This document shows, piece by piece, positions 1 to 40,441 of a stretch of DNA of 40,441 bases. A program made the translations under genes and the position numbers. Location of the stretch: contig JAFRNH010000110.1 in the NCBI GenBank assembly GCA_017430235.1, forward strand, positions 1-40,441, given 5' to 3'. A model generated the notes under the pieces. The model made no database searches. It saw nothing but the letters and a program-made list of their open reading frames with translations, and was not told the DNA's origin. Source of the stretch: Paludibacteraceae bacterium (GTDB lineage: Bacteria; Bacteroidota; Bacteroidia; Bacteroidales; Paludibacteraceae). Numbering within the stretch: the first letter of the stretch is position 1; each line of letters opens with the position of its first letter.

Positions 1-13
1 AAATAAAACGAAT

Positions 14-619
14 ATGAAACCACTTCGCATAGCAATATTAGCCCTTCAAGGCGCATTTGCAGAACATCAACAAATTCTACAAAAGATCGGCGTAGACTCC
101 CTCCTTGTTCGTAATTTAGCTGATTGGACTCCTGAAGAATTTGATGGCTTAATCATCCCTGGTGGTGAAAGCACCGCCATGCTCCGTATCATGAACGATG
201 AGCAATTGATGACGCCTGTTCGAAATGCCATCCAACAAGGATTGCCTGTTTTTGGCACTTGTGCAGGGATGATATTGCTTGCAAAAGAGGTGGACAACGA
301 GACACGTGAGCGTCTTGCTACCATGGACATTCGCGTGCATCGTAATGCTTATGGACGTCAGATGGGTAGTTTCTATACCGAACACGATGTGAACGGTATC
401 GGAACGATCCCTATGACTTTCATACGTGCCCCTTACATAGAAAAAACACTTCAACAAAGTCCGTCAAATACCGAACCCGTCGAAGTGCTTTCCGTTTTAG
501 ACAATCACATTATTGCTGCACGTCAGGGAAATCAGCTGGTCTGCTCATTTCATCCTGAGTTGAATGAAGATCTACGCTTTCATAAATATTTCATTTCCAT
601 CGTACAACAAAGTAAGTAA
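14..619 (+). CDS. pdxT: Pyridoxal 5'-phosphate synthase glutaminase subunit PdxT
   Basis: PdxT hydrolyses glutamine and channels the ammonia to PdxS, which builds pyridoxal 5'-phosphate from ribose 5-phosphate and glyceraldehyde 3-phosphate in the cytoplasm. The 201-residue product has the class-I glutaminase layout of the family. It starts with IAILALQGAFAEH, carries the GGEST block near residue 50, the nucleophile cysteine in FGTCAGMI near residue 83, and the His/Glu pair in SFHPEL near residue 180. Length is normal for PdxT. The ATG lies 13 bases into the window, so its usual partner pdxS would be expected just upstream, outside the window. The gene converges on the CotH protein gene with only 12 bases between the stop codons. 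Confidence 0.95.
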   Translation: MKPLRIAILALQGAFAEHQQILQKIGVDSLLVRNLADWTPEEFDGLIIPGGESTAMLRIMNDEQLMTPVRNAIQQGLPVFGTCAGMILLAKEVDNETRERLATMDIRVHRNAYGRQMGSFYTEHDVNGIGTIPMTFIRAPYIEKTLQQSPSNTEPVEVLSVLDNHIIAARQGNQLVCSFHPELNEDLRFHKYFISIVQQSK

Positions 620-631
620 TAGATCATCTTA

Positions 632-3600
632 TTACCGTTGTTTAATGAATTGCTGATAATAGACACCCTCAGCGGTCTCTATTTTTAGCATATAGATACC
701 AGGGATATAGTCGCGCACATCCATCTGGTTGTCTTGCATACTACTTCTCATCACCATACCATGCATGTCATAGCAAGTGCAATTCAAAATCTTCTCACTG
801 CAAACAACCTTGATAAAGTCTTTGGCTGGATTTGGATAAACCACAATCGCATTCTCATTTTTCAACTCCTCAACACCAGACTTATCACATCCCGAACCAT
901 TCTTATCGTTTGGTGTAGCCGATAATGTGTTTCCATCATCGCAATAAGAGAAGATAACCCAATCATCTCCATTATCCGTACTTCTTCCATACGACTCATT
1001 GGTTGCCAATTTGCCATATTGTACACAATCCAATAGTTCGCCATCTGGTGTCAACAAACAGATTTGTGATGTATTATCTACATCCAATTTGAAATCCAAA
1101 TAGTTGCTTCCATATCGACTGTCACCCTTTGCCCACAAAAGCAAACGCTCTCCTGGTTTCACGGTTAAATCATCCGAACTATATGGCAATACGGACACCT
1201 GAGAGTTCTTACTATTACTCAATTGGAAACCAGAAAGATTGATGGCAGATGTTCCATAATTATACACCTCAATCCAATCAGGATATTTGGCATAATCATC
1301 TGCATTTTTCGAATTAGCATCACTACTTGGACAAACCTCATTGATAACCAATGCAGGAGTAACGTTTTGAGACTTCTCAAAGATCGCAGTGATTTGGGTT
1401 GCACCCTTCAATGAGCCTGACAGATAACCTGGCAAGTACATTGCTTGCTCACCCGATTTCTCCTTTATCTCAATATTTTTCTCTTCCGAGATCTCCCATC
1501 CGGAGAATATGTATCCTTCCGGTGCATACGCATTCACCTGCATGTCATAACCTGCAATATATTTACCATCGAACTTCACAAATGGTTCATCATTCAATGT
1601 AAACTTAGCACCTTCCACATTCGAATGGATGGAGAGTTCCACCGCCCCATCTCCATTTACGTATGTGTTTATATGACCATAGATGTACTCGGGACGAGCC
1701 AAAGCAAACGTACGCATATCCTTAGCCGCATTGGCTGCATCCGTGTTTTTGTAGGCACAATACTCTTCTTTAACCAATCCTGTGATACTATCAAACACGG
1801 CTTTGATACGTTCCTCTGATAGATGATCAGCAAGGTTAAGCAAGAACTTGGTGACAAACTTGCGTTCAAACTGCTTATTCTTAGACAATGGTTTAAAAAT
1901 ATTCACCATCCAATCATGTTTGTTAGCCCACGATGTCTTTCCTTCTCCCTGACACCATTGGATCATATTTCGACTGCTGCTTCCACTCCAATCCGAACAT
2001 ATTTTGAATCCAAAGTCCAAATCAAATAATATCCATCGGAACAATCCGCCATTCTTCTCTCTCCATATCTTCGTGTTATTGCCTGGCCAATCGGTATTGG
2101 CTACAAACTGTTGTATGATTTGGTAGTCGATATACTCATCCATATCCATACGAGAAGCAGCCCCTTTGTAAAAATCTTCACTGTTCACATCCGTATGGTT
2201 CAGATACTCCACCAACTCGTTGTATGCATCCATATCCCCTTCCGTTGCTTTGATACCCAACTGATCAGAGACACGAATCATATCAATCTCATCATCATCC
2301 AATCCATAGTTGGCCTTCACATAGTCAGAAGTGGTACGCTCATGCAATCCCATCATTCCAACATACTTTCCATTCAAATAGTATGCTACCGGTTGATAGG
2401 CCTGATAGTCGATGTTCATACCAATGGCAAACGTCTGCATCAAACCGTCACGGAAAGGCACGCAACTATAACCACTACCTCCATTTCTCAAGTGAAGTGC
2501 CTGATGTATCATATCAGGTTTCGAAACAAAGAAATGATAATCAAAATGGTCGACACCCGTCTTTTTAGAAGATTTTAGAGAAATGGATTTGATGGATTCC
2601 AATCGTGAACAACCTCCGACAATTTCCGATTCTACTTCTTGTGAAACCACCTGACGTCCATCTACAATATATTCAAAATTCAACGGACGTTTCCAATCAC
2701 GATTGGCATTGGAAACCGTTCTCTGACAATCCTTCTCGCCCGACACACCGTTCTTTCCCGTCACAAACATACCCAACATTGGGTCATCATAATAAAGTTC
2801 ATCAATCGTAACCGAAACAATCGGTACGGTATATCCTCCACAGCCCTCATGCTTACTATCACTAAAGATATATGAAGCGGTCGCTATCTTACTAGACAAC
2901 ATACCCGAATGAATTGCCACAGCACGAATGTTCGCATTCTGACTCACATTTATCGCATCACTATAAAGTATTCCATTCGTCTCCGAAGGTTCCGTACCAT
3001 CCAACGTATAGTAGATCAAAGCACCTGAGGTGGCACATGATAAGGTGACCTCCGTTGGCGACTGAAGTAGTCCGGGTTGTTGATTAAACGTAGGTGCCTG
3101 ACATCTGTTGCTTGTAGTTAAATCTGACACAACAAATGTATTTTCTTCATACGGAGAGGGTTGCATATATCCCTCCGTATCTCCATAACGTCCAAATGAA
3201 ACGTGCGAATCCGTAAAACCATAGGCTATCGAATCGATCAACTCGCCATCGTATGACAAGGTGAGATATCCTCCATCCGTATCCAGTTTATAAGGTGCAT
3301 GATTGTTGGTGGATGATTCATCCGCCCATAGAATAGACAAATCAGAGCCTTTCAACAAAACAGTGTTGTCGATGGTCCACACCCACTTCTCTTTATACTT
3401 GTTTTTAGAGGTTAATTTATAATGCGTCAAGACACAATGTTTCAAATCAACCTGATAGGAAGCCCCATTCTTAAACTCTATATAACCAGAGAAATTATAA
3501 TTATCCGTATTCACATAGGTGGACATGTTGCAAGGCATCACCTCACTGAAACGCACCTTACTGAAATACTCCTTTGGATCCAATTTAGAGATATAATTAT

Positions 3601-4120
3601 CCTTGTAAGAATCAGAACAACGTCTGCATCGATGAAGTGTATAACCATCCTCATCGATCGTCGGGTCATGAACGATTGTTTCATAATCATGTCCCAAAGC
3701 CTCAATTTCCTCCGTATAAGAGTATTGACAAATTTTACAAACGTGCTTTTTAGAACCCTTCTCGGTACAGGTGGCAGCGATGGTCTCCTCTTGATATTGA
3801 TGTTGCTGAGGGGCAAACGTCTCACTGGTTTTATCTCCACATCGTGAACATGTATGGTTAATGACACCCCCTTCTTCACAATTCGACACCACATATTCAC
3901 TGTTATAATCATGTCCTACAGGAGCAACTGTCACTGTGTAAGTAGAATCACACTTCCTACACTTATAAGTTTCATATCCTTCTGATTCACAGTAGGTCAC
4001 CGAACCTTCCATACGGAACTCATGACGACATTCCTTACCAGGTTCCTCTGGTCCTGGAGGTGCCGAAAAAACAGACATTGTAAAACACAATGACAGAATA
4101 AAGATCAATCTGGTTTTCAT
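632..4120 (-). CDS. T9SS-sorted surface protein with Cys/His repeats, lamin-tail domains, chitobiase-C-like domain and CotH kinase domain
   Basis: This is a large exported protein of 1162 residues. I chose the internal ATG at 4120, not the one at 4150, because MKTRLIFILSLCFTMSVFSA is a clean signal peptide. Domains in order: about four 40-residue repeats with CxxC pairs and conserved His (GHDY, roughly residues 30-170); a lamin-tail-like beta domain starting VRFSEVMP; a chitobiase/hexosaminidase C-terminal-like domain with YYTLDGTEPS; a CotH kinase-like region with FDLDFGF as the likely metal-binding motif; a linker resembling bacterial surface repeats (GYIFSGWE); a second lamin-tail domain starting VINEVCPSS; and a C-terminal T9SS type-A sorting domain (VYPNPAKDF, ending in FIKQR). 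CotH proteins can be atypical protein kinases, but whether this one is active is unknown. A minus-strand TAAATTTG element lies upstream. The substrate is unknown. Confidence 0.85.
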   Translation of the reverse strand: MKTRLIFILSLCFTMSVFSAPPGPEEPGKECRHEFRMEGSVTYCESEGYETYKCRKCDSTYTVTVAPVGHDYNSEYVVSNCEEGGVINHTCSRCGDKTSETFAPQQHQYQEETIAATCTEKGSKKHVCKICQYSYTEEIEALGHDYETIVHDPTIDEDGYTLHRCRRCSDSYKDNYISKLDPKEYFSKVRFSEVMPCNMSTYVNTDNYNFSGYIEFKNGASYQVDLKHCVLTHYKLTSKNKYKEKWVWTIDNTVLLKGSDLSILWADESSTNNHAPYKLDTDGGYLTLSYDGELIDSIAYGFTDSHVSFGRYGDTEGYMQPSPYEENTFVVSDLTTSNRCQAPTFNQQPGLLQSPTEVTLSCATSGALIYYTLDGTEPSETNGILYSDAINVSQNANIRAVAIHSGMLSSKIATASYIFSDSKHEGCGGYTVPIVSVTIDELYYDDPMLGMFVTGKNGVSGEKDCQRTVSNANRDWKRPLNFEYIVDGRQVVSQEVESEIVGGCSRLESIKSISLKSSKKTGVDHFDYHFFVSKPDMIHQALHLRNGGSGYSCVPFRDGLMQTFAIGMNIDYQAYQPVAYYLNGKYVGMMGLHERTTSDYVKANYGLDDDEIDMIRVSDQLGIKATEGDMDAYNELVEYLNHTDVNSEDFYKGAASRMDMDEYIDYQIIQQFVANTDWPGNNTKIWREKNGGLFRWILFDLDFGFKICSDWSGSSSRNMIQWCQGEGKTSWANKHDWMVNIFKPLSKNKQFERKFVTKFLLNLADHLSEERIKAVFDSITGLVKEEYCAYKNTDAANAAKDMRTFALARPEYIYGHINTYVNGDGAVELSIHSNVEGAKFTLNDEPFVKFDGKYIAGYDMQVNAYAPEGYIFSGWEISEEKNIEIKEKSGEQAMYLPGYLSGSLKGATQITAIFEKSQNVTPALVINEVCPSSDANSKNADDYAKYPDWIEVYNYGTSAINLSGFQLSNSKNSQVSVLPYSSDDLTVKPGERLLLWAKGDSRYGSNYLDFKLDVDNTSQICLLTPDGELLDCVQYGKLATNESYGRSTDNGDDWVIFSYCDDGNTLSATPNDKNGSGCDKSGVEELKNENAIVVYPNPAKDFIKVVCSEKILNCTCYDMHGMVMRSSMQDNQMDVRDYIPGIYMLKIETAEGVYYQQFIKQR

Positions 4121-4265
4121 CGTAAAATGATTAATACACCTATTATACAACTAAGGGATTTTCATTCCCATTTAACTATTTATTCACTAAAAAACTCCTC
4201 AGTACAGCTTTATATTTATACTTTCACCTATACTATATCCATCATCATAAACATCAATCAGAGAG

Positions 4266-4273
4266 CAAATTTA
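4266..4273 (-). promoter_or_regulatory. Candidate Bacteroidota -7 element for the CotH protein gene
   Basis: The minus strand reads TAAATTTG, matching the Bacteroidota TAnnTTTG -7 consensus. It sits about 146 bases upstream of the chosen ATG, implying a long leader. No good -33 TTTG is visible at the right spacing, so this is tentative. Confidence 0.4.
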
Positions 4274-4337
4274 CACATTATTTTTATATGACATTCTTTT
4301 TTTCAATGAACAACATTATTTTTTCAACTTTTGAAAA

Positions 4338-4955
4338 TCACTTCATGTAATTGTCTCCCAGATAGTCTATCATAGACTCCTCCCAATCAACATCATTCGT
4401 TTTATCAATAAAGTCACTGATATACCAATTTCCCCGTTCTTTTTTCAACTCGAGGACAATAGGTCTGTAAGGAGATGTCTCGAATATTCTAAGGGAGAGA
4501 GAGACGACCGCTTCTGTTTCAGTCAGATTCTGTACAGTAATATCTTTGTGAGTGATTTTATCAAAATCCTGTCCCATGACCCAATAATCAGCATCAAAAA
4601 AGCCGATTCCATCGACTTCTTTATCCATTTCATAAATCGCCTCAACCTTTTCATTCCATGAATTGCTACAAAACAGAGAGTCTAGTTTTGCTCTATTCAT
4701 AATGTTCGAACCATAGGCCTTTTCCATGTAACAGTAAATAGAATCCACTCGGTCTATGACACGTTTCTTTTCATCTATCACTTGTTCTGTTGAGACTTGC
4801 TCAGTTGAAGTCTCCGTCTGACTGACGGCAGTTGTATCATGACTTGGTGATTCATTGCCATTTGGTTTAGGAATTATTCTCACATTATCTGTACAACCCA
4901 TCATTCCCAACAAAATGCCACCCAATAAAATACAACTGACTACCTTTTTTCTCAT
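4338..4955 (-). CDS. Lipoprotein of unknown function
   Basis: This 205-residue product begins MRKKVVSCILLGGILLGMMGC, a lipoprotein signal with the lipobox ending at Cys21, so it should be membrane-anchored. A Ser/Thr/Glu-rich linker (about residues 30-60) follows. The C-terminal half, containing LDSLFCSNSWNEKV, WVMGQDFDKITHKDI and ELKKERGNWYISDF, looks like a small NTF2-like alpha+beta domain of the kind found in DUF3828-type lipoproteins. That assignment is from pattern memory only. The gene stands alone: the CotH gene lies downstream on the same strand after 217 bases without a gene. Function is unknown. Confidence 0.75.
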   Translation of the reverse strand: MRKKVVSCILLGGILLGMMGCTDNVRIIPKPNGNESPSHDTTAVSQTETSTEQVSTEQVIDEKKRVIDRVDSIYCYMEKAYGSNIMNRAKLDSLFCSNSWNEKVEAIYEMDKEVDGIGFFDADYWVMGQDFDKITHKDITVQNLTETEAVVSLSLRIFETSPYRPIVLELKKERGNWYISDFIDKTNDVDWEESMIDYLGDNYMK

Positions 4956-5094
4956 ATCCTCTTTGTTTTTTTTATAGTTGAATCAATCTTCCCTCTCCCT
5001 TCCGCGAATCGCATTCACTCTTCAAGAATGTCCTTCTCTCACTTCCGTTGATAAAATTTAAAATCTTGAAAAGGTACAAAAAAATCACCATTCG

Positions 5095-5196
5095 ACAAAA
5101 AAAAACCACAACTAACTCTTCACAGAGTGATTGTGGCTACTATTTTAAAGTATAAATGTTTCCTGAGAACGAAATTATTTCTTTTCCGTTTACGTT
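5095..5196 (-). ncRNA. Candidate small RNA or terminated leader, about 100 nt
   Basis: On the minus strand a TATATTTG -7 element (5206-5199) with a TTG about 18 bases upstream is followed about 60 bases later by a strong hairpin and an uninterrupted run of nine T. This encloses a transcript of about 100 nt with no ORF. The lipoprotein gene starts about 140 bases farther along, so the unit could be an independent small RNA or an attenuated leader of that gene. Promoter and terminator are seen in the sequence; the RNA itself is inference. I could not match it to a known Rfam family. Confidence 0.4.
5097..5136 (-). terminator. Intrinsic terminator on the minus strand
   Basis: Outer arms CCACAA/TTGTGG and inner arms TCACTCT/AGAGTTA (one mismatch, one bulged G) enclose a GTGA loop between 5106 and 5136. 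On the minus strand the hairpin runs directly into nine T residues (5105-5097). Confidence 0.7.
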
Positions 5197-5198
5197 GG

Positions 5199-5206
5199 CA
5201 AATATA
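5199..5206 (-). promoter_or_regulatory. Candidate -7 promoter element for the small RNA or lipoprotein leader
   Basis: The minus strand reads TATATTTG, a full match to TAnnTTTG. A TTG lies at 5227-5225, about 18 bases upstream, close to the usual -33 spacing. Confidence 0.55.
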
Positions 5207-5386
5207 AAGGGTTTTAGCATGTAGCAACGGAGAATCACGTTACAAAAAGAGTGGAAATTTGTTTCAAATGCACGAAAACGAGGCTTTTTAGCTATTATAG
5301 AAGAGGAAATGTTACAAACGTCTGTCCTAACAATTAAATATCTTTTTTAATTCCACACACCGAATATTTCAGCAAAAATTTCGTTA

Positions 5387-5394
5387 TCTTTGTA
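5387..5394 (+). promoter_or_regulatory. -7 promoter element of the rdgB operon
   Basis: TATCTTTG matches the Bacteroidota -7 consensus TAnnTTTG and lies 18 bases before the rdgB ATG. This gives a short leader. It is the only convincing promoter for the long gene train that follows. Confidence 0.65.
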
Positions 5395-5412
5395 GAATAA
5401 TATAATAGCAAA

Positions 5413-5994
5413 ATGAAAGATTTAGTTCTTGCCACAAACAATCCCCATAAAGTGGATGAGATAAAAAGTAAGTTGGGTAACTCTTTATCCATAAAGACGC
5501 TTAACGAATTGGGGTTTTACGATGACATACCAGAGACTGCAGGCACGTTGCAGGGCAATGCTAGTCAGAAGGCTCATTTCCTATACGACAAATTTGGTTG
5601 CAACTGTTTTGCAGACGACACAGGTTTGGAAGTAGAGGCTTTAAATGGCGAACCTGGGGTCTACTCTGCCCGTTATGCAGGAGTTGACAAAGACTCTGAG
5701 GCAAATATGCAAAAGTTATTGAAGAATCTATCAGGGAAAGAGAATCGGAATGCGCGCTTTCGCACTGTCATTTCTCTTATCTGGGAGGGAGAAGAACACT
5801 TCTTCGAAGGCATTGTTGAAGGGACAATTCTAACAGAAAAACATGGTTCTGAAGGATTTGGATATGATCCCATTTTCCAACCCAATGGATATTCGAAATC
5901 ATTTGCAGAACTCTCAATGGACGAAAAGAATGCGATCAGTCATCGAGGGAAAGCCGTTGAGAAATTATTACAATTTTTGAATAAAAACCTTTAA
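5413..5994 (+). CDS. rdgB: XTP/dITP pyrophosphatase (RdgB/HAM1 family)
   Basis: This cytoplasmic house-cleaning enzyme hydrolyses non-canonical purine nucleotides such as dITP and XTP to the monophosphate and pyrophosphate, keeping them out of DNA and RNA. The 193-residue protein has the family blocks in order: LATNNPHKVDEI at the N-terminus, FADDTGLEVEALNGEPGVYSAR around residue 68 with the metal-binding and substrate residues, EGFGYDPIF near residue 148, and SHRGKAVEKL near the end. The length is normal. It is the first gene of a tightly spaced plus-strand train, with 12 bases to the next ATG. Confidence 0.95.
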   Translation: MKDLVLATNNPHKVDEIKSKLGNSLSIKTLNELGFYDDIPETAGTLQGNASQKAHFLYDKFGCNCFADDTGLEVEALNGEPGVYSARYAGVDKDSEANMQKLLKNLSGKENRNARFRTVISLIWEGEEHFFEGIVEGTILTEKHGSEGFGYDPIFQPNGYSKSFAELSMDEKNAISHRGKAVEKLLQFLNKNL

Positions 5995-6006
5995 AATACG
6001 AACGCA

Positions 6007-8388
6007 ATGAAACTACTCAGATTATTCTTTCTTCCATTGCTTTTGGTAACTCTCTCTGCTTCATCGCAAGAGATTGGCTCATGGAAAACATTCTTCTCCT
6101 ACAATAAAGTGGACTTTATCACACAGTCCAAGGATCGAATCTATGCATTAGGTAATGGTGTGCTCTTCTCTGTTGACAAACAGTATGAGAACATTCAAAC
6201 ATACACGAAAGCTGATGGTTTGTCAGATTGTTACATCTCGAAGATTGCTTACAGCGAACAGTTAGACGCCCTCATCATTGGCTATGACAATAGTAACATT
6301 GATATCATCAAAAAAAATAAAGTCGTCAATATATCCGACTTTAAAAGAAAGGAAATCAATGACAAACAAATCAATAGCATCACCACCCATGACAAATACG
6401 CTTACCTTGCCTGCGGATTAGGAATCGTGGTCGTTGATATGAAAAGAAATGAAATTGCAGACATGTACATCATTGGTGACAATGGACAATATCTCGCAGT
6501 ATATCAAGTGGAGATCATCGACAATACCATCTATGCCTTGACACAAGAAGGATTGCGATGCGCAAACATCAAGGAATCTAACTTAGCCGATTATGCAAAA
6601 TGGAGTCGTGCCACCCTAACAAATGGGAAACTTCAAACAATTGCCAACGACGACTCCGTCTCTCTTAGCGCTATAAACCCAAAGGCAGACAAACAACTCC
6701 AAACAATTGCCAACTTTAACAACCAACTTATATTGGTCTACCAAGATTCCATAGCTGTAGTTCACGCTGATAAAACTACCGAGAATCTACAAAACATACA
6801 CGATTTCAAGAGCATCTCCACCTCATCCGATGCTATCGTCATCGCTGCGGGAGATTCCCTATTCAACTACGACAAATCACTGGAGCTAAAAGAGATTGTT
6901 TTCACAGATTACACTAAATATGCCATCTATACACCATCCACCAACTCCTATTGGGTGGCTCGCGCACAAGACTACGTAAACAGTCAATCTGAAATCTTCA
7001 ACCTCTTCAAATACAAATATGGTGTGTCGGCTGGCAAATTTGTTCCTAACGGACCTCTATCACATACGGTCGCATTCCTCAAATATGAGTATGGACAACT
7101 CATTACAGGTAGTGGTGGTCAGTTTGATATCCCAATATTAGACTATCCTGGTGTTGTCCAAATCATGGAAAACAATGAGTGGACCGTCATCACTGAATCT
7201 GACTTTGAACCAGGCGTTACCATACGCGAGAAATCAAGGTTCGTAGACGTTCTGGATGCTATAGTGGACCCTTCCGATCATAAACGAATTTACATAGCTT
7301 CATGGCGTTCTTTGTTCGAACTATACGACAAGAAACCTTACAAACACTATTGGACAGAGAACACAGCTCTGACCAATACCAGTAGCCGTATCCTAATTGA
7401 TGGTCTCTGTTTCGACAAAGACAACAATCTATGGATACCGAACCACCTATCTCCATCTGGACTAGTTGTAAAAAAAGCAGACGGTACTTGGCAAGCGTTC
7501 GACTATTCAGAAGTTAAAGACACTCGTTTCAAGGAGACATTCATCAGTAAAAATGGCCTTATGTGGATTATCCGTCCTCGTCCTAACAACGGAGCTGGTG
7601 TGGTCGTAATAGACCAAAACGGCACTCCGTTCGAACAAAGCGATGACAAGCACATTTACTACAGTTCATTCCAAGATGCGGACGGAAACACAGTCACTCC
7701 TAATGCCTTCCGATGCGTTACCGAAGATAAAAACAATGAGATATGGATCGGAACCAGCACAGGTCCGCTAATCGTCACTGACCAAAAGAAGATTTTTGAC
7801 AAAAACTTCACCATCAATCGTGTAAAAATCACGCGTGAAGACAATGCAAACTATGCGGATTACTTGCTAGGAAGCGACCAGATAAACGCTATCATCGTGG
7901 ATGGTGGCAATCGTAAATGGTTAGGTTCCTCCACTTCTGGTGTCTATCTCCTCTCTCCCGACGGAAAAGAGACCCTTCTTCACTTCACAACGGAAAACAG
8001 TCCGCTGACATCCAACACCGTCATCGACATGGCGATGAATCAGGAAACTGGCGAACTATATATTGCTACATCCAACGGACTCTTCTCATACATGACCAAT
8101 TCCTCAGAACCTGCAGAAGACTACTCTGGCGTCTATGCATATCCGAACCCTGTGACTCCAGACTTCGACGGAGAAATAGCAGTTAAAGGTCTGGTGGGAA
8201 ACAGCCTCGTTCGTATCTCTGATGTTGAAGGAAAGGTTATATACGAGGATTACTCAAACGGAGGAACATTCACCTGGAATGGCAAAAACCTCAAAAACAA
8301 ACGTGTGGCATCTGGTATCTATTACATATTTGCTGCACAAGAAGATGGTTCCATGAAGATGGTGACGAAAATAGCCTTTATCCATTAA
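6007..8388 (+). CDS. porZ: PorZ-like T9SS beta-propeller protein
   Basis: In Porphyromonas gingivalis PorZ is a surface component of the type IX secretion attachment complex that helps deliver anionic LPS to the PorU sortase. This 793-residue protein has the same plan. A signal peptide (MKLLRLFFLPLLLVTLSASS) is followed by QEIGSWKTFFSYN, then many propeller-blade repeats resembling the two-component regulator propeller family (IWIGTSTGPLIV, KWLGSSTSGVYLL, LYIATSNGLFSY). It ends in a C-terminal T9SS-like domain from about residue 705 (YAYPNPVTPDF to KIAFIH). Length is close to that of PorZ. The N-terminal blades and the single-copy housekeeping context favour PorZ over a hybrid two-component sensor, since no kinase follows. 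Two other proteins in the window carry T9SS sorting domains, so the host uses this pathway. Confidence 0.78.
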   Translation: MKLLRLFFLPLLLVTLSASSQEIGSWKTFFSYNKVDFITQSKDRIYALGNGVLFSVDKQYENIQTYTKADGLSDCYISKIAYSEQLDALIIGYDNSNIDIIKKNKVVNISDFKRKEINDKQINSITTHDKYAYLACGLGIVVVDMKRNEIADMYIIGDNGQYLAVYQVEIIDNTIYALTQEGLRCANIKESNLADYAKWSRATLTNGKLQTIANDDSVSLSAINPKADKQLQTIANFNNQLILVYQDSIAVVHADKTTENLQNIHDFKSISTSSDAIVIAAGDSLFNYDKSLELKEIVFTDYTKYAIYTPSTNSYWVARAQDYVNSQSEIFNLFKYKYGVSAGKFVPNGPLSHTVAFLKYEYGQLITGSGGQFDIPILDYPGVVQIMENNEWTVITESDFEPGVTIREKSRFVDVLDAIVDPSDHKRIYIASWRSLFELYDKKPYKHYWTENTALTNTSSRILIDGLCFDKDNNLWIPNHLSPSGLVVKKADGTWQAFDYSEVKDTRFKETFISKNGLMWIIRPRPNNGAGVVVIDQNGTPFEQSDDKHIYYSSFQDADGNTVTPNAFRCVTEDKNNEIWIGTSTGPLIVTDQKKIFDKNFTINRVKITREDNANYADYLLGSDQINAIIVDGGNRKWLGSSTSGVYLLSPDGKETLLHFTTENSPLTSNTVIDMAMNQETGELYIATSNGLFSYMTNSSEPAEDYSGVYAYPNPVTPDFDGEIAVKGLVGNSLVRISDVEGKVIYEDYSNGGTFTWNGKNLKNKRVASGIYYIFAAQEDGSMKMVTKIAFIH

Positions 8389-8414
8389 TAAACAGAATTT
8401 TATCAACAACCGTA

Positions 8415-8822
8415 ATGAAGATAGAAAACTTAGATTCCATTCATCAGACAGCAAAAGAATTCATTGCTGCCATGGGTGATAATAAAGTGTTTTTGTTCTA
8501 CGGCACCATGGGAGCAGGCAAAACCACATTCATACGTGCCATCTGCGAGGAACTAGGTGTCAAGGAGAGTATCAACAGCCCTACATTCGCCATCATCAAC
8601 GAATATAAGTCGGGCAACGGAGACCCTATCTTCCACTTCGATTTCTACAGAATCAACAAAGAAGAGGAAGCCTTCGACTTCGGTTATGAAGACTATTTCT
8701 ATAGCGGAAACCTCTGTTTCGTGGAATGGCCCGAAAAAATCATCAACCTTCTTCCTGATGATGCCGTTAAAGTCTCCATACAAGAACTTCCCGACGGCTC
8801 CAGAGAAGTTGTCATTGAATAA
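8415..8822 (+). CDS. tsaE: tRNA threonylcarbamoyladenosine biosynthesis ATPase TsaE
   Basis: TsaE is the ATPase that works with TsaB and TsaD to install t6A at position 37 of ANN-decoding tRNAs. The 135-residue protein has a Walker A loop, GTMGAGKTTF (residues 30-39), the conserved SPTFAIINEY block near residue 55, HFDFYRI near residue 75 (family HxDxYR) and FVEWPEKI near residue 105. The length is slightly below that of E. coli TsaE but typical of the family. It lies 26 bases after the PorZ-like gene and 12 bases before the glycosyltransferase ATG, and is presumably co-transcribed with both. Confidence 0.93.
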   Translation: MKIENLDSIHQTAKEFIAAMGDNKVFLFYGTMGAGKTTFIRAICEELGVKESINSPTFAIINEYKSGNGDPIFHFDFYRINKEEEAFDFGYEDYFYSGNLCFVEWPEKIINLLPDDAVKVSIQELPDGSREVVIE

Positions 8823-8834
8823 CATACTTTGTAT

Positions 8835-9959
8835 ATGAAAATAGGATTTGACGCCAAACGTGCTTTCTACAATTCTCGTGGATTAGGTTGCTACAGCAGA
8901 GACGTAATACGCTTGCTGTCAGACCATTATTCTGAGAACCAATATTTTTTATACACTCCGAAAACACAAGGTGCCATCTCCTTTCCTCATAACGAATCAT
9001 GCTGTGAGGTACGAGCTCCTCAAGGACTACACGCCTGGGGCCCTCTCTCCTCCCTTTGGAGAACCAAAAGCATCTGTCCCGATATTCAACATGATCAACT
9101 TGATATCTATCACGGATTAAGCCATGAACTACCCTACGGCATAGAGAAGACCGGCACTCATACCGTCGTCACCATGCACGACCTCATCTTTTTGAAAAAC
9201 CCGGAACTCTTCCCCTTTTTCGACCGCTACTCCTTTCGCAAGAAATACACTCATGGAGCTCATGTCGCCGACAGAATCATCGCTATCAGCGAAGAGACCA
9301 AAAGTGACCTCATCAACTACTTGGGCGAAAAGGAGGAACGCATCGATGTGGTATACCAAGGCTATAGCACCGTCTTCAGAAATGCAGTGACGGATGAACA
9401 AAAAAAGAGTATTAAAACAAAATATAACCTGCCCGACCATTTCATGCTAATCATCTGCGCCATTGAACGTCGCAAAAACCATGAACTCATCTTAAAAGCG
9501 ATGCGCAACCCGCAAGTAGAGCTCCCATTGGTCATCGCAGGCAACCCCTCACAATACAAAGAGACGCTTCTCTCCATGATTCATGAATATCAACTGGAGA
9601 AGAAAGTCTTTTTCATCGGACATGTGGAGACCGTAGACCTTCCTCCTCTCTATCAATTGGCAGACCTATTCGTCTATCCTTCTCTTTTTGAGGGATTCGG
9701 TAGGCCCATACTGGAATCCCTTGTCATGGGAACCCCTGTCATCACAAGCAAAGGCAGCTGTTTCCAAGAGACTGGAGGGAAAGCAGCACGCTACGTCTCT
9801 TGCGACGATGATGAAGAATTAGCTCATACCATCATACAAGTTACTTCTGATGAGTCACTCCGCAAGACAATGATTGAAGAGGGATATCAACACGCTGCTA
9901 ACTTTTCAGACGAAAGAATAGCAGCAAAACTGATGGAAACATACAAAAAAATAGTTTGA
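8835..9959 (+). CDS. Glycosyltransferase family 4 (GT-B) protein
   Basis: This retaining GT-B glycosyltransferase of 374 residues has no signal peptide and should act at the cytoplasmic face of the inner membrane. I chose the ATG at 8835 over the TTG at 8829 because MKIGFDAKRAFYNSRGLG is the usual N-terminus, with an acceptor-domain glycine loop. The donor-binding C-terminal half shows FMLIICAIERRKNHELI near residue 205, FFIGHV, and FVYPSLFEGFGRPILESL near residue 280, which contains the E-x7-E motif of GT4 enzymes. Sugar donor and acceptor cannot be read from sequence; a role in LPS or surface glycan synthesis is a plausible inference. It sits 4 bases before the helicase gene. Confidence 0.85.
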   Translation: MKIGFDAKRAFYNSRGLGCYSRDVIRLLSDHYSENQYFLYTPKTQGAISFPHNESCCEVRAPQGLHAWGPLSSLWRTKSICPDIQHDQLDIYHGLSHELPYGIEKTGTHTVVTMHDLIFLKNPELFPFFDRYSFRKKYTHGAHVADRIIAISEETKSDLINYLGEKEERIDVVYQGYSTVFRNAVTDEQKKSIKTKYNLPDHFMLIICAIERRKNHELILKAMRNPQVELPLVIAGNPSQYKETLLSMIHEYQLEKKVFFIGHVETVDLPPLYQLADLFVYPSLFEGFGRPILESLVMGTPVITSKGSCFQETGGKAARYVSCDDDEELAHTIIQVTSDESLRKTMIEEGYQHAANFSDERIAAKLMETYKKIV

Positions 9960-9963
9960 CGAC

Positions 9964-11286
9964 ATGGTTGAAATCATAGAAAATACACTACGAACAATCG
10001 GCATTGAAAGCCTCAACGAGATGCAAACGGCCGCACTCAAAGCAAACGAGTCGGGTCGCGACGTGCTTCTGCTCTCACCCACCGGATCTGGTAAAACACT
10101 CGCATTCCTTTTGCCACTCCTCCGTCAGATGAGACAAGACACCCCAGGCGTACAAGCACTCGTCATTGCTCCCTCTCGTGAACTGGCTCTTCAGATAGAA
10201 ACGGTTTTCAAGTCGTTCAAATCCTCCTTTAAGGTCACTTGCTGCTGCGGAGGTCACTCATCCGAACAGGAGAAAAAAACACTGACAGAAAACACACCCG
10301 CTCTATTAATAGGAACACCAGGTCGACTATTAGATCACATTGAACAAGGCAACATCACTCCAGAAACCATCAAATACCTCATCTTGGATGAATTTGACAA
10401 ATCATTGGAGTTGGGTTTCCAAGATGAAATGAAAGAAATCATCAGTCACCTATCCGGACTGAAAAAGAAAATGCTACTCTCTGCTACGCGCACCGACGAG
10501 ATTCCTTCCTTTGTGAAGATTCACAATCCTATGATCTTAGAATTCCTCGGTGAAAGCGGTCAGAAGATTAACCTCACAAAATATATTGTTCATTCACCCG
10601 TGAAAGACAAATTAGAATCACTTATGAAACTAATCTGCCAAATCGGAAATGAACCGACACTCATCTTCGTCAACTATCGAGAGTCGGTAGAACGTGTTGC
10701 CAATTACCTTCGTAAGAAGGGGGCGGATTGTAAAATGTTTCACGGAGGAATGGAACAGGTGGACCGAGAAAAAGCGCTCTTCCAGTTTAAAAGTGGAAGT
10801 TCCTATTTGCTTGTATCCACCGACTTGGCTGCACGCGGATTGGACATCCTCGACGTGAAGCATGTGATTCACTATCACCTGCCTGTCAATCAAGAGGCCT
10901 ACACCCATCGCAACGGACGAACTGCTCGTATGTTCGCAGAAGGAAATGCCTACATCATTCTTCATGGTGAAGAACACTTACCAGAATATCTTTCGGAAAA
11001 AAATTTCAGCAATTACCCTTTACAAGAGAATCCACCCGCATTGAAACCATCCGCATGGATTTCATTGTACATTGGCAAAGGAAAGAAAGATAAACTCAGC
11101 AAAGGGGATATCGCAGGATTCCTAATGAAAAAAGGATTATTGGAGAAAAATCAGATAGGGACCATTGAGGTATATGACAAATGCTCATACGCATCCATTG
11201 CACGTTCCGAACTGAACGTCCTACTCAAACGGATCCGAAATGAGAAGATAAAAGGATTAAAAACAATTTTCGAAGAAAGTAAATAA
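9964..11286 (+). CDS. DEAD-box RNA helicase with DbpA-type RNA-binding domain
   Basis: This 440-residue ATP-dependent RNA helicase is probably involved in ribosome assembly or RNA turnover. Motifs in order: Q motif (NEMQTAAL), motif I SPTGSGKT, Ia PSRELALQ, Ib TPGR, II DEFD, III SAT, V STDLAARGLD and VI HRNGRTAR. The last 75 residues (from WISLYIGKGKKDKLSKGDI) resemble the DbpA RNA-binding domain, which in E. coli DbpA recognises 23S rRNA helix 92. Motif II reads DEFD rather than DEAD, and motif VI ends TAR rather than TGR; both look like lineage variants, not damage, because all catalytic acids and arginines remain. The gene is sandwiched between the glycosyltransferase and aroB with gaps of 4 and 6 bases. 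Confidence 0.88.
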   Translation: MVEIIENTLRTIGIESLNEMQTAALKANESGRDVLLLSPTGSGKTLAFLLPLLRQMRQDTPGVQALVIAPSRELALQIETVFKSFKSSFKVTCCCGGHSSEQEKKTLTENTPALLIGTPGRLLDHIEQGNITPETIKYLILDEFDKSLELGFQDEMKEIISHLSGLKKKMLLSATRTDEIPSFVKIHNPMILEFLGESGQKINLTKYIVHSPVKDKLESLMKLICQIGNEPTLIFVNYRESVERVANYLRKKGADCKMFHGGMEQVDREKALFQFKSGSSYLLVSTDLAARGLDILDVKHVIHYHLPVNQEAYTHRNGRTARMFAEGNAYIILHGEEHLPEYLSEKNFSNYPLQENPPALKPSAWISLYIGKGKKDKLSKGDIAGFLMKKGLLEKNQIGTIEVYDKCSYASIARSELNVLLKRIRNEKIKGLKTIFEESK

Positions 11287-11292
11287 TTTTTT

Positions 11293-12348
11293 ATGCAAAA
11301 GATTCAAATATCCAACTCTGTTGATTCCCTTTTCGAGGAATTAAAAAACATTAAGCCCTCATCCACTTTCGTGCTAACCGACACGAACACGCTGAAACTA
11401 TGTTGGCCCATTCTACAAAAGGGCATAAACATTCCTGCCGATCATGTTATCACCATTCCTGCAGGAGATGATAACAAGAACCTCGAGTCATTGGCATACG
11501 TATGGCAACAACTAAGTGAGAAGGGTGCTACACGCAAATCGCTACTCATCAACTTAGGTGGCGGAATGGTAACCGACCTTGGAGGCTTTGCCGCTTCCAC
11601 CTTCAAACGAGGAATCAACTACATCAATGTCCCAACCACTCTGTTAGGAGCCGTAGATGCAGCCGTGGGAGGAAAAACAGGCATCAACTTCAACGGACTG
11701 AAAAACGAGATTGGCGTCATCAATCCCGCATTAAGCGTACTCATCTACGTGGGATTCTTCAAAACACTCTCTCAAGAAAATATCTTCTCAGGTTTTGCCG
11801 AGATGATTAAACACGGTATCATCTCCGACCCAACTGTATGGAAACATATCTGCGAAACAGATTTATACAATATTGATTATCAAAAACTTCCAGGACTACT
11901 TCGTGAATCTATCCAAGTGAAGGAAAAGATTGTAGCCGTAGACCCAACAGAGAAGGGCATACGAAAAGCACTCAATTTCGGACATACAATTGGACATGCT
12001 TTTGAAAGCCATGCCATCGAACGCGGAGAAACCAAACTTCATGGTTATGCAGTAGCTTGGGGTATGATTTCCGAACTTTATCTTAGTCACAAAAAATGTG
12101 GACTTCCTAAATACATACTCTTTCAAGCAATTCAGTTCATCAAAGAGAACTACGGTGCATTCTACATCACTTGCAAAGAGTATGATCGTCTCTATGAATT
12201 GATGACACACGATAAGAAAAATGAAGAGAAGGATACCATTCTATTCACACTTTTGTCCAATATAGGAGAGGTGAAAATTAATACTGTCGTAGATAAACAG
12301 GATATTTTTGAATCACTCGATTTCTATCGAGACTCACTAGGCATCTAA
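11293..12348 (+). CDS. aroB: 3-dehydroquinate synthase
   Basis: AroB converts DAHP to 3-dehydroquinate, the second step of the shikimate pathway, using NAD and a divalent metal. The 351-residue product shows the glycine-rich cofactor loop LGGGMVTDLGGFAAST near residue 95, DAAVGGKTGINFNGLKNEIG near residue 125, and the metal ligands in FAEMIKHG (Glu), LNFGHTIGHAFE (His) and KLHGYAVAWGM (His). All catalytic residues recognised in the family are present. It lies 6 bases after the helicase gene and 11 bases before aroA, so two shikimate enzymes are made from one transcript. Confidence 0.95.
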   Translation: MQKIQISNSVDSLFEELKNIKPSSTFVLTDTNTLKLCWPILQKGINIPADHVITIPAGDDNKNLESLAYVWQQLSEKGATRKSLLINLGGGMVTDLGGFAASTFKRGINYINVPTTLLGAVDAAVGGKTGINFNGLKNEIGVINPALSVLIYVGFFKTLSQENIFSGFAEMIKHGIISDPTVWKHICETDLYNIDYQKLPGLLRESIQVKEKIVAVDPTEKGIRKALNFGHTIGHAFESHAIERGETKLHGYAVAWGMISELYLSHKKCGLPKYILFQAIQFIKENYGAFYITCKEYDRLYELMTHDKKNEEKDTILFTLLSNIGEVKINTVVDKQDIFESLDFYRDSLGI

Positions 12349-12359
12349 CTTCAAAGAAG

Positions 12360-13601
12360 ATGGAAAACATTCATATCAAAGCAATTGTTCCAGAGAAAGC
12401 AATATCAGAGCATACCATTCTATTGCCAGCCTCCAAAAGCATAAGCAATAGAGCCCTCATTCTAAACGCTTTGAGTAAGGCACCCGGACGTATTTACAAT
12501 CTGGCAGAGTGTGATGACACAGATGTGTTAAGCGCCGCTCTCACCTCGCATGATGAGACCAACTTCAACATTGGTGCCGCAGGTACTGCCATGCGCTTCC
12601 TAACAGCCTATCTAGCAGGGAAGCCAGGCGATTGGACCATCACAGGAAGTGAACGAATGAAACAACGTCCCATCGGAATACTTGTCGACGCCCTGAACAA
12701 CATCGGAGCAGAGATTAGTTACCTTGAAAAGGAAGGTTTTCCACCTTTAAAGATCCATGGAAAGAAGTTATTGGGAGGAACCGTCCATCTAAACGGAGGT
12801 GTCAGCAGTCAGTTCATATCTGCCCTACTGATGATTGCCCCTACGACACAAAAAGGAATCGAACTTCACTTAGAAGGAGAGATTATCTCACGTCCCTATA
12901 TTGAGATGACTTTGCAAATGATGAAGGCGTATGGTGTGGATTCTCAATGGGAAGGCAAAAGCATTCAGATAGTTTCACAAGAATACAAAACCACCGATTA
13001 TACGGTAGAATCAGATTGGTCTGCCGCCTCCTATTGGTATGAAATTGCAGCACTGAGTCCTTCCACAATCAATTTCACGTTGCCTCACCTCTACGAGAAG
13101 AGTTTGCAAGGAGACTCGATGGGAAGGAAGATTTTCGAGCCATTGGGAGTTAGCACACAGTTCGTGCAAGATGGTGTCAGAATTTCCAAAACGAAGAAGG
13201 CGGTTGAACATTTCGAATATGATTTTAGCGGACAGCCCGACATAGCCCAAACCCTTGTGGTAACCTGCTGCAGTTTAGGCATCACCTTTCGCTTCACAGG
13301 TTTACAAACTCTAAAGATCAAAGAGACTGACAGAATCGAAGCATTAAAGAACGAGTGTAAGAAATTAGGATTCATTCTGAAAGAAGAGGGTGTCGGCTCC
13401 TTATATTGGGATGGAGAGCAATACAGGCGAGATGAGCATCCACAGATTGCTACTTATAAAGACCATCGAATGGCAATGGCATTTGCCCCAAGTACCATCC
13501 GCTTAGGTGATATAACAATAGAGGAACCCAACGTAGTAAGTAAGTCATATCCAAAATTTTGGGATGATTTATGGTCTTGCCAATTATTTGAAAATTTATA
13601 A
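12360..13601 (+). CDS. aroA: 3-phosphoshikimate 1-carboxyvinyltransferase (EPSP synthase)
   Basis: AroA transfers the enolpyruvyl group of PEP to shikimate 3-phosphate, the sixth step of the shikimate pathway. The 413-residue protein keeps the substrate-binding lysine, serine and arginine of LPASKSISNRALI near residue 22, the PEP loop GAAGTAMRFLTAY near residue 77, PDIAQTLVV with the catalytic Asp, KETDRIEAL with the catalytic Glu, DHRMAMAF, and SKSYPKFW near the C-terminus. The PEP loop reads GAAGTAMRF where E. coli has GNAGTAMRP; I believe this is common in Bacteroidota enzymes. It is somewhat shorter than the E. coli enzyme. It ends 33 bases before a secreted-protein gene. Confidence 0.95.
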   Translation: MENIHIKAIVPEKAISEHTILLPASKSISNRALILNALSKAPGRIYNLAECDDTDVLSAALTSHDETNFNIGAAGTAMRFLTAYLAGKPGDWTITGSERMKQRPIGILVDALNNIGAEISYLEKEGFPPLKIHGKKLLGGTVHLNGGVSSQFISALLMIAPTTQKGIELHLEGEIISRPYIEMTLQMMKAYGVDSQWEGKSIQIVSQEYKTTDYTVESDWSAASYWYEIAALSPSTINFTLPHLYEKSLQGDSMGRKIFEPLGVSTQFVQDGVRISKTKKAVEHFEYDFSGQPDIAQTLVVTCCSLGITFRFTGLQTLKIKETDRIEALKNECKKLGFILKEEGVGSLYWDGEQYRRDEHPQIATYKDHRMAMAFAPSTIRLGDITIEEPNVVSKSYPKFWDDLWSCQLFENL

Positions 13602-13634
13602 TAAAACAATAAAACCATCTAAAAAGGGAAAAGC

Positions 13635-14270
13635 ATGAAAAAGGTTATTTTCATAGTGATGTTGCTAATTGGAGCAATAACCTATATTCAAGCACAAGAA
13701 GAGGAAGGTGAAAACACGAATTTCACCAGTTTTCCAGTGAATTATACAGGTCAAAAGCCAGTGATTACAGACTTCGTAACAGCCATACTATCACAGAATA
13801 ACGGAGAAGGCGTCTTTGTAGAAATGGCTGAGAATTGGAAGAAATACCAAAAAGGAGAAACATTACCCAAAGGCAGATCATTTACGGTAGATACAAAGAA
13901 TGGTTATATCCGTTACGATGTCACCTATTCAAAGGAGGAAACCGTATATGTAGAGTTTTGCTTTTGGAATTGTACAGATGGAAAGCATAAGATAGTGGCT
14001 TCCAATTTTGTTCTTCTCATGAATGGGAAACCAACAGACACAGAATTAACCGGGCAATCATTCTACCAATACGACAATGCGACAAAGAAAATGATATACA
14101 CGTATGCCTACGACTTGGGCGTTCAACCAGAATATCCCAATGGAGCGAAATGTAATTTACCACGAGTAGGCAAATCCATTGAGTATGTATCTGACACCCC
14201 ATCAGGGAAGATGACTCAACGTTTCACTTGGAATGGCAGTAAGTTTGTAGCAGAGAAGATTACCAAATAA
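13635..14270 (+). CDS. Secreted protein of unknown function
   Basis: I do not recognise this 211-residue protein. It starts with a signal peptide (MKKVIFIVMLLIGAITYIQA, cleavage likely before QEEEG) and has no lipobox or membrane segment after it, so it should be periplasmic or released. The mature part is rich in aromatic residues and beta-strand patterns (YIRYDVTYSKEETVYVEFCFWN, split by turns), with two cysteines in FCFWNCTDG and one in AKCNLPRVG. No T9SS sorting domain is visible. It lies 33 bases after aroA and is probably the last gene of the rdgB-aroA train; a convergent tRNA unit follows. Function is unknown. Confidence 0.75.
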   Translation: MKKVIFIVMLLIGAITYIQAQEEEGENTNFTSFPVNYTGQKPVITDFVTAILSQNNGEGVFVEMAENWKKYQKGETLPKGRSFTVDTKNGYIRYDVTYSKEETVYVEFCFWNCTDGKHKIVASNFVLLMNGKPTDTELTGQSFYQYDNATKKMIYTYAYDLGVQPEYPNGAKCNLPRVGKSIEYVSDTPSGKMTQRFTWNGSKFVAEKITK

Positions 14271-14272
14271 AA

Positions 14273-14296
14273 AAGCAATTCACGAATGAATTGCTT
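14273..14296 (-). terminator. Intrinsic terminator of the tRNA-Thr transcript
   Basis: Perfect 10-bp arms AAGCAATTCA/TGAATTGCTT (14273-14282 and 14287-14296) enclose a 4-base loop. On the minus strand a T-rich run follows. It lies 25 bases beyond the tRNA 3' end and directly after the stop codon of the convergent secreted-protein gene, so it may serve both directions. Confidence 0.7.
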
Positions 14297-14320
14297 CCCA
14301 TTGTATGTAACTTTTGATTG

Positions 14321-14393
<73 letters not shown>

Positions 14394-14403
14394 AATGCGG
14401 GTG

Positions 14404-14411
14404 CAAAAGTA
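14404..14411 (-). promoter_or_regulatory. -7 promoter element of tRNA-Thr
   Basis: The minus strand reads TACTTTTG (TAnnTTTG), ending 11 bases before the tRNA 5' end. TTTG about 19 bases upstream (near 14431) fits the -33 element. Confidence 0.65.
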
Positions 14412-14443
14412 ATCTTTTTTTTAAAAACCACAAATTTTTTTTA

Positions 14444-14451
14444 TAGATTTG
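14444..14451 (+). promoter_or_regulatory. -7 promoter element of the acyltransferase-thioesterase-recO genes
   Basis: TAGATTTG matches TAnnTTTG and lies 24 bases before the ATG at 14475. It is back to back with the tRNA promoter, the two -7 elements being 33 bases apart. Confidence 0.55.
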
Positions 14452-14474
14452 CACAGCGTTACTTTTTTATAAAA

Positions 14475-15587
14475 ATGATAGAAATTAGAAAAATATCCTC
14501 GCATAAGGAGTTAAAGCAATTTGTTCGTTTTGCCAATGATTTATATTCCGACTGCCCCTATTGGGTTCCGCCATTGGAGTTTGACGAATTAAAGACCCTC
14601 CGCAAAGATAAAAACCCTGCATTCGAGCATTGCGAAGCAGAATAGTGGCTTGCGTATAAAGATGGAAAGATTGTTGGCCGTATAGCAGGTATCATCAACC
14701 ACATTGCCAACCAGAAATGGGGCAACAAAGTGCGTTTTGGATGGTTTGATTTCATTGAAGACATTGAAGTAGCCAGAGCCCTTCTCAACACTGTAGAAGA
14801 GTGGGGGAAATCCAAAGGTATGGGAATCATTCAAGGTCCGTTAGGCTTCAACGATATGGATCGTGAAGGTATGTTGGTATATGGATATGAAAATGAGCCT
14901 ACCATTGCCAGTATCTATAATCACCCATACTATGTCAGTTTCATGGAGCAACTCAGCTACGAAAAAGCTGAAGATTGGTTGCAATATAAAATCAAACTTG
15001 ATGCGATACCAGAGAAGATCAAGCGCGTCAGCAAAATGATTGCAGAACGCTACAATCTACGAGCTCTTTCATTCACGAAGAAAAAGGATTTGAAAAAATA
15101 TGCACGTCCTTTGTTCCATACACTAAATGCTTCTTTCTCAAATCTTTACGGATATTCCGAATTAACAGATAAGGAGATTGACTCCATTGTAGCCAGCTAT
15201 TTTTCATTCATTGACCCAAAATATGTGTGTATCATCGTAGATGAGAATGACACAGTGGTTGCTTTCGGTATCAGCATGTGTTCACTATCTGCAGCATACA
15301 AAAAGGCAAAAGGTAAAGTATTCCCATTTGGATTCATTCATATATTGAATGCCATGAGGAAACCGAAAATCATCGATTTATACCTCAATGGTGTATTACC
15401 AGAATGGCAGAAAAGGGGTATTCACTCTCTCTACTATACACAAATGACACAAACATATATGGATAATAACATTCCGATTGCCATTACGAATCCGCAATTG
15501 GAAACCAATGTCAATGCCGTTCACATCTGGAGCAATTATGAAAATGAATTATATTGCCGCAGAAGATGTTATGAGAAAACTTTGTAA
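14475..15587 (+). pseudogene. GNAT-like acyltransferase family gene interrupted by an in-frame TAG
   Basis: A single reading frame runs from ATG 14475 to TAA 15587 (370 codons) except for a TAG at 14643-14645, codon 57. Upstream it encodes MIEIRKISSHKELKQFVRF and CPYWVPPLEFDELKTLRKDKN; downstream it continues without frameshift as WLAYKDGKIVGRIAGIINH, then FGWFDFIEDIEVARALL and GPLGFNDMDREGMLVYGY. Both halves belong to one widespread Bacteroidota protein family related to GNAT N-acyltransferases. The interrupted site would normally be an aromatic residue (EAEY or EAEF), so TAG probably arose by one base change from TAT or TAC. The gene may be recently inactivated, read through, or a sequencing error. 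The downstream fragment could start at 14730 but would lack the N-terminal domain. The thioesterase gene follows after 8 bases. Confidence 0.8.
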
Positions 15588-15595
15588 GATTAGAC

Positions 15596-15988
15596 ATGGA
15601 GAATAACGACGTCATAGAGTTACTAAAGAAAGACAAATTCATCCTTTACAATGGCATCGAACTTCTGGAAATAGGAGAAGGGGAAGCCACAGGAAGAATG
15701 AACATAACGGAAAATCATCTCAATGGATTAGGTACCGTACAAGGCGGTGCCATATTCACATTGGCTGACTACATCTGTGCAGCTGCTGCCAACTCACGTG
15801 GGAAAGCAGCCGTCACCCTCGATGGTCAGATGGATTACATCAAAGCCGTATCCAAAGGAACGCTCTATGCTCATGCCACAGAGGTGTTCCTTCGACGCAC
15901 CATCGCCTCCTATCATGTGGAAGTGAGAAACGAAGAGGGTGCTCTAATCGCCACCCTTCAATCAAAAGTATTCAGAAAAGACGTTTAA
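15596..15988 (+). CDS. PaaI-type hotdog-fold thioesterase
   Basis: This 130-residue single-domain hotdog protein is predicted to hydrolyse acyl- or aryl-CoA thioesters in the cytoplasm. It has the PaaI-family layout: HLNGLGTVQGGAIFTLADYI (residues 42-61) on the hotdog helix with the conserved HxxxG-x-QGG pattern, then VTLDGQMDYIKAV and TLYAHATEVFLRRTIASY on the central strands. The substrate cannot be told from sequence. It lies 8 bases after the interrupted acyltransferase frame and 2 bases before the DUF5715-like lipoprotein gene, so the three are co-transcribed. Confidence 0.85.
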   Translation: MENNDVIELLKKDKFILYNGIELLEIGEGEATGRMNITENHLNGLGTVQGGAIFTLADYICAAAANSRGKAAVTLDGQMDYIKAVSKGTLYAHATEVFLRRTIASYHVEVRNEEGALIATLQSKVFRKDV

Positions 15989-15990
15989 TC

Positions 15991-16752
15991 ATGAAGAATT
16001 GGTCCCTCATATCATTCATTGCCTTCACTTTTCTCGTCAGTTCATGCGAGTCGCCTCGTGAAAAAGCTGACAAAGTGGAAGAGAAAGTTGTGACCGTTGT
16101 GGAAGATGTGATCGACGAAGAGATTGACGTGATTGATGATTTCGAGGAATTCATCGAAGACGAATCAGAACATTGTACTGTCTACTCAAAACTACGCAAC
16201 AGCCGTAACCTACGTGACCCCAACAAAATGCATATCAAAACAGGTCGCGAAGTGGGTATGCACGAACCTTTTCGTAAAAATGCAGATTTCTTAGCTGTCA
16301 GAGACTCCCTCCTTCAATGTGGAAAACTTCAGTTTGTGGATGATGGTCTATTCTATAGGAAAAAGCGCATGAAGCACTCCTATCCTTACCTGACCCCTGA
16401 GGCCATCAACCTACTTCAAGAAATCAGTGTCCGTTTCAATGAGAATTTGAAGAAAAGGAAATTGCCAGAATATTCACTGCAACTCACCTCATGTCTCAGA
16501 ACCATGGAGAGTCAAAGCGGACTTCGAAAGAAAAACAAAAATGCCACACGCGACACCTCAAGTCACGTCTTCGGTGCATCATTCGACATCTCCTATTGGG
16601 AGTTCTACCGCAATAAAGACGGACGACTCTGTCAACAAAAATATTTGCAAAACATCCTTTCTAAAACCATACGGGAAATCAGAAACGAAAAGAGATGTCT
16701 GGTCATCAAAGAAACCGGACAATTCTGCTTTCACTGTACCGTTTTGCGCTAA
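15991..16752 (+). CDS. Lipoprotein with DD-peptidase-like (DUF5715-type) domain
   Basis: This 253-residue protein starts MKNWSLISFIAFTFLVSSC, a lipoprotein signal with Cys19 as the lipidated residue. A very acidic, Val/Glu/Asp-rich stretch (about residues 25-58) follows. The C-terminal domain carries LTSCLRTMESQSGL and SSHVFGASFDISYWEFY, matching the SxHxxGxAxD zinc-binding signature of the VanY/hedgehog-type DD-peptidase fold, and a late FHCTVL that fits the second metal histidine block. This is the pattern of Bacteroidota DUF5715 proteins; a role in peptidoglycan trimming is inferred. The gene lies between the thioesterase and recO. Confidence 0.75.
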   Translation: MKNWSLISFIAFTFLVSSCESPREKADKVEEKVVTVVEDVIDEEIDVIDDFEEFIEDESEHCTVYSKLRNSRNLRDPNKMHIKTGREVGMHEPFRKNADFLAVRDSLLQCGKLQFVDDGLFYRKKRMKHSYPYLTPEAINLLQEISVRFNENLKKRKLPEYSLQLTSCLRTMESQSGLRKKNKNATRDTSSHVFGASFDISYWEFYRNKDGRLCQQKYLQNILSKTIREIRNEKRCLVIKETGQFCFHCTVLR

Positions 16753-16767
16753 TTCATTTCTCCCAAC

Positions 16768-17493
16768 ATGCAACTGAAAACGAACGCCATCGTTTTAAAA
16801 ATTCAGAAATTCAAAGATAACGCTTCCATCCTCCATCTCTATACACTGGAAACAGGACGTGCCTCTTTTCTGCTATATGGCGCGCAAAGCAAAAAAAAAG
16901 GAAACGCAATCGCCTACCTACACCCTCTCTCGCTTGTCAGTCTGGATGTAAACATACGAAACACAAGAGAATTGAACATAATCACAGAAATCAAACAAGA
17001 GGAACCCACCATGGAGTTGCTATTCAACCCCATAAAAAGTTCATTGGCCTTCTTTATCGCTGAAATTCTATTGCAAGTGCTGAAAACCAACGAAAGAGAC
17101 GATACGCTCTTTAGCTTCCTTCATCACTCCATCTCTCAACTAAACCATGAGTCCAAAAGCTTAGGTAACTTTCATATCGCCTTTCTCCTACGGCTCTCCC
17201 GTTTTCTTGGATTTCAACCCTCCATCGATACCCCTTACACCAATGTCTACTTCGATATGAAACAAGCGGAATTCACATCTCGCCAACCAGAACATCAATA
17301 CTTCCTCCGCGCCAATGAAACAGAGAAAATGAAACTACTTCTACGCATGAACTATCGTAATTTTCACCTCTTCCGTTTCACCAAAACAGAACGAAGTGAA
17401 GTGATCGACCGCATCCTGCAGTATTATAGAATTCACACACAATGCATGGGCGACATCAAATCACTCTACGTACTCAAAGATATCTTTGAATAA
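16768..17493 (+). CDS. recO: DNA repair protein RecO
   Basis: RecO loads RecA onto SSB-coated single-stranded DNA in the RecFOR pathway. The 241-residue product has the N-terminal OB-fold (LKTNAIVLKIQKFKDNASIL, TLETGRASFLLYGAQSKKKG) and the helical RecO C-domain (SLAFFIAEILLQVLKTNERD, HIAFLLRLSRFLGFQPS). The C-terminal zinc-finger cysteines seen in many RecO proteins are absent, as in many Bacteroidota homologues. It lies 15 bases after the lipoprotein gene and appears to end this gene group; a new promoter-like region follows. Confidence 0.9.
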   Translation: MQLKTNAIVLKIQKFKDNASILHLYTLETGRASFLLYGAQSKKKGNAIAYLHPLSLVSLDVNIRNTRELNIITEIKQEEPTMELLFNPIKSSLAFFIAEILLQVLKTNERDDTLFSFLHHSISQLNHESKSLGNFHIAFLLRLSRFLGFQPSIDTPYTNVYFDMKQAEFTSRQPEHQYFLRANETEKMKLLLRMNYRNFHLFRFTKTERSEVIDRILQYYRIHTQCMGDIKSLYVLKDIFE

Positions 17494-17577
17494 CAACATA
17501 CAAACAAGCTTGCATAGATAACCCTATCTGTTAATAAATAACTAACCCAAAAGTTTTTTTTCTAAATATAAATCCCT

Positions 17578-17585
17578 AATTTCGC
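17578..17585 (+). promoter_or_regulatory. Candidate -7 element of the dksA/traR gene
   Basis: TAATTTCG is a one-base variant of TAnnTTTG and sits 57 bases before the ATG, in an AT-rich gap after recO. Tentative. Confidence 0.35.
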
Positions 17586-17642
17586 AACCGTAATAAATTA
17601 TTATTACAAAAAGTAAGGGTTTAATTACAAAATAGTAGGTCT

Positions 17643-18023
17643 ATGGCAGAAAAAACACGATATTCAGACGCTGAATTGGAGGAATTCAAGGAGCTCATTT
17701 TAGAAAAATTAGAGGCAGCTAAACGCGATTATGAGATATTCAAATCAAGTATGGCAAATATGGATGGAAATGACACGAGCGACACGTCTCCTACATTCAA
17801 GCAATTGGATGAGAGCGCAGCTACAATGACCAAAGAAGAAGCAGGTCGTTTAGCTCAACGTCAAATGAAATTCATTCAGCACCTACAAGCTGCTTTGGTT
17901 AGAATTGAAAACAAAACCTATGGCATTTGCAGAGAGACTGGTAAGTTGATTCCAAAAGAGCGTTTACGCGCTGTTCCTCACGCTACTCTTTGCATCGACG
18001 CCAAGAAGAATGGTGCAAAATAA
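17643..18023 (+). CDS. DksA/TraR-family RNA polymerase-binding protein with a two-cysteine C-terminal motif
   Basis: DksA/TraR proteins enter the secondary channel of RNA polymerase and modulate initiation, often with ppGpp. This 126-residue protein has the coiled-coil region (about residues 8-90) and the C-terminal block YGICRETGKLIPKERLRAVPHATLC. The classical zinc finger is CxxC-x17-CxxC. Here only the first and third cysteines remain (Cys96 and Cys117), with Thr99 and Ala120 at the others, so a normal four-cysteine zinc site cannot form. The gene has its own upstream gap and is followed by a strong terminator, so it is probably monocistronic and well expressed. Confidence 0.88.
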   Translation: MAEKTRYSDAELEEFKELILEKLEAAKRDYEIFKSSMANMDGNDTSDTSPTFKQLDESAATMTKEEAGRLAQRQMKFIQHLQAALVRIENKTYGICRETGKLIPKERLRAVPHATLCIDAKKNGAK

Positions 18024-18037
18024 TAATTGATTGTCAT

Positions 18038-18075
18038 AGTTAGGAACTTCACAATGGAGTTCCTAACTTTTTTCA
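18038..18075 (+). terminator. Intrinsic terminator after the dksA/traR gene
   Basis: Perfect 11-bp arms AGTTAGGAACT/AGTTCCTAACT (18038-18048 and 18058-18068) enclose a 9-base loop and are followed by a T run. They lie 15 bases after the stop codon. Confidence 0.85.
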
Positions 18076-18142
18076 TATAAGGTGGGTTCATAAATTCACC
18101 GTTAAAATAAAAATTAGTAATACATCCCTCAAAAGAGAGAAA

Positions 18143-18796
18143 ATGTCACAAAGGCAAAAAACCATCATCGCAGCAGTTTGTATTGGCTTGATCATTCTGA
18201 TTGACCAAATTGTGAAAATATATGTGAAGACACACTTTTTCATTGGAGAAAGTCTTGAGGTCTTCAGCTGGTTTCACATCCGTTTCGTTGAAAACAACGG
18301 AATGGCATTCGGCATTGAACTATTCAACAAGATTTTTCTTACACTATTCCGAGTTGCTGCTGTCGGTCTGATTGGTTACTACCTACATCTCATCATTAAG
18401 AAGAATTACAGTATCGGCTACATCCTTTGCGTTGCCGCCCTATTGGCTGGCGCCTTCGGTAACATCATAGACTGCGTATTCTATGGCATCATCTTCGATG
18501 CTGGTCACCCCATCGCAACCATGTTCCCAGAACAAGGATATGCTCCTCTCTTCTATGGGAAAGTGGTCGATATGCTTTACTTCCCGCTAATCGACACCTA
18601 CCTTCCTTCGTGGATGCCACTAATTGGAGGTTCTCATCTCACCTTCTTCGACCCTGTCTTCAATATAGCAGACGCTGCGATCTGCGTCAGCATCTTCTGC
18701 GCTATCATTTTCGAACGAAAGTATCTCATTGAAGATTTTAAGGAGAAAAAAGAGGACAAAGAGAAAAACACTGAAACTGAGTCAAAAACAGAATGA
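18143..18796 (+). CDS. lspA: Lipoprotein signal peptidase (signal peptidase II)
   Basis: LspA cleaves the signal peptide of diacylglyceryl-modified prolipoproteins at the inner membrane; the window alone encodes several such substrates. The 217-residue protein has four predicted membrane segments. Family motifs are FVENNGMAFGI (residues 48-58), GAFGNIIDC with catalytic Asp110, KVVDMLYFP, and FNIADAAI with catalytic Asp177. The two aspartates are much farther apart than the roughly 20 residues usual in proteobacterial LspA because of an inserted segment (about 117-165). A charged tail (DFKEKKEDKEK) ends the protein. A purine-rich AGAGAG precedes the ATG. The stop overlaps the next ATG (ATGA), suggesting translational coupling. 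Confidence 0.93.
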   Translation: MSQRQKTIIAAVCIGLIILIDQIVKIYVKTHFFIGESLEVFSWFHIRFVENNGMAFGIELFNKIFLTLFRVAAVGLIGYYLHLIIKKNYSIGYILCVAALLAGAFGNIIDCVFYGIIFDAGHPIATMFPEQGYAPLFYGKVVDMLYFPLIDTYLPSWMPLIGGSHLTFFDPVFNIADAAICVSIFCAIIFERKYLIEDFKEKKEDKEKNTETESKTE

Positions 18797-19161
18797 CAAT
18801 GAAAGCTTTACGACTTCTTCTATTCCTTCTACTTCCCCTACTCAGCAGTTGCCATTATGACAAGGGAAGACCCATTATCCCTGAAAAAGAGATGGCTCAG
18901 ATATTATCTGAATACTATCTGATGCAGTCAACCTTGACACAATTCGAACTACCCGCAAATGAGACTCGTTTCCTATATTATACTCAAATAGTGGAAAAAT
19001 ACGGATATAGTGAAGCAGATTTCGACTCCTCTGTATTTTGGTATACGAAAAACCGTGATGTGTTCGAGCAAGTATACATACAAGCAAACGCCATTCTCGA
19101 AGCAAAAAAGGACTCACTGAATGCACTACTCGCCACTCAACCTCAACCTGCAGCCGAATAA
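18793..19161 (+). CDS. DUF4296-type lipoprotein
   Basis: This 122-residue product (or 120 if the ATG at 18799 is used) starts MTMKALRLLLFLLLPLLSSC with a lipobox. The mature part, PIIPEKEMAQILSEYYLMQS, YYTQIVEKYGYSEADFDSSV and WYTKNRDVFEQVY, matches the DUF4296 family of small Bacteroidota lipoproteins, which are mostly alpha-helical and of unknown function. It overlaps lspA by four bases (ATGA) and precedes a small unknown gene by 14 bases. An envelope role is inferred only from the signal and the coupling to lspA. Confidence 0.8.
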   Translation: MTMKALRLLLFLLLPLLSSCHYDKGRPIIPEKEMAQILSEYYLMQSTLTQFELPANETRFLYYTQIVEKYGYSEADFDSSVFWYTKNRDVFEQVYIQANAILEAKKDSLNALLATQPQPAAE

Positions 19162-19175
19162 TAAAATGCTATTTC

Positions 19176-19517
19176 ATGAGACGATTTGCTGCCAATAGAA
19201 TCTATTTATCCGAGTCCGACACATTCACCAACGCGATCATCGAATTGTCTGACAACCGAAAAGTGCTATCCGTCAAACTTCTCTCTGAAGTTTCCGAAAT
19301 CCACTCCACCCCATTCTACAACGGTATTCTACTACCTTTCGACAAAGAGAGATGTCTCCGCTGCCTAAAAGAGGAACTGAACGACACTTTACACACACTA
19401 TTCATGGAACAATCTTTCTCCGTCGGCGATGAGATCTCCTCCCTCACACTTCTCTCTGGTCCCGAATTATTCTCAACTGGAAAACTTAAACAAGTAGATG
19501 TCAAAACCATCTTTTGA
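19176..19517 (+). CDS. Small conserved-looking protein, unknown function
   Basis: This 113-residue protein has no signal peptide or membrane segment. The first 50 residues (RRFAANRIYLSESDTFTNAI, then STPFYNGILLPF) resemble the N-terminal beta-sandwich of Bacteroidota amidohydrolases, where NGIL-type sequence precedes the metal-binding HxH. No metal-binding histidines follow here. It may be a stand-alone relic or partner of such an enzyme. The remainder (LRCLKEELNDTLHTLFMEQS, DEISSLTLLSGPELF) is unassigned. Its stop is 6 bases from the stop of the convergent YigZ gene. Moderate confidence that it is expressed, based on close spacing to the lspA group. Confidence 0.6.
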   Translation: MRRFAANRIYLSESDTFTNAIIELSDNRKVLSVKLLSEVSEIHSTPFYNGILLPFDKERCLRCLKEELNDTLHTLFMEQSFSVGDEISSLTLLSGPELFSTGKLKQVDVKTIF

Positions 19518-19523
19518 ATACGA

Positions 19524-20120
19524 TCAATCCTCAATCGTTATTCCCTCTACCTTTTGCAACTTACTCAACACCTTCTCATAATCTCGCTGACGCACCTGCA
19601 ACTGCATCACACATGCATTATCGAAATTTTGTGAAAGCACCACAAGTCCCTCCTCTTTTATCACCTTCATCACATCATTCATCACCATATAACCAAAATG
19701 AATTGTAAACACCACCTCTATCTTCTTCTCTACAATTTCATTCTGTTCTAAGGCATCCTGCGAGGCTGTCCGATAGGCATTGATAAGGCCACTAGTACCC
19801 AACAACGTACCCCCAAAATATCGTACCACAATCATCAAGACATTCACCACGTCTTTCGATACCAAGACACCAAGCATCGGCTTCCCAGCCGTTCCCGATG
19901 GCTCGCCATCATCATTGGCACGCGTCTCTATGTTCATCGGATTTAACCGATAAGCATAGCATACATGACGAGCGTCATGATATTTCTTACGGAACTCATC
20001 CACAATGGATTTCACCTGCTCTTTCGTGGACACAGGGAAGGCGAAAGCATAAAATTTGCTTCCTTTCTCCTTGTATAATCCCTCCGACGGACGGATAATA
20101 GTTAAGTAGGTGTCTTCCAT
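19524..20120 (-). CDS. YigZ/IMPACT (UPF0029) family protein
   Basis: This 198-residue cytoplasmic protein of the YigZ/IMPACT family is broadly conserved; its biochemical role in bacteria is not settled. The N-terminal domain holds EKGSKFYAFAFPV, HDARHVCYAYRL and the signature DDGEPSGTAGKPML (about residues 73-86), followed by MIVVRYFGGTLLGTSGLINAY. A ferredoxin-like C-terminal domain (VVFTIHFGYMVMNDVMKVI) completes the protein. Length is normal. It converges with the small plus-strand gene and lies downstream of the CsdA-like helicase gene, separated from it by a terminator. Confidence 0.9.
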   Translation of the reverse strand: MEDTYLTIIRPSEGLYKEKGSKFYAFAFPVSTKEQVKSIVDEFRKKYHDARHVCYAYRLNPMNIETRANDDGEPSGTAGKPMLGVLVSKDVVNVLMIVVRYFGGTLLGTSGLINAYRTASQDALEQNEIVEKKIEVVFTIHFGYMVMNDVMKVIKEEGLVVLSQNFDNACVMQLQVRQRDYEKVLSKLQKVEGITIED

Positions 20121-20151
20121 AAAATTAAACTATAAGGGTGAATTATAATAA

Positions 20152-20188
20152 GACGCATGATTGTCCACAAAAGAAACAATCATGCGTC
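20152..20188 (-). terminator. Hairpin terminator after the CsdA/DeaD-like helicase gene
   Basis: Perfect 13-bp arms GACGCATGATTGT/ACAATCATGCGTC (20152-20164 and 20176-20188) enclose an 11-base loop. On the minus strand a T-rich stretch follows. It starts 15 bases after the helicase stop codon. Confidence 0.65.
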
Positions 20189-20203
20189 ATCATCCTCTGT
20201 CCG

Positions 20204-22015
20204 TTATCTATTACGACGAAAACTATCTTTGTTGCGACGGAACTCTTTCTTTGGACGTTCATTCTTGGCCTCTTCGCCCTTTCCTTTACGCCACTCTTTA
20301 TCTCCGCCTCTGTACTTCTTTTTATCTCTGTCACGTCTGTCTCTTTTGCCACCACGACTCATCTCTTCATCCATTGCACTACGACGTGATCGTCTATCCT
20401 TGAATACCTCCATCAATTGGATTCCATCCTTCTGACGGGCAAAAGCACTCATCATGGAAGGGACAACGCGCTTCTCCACATCAAAGAAGGAGTAACGTGT
20501 CGTAATCTCAATATCGTGGACATCAATATCATGACTATCTGTTGTCTCATTAATCAAGCCCAACACGCGTTTTGGTGTGAATCCATCACGCGAACCCATG
20601 TTGATCTTCAAACGTTGAAGGTCTTCAGAGCCTTTTCTTCCCCTTCCTGAACGTTCACCTTTCGAACGTTTCTCCTTTTCTGGAATGTTCAAATCAGGTG
20701 CATTCTTGTAGTATTCCAAGAACCGGTTGAACTCCTGTGATACAAAATTAACGATCAAATCCTCGCGACTAATATCCTTCAGTTGCTCCATAATCATCGG
20801 CAAATAAGGTTGAATCTGCTCCTTATCTACGCTTTCTGAAGCATTCTGAATCTTGCCTATCAATGAGAACAACTGACTTTGGCACACCTCCAATCCAGAT
20901 GGTACCGGTTGTTGTACAAACGTACGATTGATGGTTCGCTCTATTGTTTTTATCTTTCCCTTCTCTTTGGAATGGATGATTGATACCGAAATACCTTTCT
21001 TACCGGCACGACCAGTACGACCACTTCGGTGGGTATAATTCTCCACATCATCAGGCAAGTTATAATTGATGACATGCGTCAGATTATTCACATCCAATCC
21101 TCTGGCTGCCACATCCGTAGCCACCAAAATCTGAAGGTTCTTGATACGGAAACGTTGCATGACAGTGTCGCGTTGTGCTTGTGACAAATCACCATGCAAG
21201 GCATCTGCATTATATCCATCCTGCATCAGTTTCTCTGCCACCTCTTTCGTCTCCTGACGAGTACGACAGAATACTATCGCATAGATATCTGGATTAATGT
21301 CCACAACACGTTTCAAGCAATTGTAACGATCTTTTGCTTGGACCATGTAATAGATATGATCCACATTTTCCGTACCCGAATTTTTACGTCCAATAGCAAT
21401 CTCCACGCTATTGCGCATATACTTCTTTGCAATGTTGGCAATCTCTTTCGGCATGGTGGCTGAAAAGAGCAACGTACGTCTATCCTCCGGAGTCTCTTGC
21501 AGAATTCGCTCGATATCCTCCTGGAAGCCCATGTTCAGCATTTCATCCGCCTCATCCAACACTAAATACTTAATAGCAGATAGATCAACCTTTCCTCTCT
21601 CAATCAAATCAATCAATCGTCCAGGTGTAGCCACCAAGATTTGAGGAGGAACATCCAATTGTCTGAATTGCGTGACAATACTCTCTCCACCATAAACAGG
21701 AACAATCTTCATCCCATTTATATACTTAGAAAAATTCTTCAAATCATTTGAGATTTGAATACACAATTCCCTTGTTGGTGATAGAACAAGAGCTTGGATT
21801 TTTTTCACACTGCTGTCTGTTAATTGTAACAAAGGAAGACCAAATCCTGCGGTCTTTCCCGTTCCCGTCTGGGCAAGTGCGACTAAATCCTCTGTATTAT
21901 CTCCTAACAGAAACGGAGTCACTTTCTCTTGTATCGGCATAGGTTCCACAAAACCTAAATCTTCAATGCCGTGAAGGATCTCTTCGCTAAGCCCTAATTC
22001 CTTAAATGTACTCAT
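20204..22015 (-). CDS. deaD: CsdA/DeaD-like DEAD-box RNA helicase
   Basis: This 603-residue ATP-dependent RNA helicase is likely involved in ribosome assembly and cold adaptation. Motifs in order: Q motif PMPIQEKV, motif I AQTGTGKT, Ia PTRELCIQ, Ib TPGR, II DEAD, III SAT, V VATDVAARGLD and VI HRSGRTGR. A DbpA-like RNA-binding domain follows (MGSRDGFTPKRVLGLINE to VEKRVVPSMMSAF, about residues 475-540). The last 60 residues are a Lys/Arg/Gly-rich basic tail typical of DeaD/CsdA. A -7 element (TACCTTTG) lies 29 bases upstream and a hairpin terminator downstream, so it looks monocistronic. It is the second DEAD-box helicase in the window, and unlike the one at 9964 it has the canonical DEAD motif. 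Confidence 0.92.
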   Translation of the reverse strand: MSTFKELGLSEEILHGIEDLGFVEPMPIQEKVTPFLLGDNTEDLVALAQTGTGKTAGFGLPLLQLTDSSVKKIQALVLSPTRELCIQISNDLKNFSKYINGMKIVPVYGGESIVTQFRQLDVPPQILVATPGRLIDLIERGKVDLSAIKYLVLDEADEMLNMGFQEDIERILQETPEDRRTLLFSATMPKEIANIAKKYMRNSVEIAIGRKNSGTENVDHIYYMVQAKDRYNCLKRVVDINPDIYAIVFCRTRQETKEVAEKLMQDGYNADALHGDLSQAQRDTVMQRFRIKNLQILVATDVAARGLDVNNLTHVINYNLPDDVENYTHRSGRTGRAGKKGISVSIIHSKEKGKIKTIERTINRTFVQQPVPSGLEVCQSQLFSLIGKIQNASESVDKEQIQPYLPMIMEQLKDISREDLIVNFVSQEFNRFLEYYKNAPDLNIPEKEKRSKGERSGRGRKGSEDLQRLKINMGSRDGFTPKRVLGLINETTDSHDIDVHDIEITTRYSFFDVEKRVVPSMMSAFARQKDGIQLMEVFKDRRSRRSAMDEEMSRGGKRDRRDRDKKKYRGGDKEWRKGKGEEAKNERPKKEFRRNKDSFRRNR

Positions 22016-22044
22016 ATTGTACGTATCAGTTTAAAAATAGGGTG

Positions 22045-22052
22045 CAAAGGTA
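22045..22052 (-). promoter_or_regulatory. -7 promoter element of the CsdA/DeaD-like helicase gene
   Basis: The minus strand reads TACCTTTG, a full TAnnTTTG match, 29 bases before the ATG. Confidence 0.65.
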
Positions 22053-22194
22053 CAGCTTTTTATTGTATTTACATAAAATATTGAATAATAATTTTTTACA
22101 TTGACATAGAATCCCCGTAAACAGCCCAACGGACATGCTATTAAGAGAACACAACAGACGTCTGTAAATGGGTCTGCTCGCGTTTTTTCATTGA

Positions 22195-23028
22195 TTAATA
22201 ATATTCTATCACTCTATCGGTCAACTCCTTGATCTGACCATCAACATAATGACCTTGATAAATCCAATTAGTCTTCTTATCAAACTGATATACGTTCTCC
22301 TCTTTTTCAAATGGCTCATTATTCTCACCTGTTGCCTCAATCGAGGTCAAATTGCCACCTCTATCGTAGGTGAGTTTGGAATGTAGCATAACCGTCACCT
22401 CATCTGGTGCATATACAATGAACTCTGTCAAATTCTTCTTTTCATTGTACACCTCTTGTCGATAATTCACCAATTCTCTTTCTGCATTGTAAATCTTCAC
22501 CTCTTTAGGCAAATCCTCCTTGTTTTTCTGAACTATCGTCTTTTGTACCAAGTTCTCCTTTTTATCGTACTCCAACGTTGTTTCAATCAGATTATCATCG
22601 TTGTATTGTTTGACGGTGTTTTTAATCATAAAATCTTCAGGATCCAAATCCAGTATCTCCACAACACGTCCCTTCTCATCATATTTGTACTTCGATACGA
22701 AATCTAGTTTCGCAAAATCTCCATACATCTGCTTTTGGGTCAACACACCTTTTTCATCATAGATATGAATCACTCGCTGAATCGTATCTCCGTCCGAATT
22801 AAACCAATAAGTTGCAGTCATCTGTCCCCGTTTGTTAAACAAACACTTTACGGATGATATCAGTTTACCTTTCTGTGCGACTCCATATACATCCTCCGCC
22901 ACATATCTGCGTTCCCACAGAGACTTTACATCCCCTTTGAGATTCATATCTGTTCGATCCGATACTTCCGATTTACACCCCATCAAGATCAAGATGGGGA
23001 ACAATACAACGTATTTTAATCCTTTCAT
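22195..23028 (-). CDS. Lipoprotein with YD/RHS-like beta repeats
   Basis: I chose the ATG at 23028 because MKGLKYVVLFPILILMGC is a compact lipoprotein signal with the lipobox cysteine at residue 18; an upstream in-frame ATG at 23049 would overlap the RNase R gene. The mature protein (277 residues in all) is built of short beta-strand repeats such as YDEKGRVVEILD, YDKKENLVQKTI, YNEKKNLTEFIV and YDRGGNLTSIEA, resembling the YD repeats of RHS-type proteins. It is likely an outer-membrane or periplasmic lipoprotein of unknown role. It starts 7 bases after the RNase R stop and is probably co-transcribed with it. Confidence 0.8.
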   Translation of the reverse strand: MKGLKYVVLFPILILMGCKSEVSDRTDMNLKGDVKSLWERRYVAEDVYGVAQKGKLISSVKCLFNKRGQMTATYWFNSDGDTIQRVIHIYDEKGVLTQKQMYGDFAKLDFVSKYKYDEKGRVVEILDLDPEDFMIKNTVKQYNDDNLIETTLEYDKKENLVQKTIVQKNKEDLPKEVKIYNAERELVNYRQEVYNEKKNLTEFIVYAPDEVTVMLHSKLTYDRGGNLTSIEATGENNEPFEKEENVYQFDKKTNWIYQGHYVDGQIKELTDRVIEYY

Positions 23029-23035
23029 GCTTCTT

Positions 23036-25237
23036 TTACAATTTTTCAATCATTTCAAAATCCATTTGTTTCTTATCCAAATTGGTCTTTTTAATACGAA
23101 CCACCACTTCATCACCCAAACTATATGTACGGCGATACTTCTTACCTACCAAACAATAGTTTTTCTCATCATACGAGTAATAATCATCATCCAAATCTCG
23201 GATAGGAATCATTCCTTCACACTTGTTCTCATTCAACTCCACATAGATACCCCACTCCTGAATACCTGAGATAACTCCGTTATAGGTCTGTCCCACCTTA
23301 TCTTGCATAAACTCAACTTGTTTATACTTGATGGATGCACGTTCAGCATTAGCTGCCAACTGTTCCATCTCAGAGCAATGTTTACACATATCCTCATAGA
23401 CATTCTCATCCACGCTCTTGCCTCCGTCTGCATAGATGTCCAACAGGCGGTGTGCGATCATATCTGGGTATCGTCTGATTGGTGAGGTGAAGTGTGTATA
23501 ATAGTCGAATGCCAATCCATAGTGACCACAGTTATCCGTAGAGTATTCTGCCTTTGCCATGGAACGAATAGTGATGGTCTCGATCAGATTCTGCTCCTTC
23601 TTTCCTTGCACTTGATTAAGCAACTGATTGATGGATGTGGAGACCTCCTTGTCCTTTCCTGTTGTCTTTAGTTTATAACCAAATTTAGCAATAAACTGTG
23701 ATAGGTTATTTAACTTCTCAGGATCAGGCTGTGCATGCACACGATAGATGAATGTCTTCACCTTCTCCTCTTTTTTCTTTTTTCCGATATGTTCTGAAAC
23801 AGTTCTGTTGGCCAACAACATAAACTCCTCTATCAGTTTATTAGCATCTTGCGACTCCTTAAAGTAGACACTGAGAGGTTTTCCTTTTTCATCGATTTCG
23901 AAGCGAACCTCCGTTCTTTCAAAAGCGATGGCACCCGATTTGAATCGGCGCTCTCTCAACTTCTTTGCCAACGCATCCAACGCCAAAATTTCATCCTTCA
24001 TATCGCCCTCTTGCGTCTCGATGACACTCTGTGCCTCTTCGTATGTAAATCTTCTGTTGGATTTTATAACGGTATGAACGATCTTATATTTCAACACATT
24101 AGCATCATCGTCCATTTCAAACATCACAGAGTAACATAGTTTCTCTTCATCCGGACGAAGCGAGCACAACTGGTTAGATAATCGTTCTGGCAACATTGGG
24201 ATGGTACGATCGACCAAGTAGACAGACGTAGCACGTTTGTAGGCCTCCTCATTGATACTGTCACCCACCTTCACATAGTGTGTGACATCTGCGATGTGAA
24301 CACCCACCTCCCAATTGCCATTGCTTAACTTTCTGACAGACAAAGCATCATCGAAATCCTTCGCATCACGAGGGTCGATGGTGAAAGTTGGGATCTCACG
24401 GCAGTCCAGACGTTTTTTGATCTCCTCTTCAGTGATCTCCTCTGGTATCTCGTTAGCTGCATCTTCCAATGCCGACGGATATGAGTATGGCAATCCAAAC
24501 TCTAATAGGATAGCATGCATCTCCGTTTCATTATCACCCGACGCGCCCAACACCTCTAGCACCTCACCAACAGGGTTTCTGTCTCGTTTCTCCCACTCCA
24601 CAATCTTAACCACTGCCTTATCGCCATTCTTTCCACCTTTCAATTTATCTACTGGAATAAATATATCATTGGTGAGTAGACGGTCATCCACTTGAAGGAA
24701 TGCATAGTTCTCCTTCACATCGAGTTTACCCACAAAGGTGTCATGACCACGTTGCAACACCTCCAAGACCTGTCCTTCTTGAATCTGACCTTTTCGTCCG
24801 GCAAACAGACGCACGCGCACAATATCGCCCACAATGGCCCTATTCAAGTATTTATCCATGATAAAGACATCCTTCGACGGATCATCCTCTTGTACCAAGA
24901 AGATCTTACCACCCGTACGTCGCTCCAATTTTCCAATAACAGAACCAGAGGTATTGTCCAAACGATATTTCCCGTTTGTCGGTTCTACCAGATAATCCTG
25001 TAGCACCAAAGCCTCCAAGATCTGTACCAACTGGCGTTTCTGAAGCATGGAGGTGACTCCAATCTCATAGGCAACCTGCTTGTAATTATAAGTCTGAGAA
25101 GGATTCTTTTCGAACAGTTTCACCGTGCGATCCAACATCTCCTGCTTGGTGATTCTTGCTTCAACAATTGAAGATTTTGTCTTTTGTTTTCTTTTATGAG
25201 GAAGACTTGCCCTCGATTTCTTATTTGATTTTGCCAT
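23036..25237 (-). CDS. rnr: Ribonuclease R
   Basis: RNase R is a processive 3'-to-5' exoribonuclease that degrades structured RNA. The 733-residue protein has a Lys-rich N-terminus, a winged-helix domain (about residues 30-80, KQVAYEIGVTS), two cold-shock OB folds (GSVIGKLERRTGGKIFLVQE; FVGKLDVKENYAFLQVDD), the RNB catalytic domain with the metal-binding aspartates in DPRDAKDFDDALSV (about residue 295), HVADVTHYV and FTSPIRRYPDMIAHR, and a C-terminal S1 domain (GQTYNGVISGIQEWGIYVEL) ending at KL. Its length is slightly below E. coli RNase R because the tail is shorter. The lipoprotein gene follows after 7 bases. Confidence 0.95.
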   Translation of the reverse strand: MAKSNKKSRASLPHKRKQKTKSSIVEARITKQEMLDRTVKLFEKNPSQTYNYKQVAYEIGVTSMLQKRQLVQILEALVLQDYLVEPTNGKYRLDNTSGSVIGKLERRTGGKIFLVQEDDPSKDVFIMDKYLNRAIVGDIVRVRLFAGRKGQIQEGQVLEVLQRGHDTFVGKLDVKENYAFLQVDDRLLTNDIFIPVDKLKGGKNGDKAVVKIVEWEKRDRNPVGEVLEVLGASGDNETEMHAILLEFGLPYSYPSALEDAANEIPEEITEEEIKKRLDCREIPTFTIDPRDAKDFDDALSVRKLSNGNWEVGVHIADVTHYVKVGDSINEEAYKRATSVYLVDRTIPMLPERLSNQLCSLRPDEEKLCYSVMFEMDDDANVLKYKIVHTVIKSNRRFTYEEAQSVIETQEGDMKDEILALDALAKKLRERRFKSGAIAFERTEVRFEIDEKGKPLSVYFKESQDANKLIEEFMLLANRTVSEHIGKKKKEEKVKTFIYRVHAQPDPEKLNNLSQFIAKFGYKLKTTGKDKEVSTSINQLLNQVQGKKEQNLIETITIRSMAKAEYSTDNCGHYGLAFDYYTHFTSPIRRYPDMIAHRLLDIYADGGKSVDENVYEDMCKHCSEMEQLAANAERASIKYKQVEFMQDKVGQTYNGVISGIQEWGIYVELNENKCEGMIPIRDLDDDYYSYDEKNYCLVGKKYRRTYSLGDEVVVRIKKTNLDKKQMDFEMIEKL

Positions 25238-25407
25238 TTTTTTTAATCTAATTTAAGATGGTGAATTTTCAAAAAACACCTTTTTTTGTTTTTATGAGGG
25301 ATAAGAACCATCTTCTCCCCTTTTTATCTCTTGTAAAAATAAGAAAATATAGCGATTCACGAAAATAAAGCAGAAGAAATCTAATCTGTTTTGTAAGATA
25401 ACCAATC

Positions 25408-25425
25408 TTGTGTAATTTTACACAA
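25408..25425. promoter_or_regulatory. Perfect palindrome upstream of the acyl-CoA thioesterase gene, possible operator
   Basis: TTGTGTAA-TT-TTACACAA is an 8-2-8 perfect inverted repeat ending 13 bases before the ATG at 25439. Its size suits a dimeric helix-turn-helix repressor; it could also fold as a leader hairpin. A purine-rich AAAAAGAGGAT ribosome-binding stretch separates it from the ATG. Confidence 0.45.
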
Positions 25426-25438
25426 TAAAAAAGAGGAT

Positions 25439-25843
25439 ATGACACAACAAGATTTGATGCATACAACGGTAGTTCATTACCACACGGTCGACGAACAGAT
25501 GTTAAACATAAACGGCACCCTTTTTGGGGGCACCGCTATGGGATGGATGGACAAAGCTGGACATGAGCTCTCCATTGACCTGACAGGAAAAACGATGTAC
25601 ACGTTTACTGTCGACAAAATAAAATTCATAAAGCCAGTCTTCCTTCATGAGACGGTGGAGGTACTCGCCCAACCGTATGAATTAGGACCTGTGAAGTTAG
25701 TCTTGCAACTCACCCTCACGACCGACCCTAACGGGCCCAACAGAAGGACCGCCATAACCGGACTCTTCACATTCGTGCAAGTAGACGAACAGTACAGACC
25801 ACACAGGATTCAATATCGTCAAGAGACGACAGGAATCTGCTAA
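25439..25843 (+). CDS. Hotdog-fold acyl-CoA thioesterase
   Basis: This 134-residue protein is a single hotdog domain of the acyl-CoA thioesterase (YciA/BFIT-like) type, predicted to hydrolyse acyl-CoA to free acid and CoA in the cytoplasm. The family signature NINGTLFGGTAMGWMDKAGH (residues 24-43) lies on the central helix, with the usual Asn/Asp catalytic positions; TVDKIKFIKPVFLHETVEV follows on the strands. It is short for the group and lacks a second domain. A good ribosome-binding stretch (AAGAGG) precedes the ATG. It converges on the beta-helix lipoprotein gene with 15 bases between the stops. Confidence 0.87.
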   Translation: MTQQDLMHTTVVHYHTVDEQMLNINGTLFGGTAMGWMDKAGHELSIDLTGKTMYTFTVDKIKFIKPVFLHETVEVLAQPYELGPVKLVLQLTLTTDPNGPNRRTAITGLFTFVQVDEQYRPHRIQYRQETTGIC

Positions 25844-25858
25844 CACTGAAGTCTGTCA

Positions 25859-26794
25859 CTATTTTTTATAAAACCATTTCGTATTTGTCAGTTTTAATGG
25901 TCCATTCCCTTCTATTGAAGAGGAGTTTGTTGCAATACGACAGTTCATTAACTCTATTCGATCGCAAGTGGAATCAGTATCGAATCCTCTAGGACAATCT
26001 CTAATCATGCAATTCTTCAGCAAAACGTTGCTTGTGCTATCATAGATAACTAATGCTTCTTCTACACATTCATAGATTGACGATTTGGTGATATTGACAT
26101 TCATACAATTACATAAAGACAAACCATTAAGGCCGCATCCGTACAATTTGCAATTATCTATCTCCACATTGTTTGTTTTCCTCATATAAACAACACCTGC
26201 GGAACAAAGACTCTCTACTAAAGGCTGATGCCCGAGTTTCAAATTGCGAAGTTGAATATTTGAACATTCTTCTATGGAAAGTACCAAGAAGAATGTCTCC
26301 GTAACAAATAGATGCGACAACTCAGGATCTTTATCTCCACCTAGAATGGTAAGATTGTTTAACTTATACAACAGTATTCCCCAATTATCGCGGTACACTC
26401 CTGGCTGACTAGAATCCTTGTCGAGACTTGGCAAGTCTACCCCTGTCAGGTCTATTCCTTCCTCATTTTCAATGATAATAGTGACATCGCTAGCCAATGC
26501 CTCAATGAACTCCTCTGCCGTACTCACCCTTCTAATTTCACTTGCAGATTCCAATGGTTCCATAGCATCAGCAGGATCCCCGAAATGATCATCCGTAACT
26601 GACTCTTCTCCCTCCTGATACTCTAAGTCTTCCTCATCATTCTCACCCTCCTCTTCATTCTCATCATAAGAATACTCAACAACCTCTTCTGTTTCTTCAT
26701 TCTCTGTCTTTGTTTCTTCCTTTTTACCAGAATCAGAGCAGCAACACAACGATAAACATATCAGCGCATAAAAAAAATAATGGATTTTCTTCAT
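25859..26794 (-). CDS. Lipoprotein with right-handed beta-helix domain
   Basis: This 311-residue protein starts MKKIHYFFYALICLSLCCC and has a lipobox cysteine near residue 19, followed by a strongly acidic low-complexity stretch (about residues 25-70, Glu/Asp-rich). The rest is a right-handed parallel beta-helix (parallel beta-helix repeat type): NLTILGGD, NIQLRNLKL, NVEIDNCKLYGCGLNGLSL, NVNITKSSIYECVEEALVI and NVLLKNCMIRDC form successive turns. The acidic residues shortly after the lipidated Cys resemble Bacteroidota surface-export signals, so it may face the outside. Beta-helix proteins often bind or cleave polysaccharide, but no catalytic residues are obvious. The stop codon is TAG, the only one I saw among intact genes here. 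It lies beyond the terminator of the sugar island. Confidence 0.8.
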   Translation of the reverse strand: MKKIHYFFYALICLSLCCCSDSGKKEETKTENEETEEVVEYSYDENEEEGENDEEDLEYQEGEESVTDDHFGDPADAMEPLESASEIRRVSTAEEFIEALASDVTIIIENEEGIDLTGVDLPSLDKDSSQPGVYRDNWGILLYKLNNLTILGGDKDPELSHLFVTETFFLVLSIEECSNIQLRNLKLGHQPLVESLCSAGVVYMRKTNNVEIDNCKLYGCGLNGLSLCNCMNVNITKSSIYECVEEALVIYDSTSNVLLKNCMIRDCPRGFDTDSTCDRIELMNCRIATNSSSIEGNGPLKLTNTKWFYKK

Positions 26795-26837
26795 TTGTTT
26801 ATTCCCCTTAAATAGTATCTTCTGTAAAATATATTCT

Positions 26838-26873
26838 AAAAAAGGGATGCGTCACGACGACACATCCCCTTCG
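26838..26873 (-). terminator. Intrinsic terminator of the GH/GPH sugar operon
   Basis: On the minus strand GGGATGTGTC pairs with GACGCATCCC (one G-T) around a GTCGT loop, extended by flanking A/T pairs and followed by six T. It lies directly after the GPH transporter stop codon. Confidence 0.8.
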
Positions 26874-26893
26874 TTTTATTTTTTAAAATGAAA

Positions 26894-28558
26894 TTACTCT
26901 CCTTTGGCAGCTTTCATCTCAGCCAATTTTCTTGAATTCTCAGCAATCTTTTCATTATCGATTGTATAGAATATCAAAGCCAAGATACCAAGTGCAGCAC
27001 CAATCAATGGAATAATAACAAAGATGGTCTTAATTGACTCCTTAATGCCATCTGTAATATTTACGTCGTTGGCAATAAAGCCTACCATAGCAAGTCCGAA
27101 CAAAGGAAGTGAGTTTGCTATTGCATAACCCAATTTCTGAGCCATTGTAGCAGATGTGTAGATCAAGCCTGTTGCACGACGACCTGTTTCCACCTCTGCA
27201 TTATCAGCAACATCTGCATACATACTCCACATAATGAATCCCGTAGGTCCGATGATAAGCGTAAACAAACAATTTAATATAATAATTGTAGAAAGACCAC
27301 CCTTAGGGATAAACAAGAAAAGAAGCGATAACAAAGCAGACAAGAAGAAACATGACATCCAAACTTTTTTCTTACCGAATCTAGCAACAATTGGCTTGAT
27401 AAGCATCGTACCAAGAATTGTAAACAATGTTCCCAAAGATGCAAAAAGTGTATAGAACAACTCCCAGTCTACTTTCATTCCAAAGCAAGTACTATCAATC
27501 TTATACTTGAAGAAACTCAAATTATCTCCAACCTTAGGTTCTGCCTTCTCTCCTCTCGCTTGTTCGGATTTAATATTAACAATATTACCATCTTTTCCAA
27601 CTGTCTCGAAACATCTTTCAATAGCGACATCTTTTCCATCCACTTTAATAACACCCACTGAGGATGTATCAATTCTACCATTCTCTAATTTATAGATAGG
27701 AGTTTCTTTGTTATCGTTCGTTTTTGAAATTTCTACGATTTTGCTGCTTGACTCTACTATCTCAATATCAGCCAAAAAATACTTTGCATAATAGGTTGCA
27801 GCTGTATTATGACATGCTGTAAACAAAATCAAAGCAATACCTGCAAGGGAAAGACACCACCATTGGCGATTCTTTACAAGGTCACTGAGGTCATCTTTCA
27901 AACTATTATTCTGCTCCTTAACTGGTTTTACACGCTCTCTTGTGAAATAGAATGTGCAGAAAAGCAAAATAGCTGCTACAACACCATAAATCAATATTAC
28001 GTAGAAGAAAGAATTAGGAGTGTTAGCTCCAGTCGCATCCTTCATGTATTGAGTAAACTTCATAACCATTGCAAAACTCAACCAGAAACCGATTTGAGCA
28101 CCAATGTTTCTATAAGCCGATACAGAGTCTCTCTCTTTTGGATCTTCAGAAAGAACACCCAACAATGCACCATAAGGTACGTTTACAACAGCATAAAGAA
28201 TTCTAAATAAGAAGAAGGAAATATAAGCATATACCAACTTACCTCCCATTGAGAAGTCAGGAGTGAAGAAAGCAAAGATACCTGCAACACAGAATGGAAT
28301 CATTCCATAGAGAATCCATGGACGGAATTTTCCATATTTTGTATTACATCTGTCTGATGCACCTCCGATAAAAATATCGATGACAATATCCAAATATCCA
28401 ATGATCATCATCATAAATCCAGCATCACCAGGAGTTAATCCGAAGATGTCTGAATAGAACATACCAGCAATGCAGACAATACCCCAGAAGAGGTTGCACG
28501 CCAAGTCTCCTGCACCATAGGAGAGTTTTTCTAAAACTGACAATTTCTTGTTTTCCAT
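26894..28558 (-). CDS. GPH-family (MelB-like) sugar:cation symporter with a large loop insertion
   Basis: This 554-residue inner-membrane transporter belongs to the glycoside-pentoside-hexuronide:cation symporter branch of the MFS. It starts LSYGAGDLACNLFWGIV, a family hallmark, and GYLDIVIDIFIGGASDR (residues 54-70) carries the paired aspartates (57 and 61) that bind the coupling cation in MelB. It has about 12 membrane segments. An insertion of about 100 residues (265-362, rich in charged residues, VESSSKIVEISKTNDNKETP onward) lies between segments 7 and 8. It is the last gene of the GH94-GH5-GH3 island, 26 bases after the GH3 gene, so import of cello-oligosaccharides or related glucosides is the likely role. 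Confidence 0.87.
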   Translation of the reverse strand: MENKKLSVLEKLSYGAGDLACNLFWGIVCIAGMFYSDIFGLTPGDAGFMMMIIGYLDIVIDIFIGGASDRCNTKYGKFRPWILYGMIPFCVAGIFAFFTPDFSMGGKLVYAYISFFLFRILYAVVNVPYGALLGVLSEDPKERDSVSAYRNIGAQIGFWLSFAMVMKFTQYMKDATGANTPNSFFYVILIYGVVAAILLFCTFYFTRERVKPVKEQNNSLKDDLSDLVKNRQWWCLSLAGIALILFTACHNTAATYYAKYFLADIEIVESSSKIVEISKTNDNKETPIYKLENGRIDTSSVGVIKVDGKDVAIERCFETVGKDGNIVNIKSEQARGEKAEPKVGDNLSFFKYKIDSTCFGMKVDWELFYTLFASLGTLFTILGTMLIKPIVARFGKKKVWMSCFFLSALLSLLFLFIPKGGLSTIIILNCLFTLIIGPTGFIMWSMYADVADNAEVETGRRATGLIYTSATMAQKLGYAIANSLPLFGLAMVGFIANDVNITDGIKESIKTIFVIIPLIGAALGILALIFYTIDNEKIAENSRKLAEMKAAKGE

Positions 28559-28584
28559 TATATAAAATTTTTGATTAGACTAAG

Positions 28585-30351
28585 TTACTTTAATTCTTCA
28601 CGATTCAATTTGATCGGAGATTTTCCTGAGAAAGGAATCTCCCCACACAACGCCTTAACTACTGCTTTCTGTGTAAAGGCATCTACACTATATGCATTAA
28701 TCTTCAATGGACATATCTCCTCGTATATCTCCAAAACATACGGATTAGCAAATGAAATGCCGATTCGTTTACTTGGATCCGTCATATTAGCCGTCCACAC
28801 AGCAAACGACTCCTTGTCTTTCAACAAGCAAGTCCCCAATGGATGGAAATAACGGTTCTCGAAACATACCAATATCTTATCGTACTTGTCCAATGAATCG
28901 ATTCTCCAACCCCAACTATAGAAATGAGGATTGTCCATAATATCCACCTCAAAGTGACGTGCCTGCAACTCCTCCTTCATCACTTGCAGTTTAGCTTCAT
29001 TCAACTCAGCACCCACTTCCAAGATTAAGAGTTTCTTGCTCTTCTCTGCACTCAATGGAACATCTTGGTTCTTATCACAAATCAATGTCACTGCCTTCTC
29101 TGCGATAGTCGTTCCCGTTGTTTGTACCAACTGCTTTGCCTCTTCTGTCAATGGGGTTGACAACTCGTTTTTCTTCTCAATCAAGCCGAAACGTTCACGC
29201 ATCGCCCATACACGAGAAACCGCATCATCCAAACGAGACATTGGGATCTCACCACGATTGATACGAGCCTCCACAGTATCCATGTATTCTATAGATGGCC
29301 ATAGGACAACATCCGCACCTGCAGCGAAACATTGTACAGATACCTCCAACTCATTCTTATAATAACCTGCACATCCACCCATGTTCAAAGCATCTGTGAT
29401 AATAACGCCTTTATAGTTGAATTTATTTTTCAGCAAGTCAATCATCAACTCCTTAGAGAGTGTAGCTGGTGGCAACTGTCCATTGATTGTCTCCGTCTGA
29501 TAAGCAGGCAACTGAATATGTCCCACCATGATAGAGGCAGCTCCATTATTAATCAACCCTTTGAATAGTTTTCCGAATGTGGCATCCCACTCTTCTTTCG
29601 AAAGTGAATTAGCTGTTGTAACGATATGTTGGTTGCGCATCGTCACACCGTCACCAGGGAAATGTTTCACCGTAGAGATAACCCCTTGCTGATGAAGACC
29701 ATTCATTTGGCTTTTTAAGATAGGTAACGCCTTGTCTACATCATCAGAGACAGAACGCTCCACCACCAACTCTTGTAGAGGGTTCATATTTAAATCACAA
29801 ACAGGATGCAACAACCAGTTGAATCCTATCTCTTTTGCTTCCAATGCAATAGATTGTCCCAAATTATAAGCTAACGCAGTATCTCCCGCAGCGCCCAAAG
29901 ACATACCCACTGGCAAGTGCGTATATTTGGAATAGGTCTCACCTATACCACGTTCGAAATCTTCACATACAAGCATTGGGTATTTAGCATTGTCATTGTA
30001 TTCCTTCAAAACGATAGGAATCAGTTGCAACACATCCTGACCTTTTGAATGCTCTCTAAAATACCAATCTGGGATAAACAAACTTCCAACAGGATATTTC
30101 TCCATGAATGTCTTCATAGATCCACCACCGACAGCACGATGATCTTCAAATCTAGCCTGAATCATCATTGTCTGTCCGATCTTTTCCCTTACACTCAATG
30201 ACTTCCATGATGTGTCTTGGGGAACAAACTCAAATTGTGTTTCCTTACTTTCCGATGTTTTCTCGGTAAGCTGAGACTCTTTTTGTTTTTGTGTACATTG
30301 TGTGAACGATAAGGCCACACATGCCAAAAATAGACCTTTGATCAATCTCAT
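28585..30351 (-). CDS. Glycoside hydrolase family 3 lipoprotein
   Basis: I chose the ATG at 30351, not the one at 30381, because MRLIKGLFLACVALSFTQC is a lipoprotein signal. The 588-residue protein has the GH3 (beta/alpha)8 domain: EKIGQTMMIQARF, GSLFIPDWYF, KHFPGDG (about residues 229-235) and VIITDALNMGG with the nucleophile Asp320. A shortened second domain follows (LLILEVGAELNEAKLQVM to EIPFSGKSPIKL). The KHFPGDG block with a nearby His (NQH) also resembles the N-acetylglucosaminidase (NagZ) branch, so the substrate could be a beta-glucoside or a beta-GlcNAc glycoside. Context with GH5 and GH94 favours beta-glucosidase on oligosaccharides. A terminator-like hairpin lies just upstream. Confidence 0.85.
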   Translation of the reverse strand: MRLIKGLFLACVALSFTQCTQKQKESQLTEKTSESKETQFEFVPQDTSWKSLSVREKIGQTMMIQARFEDHRAVGGGSMKTFMEKYPVGSLFIPDWYFREHSKGQDVLQLIPIVLKEYNDNAKYPMLVCEDFERGIGETYSKYTHLPVGMSLGAAGDTALAYNLGQSIALEAKEIGFNWLLHPVCDLNMNPLQELVVERSVSDDVDKALPILKSQMNGLHQQGVISTVKHFPGDGVTMRNQHIVTTANSLSKEEWDATFGKLFKGLINNGAASIMVGHIQLPAYQTETINGQLPPATLSKELMIDLLKNKFNYKGVIITDALNMGGCAGYYKNELEVSVQCFAAGADVVLWPSIEYMDTVEARINRGEIPMSRLDDAVSRVWAMRERFGLIEKKNELSTPLTEEAKQLVQTTGTTIAEKAVTLICDKNQDVPLSAEKSKKLLILEVGAELNEAKLQVMKEELQARHFEVDIMDNPHFYSWGWRIDSLDKYDKILVCFENRYFHPLGTCLLKDKESFAVWTANMTDPSKRIGISFANPYVLEIYEEICPLKINAYSVDAFTQKAVVKALCGEIPFSGKSPIKLNREELK

Positions 30352-30369
30352 ATACGAAAGAATTAAAAA

Positions 30370-30400
30370 GGGAGAAGACAATCAAAGATTATCTCCTCCC
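30370..30400 (-). terminator. Terminator-like hairpin between the GH5 and GH3 genes
   Basis: On the minus strand GGGAGGAGA pairs with TCTTCTCCC (one G-T) across a 13-base loop and runs directly into TTTTT. It sits 8 bases after the GH5 stop and 19 bases before the GH3 ATG, with no promoter element after it. It may attenuate expression of the GH3 and GPH genes. Confidence 0.6.
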
Positions 30401-30407
30401 ATTAGCT

Positions 30408-31643
30408 TTATTTTGAATAAACATTACTTTCTTTCAGAACAGAACTATCTGCTTTTCCTAAGTTAACAACAGAAAGTACCTTCTTGATATACTCACCAGA
30501 TGGTGTCAAATCATTCCAGTTCTTTGCTGCACATGCACCTGGGTTCAAAGCAGAAGAGGAACGTTCATTGTCAGAGAAGCTCCAGTTACAGAAGCTTACC
30601 AACTGTTCTCCTGCGTTCTTGCCACTCAGCAACAACAACCATTTATCTGTACGATTAGGATCCAACTCTCCATCACCATTTGCGGCACACAAACCGAATT
30701 CTGAGCAGAATACAGGCAATTTGCCTAACACATCATACATATAAGAATACATGTTGTAATAATCAGACTTACCATCTTTCTCAAATCCTTCGTTATGTTC
30801 TTTTGAATAGAAATGGAAAGCATACATCACGTTATCAAACTGAAGACGTGCATCGCGAGGAGGCAATGAATCGCAAAGGTCTTTGCCATTTCCCTGGCAC
30901 ATACCCTCTTTCAAGCAAGCATCCACCAATTGATCCCATTGTGGAGTACCTACAATAACGATTGGATGAGGAGCACCCACTTTGTCATACTCGTTGTGGA
31001 TAGCAGGAATAATCGTATTAGCATACTCTGCAATCATATCCCAAGTGACAGCTGTATCCTTCGTACATTCCCAAGGTTTAAGAGTATCACCCTTCTCCAA
31101 GCAATTGTTTGGCTCGTTGCAGATCTCATAGATTACATGGTCGCTATCTGCATATCTGTTAGCAATGAAGCGGAAGAAATCTTCTGCTCCTGCATACTTA
31201 GGATCCAACGGATTACCTGGTGTTAAAATATGCCAATCGACGATACAGTAGATACCGTAGTCACCGCAGATATCAATCAGATTGCACATTCTGTCACGGA
31301 ATCCCTCTGGGTCAGTATTATAACCCTCTTCCTCCACATACATGGCAAGACGAAGTACACTGATACCCCACTCTCTCACCAATGTCTCTACAGATTCCTG
31401 TGTGTAGCACTCGCCACACCATTGCCAGCCCATCGTACTCATACCTGCCAACTGAACAGGATTTCCATCTTGATCACATAGCTGCAAATCTTTCACTTGC
31501 AGTTTACCAAATCTATCTACAGGAGAATTCTCAGGATAATTGGAATAAATGATCTCCTCTTCTACAGGCTTGTTTACATTGCGACCACACGAACTTAAAA
31601 AGAGCGATGCGATAGCCAATGCTCCGATCAAAATCTTCTTCAT
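30408..31643 (-). CDS. Glycoside hydrolase family 5 (endoglucanase-like) lipoprotein
   Basis: This 411-residue lipoprotein (MKKILIGALAIASLFLSSC, lipidated Cys19) is followed by a retaining (beta/alpha)8 GH5 domain. Family residues are visible: the Arg of VLRLAMYVEEEGYN, IVDWHIL (His138), the acid/base Glu177 in IYEICNEPN, AFHFYS (His277, Tyr279), and the nucleophile Glu315 in PVFCSEFG. The arrangement fits the GH5 subfamily 2 endo-beta-1,4-glucanases. No carbohydrate-binding module or T9SS domain is present. An acidic stretch after the lipobox (NKPVEEEIIY) is compatible with surface exposure, but that is inference. It is the second gene of the island, 167 bases after GH94, with structured spacer on one side and a terminator-like hairpin on the other. 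Confidence 0.88.
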   Translation of the reverse strand: MKKILIGALAIASLFLSSCGRNVNKPVEEEIIYSNYPENSPVDRFGKLQVKDLQLCDQDGNPVQLAGMSTMGWQWCGECYTQESVETLVREWGISVLRLAMYVEEEGYNTDPEGFRDRMCNLIDICGDYGIYCIVDWHILTPGNPLDPKYAGAEDFFRFIANRYADSDHVIYEICNEPNNCLEKGDTLKPWECTKDTAVTWDMIAEYANTIIPAIHNEYDKVGAPHPIVIVGTPQWDQLVDACLKEGMCQGNGKDLCDSLPPRDARLQFDNVMYAFHFYSKEHNEGFEKDGKSDYYNMYSYMYDVLGKLPVFCSEFGLCAANGDGELDPNRTDKWLLLLSGKNAGEQLVSFCNWSFSDNERSSSALNPGACAAKNWNDLTPSGEYIKKVLSVVNLGKADSSVLKESNVYSK

Positions 31644-31663
31644 ACTTTATTTCTTTTAAAGGA

Positions 31664-31697
31664 ACTTCATAAATCGCCTTACCGTGATTTATAAGGT
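31664..31697 (-). other. Leader hairpin upstream of the GH5 gene
   Basis: Arms of 12 bases (31664-31675 and 31686-31697) pair with two G-T wobbles around a 10-base loop. The hairpin ends about 20 bases before the GH5 ATG and could stabilise the downstream message or control translation. Confidence 0.4.
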
Positions 31698-31770
31698 TAT
31701 TCCCATTTGTTTTTTTAATTAATATTCGGGGTTTTGAACAAAAGCCCCTTTGTTGATATAGAAGTAGAAT

Positions 31771-31799
31771 TGAGGAGAATTCTCAACGAACTCTCCTCA
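31771..31799 (-). other. Inverted repeat directly after the GH94 gene
   Basis: TGAGGAGA (31771-31778) pairs with TCTCCTCA (31792-31799) across a 13-base loop; no T run follows on the minus strand. It begins 12 bases after the GH94 stop codon and may be a processing site or 3' protection hairpin rather than a terminator. Confidence 0.4.
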
Positions 31800-31810
31800 T
31801 TCATTTTATC

Positions 31811-34303
31811 TTATCCCATAATCACTTCTACAGTGTTCTTGCTACCTGCAGGTTGCATAGGAACGATGTTTCCAGCAACTTCCTTGCCGTTAACGATCAG
31901 TTTCTTTACACCTTTCTGAACACCGCTTGGGTTTGTTACTTTGATGCTATATTCTGCATCACGGAATATACGGTTAACTGAGTATCCCTTAATGTCAGCT
32001 GGCAAACAAGGATTGATTTCCAAACCTGTATAGGCTGGTTTGATACCCAATAGGTATTGGCTCACTGTCAACCACATCCAAGCTGCAGTACCTGTCAACC
32101 AAGAGTTCTTACCTTCACCTGGCTTAGCTGCATCCTTACCTGCTACCATCTGGCAGTTTACGTAAGGTTCAACCTTATGAAGTGCTTGATCTTTCAAATA
32201 CATAGGAGCAATCTTACGGAAGAGTTCCCAAGCATCATTTCCACGTCCGGCAACTGTCTCTCCGATGATCACCCATGGGTTGTTGTGACAGAAGATACCT
32301 GCATTCTCTTTATATCCTGCAGGATAAGAACTGATCTCACCCATCTCAACATGATATGTTGTATAAGCAGGATTGTTAAGAACCATACCGTGCTCGCAGT
32401 CGAGATATTTCTTACAAGAGTCGATAGCTTTGTCAACCATACCCTCTTCCAAACCGATACCTGCCATTGTACAGAAACCTTGGCTCTCGATAAAGATCTT
32501 ACCTTCTTCACACTCCTTAGAACCAATCTTGTTTCCATAGAAGTCGTATGCACGAAGATACCAGTCTCCATCCCAACCATGCTTCTTAACAGCTTCAACC
32601 ATAGAGTCGATGCACTTTTGAGCACGAGCAGCCTCATCAGCCTTGCCCAATTGCTTGCAAAGTTCAACATAGTCTTTTCCAGTTACAACGAACAAACCAG
32701 CGATCATCAAAGACTCTGCCTTGCTACCTACTGAATTATTCTCAGTTGTTTGGAATGACTCGTTTGGATCCCAAGAGAAGCAGTTCAAGTTCAAGCAGTC
32801 GTTCCAGTCTGCACGACCGATCAACGGCAACATGTGAGGACCGAGGTTGTTAACCACGTGGTTGAAAGAGATCTTCAAGTGTTCGAACAAAGAAACCTCT
32901 GAACCTGGCTTGTTATCAAATGGAACAGGCTCATCCAAGATAGAGAAGTCGCCCGTCTCCTTAACATAAGCAGCCGTACCGAAGATCAACCAGCATGGAT
33001 CATCGTTGAATCCACCACCGATGTCATTGTTACCACGCTTAGTCAATGGTTGATATTGGTGATAGCAACCACCGTCTGGGAATTGAGTAGATGCGATATC
33101 AATGATACGTTGACGAGCACGAGAAGGAACTTGGTGAACGAAACCAACCAAGTCTTGGTTAGAATCACGGAATCCCATACCACGACCGATACCACTCTCG
33201 AAGAATGATGCTGAACGAGAGAAGTTGAAGGTAATCATACATTGATATTGACTCCAGATATTAACCATACGGTTCAATTTCTCGTCGTCAGACTTAACAA
33301 CGTAAACCTCCAAAAGCTTATCCCACATAGCAGCCAACTCAGCAAATGCATCGTCAACAGCCTTCACAGTAGAGAAACGGTTGATTGTCTCAAGCGCTTT
33401 TTTCTTGTTAACAAGTGTTACATCTGAATCTTGTGAAGAGATCAGTGTTCCGTTTTTCTTACGTGTGATATCTTCTTTAGAGAATTTCTCTTCTTGCTCA
33501 TTCTCAACATAACCCAACACAAAGATGAAGTCTTTGCTCTCGCCTGGCTGAAGTTCTACTTCAACATAGTGAGATGCGATTGGAGACCATCCGTGTGCCA
33601 ATGAATTACCTGGCTTACCTGCCATTACACATTGAGGATCAGCAAACTCATTATAAAGACCGATGAATGACTCACGATCTGTATCATAACCATCTATTTT
33701 AGAATTAGTTAATGCATAATATGCATAATGGTTACGACGCTCTTTATATTCTGTTTTGTGATAGATTACACTGCCATCGATTTCCACCTCACCTGTTGAC
33801 CAGTTACGTTGGAAATTCTCCATATCAGTTGCAGCATTCCACAAACACCACTCAGCAAAAGAAAAGAGTTTTATCTTCTTTGCATAGGTAGTTGTATTCT
33901 TCAATGTTACTTTTTGAACCTCAGCCCACGTTTTCAAAGGAACGAAGAACAATACAGAAGCCTCAATACCATTCTTTGAACCAGTAATACGTGTATAGTT
34001 CATTCCATGACGACACTCGTATGAGTCAAGCGGAGTCTTACATGGCTTCCATCCCGGATTCCAAACTGTACCATTATCGTTAATATAGAAATAACGACCT
34101 CCATTATCCATTGGTACACCATTGTAACGGTAACGAGTAATACGGCGGAACTTAGCGTCCTTGTAGAAATCATAACCTCCGGCAGTATTTGAAATCAAAC
34201 CGAAGAAATCCTCGTTTCCTAAATAATTAATCCATGGAAACGGCGTTGCGGGATTGGTGATGACAAACTCACGGTTCGCATCGTCAAAATGTCCAAAATT
34301 CAT
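31811..34303 (-). CDS. Glycoside hydrolase family 94, cellobiose phosphorylase
   Basis: This enzyme phosphorolyses cellobiose to glucose 1-phosphate and glucose, saving one ATP per disaccharide. The 830-residue protein has no signal peptide, so it is cytoplasmic. The N-terminus ([38 protein letters not shown]) is typical of cellobiose phosphorylase; the beta-sandwich domain runs to about residue 300, followed by the (alpha/alpha)6 domain with [13 protein letters not shown], and [13 protein letters not shown] (about 494-506) carrying the catalytic acid. Length agrees with known cellobiose phosphorylases and is far below that of the cyclic-glucan synthases. The ATG is preceded by AAAGGAGAGA, an unusually good ribosome-binding site. 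It is the first gene of the operon, with a -7 element about 60 bases upstream. Confidence 0.93.
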
Positions 34304-34341
34304 ATTCTCTCCTTTATTTTTTAAATTTTATTTCATCAAAA

Positions 34342-34359
34342 GACGTATTTACATACGTC
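34342..34359 (-). other. Small hairpin in the GH94 leader
   Basis: GACGTA/TACGTC arms (6 bp) with a 6-base loop lie between the predicted transcription start and the ribosome-binding site of the GH94 gene. Confidence 0.35.
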
Positions 34360-34362
34360 CTA

Positions 34363-34370
34363 CAAAGTTA
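34363..34370 (-). promoter_or_regulatory. -7 promoter element of the GH94 operon
   Basis: The minus strand reads TAACTTTG (TAnnTTTG), with GTTG about 19 bases upstream as a possible -33. It lies 60 bases before the GH94 ATG. Confidence 0.65.
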
Positions 34371-34601
34371 ACACAATATTCGGTCTTTACAACATTTTTT
34401 TACATTTGATATGAAATTTTTAACTTTTCACTCAAATAAAAAGTTCTTTATCTCTTCTTTGCCATCTGTACGGGGATTATAATGCAAAACAAAAACAGAA
34501 GACCTTCCATAGTCTGAAAACCATATATTACATCATAAACTCTTTAGCATTAACATAAAAAATCGAAAATATTGTTGACATCTATATATAAACCAAACCA
34601 A

Positions 34602-34727
34602 TCACCTATTCCTTTCTTCCATCATCTTTTCCTCAATGATTTCAGAAAGTTCACGCTTCACTATTTTTTGATTTTATATCTACCACTCACTCAACAAATC
34701 AAAACTGTCAACTTCTATTTTTTTCAT
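34602..34727 (-). pseudogene. Possible remnant of a small gene
   Basis: A TAAGTTTG -7-like element (34748-34741) precedes an ATG at 34727. The frame encodes MKKIEVDSFDLLSEW, then meets TAG and TAA two codons apart, then continues in the same frame as NQKIVKRELSEIIEEKMMEE and ends at TGA 34602-34604. The charged, helix-like composition stands out from the AT-rich surroundings. It could be a decayed small gene or chance; I do not recognise a family. Confidence 0.2.
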
Positions 34728-34913
34728 CGTTTTCGTTATACAAACTTAGCGAAATACACACTCAACGACTATAAAAATTTGTGCAAATCATAGTGTTTTT
34801 ATGTCAAAATCGCCCCTTTTATCGGTTTTTTTTGATTTTTTCACATTAAGAAACATTTCTTATATCCTAAACTGATCTCCTTTCTATTTTGATTTCTTCT
34901 CCCTATTTTTTTA

Positions 34914-34950
34914 TACGAAAAGGCCGAACGTCTCATTGACATCCGACCTT
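34914..34950 (-). terminator. Intrinsic terminator of the LolA/LolB-like genes
   Basis: On the minus strand AAGGTCGGATGTC pairs with GACGTTCGGCCTT (13 bp with two G-T wobbles) around AATGA, and is followed by a T-rich tail. It lies about 75 bases after the LolB-like stop codon. Confidence 0.7.
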
Positions 34951-35024
34951 CCCTTCAATATAAAATTTAGAATTTGCTATTTCTCTTATAGAATAAAAAT
35001 GACACTACAAAACAGACATCATCT

Positions 35025-35657
35025 TTACTGTTGCAATTCCGTCAAAATCAACTTCAGTTTTAATTTTGGATGATGAATGGTAACCACCTGCTCATCAAAA
35101 ACTGCATTCATACGTTTTATGCAACATCCATTTTGAATATTACGAACGAAATTTGTGCCTTTGGGATAGATGAGATAATCACACTCCCCATCATCTGCCT
35201 TCACTCCATAACCAATCCAATCTGGTTTCTGAGGATTTTTATAATAGATGGCTGAGAAATGTTCTGGCACATTCAGCATAAACAAACTTCTAAAATCCTT
35301 CTCTAAGATATTCAACACCACCTTTTTATTCATTTGTTCCATGCAACTGTTGACAATAAAACTGTCTCTTGAAACAGAGAAATCAAAGAGTGACACACCG
35401 AAAGTAGTCATCATCACCATACGGAAGCGACCCTCCGACTCTTTTGTCAGCGCCAAAATACCCGACATTGAGTTTTCTTTGAAATCAATCTGTGCCGAAT
35501 AATATTTAGCACTATCCAAATGATCAAAAGCAGGCATTAGATTGCCACGGTGTATCTTGACAGAAGTAGCAGGTCGCATATCCAAGTTTCTGAACAACTT
35601 AGGAGTGCAACCTGCCATTATAACAATCAAGAAGGGAAGTAAAATATACTTACGCAT
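35025..35657 (-). CDS. LolB-like outer-membrane lipoprotein (tentative)
   Basis: This 210-residue lipoprotein starts MRKYILLPFLIVIMAGC (lipobox cysteine 17). The mature part shows alternating beta-strands, YYSAQIDFKENSMSGILALT, RFRMVMMTTFGVSLFDFSV and SFIVNSCMEQMNKKVVLNIL, as in the half-barrel fold of LolB and related acceptors, and ends with HHPKLKLKLILTELQQ. The family assignment rests on this pattern and on context: its ATG lies one base after the stop of the LolA-like gene, so the pair is translationally coupled, as expected for a carrier and its outer-membrane receptor. It is the last gene of the FabG-LolA group and is followed by a terminator. Its cargo is probably a lipid product, not lipoproteins, but that is inferred. 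Confidence 0.65.
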   Translation of the reverse strand: MRKYILLPFLIVIMAGCTPKLFRNLDMRPATSVKIHRGNLMPAFDHLDSAKYYSAQIDFKENSMSGILALTKESEGRFRMVMMTTFGVSLFDFSVSRDSFIVNSCMEQMNKKVVLNILEKDFRSLFMLNVPEHFSAIYYKNPQKPDWIGYGVKADDGECDYLIYPKGTNFVRNIQNGCCIKRMNAVFDEQVVTIHHPKLKLKLILTELQQ

Positions 35658-35658
35658 C

Positions 35659-36309
35659 TTATTTTATCACAAAAATTGAATCAGACACCTTCTCATTTAG
35701 TTTTTTATTAGAGAAAGTATACTCTGTATAATCATTCTTCGACTGACCTTTTTTCAATGGTTCAATCATTTTCATCTTCACTACGGAGAAGTCCTTCTTA
35801 TCGAGATAAAGATCCACCTGTTGTGCAAATTTCTTGATATCTGCAGTTTTAGGAGTAATCTTCACCAAATAATTGGCACCATCCACAAAGAATTCCAATT
35901 GATAGTTCTCGCCCATATTAGCGATATCACCACTCATACAAGCGGAGATCACCTTCTTCAACTCACCAGCCATTGGATTAGCAGAAGCGTCCATTATATT
36001 TTTCTTTCCGTTCATCTCCATCATCAGCTTATTACCATTCATCACAAGGTTTTGTTTGAATGGAGCCAAATACTCCAACTTCACCTTGTTCTCTTTTTGG
36101 TAATAAAATTTTCCAGATGATTTCATGCTATTACCCATAGCAGAGACATATTTTTCTTGAGTAAAGTCGCTTTGAATAGAGGAAACATTCGCAGCAGCTT
36201 TTTGCATTTTAGCCTTCAAATCTGCCACATCAGAAACGGGTTCTGCAGCTTGTAAGGAAAATGACAAAGAAGCAAATGCCATAGCGGCCCATACCAATAC
36301 TTTCTTCAT
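35659..36309 (-). CDS. LolA-like outer-membrane lipid/lipoprotein carrier
   Basis: This 216-residue periplasmic protein starts at the ATG at 36309 (MKKVLVWAAMAFASLSFSLQAAEP, signal peptide, no lipobox), which is preferable to a TTG nine bases earlier. The mature part has the LolA layout: DLKAKMQKAAANVSSIQSDF near residue 30, then YYQKENKVKLEYLAPFKQNL, MNGNKLMMEMNGKKNIMDAS and QVDLYLDKKDFSVVKMKM on the strands of the half-barrel. LolA-like carriers of this kind occur in Bacteroidota aryl-polyene and flexirubin loci next to FabG and the ammonia-lyase, where they probably move the lipid-linked pigment across the periplasm. It is 84 bases after fabG with a palindrome between, and 1 base before the LolB-like gene. 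Confidence 0.85.
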   Translation of the reverse strand: MKKVLVWAAMAFASLSFSLQAAEPVSDVADLKAKMQKAAANVSSIQSDFTQEKYVSAMGNSMKSSGKFYYQKENKVKLEYLAPFKQNLVMNGNKLMMEMNGKKNIMDASANPMAGELKKVISACMSGDIANMGENYQLEFFVDGANYLVKITPKTADIKKFAQQVDLYLDKKDFSVVKMKMIEPLKKGQSKNDYTEYTFSNKKLNEKVSDSIFVIK

Positions 36310-36336
36310 AATCTTCAAAATTTATTATTAAACATT

Positions 36337-36364
36337 GTAGAGACGTACGAAGGCACGTCTCTAC
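36337..36364. repeat. Perfect 10-bp inverted repeat between fabG and the LolA-like gene
   Basis: GTAGAGACGT (36337-36346) and ACGTCTCTAC (36355-36364) flank an 8-base loop. The motif resembles REP-like palindromes of the GTAGAGACG type scattered between genes in many bacteria. No T run follows, so it is not an ordinary terminator. Whether it repeats elsewhere in this genome cannot be seen. Confidence 0.6.
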
Positions 36365-36393
36365 GATTATTCAATTCTATTTTATGCTTCTGA

Positions 36394-37122
36394 TTAGGTG
36401 TAGAGACCACCATTTACAGAGATGGTCTGACCTGTGATATAAGAAGCAGCATCAGAGACTAAGAATCCCACTGTAGCAGCGATTTCCTCTGGCTCGCCGA
36501 AACGATTCATCGGAATCTGTGCTTTCAGAGTTGATTCATCCAAGTCGTGTGTCATATCGGTACGAACAAATCCAGGAGCCACTGCATTCACTGTAACGCC
36601 CTTGCGTGCCACCTCTTGTGCCAATGCCTTAGTTGCAGCCATTACAGCACCTTTAGCAGCCGAATAGTTCGTTTGTCCTGGCAATCCTTTTTGTCCTGAT
36701 AAGGAGACCATGTTTACAATACGACCACGTTTTTTTGTCAACATAGGTTTCAATACCGAACGAGTCGTGTACATGAAACCGTTCAAACTTGTGTCCAACA
36801 CTTTGGACCAGTCTTCGTTCGTCATCCATAACAATAGGTTATCACGACGAACACCTGCATTGTTTACCAAGCACTCAATATATTCATTTTCATGAGCTTC
36901 TTGCCAGTCTGTGATGGACTTCTCCACCTCTGAAGGATTGGCAACATCAAACTTCATAATCTCTCCGTCTGAGTTCTTCTCTCGTACCAACTTCAACGTA
37001 TTCAAAGCCTCTGCTTCATTTGATTGAAAATTGATAATCACATAATAACCCATCTCGGCAAGTTTCACTGCGCATGCTCGACCTATTCCTCTTGATGCGC
37101 CCGTAACTAAAGCTACTTTCAT
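36394..37122 (-). CDS. FabG-type 3-oxoacyl-ACP reductase
   Basis: This 242-residue short-chain dehydrogenase/reductase uses NADPH to reduce 3-oxoacyl thioesters. It shows [10 protein letters not shown] (residues 6-15), [10 protein letters not shown] near residue 88 (the FabG-type RxDNL), the catalytic Ser of MVSLSGQKG and the YSAAK tyrosine/lysine pair near residue 152, and ends [14 protein letters not shown]. The RRDNL and [12 protein letters not shown] blocks resemble the FabG of aryl-polyene clusters more than generic SDRs, in my judgement. Primary fatty-acid FabG cannot be excluded, but the neighbours (ammonia-lyase, LolA-like protein, LolB-like protein) favour the pigment pathway. A 240-base gap with direct repeats and a possible -7 element separates it from the ammonia-lyase gene. 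Confidence 0.87.
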
Positions 37123-37161
37123 TGGTTTTTCTTTTATATTTTCACTCTTTAATTGAGATTG

Positions 37162-37169
37162 TAAAGATA
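37162..37169 (-). promoter_or_regulatory. Candidate -7 element of the fabG-lolA genes
   Basis: The minus strand reads TATCTTTA, one base off TAnnTTTG, 40 bases before the fabG ATG. Tentative. Confidence 0.35.
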
Positions 37170-37240
37170 GGTGTTTTTTTCCTTACTACAAAACTCTTTT
37201 CTTCTTTCTTCACATTCTCAACGAGTTACAATTGAACTAT

Positions 37241-37272
37241 ATCGACCAATCCATGATATCCATCGACCAATC
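37241..37272. promoter_or_regulatory. Pair of 11-bp direct repeats upstream of fabG, possible activator site
   Basis: ATCGACCAATC occurs at 37241-37251 and again at 37262-37272, a period of exactly 21 bp (two DNA turns). It lies about 90 bases upstream of the predicted fabG transcription start and between the ammonia-lyase terminator and that promoter. Such spacing is typical of activators that bind tandem sites on one face of DNA. Confidence 0.45.
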
Positions 37273-37286
37273 GACTTCTATTTCTC

Positions 37287-37322
37287 ATAAAAAAAGGTGT
37301 CGACAGCATCTGCCAACACCTT
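37287..37322 (-). terminator. Intrinsic terminator of the ammonia-lyase gene
   Basis: On the minus strand AAGGTGTTGGCAG pairs with CTGTCGACACCTT (13 bp with two G-T wobbles) around ATG, followed by a run of T. It lies about 40 bases after the stop codon. Confidence 0.85.
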
Positions 37323-37362
37323 ATCTTTGCTTGGGTGGATTCTACAAATTCACCTTTATCTT

Positions 37363-38892
37363 TTAGAAACGTTTGTTTCTCAAATACTCTTGCATACGTG
37401 CAATATCCTCATACTTAGTGGTATCTTCCACAAACTTAGGGAAGAAGGCTCTTATCTCATCATATATTGCTTTCGTTTTTGGAGCTAACTTATTAGCAGA
37501 ATTCAAGCAATCTATACCTTGCACAATAGACATGAAGTGAATAGCCATCACTTGATAAGCATTATCCACCACTCTCTTCGCCAATAAGGCTGAATTGGTA
37601 CCCATACTAACAACATCCTGATTATCATTGTTGTTTGGAATGGAATGAACATACATGGAATTGGAAAGCGTCTGACACTCAGCCGTAGTTGAAGTGGCAG
37701 TGAATTGGCAGGCTTGCATACCATAATTCAATCCAAGTACACCCATATTCACAAATGGAGGTAAGATCTCATTGATTCTGTCATGGAACAGATAGTTCAT
37801 CTGACGTTCCATCAACATGGTTAATTTTGTCACTGCGATCTTCAACTTATCCATTTCGAAAGAGACATAGTCTCCATGGAAGTTTCCTCCATGATATACA
37901 GTCTTTGTATCTACGTCTACAATTGGATTATCTGTTGCTGAATTGACTTCATTCTCCAATACTCGTGCGGTGTTTTGCAATGTTTCCAAAACTGGTCCTA
38001 AGATTTGAGGAACGCATCTCAACGAGTAATAAGGTTGTACTTTGTGTTTGAAAACTGACTCGTTTTGGTGACCACCATCGTACAATGCTTTTTCGCGATT
38101 GAGTAGGCACTTGCTACCTGCGCACCACTCTCTCATCATCTTAGCAATCTCACTTTGTCCGGGTTGACGACGAACGGCATTCAATTTTTCATTCATCAAA
38201 TCATCGTATGATGAAGCGATCTCATTCACCATAACAGAGGCGATAACAGCCCACTGCAACAGTTTCTGTGCGTCAAACAAGTTAATCAATCCGATACCTG
38301 TCATGAAAGAAGTACCATTTGTCACAGACAATCCTTCACGAACATGAATGTCCATAGGTTTCAATCCTAATTTCTTCAACACCTCAGAAGCTGGTTGGAA
38401 TTTACCTTCGTAGTTGACCTGACCTTCACCGATAAGAGTCAATGCCATGTGGGCCAATTGAACCAAATCACCACTTGAACCAACACTTCCGTGTTCTGGA
38501 ATAAATGGAAAGATATCTTTGTTGATAAAATTAGCTAACAACTCTACAAGTTCAGGATGAACACCCGACTCTCCCTGGATGAAAGTTCCGATACGAGCAA
38601 TCATTGCTGCCTTTACATAGATATTAGGCAATGGGTTACCAGCACCGGCTGAGTGACTTCTAATGATGTTGTATTGCAACTGTATTCTTTCATCATCACT
38701 CACACGATATTGTGCCATCGGGCCAAATCCTGTATTAATTCCATATATCACGCGTTCTTTAGAAAACTCAGCTAAAAACTCATAGCTTTTTTTTACTCGA
38801 TCCTTAATCTTCGATGTGAAAGCAATCTCCTTACCATCAAACAATATAGCATGAATATCTTCCAACGAGATATATTCCAGTTCTTTCTGCAT
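37363..38892 (-). CDS. Aromatic amino acid ammonia-lyase (HAL/TAL family) with an SSG cofactor triad
   Basis: These lyases use an autocatalytic MIO group to remove ammonia from aromatic amino acids; Bacteroidota members in flexirubin/aryl-polyene loci make 4-coumarate or cinnamate as the pigment starter. The 509-residue protein matches the Flavobacterium tyrosine ammonia-lyase in my memory over long blocks: VIYGINTGFGPMAQYR (catalytic Tyr50), LQYNIIRSHSAG, EHGSVGSSGDLVQLAHM (MIO region), YYSLRCVPQILGPVLET and HSIPNNNDNQDVVSMGTN. The MIO triad reads Ser139-Ser140-Gly141 instead of the usual Ala-Ser-Gly. The SH pair in IIRSHSAG is histidase-like but is also present in Flavobacterium TAL, so the substrate is uncertain. 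No other histidine-degradation genes are nearby. It has its own -7 element (TATCTTTG) and terminator. Confidence 0.9.
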   Translation of the reverse strand: MQKELEYISLEDIHAILFDGKEIAFTSKIKDRVKKSYEFLAEFSKERVIYGINTGFGPMAQYRVSDDERIQLQYNIIRSHSAGAGNPLPNIYVKAAMIARIGTFIQGESGVHPELVELLANFINKDIFPFIPEHGSVGSSGDLVQLAHMALTLIGEGQVNYEGKFQPASEVLKKLGLKPMDIHVREGLSVTNGTSFMTGIGLINLFDAQKLLQWAVIASVMVNEIASSYDDLMNEKLNAVRRQPGQSEIAKMMREWCAGSKCLLNREKALYDGGHQNESVFKHKVQPYYSLRCVPQILGPVLETLQNTARVLENEVNSATDNPIVDVDTKTVYHGGNFHGDYVSFEMDKLKIAVTKLTMLMERQMNYLFHDRINEILPPFVNMGVLGLNYGMQACQFTATSTTAECQTLSNSMYVHSIPNNNDNQDVVSMGTNSALLAKRVVDNAYQVMAIHFMSIVQGIDCLNSANKLAPKTKAIYDEIRAFFPKFVEDTTKYEDIARMQEYLRNKRF

Positions 38893-38927
38893 TTCCTTCT
38901 TAGTATTAATATTTTTCTAAAATTATG

Positions 38928-38935
38928 CAAAGATA
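38928..38935 (-). promoter_or_regulatory. -7 promoter element of the ammonia-lyase gene
   Basis: The minus strand reads TATCTTTG, a full TAnnTTTG match, 35 bases before the ATG. Confidence 0.65.
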
Positions 38936-38948
38936 TGTTTTTATTACG

Positions 38949-38987
38949 AAAAAAACTGTCACATGAAAAATCTTTCATGCAACAGTT
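38949..38987 (-). terminator. Intrinsic terminator downstream of the T9SS type-B protein gene
   Basis: On the minus strand AACTGT-TG-CATGAAA pairs with TTTCATG-TG-ACAGTT around a GATT loop and leads into a T run. It lies just upstream of the ammonia-lyase promoter. Confidence 0.75.
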
Positions 38988-39044
38988 CGTTTATAAAGTA
39001 GTTTAATTACTGACAATTACTCCTGTCTGTCATGGAATGAGGGG

Positions 39045-39080
39045 TTATCACCTCTGTGTTCCTTGTGTCCGTGGCGATAA
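39045..39080. repeat. CTCTGTGTTCC-type intergenic repeat flanked by an inverted repeat
   Basis: The core CCTCTGTGTTCC, then TTGTGTCCGTGG (39051-39074), resembles a short 'ctctgtgttctctgtgg'-like element that recurs between genes in many bacteria. TTATCACC and GGCGATAA flank it as a near-perfect inverted repeat. Identity as a repeat family is from memory. Confidence 0.4.
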
Positions 39081-39088
39081 TCATCCCA

Positions 39089-40441
39089 TTACTTCCGTAT
39101 CAACGTGAAGTGCCCTGAATAGACCTCTTTGATATCCTTTACATATACTTCATACCAATAATCCGTCGATGGCATTGCGTGACCCAAGTATTCTCCATTC
39201 CATCCCTCATCTGGGTTCTTGGTTTCAAACAACAGTTTTCCCATCCGATCATATATTCTAACGGTTACTCCTTTGTAGTAATTCAGATTCTCAACCAACC
39301 ATACATCATTCACCCCATCACTCTGAGGCGTGAAGAACTCTGGGAACCTCAATTCCACCTCACGCATCTTGATTACCGTATCCACCTCACATCCAAATTC
39401 ATCACGCACCTTCACCTGATAATAGCGAATGTAATCAAAGTCTTCTATCACATTGGATGTTCCAAACCCTTCTCCAAAATCATATTGATAACTTCCATAA
39501 CCTCCACTCACTTGCAACGCTATGGATCTGTTATCTATGATTTCTGTCTCTATTTTCATACGTTTCACAACATCAACATAATAAAAATAACCATCTTCGC
39601 ATTTTTTCCCTTTCCCAAACACATAATAACGAGTATTATTCGTAGGTTGAACAGTGACAACAGACTGATTAGACAGAAATGTTTTACTCGTATCCGTCAT
39701 ATCTATTGCTATCCATTCATATTTATAGTATGGATCGTCTGGATTCAACCGTAAAGTAATCTCATCTCCTTCACATATCGTTATGTGTCTGTCCTCCTCC
39801 AATATTTCTGTTTGATATCCATTTTCCACGAAAATATCTTTTTCCTTTTCTTCTCTAAAACATCCATTCATTGATTGTACGGTTAAACGAAATGTATAAA
39901 CACCTGTAGTGGGTTCTCGATCAAAATCTATTGGGAATAAAACTAACGAACTAACTCCCTCTCGTAATTTAATAAATGAATCTGTTCCATATTTCGCATA
40001 CTCCCATAATAATCCATCTATAAATAAAGGGGTTGAAAATGAACTGGTAGTCACTTCTATGCCTAAATTAAATTTACATAAATAAACGGTATCTGGAGCA
40101 ATCAGTTCAAACGGCACCTTCATTTCCGCAATTACCCAAATTGTATCCTTGAATGACGGACAGTATTGTCCTTTTGCTTCTGCTATATAACAAGTTGATT
40201 CTTTTTGTGGAACAACCTCTACCTTTTCATCCACAATATCATACTCCTTTTGAACTCCATACCACTGTGGCTCGTAAAACCTAACACTATGAGGAGTGCC
40301 TTCCACTTGTACCTTTATAGGAAATTCCACGCCTTCACATGCCTGTCCTTCTGCCTGTAACATAACTTTCACAATCTTCTCCACCTCTACCTTCACCTTT
40401 TCTGAATATTGTGCTGAACATTCTCCTTGGCTGATATACTG
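39089..40441 (-). CDS. T9SS type-B sorted (gliding-motility C-terminal domain) surface protein, partial
   Basis: The frame is open to the window edge, so the N-terminus is missing; the GTG at 40396 is not the start. The 450 visible residues hold repeated immunoglobulin-like/PKD-type modules, each with paired cysteines and patterns such as GQACEGVEFPIKVQVEGTP, GQYCPSFKDTIWV, ITICEGDEITLRL and ALQVSGGYGSYQYDFGEG. The C-terminal 90 residues (RFPEFFTPQSDGVNDVWLVE, VRIYDRMGKLLFE, WNGEYLGHAMPSTDYWYEV, ending FTLIRK) are the CHU_C/gliding-motility C-terminal domain, which directs secretion through the type IX system. The protein is probably a large repeat adhesin or cell-surface matrix protein. A terminator follows at 38949-38987. 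Confidence 0.88.
   Translation of the reverse strand, partial: QYISQGECSAQYSEKVKVEVEKIVKVMLQAEGQACEGVEFPIKVQVEGTPHSVRFYEPQWYGVQKEYDIVDEKVEVVPQKESTCYIAEAKGQYCPSFKDTIWVIAEMKVPFELIAPDTVYLCKFNLGIEVTTSSFSTPLFIDGLLWEYAKYGTDSFIKLREGVSSLVLFPIDFDREPTTGVYTFRLTVQSMNGCFREEKEKDIFVENGYQTEILEEDRHITICEGDEITLRLNPDDPYYKYEWIAIDMTDTSKTFLSNQSVVTVQPTNNTRYYVFGKGKKCEDGYFYYVDVVKRMKIETEIIDNRSIALQVSGGYGSYQYDFGEGFGTSNVIEDFDYIRYYQVKVRDEFGCEVDTVIKMREVELRFPEFFTPQSDGVNDVWLVENLNYYKGVTVRIYDRMGKLLFETKNPDEGWNGEYLGHAMPSTDYWYEVYVKDIKEVYSGHFTLIRK

Follow-up and report, generated by a model that had tools for sequence, protein, structure and literature searches.

Aryl-polyene genes usually occur, and are usually recognized, as one cluster. 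The present locus raises the question of which pathway is served by four genes that resemble the accessory part of such a cluster and stand among unrelated neighbors. The window (the whole stretch of DNA analysed, 40,441 bases) is an entire contig, C108, of a Paludibacteraceae genome assembly of 2.71 Mb in 111 contigs (88% complete). The block and its members, scored with curated NCBI flexirubin models, are located as follows:

35025-38892, minus strand: four-gene block flxA, flxB, lolA2, lolB2
37363-38892, minus strand: FlxA, 509 aa (NF053541, 854.4 bits, cut-off 700)
36394-37122, minus strand: FlxB, SDR-family ketoreductase, 242 aa (NF053542, 390.2 bits, cut-off 340)
35659-36309, minus strand: LolA2, periplasmic LolA-like carrier (NF053544, 186.0 bits, cut-off 125; PF03548)
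35025-35657, minus strand: LolB2, LolB-like outer-membrane lipoprotein, 210 aa (NF053540, 89.7 bits, cut-off 60)

All four open reading frames named in the first-pass annotation were confirmed in place, and its likening of these minus-strand genes to aryl-polyene/flexirubin accessory genes holds, as all four exceed the curated flexirubin cut-offs. The flanks had been described as unrelated and the window as devoid of ketosynthase and exporter genes, and both descriptions agree with what was found: the neighbors examined comprise GH94, GH5 and GH3 genes with an MFS transporter at one flank and, at the opposite flank, a CHU_C type IX secretion-signal protein, and genome-wide searches gave no ketoacyl synthase match and no MMPL match in the window. 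Judged from sequence, the four genes very probably supply the starter and the periplasmic transfer step of a flexirubin-type aryl-polyene pathway. The remaining genes of that pathway are encoded elsewhere in the genome, and the set as a whole looks like a mosaic of two complementary cluster remnants.

The most conventional alternative is an ordinary histidine ammonia-lyase adjoining housekeeping FabG and LolA genes. FlxA is the sole PF00221 match in the genome and contains the motifs YGINTGFG, NGTS, YSLRC and NQDVVSMG. At what we take to be the MIO triad, SSG stands in place of ASG, whereas the orthologue in genus genome G002 has ASG; a literature search on an SSG triad in MIO lyases returned nothing. 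Its SH motif, presumably HAL-like, favors the histidine reading, as does FlxB by exceeding the cut-off of one broad FabG subfamily (253.1 versus 222). A HAL-like first specificity motif is, however, likewise reported in the available sections for the C. pinensis enzyme, a tyrosine lyase of proven activity (PMC3992019). Moreover, the hutH equivalog fails for FlxA (440, cut-off 539.15) and the housekeeping lolA equivalog fails for LolA2 (58.7, cut-off 112), whereas all four flexirubin models pass; for FlxB, none of the FabG equivalogs that rank in the 25 best families listed reaches its cut-off (nearest 272.9 versus 273). The curated models thus set the FabG-like and LolA-like members apart from the primary pathways, and on these scores histidine degradation and primary FabG/LolA roles were rejected, with a likelihood bordering on the negligible. 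By analogy with the C. pinensis enzyme, FlxA is inferred to be a tyrosine ammonia-lyase producing a 4-coumarate starter.

The reading frame of LolA2 was called mechanically at 35659-36318 (219 aa), and the ATG at 36309 is the more likely start. The N-terminus is signal-peptide-like, and a profile search against solved structures matches LolA (8t5j, E 1e-12). In LolB2, a lipobox-like stretch finishes at Cys17, which is invariant in 17 sequences, and the AlphaFold2 model (pLDDT 85.4) consists mostly of strands with a single long central helix. The profile sequence search of LolB2 against solved structures matched none; the assignment of a putative LolB fold draws on the NCBIfam match and on the appearance of the model. 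Of the 15 other genomes with FlxA that were searched, 9 have a LolB2 above the cut-off and 5 have no match, among them L048 and L059, whose clusters are near-complete; LolB2 is therefore not universal among FlxA-bearing genomes. A candidate dedicated lipid route via LolA2 and LolB2, as suggested at first pass from their coupling, would fit the literature.

Two candidate expression signals accompany the block:

38928-38935, minus strand: possible Bacteroidota -7 box TATCTTTG, weak, 43 bases upstream of flxA
37294-37322, minus strand: terminator-like hairpin and T run in the flxA-flxB gap (13-pair stem, 3-base loop, T tail)

Both TATCTTTG and TANNTTTG were judged by what we take to be the Bacteroidota -7 consensus. 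TANNTTTG occurs upstream of flxA in 9 of 16 genomes of the genus versus 10.5% in mononucleotide shuffles, and seven of these nine copies lie 36-43 bases ahead of the start; upstream of other genes it is found for flxB in 1/15, LPLAT 0/6, KSc 10/15 and KS2 2/7. The full TTTG-N17-23-TANNTTTG pattern is absent upstream of flxA in the window, and the strict Bacteroidota promoter pattern gives two matches window-wide, equal to chance (mean 1.94), none of them near the four genes. Between 34200 and 39300, six terminator-like sites were counted versus a shuffle mean of 2.5; the hairpin between flxA and flxB suggests two transcription units.

Most of the remaining parts of the pathway are present in the same genome. 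Searches for ketosynthases, ACPs and MMPL proteins located them on other contigs (C4, C35 and C29), with acyltransferases, FlxJ and FlxY, so that of the two explanations offered by the first-pass annotation the split across the chromosome is the right one, and the smaller, undescribed pathway is not needed. C35 and C4 between them supply ketosynthases, a chain-length partner, ACP, dehydratase and MMPL exporter, the gene kinds of flexirubin-type clusters. On C35, a FlxJ-family methyltransferase (607.6 bits, cut-off 560) adjoins KS, ACP, CLF-like, GT2 and MMPL-acyltransferase fusion genes in the order LPLAT-FlxJ-HD-KS1-KSN-ACP-KS2-CLF-SMR-HD-GT2-MMPL. The C4 arm reads KSc-ACP-HD-TE-HD-MMPL-FAD oxidase, the hotdog (HD) genes being assigned partly from neighborhood and tblastn. 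The FlxY ligase (687.2 bits, cut-off 520) is encoded on C29; an MMPL-like gene is also seen on that contig. DarB was not found in this 88% complete genome, where PF08545 matches only KS1 on C35 and the FabH of C24, which sits in the primary fatty-acid region; the product may hence be without the resorcinol half.

According to the available sections of two papers (PMC3992019; PMC11885536), C. pinensis (flxA Cpin_1853 to flxY Cpin_1877) and F. johnsoniae (lolB2 Fjoh_1084, lolA2 Fjoh_1085) share the NCBI families FlxA, FlxB, FlxJ, FlxY, LolA2 and LolB2 and the same kinds of KS, ACP, dehydratase and exporter. They have one main cluster, with darA/darB of C. pinensis elsewhere, whereas here the polyene genes occupy three to five contigs and no DarB was detected. 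Parabacteroides gordonii MS-1 (L163/L164) has the same gene kinds, with identities to the present genome of 68% for FlxA, 65% for FlxB, 71% for KSc and 69% for FlxJ, but unlike the genus studied here it keeps FlxA to FlxY as one run of about 23 kb. Its genes with a match in the own-genome pieces compared have their best match on C108, C4 or C35, and its deacetylase and C45 acyltransferase are unmatched in those pieces. The E. coli apeA-R locus, in the sections available, likewise combines KS/ACP/KR/DH genes with an RND exporter (ApeM), LolA-like ApeL and LolB-like ApeN; it differs in its predicted 4-hydroxybenzoate starter, a gene table without an ammonia-lyase, its single locus and its phylum (PMC8253772). 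Flexirubin clusters are described in Flavobacteriaceae, and the flexirubin passages available are silent on splitting (PMC10734526). Among the matches listed by a literature search of titles and abstract openings, a split or mosaic flexirubin/aryl-polyene pathway is undescribed.

The dispersal is common to the genus. FlxA, FlxJ, KSc and KS2 were found in all 16 genus genomes and FlxY in 14; FlxA never shares a contig with KSc, FlxJ or KS2 (16/16) and is separate from FlxY in all 14 genomes in which the latter was found. KS2 and FlxJ lie on separate contigs in 9 of the 16. None of the 16 genomes shows a single main cluster, the five markers being spread over three to five contigs per genome. 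Flexirubin chemistry does not require clustered genes. As the genomes are multi-contig drafts, marker distances measured from contig ends are lower bounds: in all but one of the 7 genomes measured, 16.6 kb or more separate FlxA from any other marker, and in the present genome, where FlxA lies 1.6 kb from its contig end, the separation is at least 5.6 kb. An assembly or binning artefact could be suspected from the fragmentation, since the present assembly has 111 contigs and some contigs concerned measure only about 10 kb. This is very unlikely and was rejected, because the identical separation recurs in all 16 genomes, with many contigs above 40 kb and the largest 376 kb, and unrelated genes border the block in the window.

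The block itself is intact in 13 of the 16 genomes, interrupted by a contig end in 2 and rearranged in 1, which establishes the linkage in relatives, and it is retained within differing surroundings. Such cohesion might indicate a smaller aromatic-lipid pathway that is complete in itself and does not depend on C4 or C35, but the block holds neither a ketosynthase nor an MMPL gene, on which ground this possibility was rejected, and the complementary genes co-occur in all genus genomes examined; the idea is highly implausible. For 11 pathway genes, dN/dS between two genus genomes (G000 and G006) ranges from 0.007 to 0.071.

The origin of the dispersed pathway was approached by phylogeny. Clusters resembling that of P. 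gordonii were designated type I and another cluster type type II, labels coined in this analysis; the types were defined following a first quick tree, so that the AU p values are post hoc. KSc groups with type I (100/100; type II placement rejected, post hoc AU p 0.044), whereas KS1 (100/100) and KS2 (100/99) group with type II (type I placement rejected, post hoc AU p 0.026 and 0.011, respectively); in P. gordonii all three are type I. The FlxB of the genus joins type I FlxB at 90/88, under the star level of the tool, and type II was rejected (post hoc AU p 3e-10). FlxA groups with sister Paludibacteraceae in a tree that does not resolve the deep type split, and can be considered type I only via these relatives. 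The genus is represented by 6 of 16 genomes in the KS2 tree, 3 in the KSc tree and 15 in the KS1 tree. Short and identical rows were omitted from the KS and FlxJ sets, from which L137 (G015) is also absent; the FlxB tree, with 50 rows of which 3 belong to neither type, omitted identical rows and hits below 170 residues, and the FlxA tree omitted truncated L035 and duplicates L108-L122.

Best hits divide similarly. They fall to type II for the C35 genes LPLAT, HD1, KSN, ACP, CLF, SMR and GT2, the last by a slim margin (264 versus 246 bits), and to type I for LolA2, LolB2, the FAD protein and the C4 genes TE, HD4, ACP and MMPL, with few or no type II references for FlxY, the FAD protein and LolB2, since several reference loci end earlier. 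The type is ambiguous for FlxJ (70% versus 69% between types), for the MMPL of C35 and for two hotdog proteins. One genome, G014, carries KSc of both types: its second KSc, of type II (100/100), lies ahead of its C35-like arm, and joining it to the C4 KSc of the genus was rejected (p 0.004).

It is therefore reasonably probable that the pathway is a chimera, in which two related flexirubin clusters shared a genome, underwent reciprocal loss and had their pieces dispersed to up to five contigs while purifying selection acted on them. Type I genes for the starter, the ketoreductase and the Lol proteins would then operate with type II elongation enzymes. The probability is set no higher because the FlxA tree does not separate the types at depth. 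A further point against this reading is the extra KSc of G014, which calls for roughly three losses in other genomes or a single regain. The initial reading, the mere break-up of one cluster, was displaced by the trees and persists as a possible but rather unlikely rival: a single ancestral cluster would have been broken by rearrangement, and the apparent second type would stem from uneven rates or from gene replacement in place. Clusters do come apart in related lineages: in one record from a sister Paludibacteraceae lineage, the type I cluster is divided into two blocks on the same strand with about 16 kb between them, the FlxA-FlxY pair of Tannerella loci is separate from the other genes, and KS2 is not on the FlxJ contig in the nine genus genomes noted above; the post hoc nature of the AU tests also counts in its favor. 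Nevertheless, one ancestral cluster accounts poorly for KS1 and KS2 siding with type II while KSc and FlxB side with type I, and for both KSc types in G014.

For the favored two-cluster origin, the most likely starting point would be a genome with two related clusters, each losing a part supplied by the other. The P. gordonii-like cluster would have left FlxA-FlxB-LolA2-LolB2 in the window and the KSc-to-FAD oxidase arm on C4, and the other cluster most of the LPLAT-to-MMPL arm on C35. Gene presence, placement and relatedness are what the sequences show, and the pathway steps are deduced from families and precedents. FlxA would deaminate tyrosine to 4-coumarate, as does the C. pinensis enzyme, and FlxY would activate it. 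The C4 and C35 ketosynthases and ACPs, with FlxB and the hotdog dehydratases, would then extend and reduce the chain to an aryl polyene, to be methylated by FlxJ and joined to a lipid by the acyltransferases. MMPL proteins would shift this lipid out of the inner membrane, and LolA2 would ferry it through the periplasm to the outer-membrane protein LolB2.

In this gut genus, a near-complete gene set has been kept and its clustering lost, and cluster-based genome mining will therefore probably yield partial, unrelated-looking hits. The graded series within one genus (three, four or five contigs, and the extra gene in G014) makes cluster exchange and dispersal traceable, and the LolA2-LolB2 pair, staying beside FlxB outside a cluster, offers a natural setting for the question of the pigment carrier.

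The four open reading frames at 35025–38892 had been read in the first-pass annotation as aryl-polyene/flexirubin accessory genes for a lyase, a ketoreductase, and LolA-like and LolB-like proteins. An ORF check found their placement exact, and all four score above the cut-offs of the NCBI curated flexirubin equivalogs:

35025–38892, minus strand: block of four genes
FlxA, lyase: 854.4 bits (cut-off 700)
FlxB, ketoreductase: 390.2 bits (cut-off 340)
LolA2, LolA-like: 186.0 bits (cut-off 125)
LolB2, LolB-like: 89.7 bits (cut-off 60)

Pfam concurs for FlxA (Lyase_aromatic), FlxB (adh_short_C2), and LolA2 (LolA). LolB2 has no Pfam match; it shows an invariant Cys at a lipobox-like stretch and a fairly confident, strand-rich predicted model (pLDDT 85.4). 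A hutH identity for the lyase (440 vs. 539) and a housekeeping lolA identity for LolA2 (58.7 vs. 112) fell below cut-off. Among the best 25 of 233 families, the window SDR remains narrowly under the closest FabG equivalog (272.9 vs. 273), and it exceeds the cut-off of one broad FabG subfamily (253.1 vs. 222). An Ala-Ser-Gly triad gives rise to the MIO cofactor; FlxA carries this triad in 41/41 rows outside the genus, and Ser-Ser-Gly (window 38470–38478, minus strand) in 14 of the 16 genus genomes (exceptions G002 and G007). Elsewhere the window encodes a PorZ-like protein (6007–8388), and at 632–4150 it holds a CotH-kinase gene whose product carries a type IX sorting domain. The window makes up the entire contig C108 of a 2.71 Mb draft genome. 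Among named relatives, the nearest are MAGs of Bacteroidales and Paludibacteraceae, whose isolate names point to horse faeces, the rumen, and further gut sites of ruminants.

Ketosynthases, ACPs, and an MMPL exporter, sought in the full genome as the annotation had advised, are all present on other contigs (C4 and C35, with KS and MMPL matches also on C24 and C29). Six ketoacyl synthase matches (C24, C29, C4, C35) and seven MMPL-type matches (C29, C35, C4, C24; one below cut-off) were obtained. C24, with the order SecDF-IspG-FabH-FabK-FabF, is presumably a primary region. The pathway genes are arranged as follows:

C35, first part: LPLAT, FlxJ (607.6 vs. 560), hotdog, KS1, two DUF4230 genes, KSN (KS-like fragment)
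C35, second part: ACP, KS2, chain-length-factor-like KS (CLF), SMR-type protein, hotdog, GT2, 1236-residue MMPL-acyltransferase fusion
C4: KSc, ACP, hotdog, thioesterase, hotdog, 1001-residue MMPL protein, CrtI/CrtD-like FAD protein
C29: FlxY (687.2 vs. cut-off 520), 4.0 kb from the contig end

Since FlxY follows a C35-type arm on the same contig in G006, G010, G014, and G015, C29 may adjoin C35. The DUF4230 genes (fetched locus L007, 7733–9036) also recur in these four genomes and were not found in the corresponding arms of G002 and G007. DarB, a FabH-like enzyme that serves the dialkylresorcinol half, was not found in this genome, where PF08545 matches only the C24 FabH and, weakly, KS1; at 88% completeness, the gene may have escaped the assembly. 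The safe name for the product is "flexirubin-type aryl polyene".

Parabacteroides gordonii MS-1, in contrast, holds the gene kinds spread here over several contigs in one cluster of ~23 kb:

FlxA-FlxB-KSc-ACP-LPLAT-FlxJ-hotdog-TE-KS1-ACP-KS2-CLF-deacetylase-LolA2-LolB2-hotdog-GT2-MMPL/LPLAT/methyltransferase-FAD protein-C45 acyltransferase-FlxY

Among the own-genome pieces compared, its FlxA, FlxB, LolA2, and LolB2 find their best match in the window and the remaining matching genes on C4 or C35; the deacetylase and C45 acyltransferase have no match there. From this division, the window block looks like a usual cluster that lacks its middle and keeps its two ends. FlxA, FlxB, KSc, FlxJ, KS1, and KS2 all lie inside the 10-kb flank in 12/56 named FlxA loci (L042, L043, L044, L047, L048, L052, L055, L057, L058, L059, L062, L075). 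Other arrangements occur: FlxA adjoins FlxY in Tannerella (L045, L046, L050, L074), a second, differently composed detached arm, with other flexirubin genes not found in the fetched flanks; in sister Paludibacteraceae L167/L168 and L193, an additional ACP-KS2-CLF set lies near a P. gordonii-like (type I) cluster; and one sister record (G136, contig C76, presumably equal to G018:C76 by length and FlxA position) has such a cluster in two same-strand halves ~16 kb apart.

The dispersal extends through the genus. The annotation's alternative of a split pathway holds in 16/16 genus genomes, with FlxA on its own contig apart from KSc, FlxJ, and KS2, and the synteny check recovered the FlxA-FlxB-LolA2-LolB2 block whole in 13/16. 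A contig end interrupts it in two (G007, G008), and in G014 FlxB-LolA2-LolB2-GH94-GH5 lies ~14 kb away from FlxA. FlxA, FlxJ, KSc, and KS2 are each present in 16/16 and FlxY, above its cut-off, in 14/16; FlxA shares a contig with none of the others (0/16). These markers occupy three contigs in G006, G010, G014, and G015, four in G000, G002, G004, G007, and G011 (G004 and G011 without FlxY), and five in G001, G003, G005, G008, G009, G012, and G013. Distances from FlxA to the nearest marker, lower bounds from contig ends computed for 7/16 genomes, are at least 39 kb (G001), 48 kb (G003, excluding FlxY), 16.6 kb (G006), 23.6 kb (G010), 41 kb (G013), and 34 kb (G014), and only 5.6 kb in the own genome. 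KS2 and FlxJ are on separate contigs in 9/16 genomes; all four fetched KS2 regions of these nine read KSN-ACP-KS2-CLF-SMR-hotdog-GT2. In the wider family, FlxA exceeds its cut-off in 43/120 genomes and FlxJ in 27/120; of the 26 with both, 23 carry them on different contigs, some short, and three on the same contig, at a distance of 29 kb in one and within 5 kb in two.

The arms probably derive from two related flexirubin clusters once present in one genome, each losing what the other supplied. Type I denotes P. gordonii-like and sister-Paludibacteraceae clusters, type II those like L048, L052, L055, L058, L060, L062, L065, and L066. Weighing against this reading, the labels were assigned after a quick tree, making the AU p values post hoc:

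Placement of genus genes, with AU rejection of the other type
KSc (3 rows): type I, 100/100; type II rejected, p 0.044
FlxB (14 rows): type I, 90/88; type II rejected, p 3e-10
KS2 (6 rows): type II, 100/99; type I rejected, p 0.011
KS1 (15 rows): type II, 100/100, long-branch warning; type I rejected, p 0.026

Genus FlxA forms one clade (100/98) adjoining other Paludibacteraceae (99/94), in a tree whose deeper part, with several long branches and unsettled forks, does not settle the type I/II split. For most other genes, best matches outside the genus are consistent with this division: sister Paludibacteraceae for LolA2 and LolB2, type I for the C4 TE, HD4 (hotdog), ACP, MMPL, and FAD protein, and type II for C35 HD1 (hotdog), KSN, ACP, LPLAT (48% vs. 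30% type I), CLF (46% vs. 31%), and, narrowly, GT2. C35 SMR matches type II only. As several reference loci stop short of the last cluster genes, absent matches carry little weight there. FlxJ is nearly tied (70% vs. 69%), and neither type is favoured by the MMPL protein of C35 or by two of the hotdog proteins. The two gene sets overlap little, as mutual loss after cohabitation predicts. G014 has a second KSc and ACP in usual cluster order ahead of its LPLAT-FlxJ arm (L136, 6.7–8.1 kb); this KSc, without internal stop, is type II (100/100), long-branched, and separate from the genus C4 KSc (p 0.004). A two-cluster origin requires three losses or one regain to account for this extra gene, a point that weighs against it.

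Selection has kept the pathway genes, with dN/dS 0.007–0.071 for 11 of them (G000 vs. G006); more distant pairs, at or near saturation, carry little information. Recombinant FlxA of Chitinophaga pinensis is reported to convert tyrosine to 4-coumarate, and its FlxY to be a 4-coumarate-CoA ligase (PMC3992019). The E. coli aryl-polyene locus is described with LolA-like ApeL, RND ApeM, and LolB-like ApeN (PMC8253772); by this precedent, the same Lol-type transfer route would operate here. LolB2 is above cut-off in 9/15 other FlxA-bearing genomes and was not found in five, which argues against a universal need. The neighbouring GH94 gene (window 31811–34303) and its G014 counterpart are nearly identical (dS 0.09), with dS 1.3 for FlxB, 1.9 for LolB2, and saturation for LolA2 in the same pair; the sugar-gene segment perhaps reflects recent transfer or recombination.

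No published account of such a split or chimeric pathway appeared among the titles and abstract openings of the matches listed, a set with most subscription journals outside its scope. The protein families are already known; what is new is the gene organisation and its probable mosaic origin.
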